Shown here: in pieces, positions 1 to 37,600 of the stretch | How the letters are laid out: each line of letters starts with the position of its first letter | Position numbering within the stretch: the first letter of the stretch is position 1 | Origin: Planctomycetaceae bacterium | GTDB taxonomy: Bacteria; Planctomycetota; Planctomycetia; Pirellulales; Thermoguttaceae | Direction: 5' to 3' | DNA length: 37,600 bases | Assembly (NCBI GenBank): GCA_031278315.1 | Contig: JAITKS010000347.1 | Location: forward strand, 1 to 37,600 | Program-made: the position numbers and the translations under genes | The notes under the pieces: generated by a model | The model's database searches: none | The model's input: the letters and a program-made list of their open reading frames with translations, nothing else | Told to the model about the DNA's origin: nothing

Positions 1-74
1 GGGGTTACTTCACACGAAAAATTAATTTCGTTGATTACAATTTGTTCGAGTTGAATATTCTTTGTTGTTTTCAT
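1..74 (-). CDS. 5' end of a CDS running off the left edge (MKTTKNIQLEQIVINEINFSCEVTP...)
   Basis: Open minus frame from ATG at 72-74 to the window edge, preceded by SD-like GAGGTG; not a recognisable S5 N-terminus. Confidence 0.4.
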   Translation of the reverse strand, partial: MKTTKNIQLEQIVINEINFSCEVT

Positions 75-517
75 AGTTACACCTCATTACCTTTCTGATT
101 TCAAAATTGAAATCTATTAACCTTGAGAGCAATGCAAAAAAATTTTTTTTTGCTGTATTACTCTTATCTTTCCGTGCGGCTCTATTGGGTTGTCAACGCA
201 ACAACTCAACGCACACGGAGCCAAACAACGTTGTGCCGATTCATGTTGACCGTGTATTTGTGTACGTAAACACAATAAACACGGCTTAAATTTTATGACG
301 TTATAAGACCATCAACTTTTTGTTAATTCATTTGTATCTAACAATCAATAAGAATCAAACGGAGCGGAAGTATAACAACACGATCAATAGTTGTCAACAC
401 AATAGTTTTTCAATTTGTAAAATCGTATATGTCCGATCTTTGATTTTTTCAATTTGTACGATTATTATGATTTTCGGTAAAATTTCAATCAATTCATAAT
501 TTAATTGTATAAATTTT

Positions 518-831
518 GTAATATATCAGTGGAATAATTTTTTTTTTCAATTTTTTGTAATTTTTAAACACGAAATACACGAACAAGAGGTAACTATCAA
601 GAAGTCCCGCTAGGGACGACACTTTATTAATTATATGCTTTAGCATACAGAATGAGCTAATAAAGTGTCGTCCCTGCGGGACTTAACTGGTATGTGATTG
701 ATAAACCGTAAGCTAAAGCATACGGTTAATAAAGTGTCGTCCCTAGCGGGACTTGACAGATATGTGATTGATAATTTAAAAATTCGTAAACAACCAAAAA
801 AACGAAAACAATTATTACACTGATATATTAC
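518..831. repeat. MITE-like element, family 1 copy A
   Basis: GTAATATATCAGTGGAATAATTT (518) paired with AATTATTACACTGATATATTAC (to 831); three GTCCC..GGGAC modules inside. Confidence 0.75.
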
Positions 832-1227
832 TTTTATTTTTATTTACCACAGAGAACACAGAGAAAGAATATTTTGTAATTTTAGATTTTAACTTTTAGA
901 TTTTGGGTAATATATCAGTGGAATAATTTATTGTTTTCGGGAATGCGGTCGTCTCGACCGCATCTTTAGTTTTGTTTTTTGACAGGATTACAGGATTGAC
1001 AGGATTTTTATACTCATTGCCATTTAAAATTCGGTATTATTTTTTGTAACGAAAAAGGTGACCGTTCACGCATAAAACTAGAATCGCCCTGAAAAGACAA
1101 CAGTATTTTTTACTGAATCGCCCGCCCCAGCGGGGCGGATAAAAGTCCCCCCTCCTCGAAGCCCTGAAAGAGCAGCAGGATATTATGACACGATTATTGT
1201 GAAAGAATCCGATGAATTTATAGTTAC

Positions 1228-1740
1228 TTATTTTTTCTTTGCATTTGCTTTTCCAGCGGCTGCTTTTGCGGCGTTTTTTGTTTCTTTGGTTGGTTTAACC
1301 TTTTTATTGCTGCCGCTTTGTGCTTTGTCTTTTTTACTGCTTTCTTTTGGAACTTTTGCTTCGCCCTCTGCTCCGATATCTAATCCGGCATGTCGGGCGG
1401 CATCCGCTAATGCTTTAATACGTCCATGATATTTAAAACCATGCCGATCAAATGCAACTTGTTTTATTCCGGCAGCCAACGCTTTCTTTGCAATCAAACC
1501 GCCGATTTTTTCAGCAGCAGTACAATTACCTCCGTTTGGAATTTCCGAACGAATGTCTTTATCACGTGTACTAGCAGCAACTAACGTTTTCGCCAAATTA
1601 TCATCAATTATTTGAGCATAAACGTTTGTATTACTACGAAAAACACAAAGACGCGGTCTCGACGAATATCGTTTAACCGCATTCGATACACGAAACGCTC
1701 TATTCTTTCGTTGTCTGTTTATTTGTTTGAATTTTTTCAT
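1228..1740 (-). CDS. rplR: 50S ribosomal protein L18 with Lys/Ala-rich C-terminal extension
   Basis: [20 protein letters not shown]... [20 protein letters not shown]; position after rplF. Confidence 0.95.
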
Positions 1741-2032
1741 TGGATATCACTTTTACTAACTTAAACTTTAATTTTTATAACTAACGTTTTTAATTAAATC
1801 GGGACAAAAAAATAAGTCCGCCATAAAACTAATTTTCAATTTTTATTTTTCGTAATATTTTGAAATCTCAATAAATCACTGTTATCACGAAAACTCACAA
1901 AAAACTAAATTGATTGAAAATTAAACTTCTCTAATATTAGTTTTCTATTAACCATCGAGAACACAAAAAATACAAAATTATATTACGAAATATTTCACTG
2001 TTATATTAGTATATTACATAATCACATAATTT

Positions 2033-2581
2033 TTACTTCTTAGTTGCAGCCTTTGATTCTTTACGTCTTATTACTTCACCTTCGTATTTTATTCCCTTTC
2101 CTAGATAAGGTTCAGCTTTTCTGATACTTCTAATTTCGGCAGCAAATTGACCAACAAGTTGTTTGTCAATTCCCTTTATACTAACATGCGTTTGATCAAG
2201 ACATTTAACATCTAAACCGACAGGAATTTTTTTGTGAACTTCATGTGCAAATCCTGCTCTAACTTGCAAAATTTTATCAGACAAAGCAAACAAATATCCT
2301 GTGCCGAATATTTCTAGTTTCTTTTCGTAACCGCTTGTAACACCGATAACCATATTTTGAAACAAAGCTCGGTAGAGACCATGCATCGCAGCAGCTAAAC
2401 GAGTTGCGTTTGCACGCTCGACAGTAATTACATTTGCGGTACTGTCGAATTTCACATTGACATTCGGACTAAATTCTTGCTGCAATTTGCCCAAAGGTCC
2501 TTCAATTGTCAATGTCTTTTCTGCTAAAGTTACCTTAACATTAGTAGGTATAACAATTGGTTTTTTTCCAATTCTTGACAT
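2033..2581 (-). CDS. rplF: 50S ribosomal protein L6
   Basis: MSRIGKKPIVIP... EPYLGKGIKYEGEVIRRKESKAATKK. Confidence 0.97.
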   Translation of the reverse strand: MSRIGKKPIVIPTNVKVTLAEKTLTIEGPLGKLQQEFSPNVNVKFDSTANVITVERANATRLAAAMHGLYRALFQNMVIGVTSGYEKKLEIFGTGYLFALSDKILQVRAGFAHEVHKKIPVGLDVKCLDQTHVSIKGIDKQLVGQFAAEIRSIRKAEPYLGKGIKYEGEVIRRKESKAATKK

Positions 2582-2662
2582 AAGTAACTACTCCTAACTT
2601 GCCGGTTATAATTTCCGGTAACACTATTTCAAAAAATTATTTCTTTTACTGTTATTTTAATA

Positions 2663-2782
2663 TTTTAAACACTGCTCAAATCTCAAACTCTAAATTCGAT
2701 AACTTCCGAATATTTATCTATCGGAAACAGCAGATTTAATAACTTAAAACTACCGTCGAAATTCATAGTACGAGTTGAATAC
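2663..2782 (-). repeat. Ribosomal-spacer repeat (rplF/rpsH)
   Basis: AAACACTGCTC...TTCCGA(loop)TCGGAA...GTCGAAATTCATAGTACGAG. Confidence 0.65.
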
Positions 2783-2814
2783 AATAATTAATTTTCAACT
2801 TTCACAAAAATTTA

Positions 2815-3210
2815 TTACCAAATTTGGCCAATTACTTCACCGCCGACATTTTTTAACTTTGCTTCACGGTCGCTTAAAATTCCGCGATTTGTGTTGAGTA
2901 TTTGTATCCCCAAACCATTAAGTACAGGTTTAAGACCAGAAGCCTGAACATAAATGCGGCGTCCGGGTTTACTTACTCGTTTAACTTTGCCGATTACCTT
3001 TTCGGCATTCGGTCCGTACTTTAAGTGAACACGAATAAGTGAAACTGGTTTAGATTCAACAACTTCCCAGTCCCAAATGTATCCCTCACGTTTTAGGACA
3101 TCAACGATTCCTTTTTTCTCATTTGAGACAGGAACATCGACAAATACTTTTTCAATTCTGACCGCATTACGAATTCGGGTCAGTAAATCAGCAATCGGAT
3201 CTGTTAACAT
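2815..3210 (-). CDS. rpsH: 30S ribosomal protein S8
   Basis: MLTDPIADLLTRIRNA... LNTNRGILSDREAKLKNVGGEVIGQIW. Confidence 0.97.
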   Translation of the reverse strand: MLTDPIADLLTRIRNAVRIEKVFVDVPVSNEKKGIVDVLKREGYIWDWEVVESKPVSLIRVHLKYGPNAEKVIGKVKRVSKPGRRIYVQASGLKPVLNGLGIQILNTNRGILSDREAKLKNVGGEVIGQIW

Positions 3211-3320
3211 AGTTTTAGTTTATTTTCAAGCAAATTATTTTTTACTTTATTTTAAGCTATTCACGCTTTAATTTTTTATAACCGCAACCTATTTGCTAAA
3301 CGGCAAATAGATATTAAGTC

Positions 3321-3435
3321 TTTTAAACTGCTCTCACTTAAATTTTCGGTTTGAGCTGCTGCCTGATTAACTCTCGGAAAACAGGCTTTACGGAATAAGC
3401 TCTCGTATCGCCGAAATTCTAATATGATACGTATT
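3321..3435 (-). repeat. Ribosomal-spacer repeat (rpsH/rpsN)
   Basis: TTTTAAACTGCTCTCACTTAAATTTTCGGTTTGAGCTGCTGCCTG...CAGGC...AGCTC...CCGAAATT; three nested stems. Confidence 0.75.
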
Positions 3436-3877
3436 ACTTTTCTTTTTGAATTACTGAAATTCACCTGTACAAACAGTTATAAAATCGGCGAATTCAAAAA
3501 AATATATATCAGTTGAAATTTTTCAACGATAACTTGAACGATAACTTGATTGTGCCGTATAGTGAAAATTTTCCCGTTTGCTAGCAACAATACTTAAAAT
3601 TCGTTAAGAACATTGCGTTGAGTTCACAATGAAGTATCGTTAGTAATAATTCTATAACCTTAAAAAAATATGGTTAATAAATTACTGCCCTAGCTGGACA
3701 AGGAAAAAAAAGGAACGCACATCTTTGGAAAAAAATTATCTTACGAAATATTTCACTGAAATATTACAAAAAAATTTAAGATAATTCTGGTACAAGATTG
3801 TAATTTTCGATCAAACTTAAATTATTGTTTTTTTTAATTTGTTAATTATTGTAACAATAAATTTTGTTTACACGGAA

Positions 3878-4063
3878 TTACCAACTTGATTTTTTTACTC
3901 CCGGAATGTGTCCTTGATTAGCAAGGTTACGGAAACAAATTCGGCAGATTCCAAACTTTCGATAAACGGCTCGCGGTCTGCCGCAAATTTGACATCTGTT
4001 TTCTCTACGAGTTGAGAATTTTGGTTTCCGTTTTGCTTTATTAATTTTTGATATACTTGCCAT
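3878..4063 (-). CDS. rpsN: 30S ribosomal protein S14, zinc-binding (type Z)
   Basis: [38 protein letters not shown] with two CxxC motifs. Confidence 0.97.
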
Positions 4064-4650
4064 TGGGATTGATGGATAAATTATTCATTTATGGATAAGC
4101 TGCCTTTTTCAAACTATAAATTTGATAGCCCCAAAAGGCATTTGTAACATTAATACTTGAATTGTTGTAATATTTCTGTGAAGTCTTTTTGTTCGTAATT
4201 CAATATGAAATTTGTAAAATAAACAGCGTTTTCAACTGATATTCCTTTAATTACAAACTATGAACTTTAATTAAAATTTCTACCGCAATATTACGAAAAT
4301 TTTCACGTTTGAAATTTCAATAACTCGTTTCAGCACTATTAAGCTTAACTGATTTAAATGATTCACTCTTTGATTCTCTATTAGTTTTTTCAAAGTTTGC
4401 CGGATTATCTCCTCCCTTTGAAATCAGTTTTTTACCTTTTACGCTTTTGAATAACCGAAAATCATAATACGATACTTATAATAAATACACACAGAATAAA
4501 TACACTCGGAATTAATTGTTGAGTCTCACAATCTAAAACATTAACAACTCTGATCAAATCAACAGTTTTTTTATACGATTCAATTTTGTATTGTAATCAT
4601 CCGTTGATATAAAGTTGATATAAAACTGCGTGATTATCTTTTGTGTAATA

Positions 4651-5241
4651 TTATATTTTTTTACGTTTCGGCGGAGCGTCGGCTCTGAACGGCATACCGA
4701 ATTCGCGAAGTAATTCACGCGATTCGTTATCACTTACGCCGCGTGAAACAAAGGTGATATTCATACCTTGACTTTTCGTATATTTGTCTGGATTCAATTC
4801 AGGAAAGACCAAAAATTCGATCAAACCGAGATTGTAGTTGCCGCGACCGTCAAAGCTTTTTGGATTTAATCCTTGAAAATCACGTACTCGCGGCAGCACA
4901 ATTGAAATTAGTCTGTCTAGGAACTCGTACATTCTTGCACCGCGAAGAGTTACCATACAACCGATATTCATTCCTTCACGTAATTTGAAATTGGCAATTG
5001 ATTTTCGCGCTTTCGTTACTACAGGTTTTTGACCCGTAACTTGAGTAAGCACATCAACGGCTTCTTCCATATACTTTTTATCAGCAATACTACTGCCTAC
5101 TCCCATGTTCACAACAATTTTTTCGAGTCTTGGCAATGACATAATATTCTCTCGACCAAGCTTCTTTTTGAGAACAGGTATGATTTCTTTTTTATATTTT
5201 TCTTGTAAACGCGGTATTGTCATCATTCTCTCCAATAACAT
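4651..5241 (-). CDS. rplE: 50S ribosomal protein L5
   Basis: [21 protein letters not shown]... [18 protein letters not shown]; start may be the internal MTIPRL. Confidence 0.97.
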
Positions 5242-5348
5242 TTTGACCCGTGTATATTTTGCACACGCGGTTGTATTTCAAAAATTAAATTTTGCATTCG
5301 ACATGTTAAAAGTCCAATCTATTAAGTATTCAATTAACATATCAATTG

Positions 5349-5460
5349 TTTCAAATCTGCTCATACTTTGTAATTCGGTAATAATTATCTGCTTAACAAT
5401 CGATAAACAGATTTAACGAATACTTTGAATTACCGGAATTAATAAATTATATAGTACAAG
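5349..5460 (-). repeat. Ribosomal-spacer repeat (rplE/rplX)
   Basis: TTTCAAATCTGCTCATACTTTGTAATTCGGTAAT...ATCTG/CAGAT...ATTACCGGAATTA...TAGTACAAG. Confidence 0.65.
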
Positions 5461-5506
5461 CCGATATTTCGTCCGATTTATAATTTTGTTTTGACTATTT
5501 AACTAG

Positions 5507-5848
5507 TTACTTTTTTTTTGCTTTTGCTGGTGAAATTAGGCTTATATCGGTTTTACATTTTTTACATGTACGATATTTTGCACCGTTTTCATCGTAACGT
5601 ACACCAACACGTGTTGGCTTATCACATTTAGGACAAATCACTTGAACGTTTGAAGCGGGAATTGCCATCTCTAACGAAAGTTGACCGCCCCGCGGATTAC
5701 GCTGACTTTTACGCACATGTTTTTTTACAACAGCTACGCCTTCGAGCTTAATCTTGTTCGATTCGTGATCTATTTCTAATACTTTTGTTCTTTTGCCTCG
5801 ACTAGGTCCCGTAAGAACTACAACCAAATCATTCTTATTGACACGCAT
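5507..5848 (-). CDS. rplX: 50S ribosomal protein L24
   Basis: MRVNKNDLVVVLTGPSRGKRTKVLEID... with CPKC/CKKC motifs. Confidence 0.96.
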   Translation of the reverse strand: MRVNKNDLVVVLTGPSRGKRTKVLEIDHESNKIKLEGVAVVKKHVRKSQRNPRGGQLSLEMAIPASNVQVICPKCDKPTRVGVRYDENGAKYRTCKKCKTDISLISPAKAKKK

Positions 5849-5940
5849 GACTTACACCTGAAAAAATTATAAACAATATTTATTTTAAACTATTCACACT
5901 TACACTTAAAAATTTCGGCAATAATATAATTTCGATAATT

Positions 5941-6040
5941 TTTAATCTGCTCACACTTAAATTTTCGGCTTGAACTGCTAACTTATCTATCGGAAGCAGG
6001 CTTTTAATAATAACCTAAATTCATATTACAATACGTTATA
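5941..6040 (-). repeat. Ribosomal-spacer repeat (rplX/rplN)
   Basis: TTTAATCTGCTCACACTTAAATTTTCGGCTTGAACTGCT...TTATCTATCGGAAGCAGGCTTTTAAT. Confidence 0.7.
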
Positions 6041-6131
6041 TTTTGTTTGCTTATCTCTTGGAAAGCGAAACCGGCTTTATCGTTTTATGTAATTATTACA
6101 GTGTGAATAAATGTGAATAAAATAATCAATT

Positions 6132-6542
6132 TCAAACTACCTCGCTTGCTAGGCTGATTATTTTTACAAAACCTTCTTCGCCGCGAGCTTTACCTTTACC
6201 TTTTTTCTTTCGGTCTTTATCGCGTAATTCACGAGCAACAGCACCGAAAACGCGTGTACCTACCGGATTTTTATTATTATCAATCAATACCGCTGCATTA
6301 GAATCGAATCTAACATAGCTGCCGTCTTCACGGCGTACTGACTTTTTTGTTCGCACGATAACCGCTTTGACTACCGCACCTTTTTTAATGTTACTGCCCG
6401 GAATTACTGATTTAACCGAACAAACAATAATATCACCTAGTCCCGCAAAACGCCGATGAGTACCTCCAAGCACTTTGATACACATTAATTCTTTTGCACC
6501 TGTGTTATCAGCAACATCTAATCTGGTCTGCATTTGAATCAT
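6132..6542 (-). CDS. rplN: 50S ribosomal protein L14 with internal basic insertion
   Basis: [27 protein letters not shown]... [12 protein letters not shown]...[12 protein letters not shown]. Confidence 0.97.
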
Positions 6543-6781
6543 AACTCAATCTACCTCACAAATAATTTAGTTGAATAATTGAAATTTTTTTACTTTGCTA
6601 ATGTTCTTATCGCAAGAGACGATAATGAATAAAATTATTCATTACTATTATTCTGCAATTTTATGTTTTTAACTTGTTGTACCGGACTTAAAATTTCGGT
6701 ATTTTGATCGGTATTCTGATAATAAGTTACTCGAAAATTTAAGTATATTTTTTTGATATTTGATATTTGATAATTGTGTTT

Positions 6782-7102
6782 CTAGCTATTTTCTATTTGT
6801 TGTTGATTTGTTGCCGCAGCTAATTTGGCAGCAGCACGTAAAGCAGCAACATCTATTAAATTACCTTTTGTTACAATTCGTACTAACTTCCAACGTTTTA
6901 ATCTTGACAGAGGGCGGCTTTCTACAATTTCAACTGTATCACCGACCACCGATGAATTTTCTTCATCGTGAACATAACAAACAGTGCGCCGTTTGACATA
7001 TTTACCGTATTTCGGATATTTTACAAGCCGAGATACTTCGACCCGTCTAGTCTTTTTCATTTTGTCGCTTGTTACGACTCCAACTACAATTTTTTTTGGC
7101 AT
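6782..7102 (-). CDS. rpsQ: 30S ribosomal protein S17
   Basis: VGVVTSDKMKKTRRVEVSRLVKYPKYGKYVKRRT... ESRPLSRLKRWKLV. Confidence 0.96.
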   Translation of the reverse strand: MPKKIVVGVVTSDKMKKTRRVEVSRLVKYPKYGKYVKRRTVCYVHDEENSSVVGDTVEIVESRPLSRLKRWKLVRIVTKGNLIDVAALRAAAKLAAATNQQQIENS

Positions 7103-7216
7103 TTAATCTCAACCTCTTTCAATGTTATTTATTTCGATTTGTCATAGACTTGTGTTTACAACAAGATCATGTATTGTTTCTACTTTTGATTACTGTATCC
7201 GGCGATTATAGTTCCT

Positions 7217-7420
7217 TTATAGTTCCTTTTGACGAATAGATTTTATTGTAAGTATTTGCGCAATCAATTTTTTATTTTTTTTCAATTCACTAGGCGAATC
7301 CAGACGTTCCATTCGTGCCTGTAATCTAAGACGAAACAATGAATCTTTAGCATCTTTTAATAAGACACCGAGTTGTTCATTTGTCATTGATTTAAGTTCT
7401 GATATTTTTACAGCATACAT
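7217..7420 (-). CDS. rpmC: 50S ribosomal protein L29
   Basis: KISELKSMTNEQLGVLLKDAKDSLFRLRLQ; position between rplP and rpsQ. Confidence 0.95.
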   Translation of the reverse strand: MYAVKISELKSMTNEQLGVLLKDAKDSLFRLRLQARMERLDSPSELKKNKKLIAQILTIKSIRQKEL

Positions 7421-7904
7421 TTTTAAATTTATCTTTCTAATCTAAATTGAATTTTATTTTTACTAAATTAATAAAATCCTAATACTATATTTTTCGCTCC
7501 AGTCCAATTTACGTTTATAAATATACTGAATCAGCTTTGAGTAAATTAAGGTTAAAGTGAAATTCAAATTCCGCATGATTATTACCAAATTTCTGGGCAG
7601 CATATCAAAATCATTAATGTAAAAAAACTTATCTAAATATTTAATATTTTTTCAAATAAAAACTAGTTTATTCAAATACAGTGACAACAAATTTAATAAC
7701 TTCAAATAACAGAATTAACATTAATTTTTATTTATTACATGAATAAAAATTAAATTCATAATTGATTATATTTATCAAATTACGCCGTTGCGGTAAGTAT
7801 TTAATATTTTTAATTGTTAATTCACTTACTGATTTTACTTTAATGTAAATCTTGTAATTGTACTAGTTATTATGTTCCAAGATATTTGCAAATTTATTGT
7901 TTTT

Positions 7905-8321
7905 TTACATGATTTTTCGTTTTACGAATCTGCATTTTACTGGCATTTTGTGTGCTAGTCTGTTGAAACATAATTTTGCAGTTTCTTCTGGAACACCAGC
8001 GACTTCATACATAATAGTACCGGGTTTTACGACCGCAGCCCAATATTCAGGTTCGCCTTTTCCTTTACCCATTCGCGTCTCTAACGGTATTGACGTGATG
8101 GACTTATCAGGGAAAATTCGGATATACAAACGTCCTTCAGTTCTGAGATATTGCTGTGCGGCGATACGTCCTGCTTCAATCGTCGCAGCACTTATCCAAC
8201 CGCCTTCAAGCGTTTGTAAACCGTAATCTCCAAATGTTACATCGTTTCCTCTGGTCGCTTCACCTTTTATACGACCTCTTTGGATTTTTCGATGTTTGAC
8301 TCGTTTTGGCATTCGCGCCAT
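7905..8321 (-). CDS. rplP: 50S ribosomal protein L16
   Basis: MPKRVKHRKIQRGRIKG... GKGKGEPEYWAAVVKPGTIMYEVAGV. Confidence 0.97.
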   Translation of the reverse strand: MARMPKRVKHRKIQRGRIKGEATRGNDVTFGDYGLQTLEGGWISAATIEAGRIAAQQYLRTEGRLYIRIFPDKSITSIPLETRMGKGKGEPEYWAAVVKPGTIMYEVAGVPEETAKLCFNRLAHKMPVKCRFVKRKIM

Positions 8322-8976
8322 TGTTTTCGTCCTCGCTATATTCGCCTTGATTTATCCAAACTTGGATTCCAATATGACCTTGTGCGATTTTGGCTTCATG
8401 AAAACCATAATCTATTTTCGCACGTAACGTCGATAACGGAATTGAACCGGCTATTTGCTTCTCGCAACGCGCCATTTCTGCACCGCCTAATCGACCCGAT
8501 AACTGAATTTTTATACCCTTTGCACCGGCTTCCATCGCTTGTTCCATCGCACGTTTCATCGTGCGGCGGAAACCGATCCGCCTAACTAACTGTTCGCCGA
8601 TATCTTCAGCTACAAGTTGTGCAACAATATCAGGACGAAGTACCTCTTCAATTTTGAGATTTACTCTACGTCCGGTTATTTTTTGCAAGTCTTCCTGAAG
8701 TTCTTCAACCTTTCTGCCGCGCTGCCCGATCATAATACCCGGTTTAGCAGAAAATAGTACAACGCGAACTTCATCACGTGTCCGTTCAATTTCGATTTTA
8801 GCTATCGCTGGATAAAGCGGTTTGTCCGCTGCATCTTTACGTTTTTTTATAAAGTCGCGAATTTTCTTGTCTTCTACAAGCAATTCCGCAAACTCTTTCT
8901 TGGAGGCGTACCAACGACTTTTCCACTCCTCCATAATGCCGACACGAAATGCTACCGGATTTACTTTTTGACCCAT
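8260..8976 (-). CDS. rpsC: 30S ribosomal protein S3
   Basis: MGQKVNPVAFRVGI... KH domain with GQRGRKVEELQ; GHIGIQVWINQGEY. Confidence 0.97.
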   Translation of the reverse strand: MGQKVNPVAFRVGIMEEWKSRWYASKKEFAELLVEDKKIRDFIKKRKDAADKPLYPAIAKIEIERTRDEVRVVLFSAKPGIMIGQRGRKVEELQEDLQKITGRRVNLKIEEVLRPDIVAQLVAEDIGEQLVRRIGFRRTMKRAMEQAMEAGAKGIKIQLSGRLGGAEMARCEKQIAGSIPLSTLRAKIDYGFHEAKIAQGHIGIQVWINQGEYSEDENNGANAKTSQTSKNPKRSYKR

Positions 8977-9305
8977 GTTATCCTATAGTTTCTAATAATC
9001 TACATGTTTCTTGTTGAGGTTTAATTCACCTTTTTTTAACTGCTCACATTTTCAATAATCTACCGATTTAATCTGTCGATTTATCTACCATAAAATTGGT
9101 GTAATGAATTGTAATGAATACAACCTTGCCGAAATTCATTTTATGAGCTGAAAAAAATAAACTACCGCAACCGAATTTTTTTCACAATATTATGTATCAA
9201 ATTCTAAATTGCGAACAATACAAATTACGGATTCGCTTGAATTATCGTAACAATAATTATTAGCCCGCTTCCGTTTGCGGATTAAACATATTAAAACTAA
9301 CCTCA

Positions 9306-9668
9306 TCAGTTGCCGCCGATTATAACGGTAATATGTGAAGTTCGTTTGTAATATACACTTGAAGCTCCTCGCGATTTGGGACGAAAACGTTTGCTCATCG
9401 GACCGCCGTCTATTCTAATATCGAGAATACCGAGACTTGTTGTTTTACCCATTGTGATTCTGTCTGCCGCATTTTTAACAGCTGTGTAAATCGCTTGACG
9501 GACAAGTTTCGCTCCGCGTGAAGGGTAGCATGAAAGTATTGCTATTGCACGTTCTGCTGCTTCGCCGCGCACTAGATCCGCATAAGGCCGAATCTTTCTT
9601 GCACTCATTTGAACGTATCGATGAATCGACTTAAACGTTTCTTTTTTATTTTCTGCTTTTTTTGCCAC
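9306..9668 (-). CDS. rplV: 50S ribosomal protein L22
   Basis: HRYVQMSARKIRPYADLVRG... RFRPKSRGASSVYYKRTSHITVII. Confidence 0.97.
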   Translation of the reverse strand: MAKKAENKKETFKSIHRYVQMSARKIRPYADLVRGEAAERAIAILSCYPSRGAKLVRQAIYTAVKNAADRITMGKTTSLGILDIRIDGGPMSKRFRPKSRGASSVYYKRTSHITVIIGGN

Positions 9669-9892
9669 TGTTTTTTACCTCGTAAAAAAAATGAAATTGA
9701 TTTACAAATTATACTAATTCAAAACCGTTGCCGTCTAAAAAACTACAAATAAGATTAGCCGGAATAGGAATATTATGTGAACAAACAACATTTGTCAAAA
9801 AATTTGAATCTACATATTCATCTGCTATTCTGTTTATTAACGAAAAACAACAAAAAGCAAAAAAACAAAAAATTCTGTAGATATTCAGTATT

Positions 9893-10025
9893 TTTGAACC
9901 GCTCTTACTTGAATGTTCGGTTTGAGCCGTTTGTTTATCTATCGTAAAACAGCAGGCTTTTTAATGTTTTTTATATTTTGTAGTGAATGGTCTTTATATC
10001 ACCGAAATTAATAGTACGATGCGAA
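9893..10025 (-). repeat. Ribosomal-spacer repeat (rplV/rpsS)
   Basis: TTGAACCGCTCTTACTTGAATGTTCGGTTTGAGCCG...CAGCAGGCTTTTTAATG...CACCGAAATTAATAGTACGATG. Confidence 0.7.
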
Positions 10026-10045
10026 AATGATTTGTTACCGTTTTT

Positions 10046-10321
10046 TTATTTCTTACCTTTTCCGCCGTGACCTCTAAAAATTCGTGTCATTGAAAATTCA
10101 CCTAATTTGTGTCCGACCATTTCTTCGGTTACAAATACTTTGACAAATATTTTTCCGTTATGCACAAGAAAAGTATGTCCCACAAATTCGGGAACTATTG
10201 TACATGCTCTCGCCCATGTTTTTATAGGCTCTTTCTTGACAGCATTATCCAATTTTTCGACCTTCGCAAGGAGTTTAACATTGACAAACGGTCCCTTTTT
10301 TAACGATCTGCTCATAAACAA
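10046..10321 (-). CDS. rpsS: 30S ribosomal protein S19
   Basis: [23 protein letters not shown]... [17 protein letters not shown]. Confidence 0.97.
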
Positions 10322-10639
10322 TTTAATCCCAAAAAAATTATTCGCGACGGATTATACGCGAAACAAGTTGATTTTTTATCTAAAAGTCAAAGCCAAAATT
10401 TCTGAAATTGAAACAGCCCAAACTTGAAATCAAATACCCTGCTTATATTTTTAACTTGCTTATATTTTTTATATTTTTGTAACAAAAAATACCGCAAAAA
10501 AAATATCCTTCACAATTGAAAATAAATAGTAACTTCTATAATGACAACCGCACTCGCTAATTAGACTATATAACTTGTTACTTTTATGAAAATTTAACTC
10601 CTAAAAACATGACAGACAAAACAATGAATTTTCTAAATA

Positions 10640-11503
10640 TTATGACAATTTTAGTACACCGTAGCGTCTGCTTTTTCGTCGTCTGATAATAGCTTTATTA
10701 GTTGGTTTGCGTTTTTTACGAGTTGATGTACCTTTGGTTGGTTTACCAGTTGGCGTGACAGGGTGACGTCCGCCTTTTGTTCTGCCTTCACCTCCGCCGT
10801 GCGGGTGGTCGATTGGATTCATTGCCGTACCTCTAACATGCGGGCGTCGTCCCATCCAACGGCTTCGTCCCGCTTTACCGACTTCTATATTCATGTGGTC
10901 GATGTTACCTACAACTCCGATTACCGCACGGCATTTGATCGGTACACGTCTAATTTCGCCGCTTGGCATATTTAATTGTGCCCAACCTGTTTCAGTGTCG
11001 CGTGCTACTAATGTTGCTTTAGAACCAGCTGACCTACAAAGTACACCGCCTCGATTCGGATGTAATTCAATATTGTGAACTTCTGCCCCTAAAGGTATTT
11101 CTGCAAGCGGCAAACAATTACCGAGATTAGGCGGCGCACCTGTTCCGCTTAAAATTTTCGCTCCAGATTTTAAACCTTCCGGTGCAACAATATATCGTCT
11201 CTCACCGTCAACATATTTCAACAACGCCAGTCTTGCACTACGATTCGGATCATATTGAATTGATGCAACTGTTGCTTCAACTCCGTCTTTGTTTCGCCGG
11301 AAATCAACTAGTCGAAATTGACGCTTATGACCGCCCCCGCGATGACGGACTGTTATTATTCCTTGATTATTACGACCATTAGTTCGCCGTTTTGCCCGTA
11401 GTAATTTTTTTTCCGGTGATGTATTTTTTGTCAGTTCTGCGAAATCGCTGACACTCATGTTCCGGCGACCAGCATTATTTGGCTTATATTTTTTTATTCC
11501 CAT
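10640..11503 (-). CDS. rplB: 50S ribosomal protein L2
   Basis: [17 protein letters not shown]... [35 protein letters not shown]. Confidence 0.98.
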
Positions 11504-11812
11504 TTGAATACCACTATTATTAAACTGTTTATACTTTAAATTTCGTTAACCGCATGTTCACTAACTATGATCAATACTGCAAAAAGGTGAAATATAATTT
11601 AATGTTTAAATCTATAATTTAAATCTGCGTGAATTATATTTACACTATCGAATTATCGAAATTAAATTGAGTATGAACTGGTATAATTTTTAACTACTTG
11701 TCTAATCTAATACAGCGAATTGTACAATCGCAATCAAACGTCCAACCGCCTTAAAATCACACATTAACTCACAAATTTTTATATGAAAGACAATATCAAC
11801 CGTAATTGATTA

Positions 11813-12130
11813 TCAACCGTAATTGATTTTATCATTGTCATCTAATCTTACTAACGCCCGCTTGATTGGAGTTGTTCTTCCAAGAGCGTGACGAACACGT
11901 CGTTTTTTACCTTTACGTTTTTGTGTTCTTACTTCAACTACCTTAACCTCAAAGAGGAACTCTACAGCTTCTTTAATCTGTTTTTTATTTGCAAGGCTAT
12001 TTACTTCAAAAGTGTAAATATTACGATGTTCAGCAAGGTCGTAACCTTTTTCTGTAACTACTGGTTTAAGGATTACCTGATATGGTTCAAGTTGTAAATT
12101 TACTTTTGTAATATCAAATTGTCTTGGCAC
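11813..12130 (-). CDS. rplW: 50S ribosomal protein L23
   Basis: LKPVVTEKGYDLAEHRNIYTFEVNSLANKKQIKEAVEFLFEVKVVEVRTQKRKGKKRRV. Confidence 0.96.
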   Translation of the reverse strand: MPRQFDITKVNLQLEPYQVILKPVVTEKGYDLAEHRNIYTFEVNSLANKKQIKEAVEFLFEVKVVEVRTQKRKGKKRRVRHALGRTTPIKRALVRLDDNDKINYG

Positions 12131-12188
12131 TATACACCTCCATTATTTTATTTCGATTGTACTTATTTCGGGATTAAGTTTGTATAAA

Positions 12189-12310
12189 TCTTTTAAACTG
12201 CTCACGTATAAATTTTCGGTTTGAACGATCTTTTTACCTAAATCTGGAATCAGGTTTGTAGTGAATGGACACGCCTTTGTTACTGCCGAAATTCATAGTA
12301 TGAAACGGAT
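12189..12310 (-). repeat. Ribosomal-spacer repeat (rplW/rplD)
   Basis: TCTTTTAAACTGCTCACGTATAAATTTTCGGTTTGAACG...ACTGCCGAAATTCATAGTATGAA. Confidence 0.7.
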
Positions 12311-12356
12311 ATTTATTGATATAGTTTATTTTGATTTATCATTGTTCAAGATTAAT

Positions 12357-13085
12357 TCAGGGACTGGGCGTAACTATCTCTGTTCCTGTTCCTGTTCCTG
12401 TTGCTGTTGCTGTTTCCGATTTTAGCTCGTTGAGTTTTTTCTCGTAATCGGACGGACTAATAATTGAGTTCACAAGAGATTCATAAGCTAGGCGTGTCAT
12501 TAGCAGTCGTTTGGGACGAAGAATTTCGTAAGCATTTAGATCAGATACAGGTAAAATTCGGACACCTTCAATGTTGCGGAAACTTTTGTAAAGATTTGTA
12601 TTATGTTGTTCAATTGCGACGAGGACTGTTTCGTTTATTTTAAGAGCATTAAGGATTTGTACTACTTCTTTAGTTTTAGGTGCATCGACTGCCAGAGTAT
12701 CGATTAGAATAACTTGTGCGTCGTTTAATTTTGCGACAAAAGCCATTCTTGCAGCTTTTTTTAGTGCTTTACTTGGCAATCTGAAAAACCAATTTCGCGG
12801 TCTTTTCGCAAAAATATGACCGCCTCCGCGGCGTACACCGCTGCGCCGATGCCCCGCACGTGCGTTGCCCGTACCTTTTTGTTTGTACATCTTTTTCTTA
12901 TGACCGGCAACTTCCGCCCGCGATTTAGTTTTCGCAGAACCTTGCCGCAGATTAGATTGGTACATAACGACAGCATCATGTAAAAGCCGGCTGTTGATAT
13001 GTTCAACCAACAGTTCAGTATATACTGTCAACTTATCTATTTCGTTACCCGATTTATCGTAAACCGTCAATTCGACGCTCGACAT
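12357..13085 (-). CDS. rplD: 50S ribosomal protein L4
   Basis: RQGSAKTKSRAEVAGHKKKMYKQKGTGNARAGHRRSGVRRGGGHIFAKRPRNW. Confidence 0.97.
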   Translation of the reverse strand: MSSVELTVYDKSGNEIDKLTVYTELLVEHINSRLLHDAVVMYQSNLRQGSAKTKSRAEVAGHKKKMYKQKGTGNARAGHRRSGVRRGGGHIFAKRPRNWFFRLPSKALKKAARMAFVAKLNDAQVILIDTLAVDAPKTKEVVQILNALKINETVLVAIEQHNTNLYKSFRNIEGVRILPVSDLNAYEILRPKRLLMTRLAYESLVNSIISPSDYEKKLNELKSETATATGTGTGTEIVTPSP

Positions 13086-13183
13086 GGCACACCTAATTCA
13101 AATTATTTTCGTTGAAAATTACTAAAAAATTTATATCCGAAACAATTCGGATTATTAAACACTAAAAAATTTCTTACTAAAAA

Positions 13184-13292
13184 GTTTTAACTTGCTCTCG
13201 TTTAAAATTTCGATTATCGTTACCTGCTTCCTAAATCGGAAAGCAAGTTTTTATTCACGTATTATTATCGAAATTCAAAGTACGATGTGTAT
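13184..13292 (-). repeat. Ribosomal-spacer repeat (rplD/rplC)
   Basis: TTTTAACTTGCTCTCGTTTAAAATTTCGAT...TGCTTCC/GGAAAGCA...ATCGAAATTCAAAGTACGATGTGTA. Confidence 0.7.
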
Positions 13293-13342
13293 AAAACAAA
13301 CATTAAATTCGATTCTTTTGAAACTTCATTTTTATAAAGTTA

Positions 13343-14110
13343 TCAAGAATTTTCTGCTGTTGCTGCGGTTTCTGCGGTTGCTTTTTGTTTTTTTGTAATA
13401 CGCCACGGATTGGACTTAGGGACAGGTTGAATATTTGTTGGTTTGACTGTTACATATCCGCCTTTGGGTCCCGGAACGGCACCGCGTATTATCAACAGAT
13501 TGTTTTCTTTATCGACTAGAACTACCTTTTGATTTCGGATTGTTATTCTATCTGCGCCGTATTGACCGGGCATCCGTTTTCCTTTTTGAGTTCGGCTTGG
13601 AAATGCGCTGCATCCGCTGCTGCCTAAATGCCGATGACACTTTTTTACACCGTGTGATGCTCTTTGACCGCTAAAATTATGTCTTTTCATTACACCTGTA
13701 TAACCGGAACCTTTACTTATTGCCGTTACATCAACTGCAATTATGTTATCGAAGACATCAACTTTAATTTCTTGACCTATTTCAAATCCGTTTATTGGAA
13801 TTTTAAATTCACGTATAAATTTTTTCGGTTCACAATCTGCTTTAGCGGGCAAAACGATTCCGGCACTAATTCGTGATTTACGGCGTTTACTCTCAATTGA
13901 TGCAACTTGACCGCGTTCACTTTTAGATGCACGATGTCTAGCTTTATTACCGTATCCAAGTTGAACTGCCTCGTAACCATCCCGCTCGCCGTTACGAATC
14001 TGCAAAACATGACAAGGTCCGAGTTGTACAACTGTAACCGGTATTGCTTCACCTGTTTCCGTGTACAATTGAGTACATCCAATTTTTTGTCCTAAAAGTC
14101 CGATTGTCAT
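13343..14110 (-). CDS. rplC: 50S ribosomal protein L3
   Basis: GLLGQKIGCTQLYTETGEAIPVTVVQLGPC... GMKRHNFSGQRASHGVKKCHRHLGSSG. Confidence 0.97.
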   Translation of the reverse strand: MTIGLLGQKIGCTQLYTETGEAIPVTVVQLGPCHVLQIRNGERDGYEAVQLGYGNKARHRASKSERGQVASIESKRRKSRISAGIVLPAKADCEPKKFIREFKIPINGFEIGQEIKVDVFDNIIAVDVTAISKGSGYTGVMKRHNFSGQRASHGVKKCHRHLGSSGCSAFPSRTQKGKRMPGQYGADRITIRNQKVVLVDKENNLLIIRGAVPGPKGGYVTVKPTNIQPVPKSNPWRITKKQKATAETAATAENS

Positions 14111-14391
14111 TTGACGAAAATTTATTGTTACAAAAAAATACTATTTAATTTACCAATATCACACTTTAATATTTTTGGTTTGACGTTGTTTCTTTAGAAA
14201 TTTGACTAGTACAAATTTGAATTGCCAAAATTTCTAATGTGTGATTTGTAAGTTTGTTATCCACACAACTTGACTGATTTAATTTACTACGCTGTTGTTA
14301 TCTACTGTTTTTATGATTTTTTTTATGAAAATTTACTACTGTTATTTTTTTGGATTTAACTGTTATTCAGATTATCCCTCTTTTAATTAGA

Positions 14392-14503
14392 GTTTTTAAA
14401 CTGCTCTCATTTAATTTTTGGTTGAGCTGTCTGATTACCTAGTTGGAAAGCAGCTCTTTAATGAATAGCTTTCTTATCGTCGAAATTCATAGTACGATGT
14501 GTA
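14392..14503 (-). repeat. Ribosomal-spacer repeat (rplC/rpsJ, one of up to three)
   Basis: TTTTTAAACTGCTCTCATTTAATTTTTGGTTGAGCTG...CAGCTCTTTAATGAATAGCTTTCTTATCGTCGAAATTCATAGTACGATGTGTA. Confidence 0.75.
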
Positions 14504-14643
14504 AAGCAATTTAATTGAATACCTCGACAGAATTACGCTTGATATTTTTTATAGTTGTATTTAGTAATTGGACGTCTTTAATTTAAGCGTTATATTTGCG
14601 GGTATTTTGAATTGTTTATACCTTTTGAATTGTTTACACTTTG

Positions 14644-14755
14644 AACAGTTTACACATTCTGTTTGCACTTAAAATTTCAGTAAGAGCTGCCGGCTTATTT
14701 TTGGAAAGAAGCAGTCTCTTTAATGAATAGCTTTCTTGTTGCCGAAAAAATATGA
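14644..14755 (-). repeat. Ribosomal-spacer repeat (rplC/rpsJ, second copy)
   Basis: AAAATTTCAGTAAGAGCTGC...GGAAAGAAGCAGTCTCTTTAATGAATAGCTTTCTTGTTGCCGAAA. Confidence 0.65.
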
Positions 14756-14810
14756 GTTTTGTAATTATCTTATTCTTATTTTGCAGTTTATTATTGTTTG
14801 ACAATCTAAT

Positions 14811-15140
14811 TTATTTTTTTCCGCTTGTTTTAATTTTAATATCGACACCGGCGGGCAAAGTAAGTTTATTTAGTGCGTCGATTGTTTTGGTTGTTGCCTG
14901 TACGATGTCGATTACTCTTTTATGAGTTCTGATTTCGTATTGTTGCCTTGCCTTTTTATCGACATGCGGACTTGAAAGAACGGTATAACGTTCAATTCGT
15001 GTAGGCAACGGAATAGGACCGCGAACTAACGAACCTGTACGTTTCGCCGTATCGACTATGTCTGCGGCACTTTGATCAAGTATAGCATTATCGAATGCTT
15101 CCATTCTAATTCTTATTGTTTCATGCCCAAGCACGCTCAC
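14811..15140 (-). CDS. rpsJ: 30S ribosomal protein S10
   Basis: [67 protein letters not shown]. Confidence 0.98.
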
Positions 15141-15231
15141 TGTCTATCTCCACTAAACTTTTTAACTAGTTATACTTTAATTACTGTAACCTAAACCTAT
15201 TGTAATTTTGTACAATAAAAGCCGGTTTTAC

Positions 15232-15390
15232 GTTTTTAAACTATTCTTATCTTATTTGATTTTTTTCGGTTTAATTCGACTGCTTATCTAAAACAGACTT
15301 TTACGATCACATTGCCCTCGTCGTCAACATCGCCGAAATCATCGCCCCCATCACCCTCACCGCCGAAAATTATAGTACGAGTTGTATATT
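15232..15390 (-). repeat. Ribosomal-spacer repeat upstream of rpsJ
   Basis: GTTTTTAAACTATTC...TTTTTTCGGTTTAATTCGACTGCTTATCTAAAACAG...CCGCCGAAAATTATAGTACGAG. Confidence 0.65.
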
Positions 15391-16438
15391 TATTTTTAAC
15401 TCATACAAAAAACTACAAAAACTAACTTTTTTTCAATACGTCTTTATTTCAGCATTTCAGTATTTTAGTTTTATCGAGTTGTTTATAAATTGAAATTGTT
15501 TGTGCAGCTTTTAATTGACAGGTAACGTATTTATAAAACACGGTACAATTTAATTATTTACGTTTAAGTAAACCTGACGTCCTAATTGCCAAATAACTGA
15601 AATTGAAACTCACGGTTAAGAAATTGATCTTTGATATTTGATTCTTGATTACGTTGTGATGTTTGTTATTTTTGCGTTGTAACGAGTGATTGAATAGAAT
15701 CGCAATAATGAAAGTAAGACTAAAGTAAAAAGCTAAACTATTCTAATTGGTCGTACAAGTTTTATATCGTGTATTCTTTTGGTGCAGTTGCAAAACTGTT
15801 TCTTGATTACGAATCTTGAATTAAACATTCTGCTGAAATATTCCGATGTTCTAATTCTATTAGATTTCGTTTGTGATCATTTGTGTTTTGTCTAACTGTG
15901 TAATGGGGTCGCAATTGAAAGGCGGTAAATTTACCATTACTATCAAAAGTGTCAAGGGGGCGGTTTTCACATATTATCTCAAAAGTAAATTTTTAACGGT
16001 TAAAGATTCTTTTTTTGATAATATTAAAATATGATTTTTACAAAAAACGCCTTAAAATACAGGTTGAAATCAATAGATTTTTTTTTTGTACGAACATAAA
16101 AAAATTTTTTTTACACAATGATTTTTTTATTTGATTTTGGTGATTGACTTGATCTGAAAATCAAAATTGCAATAATAGATGAACAAAATAATTTTGTGAT
16201 TCGGTGTGCAGGATTCAAATTTATTATTAAAAGCGGAATCACGATTACAATTGTTTTTGATCTATAACTGTAAACAGTTATTCACTTACAAATCTTGAAA
16301 TGTTTTTCGGCAATTTAAAATCGGTATTTAAATTGAAATCGATATTGAAATCGATATTAAAAATTGAGATTAAAATTTGAAATTGAAATTGTCGAAAATT
16401 TAATCAACTAGTTTAATTTTTTAAATTATTGTAACAAT

Positions 16439-17458
16439 ATGTCAAATGTGTCAATTGAATCAGGCGAGCGGATATTTGTTACCGGCGGTACAGGTTTTAT
16501 TGGTTGCAAGTTAGTTGAGGAGTTATTACGACGCGGATGTTTTGTCAATTTACTTGTTCGTAATCTGCAGAGAGAGCCGGTTGATAATTTCATTGATCAT
16601 CTGAATTATATTCGGGGAGATATTACAGATATGGAATCGCTTCGCCGCGGTATATCCGGCTGCAAGTATGTTTTTCATCTTGCCGGTTATGCGAAAAATT
16701 GGGCGAGGAATCCGAAAATTTATGATGAGGTTAATATTTTAGGAACGAAAAATGTTTTTAGTGTTTCGGCTGAGATGGGTGTTGAGCGTATTGTTTGGAC
16801 TTCGACGATAGTAACTTTTGGTCCGACCGAGCGCGGTGTAATAGGTGATGAGAACATGAAACGTGTTAGTGATAAATTTTTCACGGAGTATGAGCGGTCG
16901 AAAGCGATAATGGAGCGGGAAGCGTTGAAGTTAGCATCGGGGAATTTACCTCTTGTTATAGTTAATCCGACGCGGGTATTTGGTCCGGGAATACTTTCTG
17001 AATCGAACACGGTAACGCAGCTTATTTCGATGATACGCAATGGCAGGATGCCTGTAGTTTTTAATTATGGGCGCAATGTTGGAAATTATGTTTATGTGGA
17101 TGATGTAGTGAGAGGATTAATTTTAGCGATGGAAAGGGGGCGTATTGGTGAGCGTTATATTTTAGGCGGTGAAAATGTAATGTTATCGGAGTTTTTTGCG
17201 ATGATTGACAAGGTTGATAATATCAAGCGTTTTCGTTGGGGAATATATTATTTTACGCCTTTTTTGATTGCATATTTATCGGAATGGTTAGCAAATCTTT
17301 TTGGAATTTATCCAATTTTTACGCCCGGCTGGGTAAAGACATTTTTAACAGATTGGTCATTTTCGTCTAGTAAAGCAGAGACCGAGTTAGGATATAAACC
17401 AACATCATTTGAAGAAGCGATAAGAAAAACGTGTCAATGGTTAGATAAGAACAAATAA
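16439..17458 (+). CDS. NAD-dependent epimerase/dehydratase (extended SDR)
   Basis: VTGGTGFIGCKLVEELLRRG Rossmann motif, YERSKAIMEREAL active-site region. Confidence 0.92.
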   Translation: MSNVSIESGERIFVTGGTGFIGCKLVEELLRRGCFVNLLVRNLQREPVDNFIDHLNYIRGDITDMESLRRGISGCKYVFHLAGYAKNWARNPKIYDEVNILGTKNVFSVSAEMGVERIVWTSTIVTFGPTERGVIGDENMKRVSDKFFTEYERSKAIMEREALKLASGNLPLVIVNPTRVFGPGILSESNTVTQLISMIRNGRMPVVFNYGRNVGNYVYVDDVVRGLILAMERGRIGERYILGGENVMLSEFFAMIDKVDNIKRFRWGIYYFTPFLIAYLSEWLANLFGIYPIFTPGWVKTFLTDWSFSSSKAETELGYKPTSFEEAIRKTCQWLDKNK

Positions 17459-17551
17459 CAAGTTTCTAATAATCGTTAGTTAATTCAGCGAAATATTTGT
17501 AAACATATCAAAGAAACCCGACTGGATAATTGCATGAAGGGTAATAGAAAT

Positions 17552-18679
17552 TTATCTGCGGCTTTTTAGAATCTCTTTTAATTTTTGTAGAATATAATCA
17601 ATTTCATCAATTGTATTGTCTTCCGAAAAAGTAAATCGGATTGCTTCTTTAGCTTTAATCGAATCAAATCCCAACGCCTTGATAACATGACTCGCCTCAA
17701 CCGCTCCCGCACTACACGCTGATCCCGTTGAACAATAAATTCCATCACGATTAAGCATCAAAACAACTAACTCGCCATCTATTTTGTCAAATCCGATATT
17801 CGCATTGCCCGATAAACGCCGCTCTATATCTCCGTGTACCCTTGCACCGCCGAAACTCAAAATTCCGTCTATAAATTTATTCCGAATTTTTGTAACGTTA
17901 AATTTGTTTTTTCGCGTCTCTACAGTATTTTGCATCGCAATACCTATCCCCGCAATCGCTGCTGTATTTTCCGTTCCCGCTCGATAACCTCGCTCTTGAT
18001 CTCCGCCGTCCATGAACTTGTCAATTTCAACACCCTCCCGAATATAAAGAATACCTACTCCCTTCGCCGCATGTATCTTATGACCCGAAATCGATAATAA
18101 ATCAACCGGTAACGTCCGTAAATCTATCTCAATTTCACTTACCGCTTGAACAGCATCAGTATGAAAAATTAAATCAGCTTTACGGCATATTTCCGCTAAT
18201 TCTGCTATCGGTTGAATCGTTCCGATCTCATTGTTCGCAAACATTATCGTTACAAAACCAGTGCCGGAACAAATCGCTTGACGTAACTTTAACGGATCAA
18301 TAATTCCACTCGACCCTACATCAAGAAATGTAACTTCAAATTGATTTCGAGATAAAAACTCAAGAGATTTCAACACCGCCGGATGCTCAAACGTTGTCGA
18401 AATAATATGATTTTTATTTTTCTTACGGCACATCGCCGCAATACCCTTAATTGCCCAATTGTCTGATTCCGTTCCGCCCGACGTGAAATAAATCTCTCTT
18501 GGACTCGCCCCAATTACATTGGCAACACGTAATCTCGCCTCCTCGATTATTCGTTTAGCTCGTCCTCCAAAATCATGTATCGCTGACGGATTACCAAAAT
18601 CGTCATCAAGCACAGACAACATCGCACTAAGTACACTCGGCGAAATTTTAGTTGCCGCAGCATTATCAGCATAGATCAT
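17552..18679 (-). CDS. nifS: Cysteine desulfurase, NifS/IscS family
   Basis: MIYADNAAATKISPSV... FTSGGTESDNWAIKG; SISGHKIHAAKGVGILYIR; STGSACSAG. Confidence 0.93.
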   Translation of the reverse strand: MIYADNAAATKISPSVLSAMLSVLDDDFGNPSAIHDFGGRAKRIIEEARLRVANVIGASPREIYFTSGGTESDNWAIKGIAAMCRKKNKNHIISTTFEHPAVLKSLEFLSRNQFEVTFLDVGSSGIIDPLKLRQAICSGTGFVTIMFANNEIGTIQPIAELAEICRKADLIFHTDAVQAVSEIEIDLRTLPVDLLSISGHKIHAAKGVGILYIREGVEIDKFMDGGDQERGYRAGTENTAAIAGIGIAMQNTVETRKNKFNVTKIRNKFIDGILSFGGARVHGDIERRLSGNANIGFDKIDGELVVLMLNRDGIYCSTGSACSAGAVEASHVIKALGFDSIKAKEAIRFTFSEDNTIDEIDYILQKLKEILKSRR

Positions 18680-18775
18680 TTTAATTCGTATTTAGTTCGT
18701 ATATATTTTTTGTAACGAATATTATTTCTATTTGAGAAATCTTTGAAAAAAATAAAAAGATAAACAAACAATAAT

Positions 18776-20560
18776 TTATTTGGCATATTCTGTTACGCCA
18801 AGCGATTCGGCGTTAAATCCTGGACCAAGTTCGGTTAATTCACGTATTCGAATAATTTTAGCAGGCTTATCAATCTCCGACGCATCTAACCAAACCTCTA
18901 ATCGTACCGCCGGCGACTTCTCGTCAAAACGACCTATCACATTCGCCCGAAATACCGCACCCTGCGTGCAAAAATAAGGTTCAAGCCGTTTCAATAATTC
19001 AAAATCTGTAACTATTCCATGCGTATAAATCCAAAACGGATACTTCATGTCATCTTCCGGTATTTTCGTCATATCCGATTCACGTGCTGAAATTATCTCA
19101 TCAATAATATCTGATAGTTGTAATACTGTCTCACTATCCGTTGTCTCTCCGATATTCTTTTGATTTAGAAAAATCTCAAGTACCGGCCGCGATGCCTGAT
19201 TGATATTTATTCGACCAATCGGAGGTGTATCTGAAACGGTTAAATTATCGTAAAGCTCGGGTAAATATTTTGCCATCTCGGTAGGGTCAGTTGAAAAAGG
19301 CGAAACAATCGATCCCGCCGAATTGCTGCCAGATGCCGAATTACTAGAATTACTACCCGCACTGCTGCTATTACTATTACTACTACTGCCTGTACCGCTG
19401 CCGCCCGAAGACGAATTAACATTGCCGCTATTGCTAGACACCGTACCCGTATTACTACTTGTTGGTTGTATAAGTTCAAGCAGAGATTTTATAGTTGCAG
19501 TACTACTTGAACCAGAACCTGAGCCAGAACCTGAACCTGAACTTGAATTTGAACTAGCAGCAGCACCGCTTGAATTTGATACGTTTTCTGTTCCTCCTGA
19601 ACTTTGTTCACGAATCGCAATAATATAGTCAACCCAAGTTTGATCGCTTAATCTCGATTCAAGTTGAGTTCTTAAATCTTCAATATCTTCCTGATTGATA
19701 TTTATTTTCGCCTCACCGTTTGGGCTGCGGTTTGATTCACGGCTATCAAGAGTCAACAACGAAACAAGACCTAAAGGCAACTCACCTGTTTCTATATTTA
19801 ATTCGCTCAATACGGATTCATCAGGTTCGCCTTCGTCTAAAATACCGTTACGGTTCCAATCAACTCCGTAAAGTAGTTTCGGCGTTATTCCTTTGACTAA
19901 CAATAACTCATCAATCGAGTCTGGAATTTTATTTTGCGTATAATACGGCGGTTCGAGTGCAGCGTAATATTCGTCTTCGGCACCGTACTCGCGAGGTTCA
20001 GAATCTTCGTCGCACCAATCTAAAATTGAATCTGCTATTTCCTCTGTCATTCCGGGCAATTGTAATAAAATATTCCGACCGAGTCCGGGATAAATTTGAT
20101 CAATCTGAATTAACCAACGAAGATTCAACTTGCTCGATTCGTCTTCAAGACCATATCTGAAATCATCACCAGCTAAATAACCTTCCGCAGATATTCTTGG
20201 AACAACAATTGAAAAACGTCCTATATTCATTGGGTCGTTAGCGAATTGTGTACGGACAGATAATCCTGCGTCTGAACCGTTCATTGCAATTGAGCCGTCT
20301 GTAACGATGTGTCCGCAAAATTCATTTTCATTATCGTAAATACCGCCGTATTCGGTAATTGTTGTGTCATCGTTCATTAAGAAAAATCGAAGATATTCAA
20401 CACCGCTCTCCGCAATGAGTCGAACCTGACGCTGCCGGAGCGACTGATTCACTCCGCGCTTTTCTGATAACATAAAACGCGAATACGCTAAAACTGATAA
20501 CGACAAAATCGTTATCACAATCAATACAATAACTAAAATTACACCGCGATTTTTAGACAT
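18776..20560 (-). CDS. Type II secretion GspK-like minor pseudopilin with Ser/Gly/Asn-rich low-complexity insert
   Basis: MSKNRGVILVIVLIVITILSLSVLAYSRFM pilin-like N-terminus, helix-hairpin-helix-like segments LPGMTEEIADSILDWCDEDSEPRE; GGAGATTTTA upstream of ATG at 20560. Confidence 0.75.
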   Translation of the reverse strand: MSKNRGVILVIVLIVITILSLSVLAYSRFMLSEKRGVNQSLRQRQVRLIAESGVEYLRFFLMNDDTTITEYGGIYDNENEFCGHIVTDGSIAMNGSDAGLSVRTQFANDPMNIGRFSIVVPRISAEGYLAGDDFRYGLEDESSKLNLRWLIQIDQIYPGLGRNILLQLPGMTEEIADSILDWCDEDSEPREYGAEDEYYAALEPPYYTQNKIPDSIDELLLVKGITPKLLYGVDWNRNGILDEGEPDESVLSELNIETGELPLGLVSLLTLDSRESNRSPNGEAKININQEDIEDLRTQLESRLSDQTWVDYIIAIREQSSGGTENVSNSSGAAASSNSSSGSGSGSGSGSSSTATIKSLLELIQPTSSNTGTVSSNSGNVNSSSGGSGTGSSSNSNSSSAGSNSSNSASGSNSAGSIVSPFSTDPTEMAKYLPELYDNLTVSDTPPIGRININQASRPVLEIFLNQKNIGETTDSETVLQLSDIIDEIISARESDMTKIPEDDMKYPFWIYTHGIVTDFELLKRLEPYFCTQGAVFRANVIGRFDEKSPAVRLEVWLDASEIDKPAKIIRIRELTELGPGFNAESLGVTEYAK

Positions 20561-21005
20561 TAAAATCTCCTTTATAAATTCAGAAAATAACAATGATAAA
20601 TTAAACACGATGAATTATTCTCTGACAACAATTAAAAAATTAGCCTCATAGAGATACAAGACTCTATAGAAACTGTCCGGTTTTATTTTTTGTAACGAAA
20701 AAAGAACAAACGAAAAAATTTGCCGAGACGCAATGCTTTGTGTTTCGACAATTCTTTTCTTGTCGAGTTCTTTTAATTTATAATACACTGTTTATACTTT
20801 TTGGACAATAGCATAATATTTACGGACAATAATTGAATTTCGATATTCTGTACATTGTATTTTTTTATGTTACATTATTTCTGTTTTAATAATTTAATCG
20901 ATTTGTGTGATAGCCGGATATGATTTATTAACTGTTTATACTTATTTTTTCCGGCATATAAGTAAGCGTGCGGTAATTTTTTTATATTATTTTTCGATAC
21001 AAAAA

Positions 21006-21389
21006 ATGCGTATTATTGGAATAGGTACTGACATAATCGAATGTGACCGAATCAGCCGGATGCTGCAGCGTCATCTGAATAGTTTTGTACGAATGGTATT
21101 CACTGATACAGAAAATAAATATTGTTCTGAACATAAGAATTCAAACCAACATTATGCCGGCAGATGGGCAGCAAAAGAGGCGGTGATGAAAGCATTGGGA
21201 ACGGGATGGATTACTGGTTTAACATGGACAGATATTGAAATCATAAATCAAATCGGCGGCAAACCAATAATAAAGTTACATAACGGCGCAACGCAAATTG
21301 CCGATAGTCTTGGTATCGATGAAATTCAAATAAGTATAACTCATTGTGAATCGCACGCTGTAGCTTTTGCAATTGCAGTAGGCGAATAA
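21006..21389 (+). CDS. acpS: Holo-[acyl-carrier-protein] synthase
   Basis: MRIIGIGTDIIECDRISRML... FTDTENKYC... HYAGRWAAKEAVMKALGTG... ISITHCESHAVAFAI. Confidence 0.95.
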   Translation: MRIIGIGTDIIECDRISRMLQRHLNSFVRMVFTDTENKYCSEHKNSNQHYAGRWAAKEAVMKALGTGWITGLTWTDIEIINQIGGKPIIKLHNGATQIADSLGIDEIQISITHCESHAVAFAIAVGE

Positions 21390-21432
21390 TATATTTTATT
21401 CTTATTGGGAAATTCTAAAAAATAATTTTATG

Positions 21433-21643
21433 GTAATATATCAATGGAATATTTGTTTCAAATTTTTGGAGTTGGTTATGAATTTTAAAAAAACAAAACC
21501 TTATTACCTTATTATTGAAAAATGATTTTTTAATAAGGTAATAAGGTTTGTATGTGATGGTCTTATTGGCTAATAAGGTTGAAAATAAGGTTAGTTAAAA
21601 ATGAAATTTTGAAACCTTTGATAAAATTTCACTGGTATATTAC
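21433..21643. repeat. Family-1-type termini around a different hairpin cargo (element D)
   Basis: GTAATATATCAATGGAATATTTG ... AAATTTCACTGGTATATTAC; internal 19-bp perfect inverted repeat 21496-21514/21531-21549. Confidence 0.65.
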
Positions 21644-21652
21644 TAATATTAT

Positions 21653-23278
21653 TTAGATAGACTTTATACTTGTAGGACGTTTTCCTAATTTAACTTTTAT
21701 TTTTTTGATTTCACCATTTCGTATTAACTCAATCGTTTCTGTTTTTCCTGCACTTGATAAAACAGTTAGATGCGATAAGTGTATATGATCTTTTATTTCT
21801 ATATCTCCCCATTTTATTAAGATGTCTCCTCGTTTTATGCCTGCATCTCTTGCTGGTGAGAACGGCGTGAAATCTCGTACTAGTACACCTTTGGGAATAT
21901 CCCATCCCATTGATTGCGCGAAATCTTCCGTTGTTGAAGTCATAATAATTCCTAGCCATCCGTGTTCGACCATACCGTTTTCACGTATTTCAGTGTAAAC
22001 ATGTTTTGCTAACATACTCGGTATCGCAAAGCCGATTCCTTGATTTCCGCCGTTTTGCGAAAAAATTGTCGTGTTGATTCCAATCAATTCACCGTTTAAG
22101 TTCACCAACGGACCGCCGCTGTTACCCGGATTAATTGCCGCATCGGTTTGTAACATCTCATGTGAACGAGAACCGTTCAAATTCGGATTATATCTTTCTG
22201 TTGCGCTAATTATTCCCGAAGTTACCGTGTTACCTAATCCGAATGGATTACCTATTGCAATAACTTGTTCGCCTACATTTATCTTTTGACTGTCGCCCCA
22301 CTCTATGCACAGCGAGCGGGGTAAATCTACACGCAGCACAGCAAGATCAGTATCCAAATCGTAACCTATGATTTCAACATCGTTTGTAATTTGACCATCG
22401 CTGAATTGAACCGATAACAATCTCGCCTTATTTATTACATGTTGATTTGTCAATATATAAGATTTAGAATCTTTAGAATCAACTATTACACCAGTCCCAA
22501 GACCTACTCCAACCATAAATTCACCGCGGCGGGATTGAGTATAAACACGAATCGAAACAACACACGGCGTAACTTTCTTGACTACCCAAGGAAGACGCTG
22601 TTCCGGCGTGCCTATATCAACAAGCAACTTGCGAGCAGCTTCGGCTTTCGCACGTTCTACGCCGCGATTGACAGAATAAACTATATTCTCGGCATACCGC
22701 GGCGTTATCCAAGCTGCTATTATCAAACCGATTACTAACAAAAATAAAAATTTAATTGAAAGATCATCCCGCAATCTTTTCGTATTATTTGTTGATCGTT
22801 TAGTATCGTTTGTTTTCTGATTATCGGTATTGACTCTAGTATCGGCAACGAGAAAGAATTGATTCGGATGTTGTTGGTTATTATTCGCAAAAGGTTGAGT
22901 AAAAGGTTGAGATTGTAATTGAGATTGTGATTGAGATATTGGTATTGATGTTGTTTGCAATGGTGTCGATGAAGAAAATAAAATGTCATTATTAGGATGA
23001 CTAATCGTTGACGGCGTTGATGACGGCGTTGTTGACTGAGTTGGTTGTTGTGTATCGGAGTTAAGTTCGTTAGAATGTTCCGATTGTTTATCGGGTTTGG
23101 CTGACGATGTTGACGATTCGGGTGAAGATAAAACGGAATTAACTGTTGGTGTAGTAGTTTCGGGGATATTATTCAAATCGTTTGTAATTGGATTTGATGA
23201 TAATTTATCCGTTAATTGATCTGCTAATGATTGGTCTGGATTTAAGCCGATATTTAGTTTTATGTCTTGTTTATCCAT
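21653..23278 (-). CDS. HtrA/DegP-like membrane-anchored serine protease with one PDZ domain
   Basis: Ser/Thr/Gln-rich N-terminus, TM FLFLLVIGLIIAAWI, NQHVIN, DLDTDLAVLRV, QTDAAINPGNSGGPLVNLNGELIGINT, PDZ region. Confidence 0.93.
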   Translation of the reverse strand: MDKQDIKLNIGLNPDQSLADQLTDKLSSNPITNDLNNIPETTTPTVNSVLSSPESSTSSAKPDKQSEHSNELNSDTQQPTQSTTPSSTPSTISHPNNDILFSSSTPLQTTSIPISQSQSQLQSQPFTQPFANNNQQHPNQFFLVADTRVNTDNQKTNDTKRSTNNTKRLRDDLSIKFLFLLVIGLIIAAWITPRYAENIVYSVNRGVERAKAEAARKLLVDIGTPEQRLPWVVKKVTPCVVSIRVYTQSRRGEFMVGVGLGTGVIVDSKDSKSYILTNQHVINKARLLSVQFSDGQITNDVEIIGYDLDTDLAVLRVDLPRSLCIEWGDSQKINVGEQVIAIGNPFGLGNTVTSGIISATERYNPNLNGSRSHEMLQTDAAINPGNSGGPLVNLNGELIGINTTIFSQNGGNQGIGFAIPSMLAKHVYTEIRENGMVEHGWLGIIMTSTTEDFAQSMGWDIPKGVLVRDFTPFSPARDAGIKRGDILIKWGDIEIKDHIHLSHLTVLSSAGKTETIELIRNGEIKKIKVKLGKRPTSIKSI

Positions 23279-23343
23279 AAATATTTATTGTATTGTTGAG
23301 CGGTCTTTTTTTGGGGAAGACAGCGCAGTTTGTTTTATGTTGA

Positions 23344-23455
23344 CGCATCTTACTACGGATTTCGGCGATACAAATTCGTGAAAGGCTGATTTTCCGGTAA
23401 TAATCAGGCAGTGTGAGCCGGCATTCAAGTAAGAGCAGTTGAAAGTAATGGTAAT
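23344..23455 (+). repeat. Copy of the ribosomal-spacer repeat outside the cluster (opposite strand)
   Basis: CTTACTACGGATTTCGGCGATACAAATTCG...GCTGATT/AATCAGGC...AAGTAAGAGCAGTTGAAA. Confidence 0.6.
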
Positions 23456-23935
23456 CGAGTTTACGTTTGTAGGATTACCGTTTAAAAATTAAAAATTTTT
23501 TTGCGTGTTTCGTTGATATAAGTTTGACAAGTCCGCAATTATAATATCAAAATAAATTAGCACAACACGAGTTTAGTGTTTTAGTTTGTACTATAATTTT
23601 CAGCGGGTTTTAAGTGTTATTATTTTAGTTTTTTGGTTTGAGCTGTTTTGTTTATTTATTGGAGCGGGTTGATATATTGCAAAAATAAACCTTTATTCTT
23701 TTGCCGGCTCTGTACGCATGGTAATTGATAAAAAAATAATTATAGTATTTCTACAACAATATATTTTGTAATATTTTTGTGAATCATTCCGTATTTATAA
23801 TTTTGTTTTTTCGGCAAGACAGCCGGCGGCGGTAAATTGAAATTTAGTGTGCGGTTAGTTGAAGGTTTTATTTAGATAATTTAAGCAAAGTAATCAAAAG
23901 TTATTGAAATTAAAGTTGTACGAGCGGTTTAATAT

Positions 23936-25918
23936 ATGTTATTAAAAATGATTAAGTCTAATATCGGCGATAAGATTTATTCGAGGTTGCCTGATTTTTT
24001 TGAAGTATTAATATTATTTTTTGTTTTTTGCGTATTGGGAGGCACGCCGATACCGGATGTGAATGAGCCGTATTATATTGGTAAGGCGATTCATTTTTGG
24101 AATCCTGATTGGGTGTTGGATGATACGTTTCTTGAATCGCGTGATTCTCATTTAACGTTTTATTTTCTTTTTGGTTGGTTTTCGTTTTTTTTATCGCCGT
24201 ATTGGATGGCGGTAACAGGGCGATTTTTAACTTGGTTTCTTTTAGCGTTAGCGTGGAGGCGGTTATGTTTTACGATTTTACGAGTACGATGGGTATCGGT
24301 TCCGTGCGGTCTTGCGATGGCTTATTATGTTTCGGGATTTAACATGGCGGGTGAGTGGATTATTGGCGGTGTAGAGGGCAAGTCATTTGCGTTTCCGTTT
24401 GTTTTATTTGGGATTGCGGAGTTGGTGCGGGGGCGTTGGGACCGCGTGTGGATTTTTTTAGGAATTGCATCTGCGTTTCATGTGTTGGTTGGGGGATGGT
24501 CGGTGATTGCGGTTATTATTGTGCATATTTTGTGTAGGAAGCGTCCGAATTATCATTACATGATTATAGGAGGATTAGCCGCATTACCAGGGATGATTCC
24601 AGGACTGCTTTTAGATTACGGAACTGTTGGAGACATCGTTCAAGAATCGCATCGAATTTATGTTTTCGAGCGTTTGAGTCATCATCTTGTTCCGTATAAA
24701 TTTATGTGGACTCGGATTCTGCGGTTTCTATTATTAACGATTTTGTGGATAACTTGTTGTCGATTTATGCCGCATGGCAGCGGGAGGCAAAGACGATTTG
24801 ATTTTTTCGTTTGGGGAACAATTATTATTTCTTTGATCGGGTTTATTTTGGCATATACCGTGCAATCGAGTGAATCTATATCGGCGACTGTTTTACGGTT
24901 TTATTGGTTTAGGATGTCTGATGTTGCTGTACCGATGGGGGTAGCGATAGGGGCAATGTTTAGATTATTGAGATTAACTAATCTGTTGAGACATAATGCG
25001 TTTCGTTTGCCGACCGTGTGTGAATTGATAATTGCGGTAACGGTTTCGGTTATGATATTTCTAATTGCTGATTATTTATTATTCGGCGGTATGATGTTTT
25101 CTTGGACGGTTGAATCGGACATTGCGGTTGCGTGGTGTATTTCTGTTTTAATATGCCGATTGATCTTGTATTTGATTAACGAATGTAAAATTGAAAAGAG
25201 AATATTGAGTTTTATTGATTCATCTAATTTGGTAGTGAGAATCGGAAGGATAACTCAAAGAGACGGCGAGCATTCAGGTTTTTCAATTGGCAAAATTGCA
25301 AAGGGTGAGGAGTATGCAAGTATAAGTAATTTGAAAATTTGGAAAGGTGTTATTTATGTAGTGATTTTAATTTATGCGCCGTTTGTGGTTTTTATGGATT
25401 TAGCTGATTCAAGAACGCGATTTTCGTTTCCAAAATCTGAATCGAAAGTACCGATGCAGGCGTACAAGTGGCGCGAAGTGTGTAATTGGATTGCGGACGA
25501 ATCGAATACATCAAGGTTATCTAAATTTTTTATTCCGTATGACAGTGTAACATTTAAGTGGTATGCGAATCGCAGTAATGTTGCGGTGTGGAAAGAAGTA
25601 CCGCAAGATGCAAAATCGTTAATTCAGTGGGCGGAATCGATAGAAGAGTTATATGGAATTTCAAAAAGAATGAGTAATTCGGAAAGTCATAATGGCCGTA
25701 ATGGTAAAAATTCAGAATTGATTTTAAACAAGATATCGAAAAAACCATTTGCTCAAATGTTATCTCAAAAGACTCCAGAGGAAATGAGAGTTTTACAAGA
25801 AAAATATAAATTTAATTATATTCTTGCGCCTTTGTTACCGGACATATCGAAGCGTTTCGGATATAAAATAGTTTATAAAAATTCAGAATATTGTGTCTAT
25901 AAAGTTGAAAATAAATAG
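23936..25918 (+). CDS. Large multi-pass membrane protein of unknown function
   Basis: Many hydrophobic helices; GGTPIPDVNEPYYIGKAIHFWNPDW; resembles planctomycete membrane proteins (family assignment not verified). Confidence 0.75.
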   Translation: MLLKMIKSNIGDKIYSRLPDFFEVLILFFVFCVLGGTPIPDVNEPYYIGKAIHFWNPDWVLDDTFLESRDSHLTFYFLFGWFSFFLSPYWMAVTGRFLTWFLLALAWRRLCFTILRVRWVSVPCGLAMAYYVSGFNMAGEWIIGGVEGKSFAFPFVLFGIAELVRGRWDRVWIFLGIASAFHVLVGGWSVIAVIIVHILCRKRPNYHYMIIGGLAALPGMIPGLLLDYGTVGDIVQESHRIYVFERLSHHLVPYKFMWTRILRFLLLTILWITCCRFMPHGSGRQRRFDFFVWGTIIISLIGFILAYTVQSSESISATVLRFYWFRMSDVAVPMGVAIGAMFRLLRLTNLLRHNAFRLPTVCELIIAVTVSVMIFLIADYLLFGGMMFSWTVESDIAVAWCISVLICRLILYLINECKIEKRILSFIDSSNLVVRIGRITQRDGEHSGFSIGKIAKGEEYASISNLKIWKGVIYVVILIYAPFVVFMDLADSRTRFSFPKSESKVPMQAYKWREVCNWIADESNTSRLSKFFIPYDSVTFKWYANRSNVAVWKEVPQDAKSLIQWAESIEELYGISKRMSNSESHNGRNGKNSELILNKISKKPFAQMLSQKTPEEMRVLQEKYKFNYILAPLLPDISKRFGYKIVYKNSEYCVYKVENK

Positions 25919-26134
25919 GACTCTTAAAAATATGCCGGATTACTTTACGGAATAATATTGACATCGATTTAATGGGGTTACTTGAATCGTCATTTAATTT
26001 ATGTATGATATTTAATTATTGTGGACTGTTTGATTTTTTTGATTATGTCGAATTGAAAAAAATTACGGTCTTTTGACAAACGGATATGAAACGTTAAAAA
26101 CAAAATTTAACAAGGTTTTAGGAATAAAAAAAGT

Positions 26135-26485
26135 ATGAGTGAGTTTCCTTTCAGTGTAGAGAGTATTTTGGAGCAGTGCGGCGGTAATGCGGCGGTAGCT
26201 TTAGAGGTTTTGAAGGAACTAATGAATCAAGTACCTGCTGACGAAACCGAGATGCAAAGCGGTTTTGATAGTAATACGCTAATAACAACGAGTAAAGCTG
26301 CTCACAGATTAAAGGGAACAGCAGGTGTTTTGGGAGCAGATAAGTTACATGCTCTATGTGCAGCTCTAGAAATCGCTGCGAAAGAAGAACGTTTTGATGA
26401 CGCAAAGAAAATCTTTGACGAATTAAAAACGGAATCAAAACGGTGTATTGATTATGTTCCTATTGTGCAGCAAAAATTACAATAG
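26135..26485 (+). CDS. Hpt (histidine phosphotransfer) domain protein
   Basis: AAHRLKGTAGVLGADKLHALCAALE matches the Hpt HxxKG motif. Confidence 0.88.
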   Translation: MSEFPFSVESILEQCGGNAAVALEVLKELMNQVPADETEMQSGFDSNTLITTSKAAHRLKGTAGVLGADKLHALCAALEIAAKEERFDDAKKIFDELKTESKRCIDYVPIVQQKLQ

Positions 26486-26547
26486 AGGACAATTGTATCA
26501 GTGGATTTTATTTAATTTAAAATTCAAGATTTAAGATTTAAGATTTA

Positions 26548-26716
26548 GTAATATATCAGTGGAATAATTGTTTTTCAAATTTTTTGTAATTTCTAAACAC
26601 GAAAAAGAGCTAACTATCAAGAAGTCCCGCTAGGGACTTAACAGGTATGTGATTGATAATTTAAAATTCGTAAACAACCAAAAAAACGAAAAAAAATTAT
26701 TCCACTGATATATTAC
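26548..26716. repeat. MITE-like element, family 1 copy B (single short module)
   Basis: GTAATATATCAGTGGAATAATTG ... AATTATTCCACTGATATATTAC; one AAGTCCCGCTAGGGACTT module. Confidence 0.75.
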
Positions 26717-26747
26717 AAATCTTAAATTTTGAATCTTAAATCTTGAA

Positions 26748-27020
26748 TTATGCCCCATCATCTTTTGTATTTTTTTGTTTTTCTTTATCAAGTTCTTTTT
26801 GAATGTCGGGGGGCAATTTTATTCCGTCCATGCGGTTATTTTTGTAATTCCATGTCGATTTGATTTGATCGATGGTAGGATTAATTGCGCTATATCTTTC
26901 ATATCCATTAAATTGTACTCCAGTGATTATAGCATTTGTGAAATCAGTACCTGTTAAATCAACACTTTCAAATTTACAATTAGATAAATTTTGATTAGAC
27001 CTTTTCTCTAACTTGATCAC
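26748..27020 (-). CDS. Short pentapeptide-repeat protein, GTG start
   Basis: NLSNCKFESVDLTGTDFTNAIITGVQFNG; start codon GTG at 27020-27018. Confidence 0.55.
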   Translation of the reverse strand: MIKLEKRSNQNLSNCKFESVDLTGTDFTNAIITGVQFNGYERYSAINPTIDQIKSTWNYKNNRMDGIKLPPDIQKELDKEKQKNTKDDGA

Positions 27021-27120
27021 GGCAAATTAAATAAGCAAAATGAGCAAGTGAAATAATAAGTCTTTTCAATTTTTTTAGGAATTACTATTTGGTTAGAGAA
27101 AAGGTCTATTATTCCTAACG

Positions 27121-27264
27121 ATAACTTCTAAAAATTAATATTAGGAGGAATGAAGGCGTCTTGTCTGTACTTTTTTTGTACGAAAAACGCCTAAATATGC
27201 GGTCGAGATGACCGCGTTCCTTCTAACAATAAATTTTTACATTAGGTTTAGGTTTTTAGAAATT
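27121..27264 (+). repeat. Family 2 MITE-like repeat, copy 1
   Basis: ACTTCTAAAAATTAATATTAGGAGGAATGAAGGCGTC...GCGGTCGAGATGACCGCGTTCCTTCTAACAATAAATTTTTACATTAGG...TTTTTAGAAATT. Confidence 0.75.
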
Positions 27265-27874
27265 AACTGACGGTTACTGACTGATTTTTTGAATCAAATA
27301 AACGTTGAACATATTTTGCTAGGATATCTGTTTCGATATTTACTTTATCTCCGATTTGACGGATTCCTAAAGTTGTTTCTTTTAACGTGTATGGAATTAG
27401 CGCAACACTAAATAAATCGCTTTCACATTTTACAAGTGTTAAACTTACTCCATCGACAGTAACCGATCCTTTCGATGCCGTTTGAATAGATAAATCTTTC
27501 GGTATTTTGAAATAATAATCTTTCCAATCGCCTAAATCTTCAACTCGAACCAACTCGCCTTGACCGTCAATATGTCCCGAAACAAAATGACCTCCGAGCC
27601 GCTCGCCAATCATTAACGATCTCTCAAGATTAACACGGCTGCCGACAATCAATTCACCAAGATTGGTTCGCAATAGAGTTTCGGGGCCAACTTGAAATTC
27701 AAATCTATTGTCTGTCTTATTTATTACCGTCAAACAACATCCATTGACCGCAACGCTGTCAGAAATATCAACTGACATTCCAACTAACTCATCCTCAACT
27801 TCAAGCCGGCAGCCGACACCTTCTATCGTTACATTTGATACCCGCCCTAAAGCCTCAACTATTCCAGAAAACAT
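27263..27874 (-). CDS. ribE: Riboflavin synthase alpha subunit
   Basis: MFSGIVEALGRV... VNGCCLTV... NLERSLMIGERLGGHFVSGHIDGQG... VDGVSLTLV. Confidence 0.96.
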   Translation of the reverse strand: MFSGIVEALGRVSNVTIEGVGCRLEVEDELVGMSVDISDSVAVNGCCLTVINKTDNRFEFQVGPETLLRTNLGELIVGSRVNLERSLMIGERLGGHFVSGHIDGQGELVRVEDLGDWKDYYFKIPKDLSIQTASKGSVTVDGVSLTLVKCESDLFSVALIPYTLKETTLGIRQIGDKVNIETDILAKYVQRLFDSKNQSVTVS

Positions 27875-27985
27875 AAATCACTCTCTCACTATCTTTCTAA
27901 ACTTAAATTATTTTTCATTAGATCGAAATAAAAAAATGTAATCTTTCACTGATATACTAAATATATTTCGTTGAAATATTACTTT

Positions 27986-28480
27986 TCATTTTATTCCGCT
28001 TGGAATTATTCCGCTTGGAAAAGTAAAACCGATTTGCAAAGCCAATTGTCCCCATTCACATTTGAATGGAATCATTATCGGATGCGAATTTTGCGGAAAA
28101 TGAAGTCTGCAATTTTCACCGTATAGAACATTCGGTAATGTTATACTTAGCGAATATTGTGCTAACTTTGCTTTCGCTCCGCCGCATACAATATTAGTAA
28201 TTTCCCCAACGGCATCCATGACGTCATCGTTTACGTCGTTTAGATCGGGGTCAATTAACATTGTTGCGGCAGCTTTTACAGCTACACTAACAGACATCGA
28301 AAGAACAATCGTTCCAATGCCTTTTCCGCTAATCCCGACAATACCGCTAACCGGATGTAATGCCTGATTGTTTTCCATCAGTCCAAGACCAAGCCGTTCA
28401 ATGCGACAACCAAGTTGTGTCGTAAAGGCTTCTTCAAGCCCTGCTATTACAGGGTTAATATAGTCAATATCGATAGTCAT
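27986..28480 (-). CDS. CheX-like chemotaxis phosphatase-family protein
   Basis: DVMDAVGEITNIVCGGAKAKLAQYSLSITLPNVLYG. Confidence 0.85.
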   Translation of the reverse strand: MTIDIDYINPVIAGLEEAFTTQLGCRIERLGLGLMENNQALHPVSGIVGISGKGIGTIVLSMSVSVAVKAAATMLIDPDLNDVNDDVMDAVGEITNIVCGGAKAKLAQYSLSITLPNVLYGENCRLHFPQNSHPIMIPFKCEWGQLALQIGFTFPSGIIPSGIK

Positions 28481-28548
28481 AATAATCTCCTTTCAAATAT
28501 CAGAAACCGGCACAAAATTAATTTCTACTTACAATCGGGTATGTTTAC

Positions 28549-28668
28549 TACTCGTAACTCGTAATATGAATTTCTGTTGTACAAAGCCGTATTCATATTT
28601 ATTCAAAGTCAGCACCGCAATAAGTAAGCAGACAGCTGACAAAAATACACGTGAGAGCAGTTGAAATG
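28549..28668 (+). repeat. Copy of the ribosomal-spacer repeat upstream of the PTPS gene
   Basis: ACTCGTAACTCGTAATATGAATTTCTG...GTCAGC/GCTGAC...GTGAGAGCAGTTGAAA. Confidence 0.55.
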
Positions 28669-28846
28669 TCCATATAATTCACATATCCCGAACTCAAATA
28701 TTCAGCAGTACAACAATTTCAACTCTCATACAAAGAATTTTTTTTACACCGCCGAAAGTTAAGGCAACATTATGACTCTTTTTTTAATTTGGTCAACAGA
28801 GGACAAAACACAAATTTCAGAATAAAAAAAACACAAAAAATAAAAA

Positions 28847-28925
28847 AGTGGTTAGTGAGTAGTGGTGAGTGATTTGAACTTATAATCCGTGATAATTTCC
28901 GCATGCGAACTAACCACTAACCACT
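28847..28925 (-). repeat. Short inverted-repeat element (CCGCATGCG core), copy 1
   Basis: AGTGGTTAGTGAGTAGTGGTGAGTGATT...AATCCGTGATAATTTCCGCATGCGAACTAACCACTAACCACT. Confidence 0.6.
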
Positions 28926-29210
28926 ATCCTGTAAATCCTGTCAAAAAAAATTCAACTGATATATTACAAAAAAATTTTATGACTGAATACCGTATATTGC
29001 AAAATAAAAACATAAACTTAAAATGAGTTTAACATACGTATCGTATTATGAATTTCGGTTTTCGTTTTAGACAAATATTTCATTGATATATTACCGAAAT
29101 TTAACATACAAACAGTTTAAATAATATTTATGGACATCTCTAATAATTATTTTTTTATTGTCGTTGCGAACATAAAAATTATTAGAGATATTGTTAAATT
29201 TTCCCTTTAA

Positions 29211-29708
29211 TTGAAAATGGCATATTCAATTCGATTCGATAGCGACACATTAAGTTTTCCGGCGTCGCATTTTATTACTTTTGGCAATCCTGAAAAAATA
29301 GAAGCATTACACGGACATAATTTTCGCGTGCGTGCGGAAATCATGGGACCTCTTGGTAAACTTGGTTACGTCATTGATTTTTTGCCGGCTTACGACGCTC
29401 TTAAAAAAATTTGTGATACTTTATCACATAAAATTCTTTTACCTGCTAATCATCCGTATATAAAAATCCGTGATTCAAAAAATGGTACTATTAACGTAAC
29501 CGTGCCGCCTCTGCGATGGTCGTTTCCTTCAAACGACACTTTAGTTCTGCCTTTAATAAACAGCACAACAGAATTACTCGCAGAATATATAGCAAAAAAA
29601 TTTCACAAAACTCTCGAAGAATACAACGCATTCGAATATGAAACTTCAAAATATAAATTAAAAATAGAAATCGAAGAAGCTGCCGGAATGTGGGCTGTGT
29701 ACGAATAA
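29211..29708 (+). CDS. 6-pyruvoyl/6-carboxy tetrahydropterin synthase family (COG0720) protein
   Basis: FPASHFITFGNPEKIEALHGHNFRVRAEIMG; LSHKILLPANHP; IEIEEAAGMWAVYE. Confidence 0.88.
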   Translation: MKMAYSIRFDSDTLSFPASHFITFGNPEKIEALHGHNFRVRAEIMGPLGKLGYVIDFLPAYDALKKICDTLSHKILLPANHPYIKIRDSKNGTINVTVPPLRWSFPSNDTLVLPLINSTTELLAEYIAKKFHKTLEEYNAFEYETSKYKLKIEIEEAAGMWAVYE

Positions 29709-29751
29709 ACTCATCATAATAATATTGTAATATTTCAACGAAATGACATCA

Positions 29752-30273
29752 TCATAATAATTTTATATCTTTGATATGTATTATTTCGGGCGTTGAATTT
29801 TTTTCCCATAAAATTGAAATTACATCAATCCGATAATTTACTTTTTTTAACTTTAATAAGTAAATTAATTGTTCGGCAAGATTATATAACCGCTTTTGTT
29901 TTTGCGGCGTGACAGCTTCATACGGTTGTCCGAATATCTTTGAACTTCTAGTTTTGACTTCGACAAAAACTAACATATTCTTGTTTTTATCTTTTGCGAT
30001 AATATCGATTTCGCCGTCTTTAAGAACTACATTTTGTTTTAGAATAAAATAATTATTATCTTTTAGAAACTGTACTGCTTCATTTTCGCCGGCGCGTGCC
30101 AGCTGATCTTTGGGCTTATTTGAGATGCTTTTCCGTATTTTTAGATCAGATAAAAATTTTATACGTAATAACGGGTCGTTGGAAAAATATAAGAATAAAT
30201 CGTTAAAAAAATTTTTTATCCGCTGCCAAATTGATTTCGTATAACGTTTAACTTTTTTAAAATTACAAATCAT
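29752..30273 (-). CDS. YraN/UPF0102 family protein with N-terminal extension
   Basis: GENEAVQFLKDNNYFILKQNVVLKDGEIDIIAKDKNKNMLVFVEVKTRSS. Confidence 0.93.
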   Translation of the reverse strand: MICNFKKVKRYTKSIWQRIKNFFNDLFLYFSNDPLLRIKFLSDLKIRKSISNKPKDQLARAGENEAVQFLKDNNYFILKQNVVLKDGEIDIIAKDKNKNMLVFVEVKTRSSKIFGQPYEAVTPQKQKRLYNLAEQLIYLLKLKKVNYRIDVISILWEKNSTPEIIHIKDIKLL

Positions 30274-30354
30274 GTTGTTAGATATAAAAATTGGTAATCT
30301 TGAATGTCGAAATCGACCATTAATTTTTTTTGAGATTTCATAATGTATTTTTTG

Positions 30355-30777
30355 TTACGATATATCAATTACGTTATCGGAGTTATTGTTGTCATTTTTA
30401 TATTTTGTTTTTTTGCGGTATTTTTCAAATTGCAAAGTCAGATGTTCAATAATTATAGTGCGAACAAACGGAAACAATAATAAAATACCGCAAAAGTCGC
30501 TTAGTAGTCCCGGCACGATCAAAAGAGCAGCCGCAAACAAGATCAACATACCGTTCATCGCTGGAAATTTCGGCGTTTCGCCGTTGTCAACTTGACGATT
30601 AAATTCAATCCAGCAACTCGTTCCCTGACGTTTGGATAGAAATATTCCAACCGCACTAATACTAAAAACTAAAATTATCGTGATTACAAGACCAAACATA
30701 TACGAAAAAAACCAAAATACCGCTAATTCAATAACAGGTACTAATATAAGTAACAACATTAATTTCCAGTAAAACAT
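30355..30777 (-). CDS. FxsA family membrane protein
   Basis: LLILVPVIELAVFWF... LILFAAALLIVPGLLSDFCGILLLFPFVR. Confidence 0.9.
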   Translation of the reverse strand: MFYWKLMLLLILVPVIELAVFWFFSYMFGLVITIILVFSISAVGIFLSKRQGTSCWIEFNRQVDNGETPKFPAMNGMLILFAAALLIVPGLLSDFCGILLLFPFVRTIIIEHLTLQFEKYRKKTKYKNDNNNSDNVIDIS

Positions 30778-30867
30778 ATTTTTATTTAAAATAACGATTT
30801 AAATATCCGTACCCAAAATTGCAGCTAAACAAAAATTGGTTTAAAGATCAAAAAGAATTAAAAAGTG

Positions 30868-31008
30868 AATTTCTAAAAACCTAATTTAAAAATTTATAGT
30901 TAGAAGGAACGCGGTCGTCTCGACCGCATATTTATTTATGTGTTTTTTGTAAAAAAATAGTGCCGGCGGGACGCCTGCGTTCCTTCTAATATTAGTTTTT
31001 AGAAGTTC
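30868..31008 (-). repeat. Family 2 MITE-like repeat, copy 2 (inverted)
   Basis: AATTTCTAAAAACCTAAT...TAGTTAGAAGGAACGCGGTCGTCTCGACCGC...GACGCCTGCGTTCCTTCTAATATTAGTTTTTAGAAGTT. Confidence 0.75.
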
Positions 31009-31139
31009 CTAAAGTAAAAATTGATAACATTACAAAACGGATAATAAACTGATAATATACGTATCGTACTATGAAATTTCAACGATACGATACGTATAAA
31101 ATTTTTCATTTATATTTTTACGTTTTGTATTTTGTCTTA

Positions 31140-31544
31140 TTATTTTTTGTTTTTGATATGTCCTGCAACTTTTGTGTCTTCTTTTTTTATGTGATTTATC
31201 AACCAGTCCCCTACACCGAAAGACACTTTACTAATAAGTGATGTCGTTGGTCCGTCTTTTTTAATTTGCATTACGAGTTCATTTACGAATTTCTTGAAAT
31301 CGTCGTGTAATGATTTGTGATTCATATAGTCGGGGTAGCTATATTGTATTTGTAATTTTTCTTCGTCGCTGAAATGTTTTGAAGTGTACGACTCCAAAAA
31401 GAGCAGCGTACTATTTAATTTTTCGCGTCCTTGTCCTGCCGAACAAGCTGCTAACAACTCATTGACCGCCTCGATCAATTGTTTGTGTTGAGTATCAATT
31501 AGCGGGTTACCTGTTTCAAGGTCTTTGCTCCAAGTGTAAGCCAT
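31140..31544 (-). CDS. Bacteriohemerythrin
   Basis: WSKDLETGNPLIDTQHKQLIEAVNEL... HFSDEEKLQIQYSYPDYMNHKSLHDDF... WLINHIKKEDTK. Confidence 0.94.
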   Translation of the reverse strand: MAYTWSKDLETGNPLIDTQHKQLIEAVNELLAACSAGQGREKLNSTLLFLESYTSKHFSDEEKLQIQYSYPDYMNHKSLHDDFKKFVNELVMQIKKDGPTTSLISKVSFGVGDWLINHIKKEDTKVAGHIKNKK

Positions 31545-31756
31545 AAATTAGCTCCTATTTTTAATTGTTGCAGATGCATTAGTTTATTTATCGAAAATGA
31601 TATCCAAGTGTAAAGTTTATAGTGTAAAGTTTAAAGTTTATAAATTTTATCAATTGGAAAAACGTAATTACATCTTGTTGTTAAATTCAAAACATCCTTT
31701 TTTTACGATTTGTTATTATCCTTAACAACAGTCCAATACCGTTTGCTTTTATTTTG

Positions 31757-32539
31757 TTATTTGCTTATCCAACCGTATCTTGTGTCGTAAACCCATCCTG
31801 TATTCCAGTAGTGATAAACAGTTGATTTACCAGCATGTTTGTAACCGATTTTTTCGCATAATTTAATTGTTTGTTCATTTTCGAGTTGAGTTGTCAGAGT
31901 AACGTTTTTCATGTCGAGCGAGCTGCACCAGAAGTCGCAAGCGTCGAAAAGATGAGTACCGATACCTTGACGCCGATATTGATTATCGACAGCAAGAAGT
32001 TCGATACAACCGTCTCTTTCGATGCCGCCTTGATTATTTATTTGGCGTCGGATACATCGGATTGTAACGAGTCCGACGTGTCGATTACCTTCACGCCAAG
32101 TCCAGATACTATCTGCCAATTCACCAGAAACAGAATAATTGATCCAAGTAAGAAATAATCGCTCAAAGTGCGGACTTAATTCCGGATCACGCTTGAATCG
32201 AGATAATTGACCTGATTGAACTGCAAGTTGTTCAAGCCATTTTGAACAGAATGTTGAAGTGTAAGCACGAACATGTGTATCGAGTCCGGTAACATTATGC
32301 GGAACAGATTTGACAAGACGCAAACGGCGGTCGAAACAAACGCATTGCGCTCCGTTGATAGGAATTGAATCAGGTCCATTGCTATCAAGCGAAATACAAA
32401 CCAACCGAAAACGGTTATGACTCTCGTGCAAGGATTCTTCAAGTTGTTTCGGTGAATAATCGGCTGGAAGTTCAAGTCTTCCGATTGGGAATGCAAAAAA
32501 TTTCGATTCCCATAAAACAGGCAAAATTGAATACGGCAT
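31757..32539 (-). CDS. GNAT family N-acetyltransferase
   Basis: CIELLAVDNQYRRQGIGTHLFDACDFW... NEQTIKLCEKIGYKHAGKSTVYHYW. Confidence 0.85.
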   Translation of the reverse strand: MPYSILPVLWESKFFAFPIGRLELPADYSPKQLEESLHESHNRFRLVCISLDSNGPDSIPINGAQCVCFDRRLRLVKSVPHNVTGLDTHVRAYTSTFCSKWLEQLAVQSGQLSRFKRDPELSPHFERLFLTWINYSVSGELADSIWTWREGNRHVGLVTIRCIRRQINNQGGIERDGCIELLAVDNQYRRQGIGTHLFDACDFWCSSLDMKNVTLTTQLENEQTIKLCEKIGYKHAGKSTVYHYWNTGWVYDTRYGWISK

Positions 32540-32993
32540 AATAACAACCCAAATAAAATTCGTAAAAAAAAATTAGAATTAACGTATCAATAAATGAAAT
32601 GCGAGCTAACTTATAAAACTTATAACGTGAATTGTATATGACTCGTACTATAAATTTCAGATGTTAAACTATTCATTAGGTATATTTTCTTTCTTATAAT
32701 TAAGCAAGAGGGACAACCAAAATTCATCGTACCATGTGTATATTACAAAATTCGTTTTAGATTGTATCACTATTAAGCAACAATAAAAGGGGAGGCAAAA
32801 TTTAGAGAATTGCGAAAAACATCACAAAAAAATTTAGTAATATATTAGTAGAATAATTTATTGTTTCCGGTAACGCGGCTGTCTCGACTGCTGTCTTTAG
32901 GAATTTTTGTACAAAAAAGATACAGGCATGACATCAGCGTTACCGGCTAAAATTGGTTTTATAAATTTACTTCAATTACAAAATCTTTCTGTT

Positions 32994-34064
32994 TTAAAAA
33001 ATTTCGGTTGTGAAAATTTGACTATCTGTTGATGACGGCTGCGGTTGATTTTGCATCTGATCGAGATATAGAACTCTATGTGAATTTGGCGTATTCGGCT
33101 GATTTACCGGCGAATAATTTTGCGGAGAATTTGGCAAATAATTTGGCAAATAATTTTGCGGATAATTTTGTTTGATTGGCGTACCAACTCTAGCTGTGAT
33201 AGTTTCGTACACGATCTTTTCTTCGCAGTGTAGAACGGGCAGGGCAGTAATTTGTTTTTCGCCGGTTTCGTAATATCTTCTGACGATTCGTTTTGTTCGC
33301 GGATTAATTACATTGACTAAAGTTTCTGTTTTTTGTTTTATCGGAGCAAATTTTAATTTGTAATCGATTCGCGGTTTGTATGCGGTGACAGTTTTTACTG
33401 CAACGGGAATAGCACCCGGAGTTCCTGCTGCTACAACAGTTACGGCGGATGCACGTCGTGTATATTTACCGTCGATAAAAATATCAGACGCCGAATTTTG
33501 CGATGGAATAACGTAAACAATTTCGACTCCTGTAGAATTAGATGATCTCATATAATTCGGTTGATTGGGTGAGGTTGTTACGGTTCCTGTTGCGGGTTGA
33601 CCGACGGAACCGACATTACCGGTAACAGGTGAAATTGTCGGAATGTTAGCTTGTGGAATAAGTGTCGAGCGGGTTGACGGCGCAGCTTGAACTGGAATTG
33701 ATGGAACAGGTGCGCCGATATTCATCGGCGGTTGATTTACTTGTGCAATTGTTTGACCAGATTGAAAATAACGTGTAGTGTAAGATGTTTCTTCATTTGA
33801 GCCTCCCCATAAACAATCACCGAGATTGTCGGCGAAACAAACAATGCAGAAAAAAAATAGTAATGCAATCGGGGCGAAGTTAAAGAGTAATATTTGTCTA
33901 AAGAGAGTACGTATTCGAGTTTGTCGAATTGAATGTAAGCAGACATTTTTCAAGTCTGACAAACTTATGAATGTTGAATCTAACTTTGCCGCAGTGTATT
34001 TTAATTTTGATTTAGGCATATTTTTTCTTAGAATTATTGTTGAATTATTGTTACAAAAAAACAT
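32994..34064 (-). CDS. Secreted Pro/Gln/Asn-rich hypothetical protein
   Basis: Hydrophobic segment LLFNFAPIALLFFFCIVCFA followed by low-complexity sequence and QNYPQNYLPNYLPNSPQNY repeats. Confidence 0.65.
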   Translation of the reverse strand: MFFCNNNSTIILRKNMPKSKLKYTAAKLDSTFISLSDLKNVCLHSIRQTRIRTLFRQILLFNFAPIALLFFFCIVCFADNLGDCLWGGSNEETSYTTRYFQSGQTIAQVNQPPMNIGAPVPSIPVQAAPSTRSTLIPQANIPTISPVTGNVGSVGQPATGTVTTSPNQPNYMRSSNSTGVEIVYVIPSQNSASDIFIDGKYTRRASAVTVVAAGTPGAIPVAVKTVTAYKPRIDYKLKFAPIKQKTETLVNVINPRTKRIVRRYYETGEKQITALPVLHCEEKIVYETITARVGTPIKQNYPQNYLPNYLPNSPQNYSPVNQPNTPNSHRVLYLDQMQNQPQPSSTDSQIFTTEIF

Positions 34065-34068
34065 TAGG

Positions 34069-34210
34069 TAACTTCTAAAAACTAACTAATATTAGGAGGA
34101 ATGCAGGCGTCTTGCCTGTACTTTTTTTGTACAAGAAACGTCTAAATATATGGTCGAGACGACCGCGTTCCTTCTAACAATAAATTTTTACATTAGGTTT
34201 TTTAGAAATT
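34069..34210 (+). repeat. Family 2 MITE-like repeat, copy 3
   Basis: Near identical to copy 1: AACTTCTAAAAACTAACTAATATTAGGAGGAATGCAGGCGTCTTGCCTGTAC...TTTTTTAGAAATT. Confidence 0.75.
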
Positions 34211-34312
34211 CATTAAAATTTATTCTTATCGATTAAACAAAACATAACAAAAAATATCGTACAGTTCACACAAAAAAAATGAAAGTGAAATTTTTTGGGA
34301 ATTATACTTCTC

Positions 34313-34694
34313 GTAATATATCAGTGGAATAATTGTTTTCGTTTTTTTGGTTGTTGATGAATTTTAAATTATCAATCTCATACCTGTTAAGTCCCGCAGG
34401 GACGACACTTTATTAACCGTATGCTTTAGCTTACGGATCAAACGCTATAACCTACCTATCAAGTCCCGCAGGGACGACACTTTATTAACCGTATGCTTTA
34501 GCTTACGGTTTATCAATCACATATCTGTTAAGTCCCGCAGGGACGACACTTTATTAGCTCCTACCGTATGCTGGAGCATACAATTAATAAAGTGTCGTCC
34601 CTAGCGGGACTTCTTGATAGTTAGCTCTTGTTCGTGTATTTCGTGTTTCAAAATTACAAAAAATTTGAAAAACAATTATTCCACTGATATATAC
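34313..34694. repeat. MITE-like element, family 1 copy C (four modules, opposite orientation to A)
   Basis: GTAATATATCAGTGGAATAATTG ... CAATTATTCCACTGATATATAC; three direct and one inverted GTCCC module. Confidence 0.75.
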
Positions 34695-35184
34695 TTTTCA
34701 CACTTTAAATTTTGGTATTTGTTTTAAACTAAAATTGCTTCTACGGAGCGAATTTGTGGACAATTTTTTTGACTCAAAAACAAAAATTGTGCTGACATAT
34801 TACAAATTTTGGTTTCTCTACAATTATTTCAATTGAGATATTATAGGTTTTATTTTTAACTCGTGCTGAAAAAAAATAATTTTTTCCAAATTTTTTGTAA
34901 TTAGATTTTGTAATAGATTATTTGTAATAGATTAATAGATATAGTCCCGCTAGGGACGACACTTTATTAACCGAATGCTTTAGTTTACGGCAGGAGTTTT
35001 TTTATTTTCTAATGTATCTATCCCCTAATATACAATGTTTTGAAGGTAAGTATAATGTGTTATGTTTTGTTAAGACAAAGGATCGATATTATTGTTTCAT
35101 GGAAGATTTAAATATATTTTGGGCGATAGACTGATTTGGTTCTGTCTTTTTTTGCCTATTTACCTAACTATAAAAATTGAAAAA

Positions 35185-36216
35185 ATGACATCACAGAATT
35201 TACTTACACTTGATGAGATTAAGCCGCTTTCAAGTTGTATTCGCGGTTTACTTGAGGAGCTTGACAAGATGTTTCTTGGGCGTTCGGAGTTACATCAAAT
35301 GGTTGTTATTGGGATATTGAGTCGGGGTCATATTTTGCTTGAGGGAGTTCCGGGTGTTGGGAAGACGGCGTTGATCAAGGGGCTTGGTAATTTATTTAGT
35401 CTTACATTTGATCGTGTTCAATTTACGCCGGATTTAATGCCGAGTGATATTTCTGGTACGAATATTCTTCAGGAGACAGATAACGGCAAACGTGAAATGG
35501 TATTTCAACCGGGGCCAATTTTCACGAATATTCTTTTAGCGGATGAGATAAATCGGGCGTCGCCGAAGACGCAATCGGCGTTATTAGAGGCGATGCAAGA
35601 AGGTGCGGTTACGCTTTTGGGTCAGACGCGAAAGTTACCGCAACCGTTTTTCGTGTTAGCGTCGCAGAATCCGATAGAGCTTGAGGGAACGTATCCGTTA
35701 CCGGAAGCGCAGCTGGACAGATTTATGTTTAAGTTATTTGTTGGGATGCCGTCGTCGGAAGTGTTGAAGGATATAATTTATAGCCGGCGTCATGGTGTAC
35801 CGCCGGAGCCGTCGAATTTATTTGACAAAGATTCGCTGGAAGCTTTATTTAAAGCGCAGACGCAGATTTTTTTACCGTCAGCTGTTGCAGCGTATATTGC
35901 AAGACTGGTTGCAGCTACGCATCCGAACAGTGAGGAAGCACCTCAAATTGTTCGTGATTATGTAAATTTCGGCGCATCGCCGCGGGCTGCGATTGCTATT
36001 GCGGAAGCAGCGAGAAGTGCTGCGTTGATAAATGGGCGGCCGTCGGTAGGATTTGAAGATGTAAGATTTGTTACGCCTGCCGTTTTGAATCACAGATTAT
36101 TAGTAGGTTACAAAGCAAGAATGGACAAAATTGATGTAACAAAAATAATAAAAGGACTACTAGATACAATAAAAGAAGTAGGAGTAGATTTACCAAAAGA
36201 TATAAAAATAGGTTAG
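35185..36216 (+). CDS. MoxR family AAA+ ATPase
   Basis: LLEGVPGVGKTALIKGL Walker A, ILLADEINRASPKTQSALLEAMQEGAVT Walker B; start taken as MTSQNLL (ORF extends to 35092). Confidence 0.95.
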   Translation: MTSQNLLTLDEIKPLSSCIRGLLEELDKMFLGRSELHQMVVIGILSRGHILLEGVPGVGKTALIKGLGNLFSLTFDRVQFTPDLMPSDISGTNILQETDNGKREMVFQPGPIFTNILLADEINRASPKTQSALLEAMQEGAVTLLGQTRKLPQPFFVLASQNPIELEGTYPLPEAQLDRFMFKLFVGMPSSEVLKDIIYSRRHGVPPEPSNLFDKDSLEALFKAQTQIFLPSAVAAYIARLVAATHPNSEEAPQIVRDYVNFGASPRAAIAIAEAARSAALINGRPSVGFEDVRFVTPAVLNHRLLVGYKARMDKIDVTKIIKGLLDTIKEVGVDLPKDIKIG

Positions 36217-36283
36217 TTAGCGGTTAGAGGTTAATTCGCATGCGGAATTATCACGGATTACAATTTCGAATCACTAAGCACTA
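36211..36283 (+). repeat. Short inverted-repeat element (CCGCATGCG core), copy 2
   Basis: GGTTAGTTAGCGGTTAGAGGTTAATTCGCATGCGGAATTATCACGGATTACAATTTCGAATCACTAAGCACTA, reverse complement of copy 1. Confidence 0.6.
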
Positions 36284-36520
36284 TATTGCTAGCAACGATC
36301 AAAAAAAATCTGATTTGATTTATTCGTATTTTTATTTTTATGCGGGACTGATTATCTTTTTCGTTACAAAAAATAAAATTGATCTGTAGAGACACAATGC
36401 CTTGTGTCTCTACAGACATTATCACACCCCGAAGGAGTATCTCTAATATAGCCTTGCGTTGTGTACTCACCGCACACGGAATCAAATGGATAAATTAACA
36501 CAAAATATAAAATTTAAAAT

Positions 36521-37498
36521 CTAAAATTTAAATATAATTCCTGCACCTGTACTTTCTTTTTCTATTATTGGAAAAATTGTTAAACCTCGATAGATTTGTT
36601 TTCCCTCTGTTTTTGATACTGCACGGATCGATAAATATGCAATATACCATCCCAATAAAGCTTGTGACAAATAATGAGCATCATCATAAATACGGCTTGC
36701 TGCCGTAAATGTCGAACAAAGATAAAATATACATTTTAAGAATAGATTATCCGTTATTTGCGCTGCCGTTATAAACGGTATCGCTCCATTAAAAGCATGA
36801 CCGCTCACACCATTGTATTTACCCTTAAGCCAAAACGATGTTCCCGAAGCCGGACGCCCGGCACCAACAAAAAGTTGACCCAATAAAATTGACGGGCAAC
36901 CAACAATATAACCTCGCGTCCCCATAGTTACATAATTACCAAATGTAAATTGTCCAATCTTATACTTCGGAAAAATACTCGGAAAAAATTTATAACACGC
37001 CGTTGATAACACAAAAAATGCAACAACATTTATTTCACCAAACTTCTTCGTAAATACATTGAAATTATTAAGACTGCTATTCACCTTCTGACGTATAATT
37101 CGCCGATGAAACCAATTTTTGAAATCGCTGTCTAAAGACGTATTCGCCAATATCGCTGCTCCGCCAAAAGCAACAAATAAATTGCCCAATGAATCAGAAC
37201 TATTAAAATTACGTAAGTCTGAACATAAAAGAGGAAAACTCTGCATAAAGAAATCGCCGATACAATACCGGAAATGAAAAAGTTTGGAACACCGAGAATT
37301 AAATGATTCCAATCTATTATTTGAATACACAGATTGAGGACGATAACAAAAATTATCAGAATTATATTTATTATTATCACAAAATTCACCAGACGGAAAT
37401 GAAGATTGTACTCGTAATGACATCAAGTCAGACGAGGAATAATCAGGAATTGATGAATTAAATTGTAAAGGTTCAAAGTCTATTTTTCGTATTGACAA
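36521..37498 (-). CDS. PAP2 (type 2 phosphatidic acid phosphatase)-like membrane protein
   Basis: GAGRPASGTSFW ... SGHAFNGAIPFITAA ... ASRIYDDAHYLSQALLGWY resembles the RP / SGH / SRxxxxxH PAP2 motifs. Confidence 0.65.
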   Translation of the reverse strand: MSIRKIDFEPLQFNSSIPDYSSSDLMSLRVQSSFPSGEFCDNNKYNSDNFCYRPQSVYSNNRLESFNSRCSKLFHFRYCIGDFFMQSFPLLCSDLRNFNSSDSLGNLFVAFGGAAILANTSLDSDFKNWFHRRIIRQKVNSSLNNFNVFTKKFGEINVVAFFVLSTACYKFFPSIFPKYKIGQFTFGNYVTMGTRGYIVGCPSILLGQLFVGAGRPASGTSFWLKGKYNGVSGHAFNGAIPFITAAQITDNLFLKCIFYLCSTFTAASRIYDDAHYLSQALLGWYIAYLSIRAVSKTEGKQIYRGLTIFPIIEKESTGAGIIFKF

Positions 37499-37600
37499 TC
37501 GGTCGAAAAGTGTATTTTTTACGTAATTAGATTTAGCCGATTTTAGATTTGAATTGATGTCAATATTATTTATATCAAATTTATTAACAATATCGTTGTA

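Follow-up and report, generated by a model that had tools for sequence, protein, structure and literature searches.

The closest described systems are REPIN/BIME palindromes and their RAYT transposases (TnpA-REP; subclasses 2.2, 2.4, 2.5, 2.7 and 2.8, PMC6006769), in which, as in the system described here, a low-copy Y1/HUH gene lies within inverted palindromes, and the palindromes are dispersed as inverted doublets and clusters. Unlike RAYTs, which have the class-2 NP motif, the Y1 transposase of our source genome has the class-1 NQ motif, and its repeats have no GTAG/GTGG foot. The repeat unit of the source genome is also bipartite (two hairpins with a conserved spacer), and its dispersal appears to ride on a MITE. 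TnpA-Y1 proteins of subclass 1.2 are about 148 aa long, have DH[IV]H, Y---Q--HH and WQ motifs, occur at low copy number and are common in Bacteroidota (PMC6006769). Quentin et al. (2018, PMC6006769) list no REPs for this subclass, whose members generally lack the end structures of IS200. The Y1 protein resembles it in length, in the DH[IV]H and Y---Q--HH motifs and in low copy number, but most of the loci tested here are bracketed by bipartite inverted repeats, unlike the subclass as published. CGTC-tagged REPs resemble the repeats described here in being short palindromes that bear a short unpaired tag, in often forming head-to-head dimers, and in lying in some cases inside other palindromes (PMC3733652). 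Their stems are 8-9 bp long and nearly always open with complementary A/T pairs, and none of these REPs was seen to flank a transposase (PMC3733652). Identity with them was rejected, since the repeats described here have a 5-bp stem, GTCCC/GGGAC, and lie on either side of a Y1 gene. Bacterial MITEs such as NEMIS, RUP and ERIC (PMC3733652) are comparable in being short and non-coding, with 15-30-bp TIRs and high copy number. Those of the source genome differ in carrying the repeats of another transposase, and in combining an 8-bp target site duplication (TSD) with a TIR that starts with GTAA.

We conclude, with a probability of about three in four, that the elements combine two mobile systems, one nested within the other, in which a MITE with TIRs and an 8-bp TSD is the carrier and the bipartite REPs of a subclass-1.2 Y1 transposase are the cargo. 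By analogy, the whole would work like a REPIN/RAYT system inside a MITE. This reading draws on features evident in the DNA itself: TIR pairing, the TSD, bracketing of the Y1 gene by REPs, sharing of the module with Bacteroidota, nesting, and homogeneity within arrays. The route by which the REPs entered the MITE may have been Y1 action or rearrangement of the MITE.

The window is the whole stretch of DNA analysed (37,600 nucleotides), and is one contig of the source genome, that of a planctomycete (4.03 Mb, 473 contigs, 86% complete). A first-pass annotation of the window had described three elements with shared termini and flanks, differing in the number of arms, each arm a hairpin beside a second hairpin. 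On re-reading the sequence, we found all three in place, with 22-bp TIRs and interior flanks common to all of them. The module consists of a first hairpin (H1, GTCCCGC(T)AGGGAC), a spacer (GACACTTTATTAA) and a second hairpin (H2, CCGTATGCTTTAGCTTACGG), with a unit period of 68-72 nt.

The first copy (518-831, plus strand) has TIRs at 518-539 and 810-831 and three modules, starting at 612 (+), 658 (-) and 727 (-). Its central head-to-head doublet (604-683, plus strand) is predicted to fold as a single long hairpin (-31.7 kcal/mol, z -11.6), and consists of H1 (604-617), the spacer (618-630), a degenerate H2 (~631-650), an inverted spacer from 658 and an inverted H1 (671-683). The third module (684-753, minus strand) is made up of a linker, H2 (706-725), the spacer and H1 (740-753). 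Beside this copy are other short interspersed repeats, ACCACAGAGAACACAGAG and GACAGGATTACAGGATTGACAGGATTT, at 845-870 and 978-1010. The second copy (26548-26716, plus strand) has perfect TIRs (26548-26569 and 26695-26716) and no spacer/H2 module, only one bare GTCCCGCTAGGGAC hairpin, an H1, at 26624-26637. We read it as a contracted form. H1s are nearly palindromic, and fusion of two of them by recombination or slippage would leave such a lone H1.

The third copy (34313-34695, minus strand) is inverted relative to the first, with a left TIR at 34313-34334 and a damaged right TIR at ~34674-34695. It carries four modules (+ + + -), starting at 34398, 34470, 34539 and 34585. The complete bipartite unit on the plus strand at 34391-34436 comprises H1 (GTCCCGCAGGGAC, 34391-34403), the spacer and H2 (34417-34436). 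A second tandem unit follows at 34463-34508 (plus strand), and the third unit forms a head-to-head doublet with the inverted fourth (34532-34611, plus strand). A fifth module, a detached H1-spacer-H2 unit on the plus strand, lies outside the element at 34943-34990.

Genome-wide, the TIR pattern matches 1018 sites at up to 3 mismatches and the module core 202 sites at up to 2 mismatches. Reversed patterns give 0 in both cases, and the counts are therefore not due to chance. The TIR is 22 bp long (GTAATATATCAGTGGAATAATT), and the element ends are GTAATATATCAGTGG. Within 707 kb of the source genome, 63 TIR neighbours less than 500 bp apart are convergent vs. 9 divergent. The 73 TIR elements sampled are 88-399 bp long. 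A duplication of 8 bp with at most one mismatch flanks 12 of the 73, vs. 1.0 expected (z 4.7; none of 1000 shuffles as high), and the agreement between flanks is sharp at 8 bp; at 7 bp it is weak, and at 9 bp there is none. In two related species, the duplication is perfect in 7 of 15 elements (G015) and 7 of 13 elements (G008), as in GGGATTGG; the elements of these two genomes are younger than those of the source genome. Paired TIRs of 15-30 bp, a length of 70-400 bp, the absence of coding capacity and a target site duplication of fixed length, here 8 bp, are the properties by which MITEs are recognized. Based on the paired TIRs and the 8-bp duplication, the carrier behaves like a MITE, mobilised by an enzyme that is probably of the DDE type. 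IS66 was suggested by the GTAA ends and 8-bp TSD, and was rejected because a search of the 86%-complete genome with PF03050 at E 0.001 gave no match. Convergent TIR intervals of 0.5-2.3 kb were sampled for autonomous copies; they contain mostly host genes and no recognisable transposase. Repeated contig ends of G015 and G008, read for an active IS, yielded additional MITEs loaded with different REPs. In two related assemblies, many contigs (L386-L402) start ~97 bases into a TIR element, a distance suggestive of the assembly k-mer length; these assemblies seem to have been broken up by recent bursts of MITEs.

We sought a clean empty site for the element at 518-831 in relatives and found none, because the neighbour of rplR differs. 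Most relatives have rplR, a short TIR-free gap and then rpsE, whereas at window positions 1-1227 rplR gives way to ~1.1 kb of repeats, after which comes a different reading frame (MKTTKNIQLEQIVINEINFSCEVT...). Rearrangement at the repeats, or joining during assembly, would explain this junction. At 1228-15140 are S10-spc-like ribosomal protein genes separated by gaps of ~100 to >1000 bp, which is unusual for this normally compact operon. Two related repeats occur in several of the gaps between the ribosomal genes: D1 (at 3321, 5940, 9892, 12191, 13185, 14394 and 14652) and D4 (at 2752, 9125, 9998, 12282, 13264, 14476 and 15359).

The Y1_Tnp profile has a single match in the genome (E 4e-18), a protein of 149 aa encoded on contig C368. 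It matches solved transposases by sequence, and the residues that are invariant when 13 relatives are aligned include H54, H56, W94, Y114, Q118, H121 and H122. With the motifs DHVH and YIINQQEHH and a W motif of WS, the protein fits TnpA-Y1 subclass 1.2, as judged by motif and length. The gene lies between inverted modules (H1-spacer-H2-gene-spacer'-H1'); bracketing of a Y1/HUH gene by inverted copies of a dispersed palindrome is the arrangement that identifies a REP/Y1-transposase system. An IS200/IS605 IS (subclass 1.1) would have several near-identical transposase copies that move as an IS, and subterminal hairpins at each end; it was rejected on account of the single copy, the inverted bracket and an NCBIfam IS200 score just below the cut-off (53.4 vs. 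55). A canonical RAYT/TnpA-REP was also rejected, given YIINQ rather than NP, an H2 foot of ATAA rather than GT[AG]G, and a RAYT score of 32.7 vs. a cut-off of 80. Rfam has no match in the window or in 13 Y1 loci. The compact head-to-head doublet found in the MITEs, which folds into one long hairpin, is the layout of the Y1 locus minus the gene.

Could the hairpins instead be an evolved interior of the MITE, acting as transcription terminators or structural filler within a single mobile system that has no link to Y1? Such a history would account for the fact that 42 of 45 complete module clusters (those away from contig ends) adjoin a TIR or MITE interior. The other three are the Y1 locus itself, a lone unit, and the detached unit of the window. 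It would also be compatible with the 29 of 73 TIR elements that have neither the REP module nor the GCC hairpin, from which it follows that the carrier needs neither. However, the modules bracket a Y1 gene that lies outside any MITE, modules of the same architecture, though diverged, occur at related Y1 loci, and in the copies examined from termite-gut Bacteroidota the modules are dispersed without TIRs. The bracketing and the TIR-free copies largely refute a single mobile system, which we consider very unlikely. The first-pass annotation had proposed looking for a transposase with matching ends. A Y1 (RAYT-like) gene bracketed by the modules is indeed present; for the TIRs no transposase was found in the IS66 search or in the sampled TIR intervals. 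What lay beyond the reach of that annotation is that there are two independent systems, the TIR/8-bp-TSD MITE and the REPs of this Y1.

Clusters always consist of plus units followed by minus units, and an element holds 0 to 5 modules. Units are more similar within an array (0.964) than between arrays (0.878), a difference reached in 0 of 500 permutations, and thus arrays grow locally, by tandem duplication. Shrinkage may occur by deletion between the palindromic H1s. The 73 elements come from an 855-kb sample picked partly for modules, so the cargo counts are not genome-wide estimates: the REP module is present in 20, a GCGGTCGTCTCGACCGC hairpin in 24, and other repeats in the remaining 29. 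This second cargo family of the TIR carrier is found in the window at 907-970, 27133-27249, 30836-31007 and 34084-34200. Cargo also differs among related species. One or two elements each were seen in G004 (cargo of GTCCCGCTAGGGAC type, with a different subterminal sequence), G019 (GTCCCGCAGGGACGAGATGTACATAACC) and G005 (CACCCTGAAGGGGTGGCATTTTCATAACC). G008 carries GCCCTGAAAGGGC-type cargo and G015 carries AACGCCGCTAGGCGTTTACTGTGAATAACC, the latter with a high control rate (21 of 101 windows) in regions picked beside MITE fragments. Both of these genomes have modules in MITEs and no close Y1 in their incomplete assemblies. In a related species, one TIR element (L072:1441-1960) has a further long palindrome between two REP arms, that is, three levels of nesting.

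That one carrier is repeatedly found with different REPs favours several captures over a single one. The same pattern would be seen if Y1 had repeatedly inserted REP doublets into palindromic MITEs as a preferred single-stranded target, with MITE movement contributing little to their spread. REP dimers are known inside other palindromes in Anabaena variabilis and Halothiobacillus neapolitanus (PMC3733652). However, in the REP-bearing MITEs of the source genome the subterminal sequences to the left and right of the array are the same from copy to copy, as they would be if all descended from one loaded ancestor. Elements bearing REPs, taken alone, show the duplication signal at 8 bp (z 3.5), and the young elements of G008 and G015 have perfect TSDs. 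Repeated insertion by Y1 is thus unlikely as the main route. Given the shared subterminal sequence around the array and the TSD signal of loaded copies, we prefer spread by MITE transposition.

The first-pass interpretation is supported overall. The termini are paired, and the number of modules is not uniform among copies. Its proposal of expansion and contraction by recombination holds in part, in that module number varies and units within an array are more alike. So does the idea of a mobile element that captures hairpins, in that the same TIR carrier has different hairpin cargoes within the source genome and in related species. The comparison of empty sites that it called for yielded no exact empty site.

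The closest relatives of the Y1 protein (70-81% identity) are from Bacteroidota of a similar habitat (Symbiothrix, Azobacteroides and others) and from one single-cell genome labelled Campylobacterota, whereas Y1 proteins of same-genus planctomycetes are at most 58% identical. The habitat of the same-genus planctomycete loci is read as termite gut from isolate naming and the company that they keep, with no source stated. The source-genome Y1 falls in a clade of 12 (support 100/100) whose nearest sister is weak (96/54). Bacteroidota loci of this clade share the source-genome module, which is dispersed at 1 to 113 copies per genome and, in the copies examined, has no TIR. That the Y1 groups within a clade of termite-gut Bacteroidota, which have the same module, suggests horizontal transfer between phyla, involving Bacteroidota; the planctomycete may have been the recipient. 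The Campylobacterota-labelled genome (L237) has a Bacteroidota-like Y1 locus and the same module, by transfer or possibly contamination.

A further reading is that the repeats and the Y1 contig are an assembly or binning artefact, derived from a co-binned termite-gut Bacteroidota genome. The assembly is fragmented and metagenome-like (473 contigs, 86% complete), and many arrays lie at contig ends. However, the modules share the window contig with ribosomal protein genes, and the sampled Bacteroidota copies are without the TIR carrier. On contig C368, the gene adjoining Y1 is 87-92% identical to its best same-genus matches, and the contig carries the source genome's other repeat families. Based on this neighbour gene and these repeats, we take contig C368 to be genuine and reject misbinning; an artefact is highly improbable. 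The Y1 gene is absent from this site in all eleven relatives inspected.

We scanned genomes of 84,980 species using seven Y1 proteins as the query, since an alignment of 13 was too diverse, and identified 80 related Y1 loci, mostly in Bacteroidota. Among the 77 with enough flanking sequence, 67 have the gene enclosed by an inverted repeat whose score exceeds the 99th percentile of 830 controls from the same loci. Exact-stem H1-spacer-TAAC-H2 modules are present at 49 of the 77 loci vs. 10 of 1270 control windows. With the spacer unconstrained, H1-H2 pairs were found in 87 of 154 flanks vs. 102 of 1270 controls, with a spacer mostly of 11-13 nt that most often ends in ATAA. Thus diverged modules of the same architecture accompany related Y1 genes. 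The H1 triloops of these loci are mostly GNA (GAA, GCA, GTA, GGA). Several pair types are seen at every stem position of H1 and H2; as pairing of the stems was a condition of the search, this is diversity and not independent covariation.

The general form of the bipartite REP is therefore H1 (a 5-8-bp stem, usually with a GNA triloop), a spacer of ~11-13 nt usually ending in ATAA, and then H2, often arranged as inverted doublets. GNA triloops form unusually stable DNA mini-hairpins. This stability fits a single-stranded substrate, and the Y1 enzyme probably binds and cuts the module hairpins as single strands.

A possible history for the composite elements is as follows. The Y1 REP system would have been acquired in the termite gut, by a transfer involving Bacteroidota. 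A REP doublet would then have entered the MITE, via Y1 action or MITE rearrangement, and loaded copies would have spread by MITE transposition, with a DDE-type transposase acting in trans. Arrays would subsequently have grown and shrunk by tandem duplication and by deletion between H1s.

More broadly, and only tentatively, at somewhat less than even odds, subclass-1.2 Y1 transposases may constitute a cross-phylum REP class with a bipartite double-hairpin REP, which in termite-gut planctomycetes has repeatedly become a passenger of DDE-type MITEs. Dispersal would then have two tiers, with a single-strand system supplying structured cargo and a double-strand transposon spreading it. Among open-licence papers, consulted mostly as titles and abstracts, we found neither REPs described for subclass 1.2 nor a TIR/TSD MITE whose REP families change; prior reports elsewhere are possible. 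The repeats identified here supply candidates for a Y1 subclass that has been described as REP-less and without IS properties. The likely substrate of the enzyme can now be written down, and the function of the subclass is thus testable. The elements also provide a concrete case of two unrelated transposition systems stacked on each other, with cargo that varies by species, and suggest that REP systems pass between phyla within one gut community.
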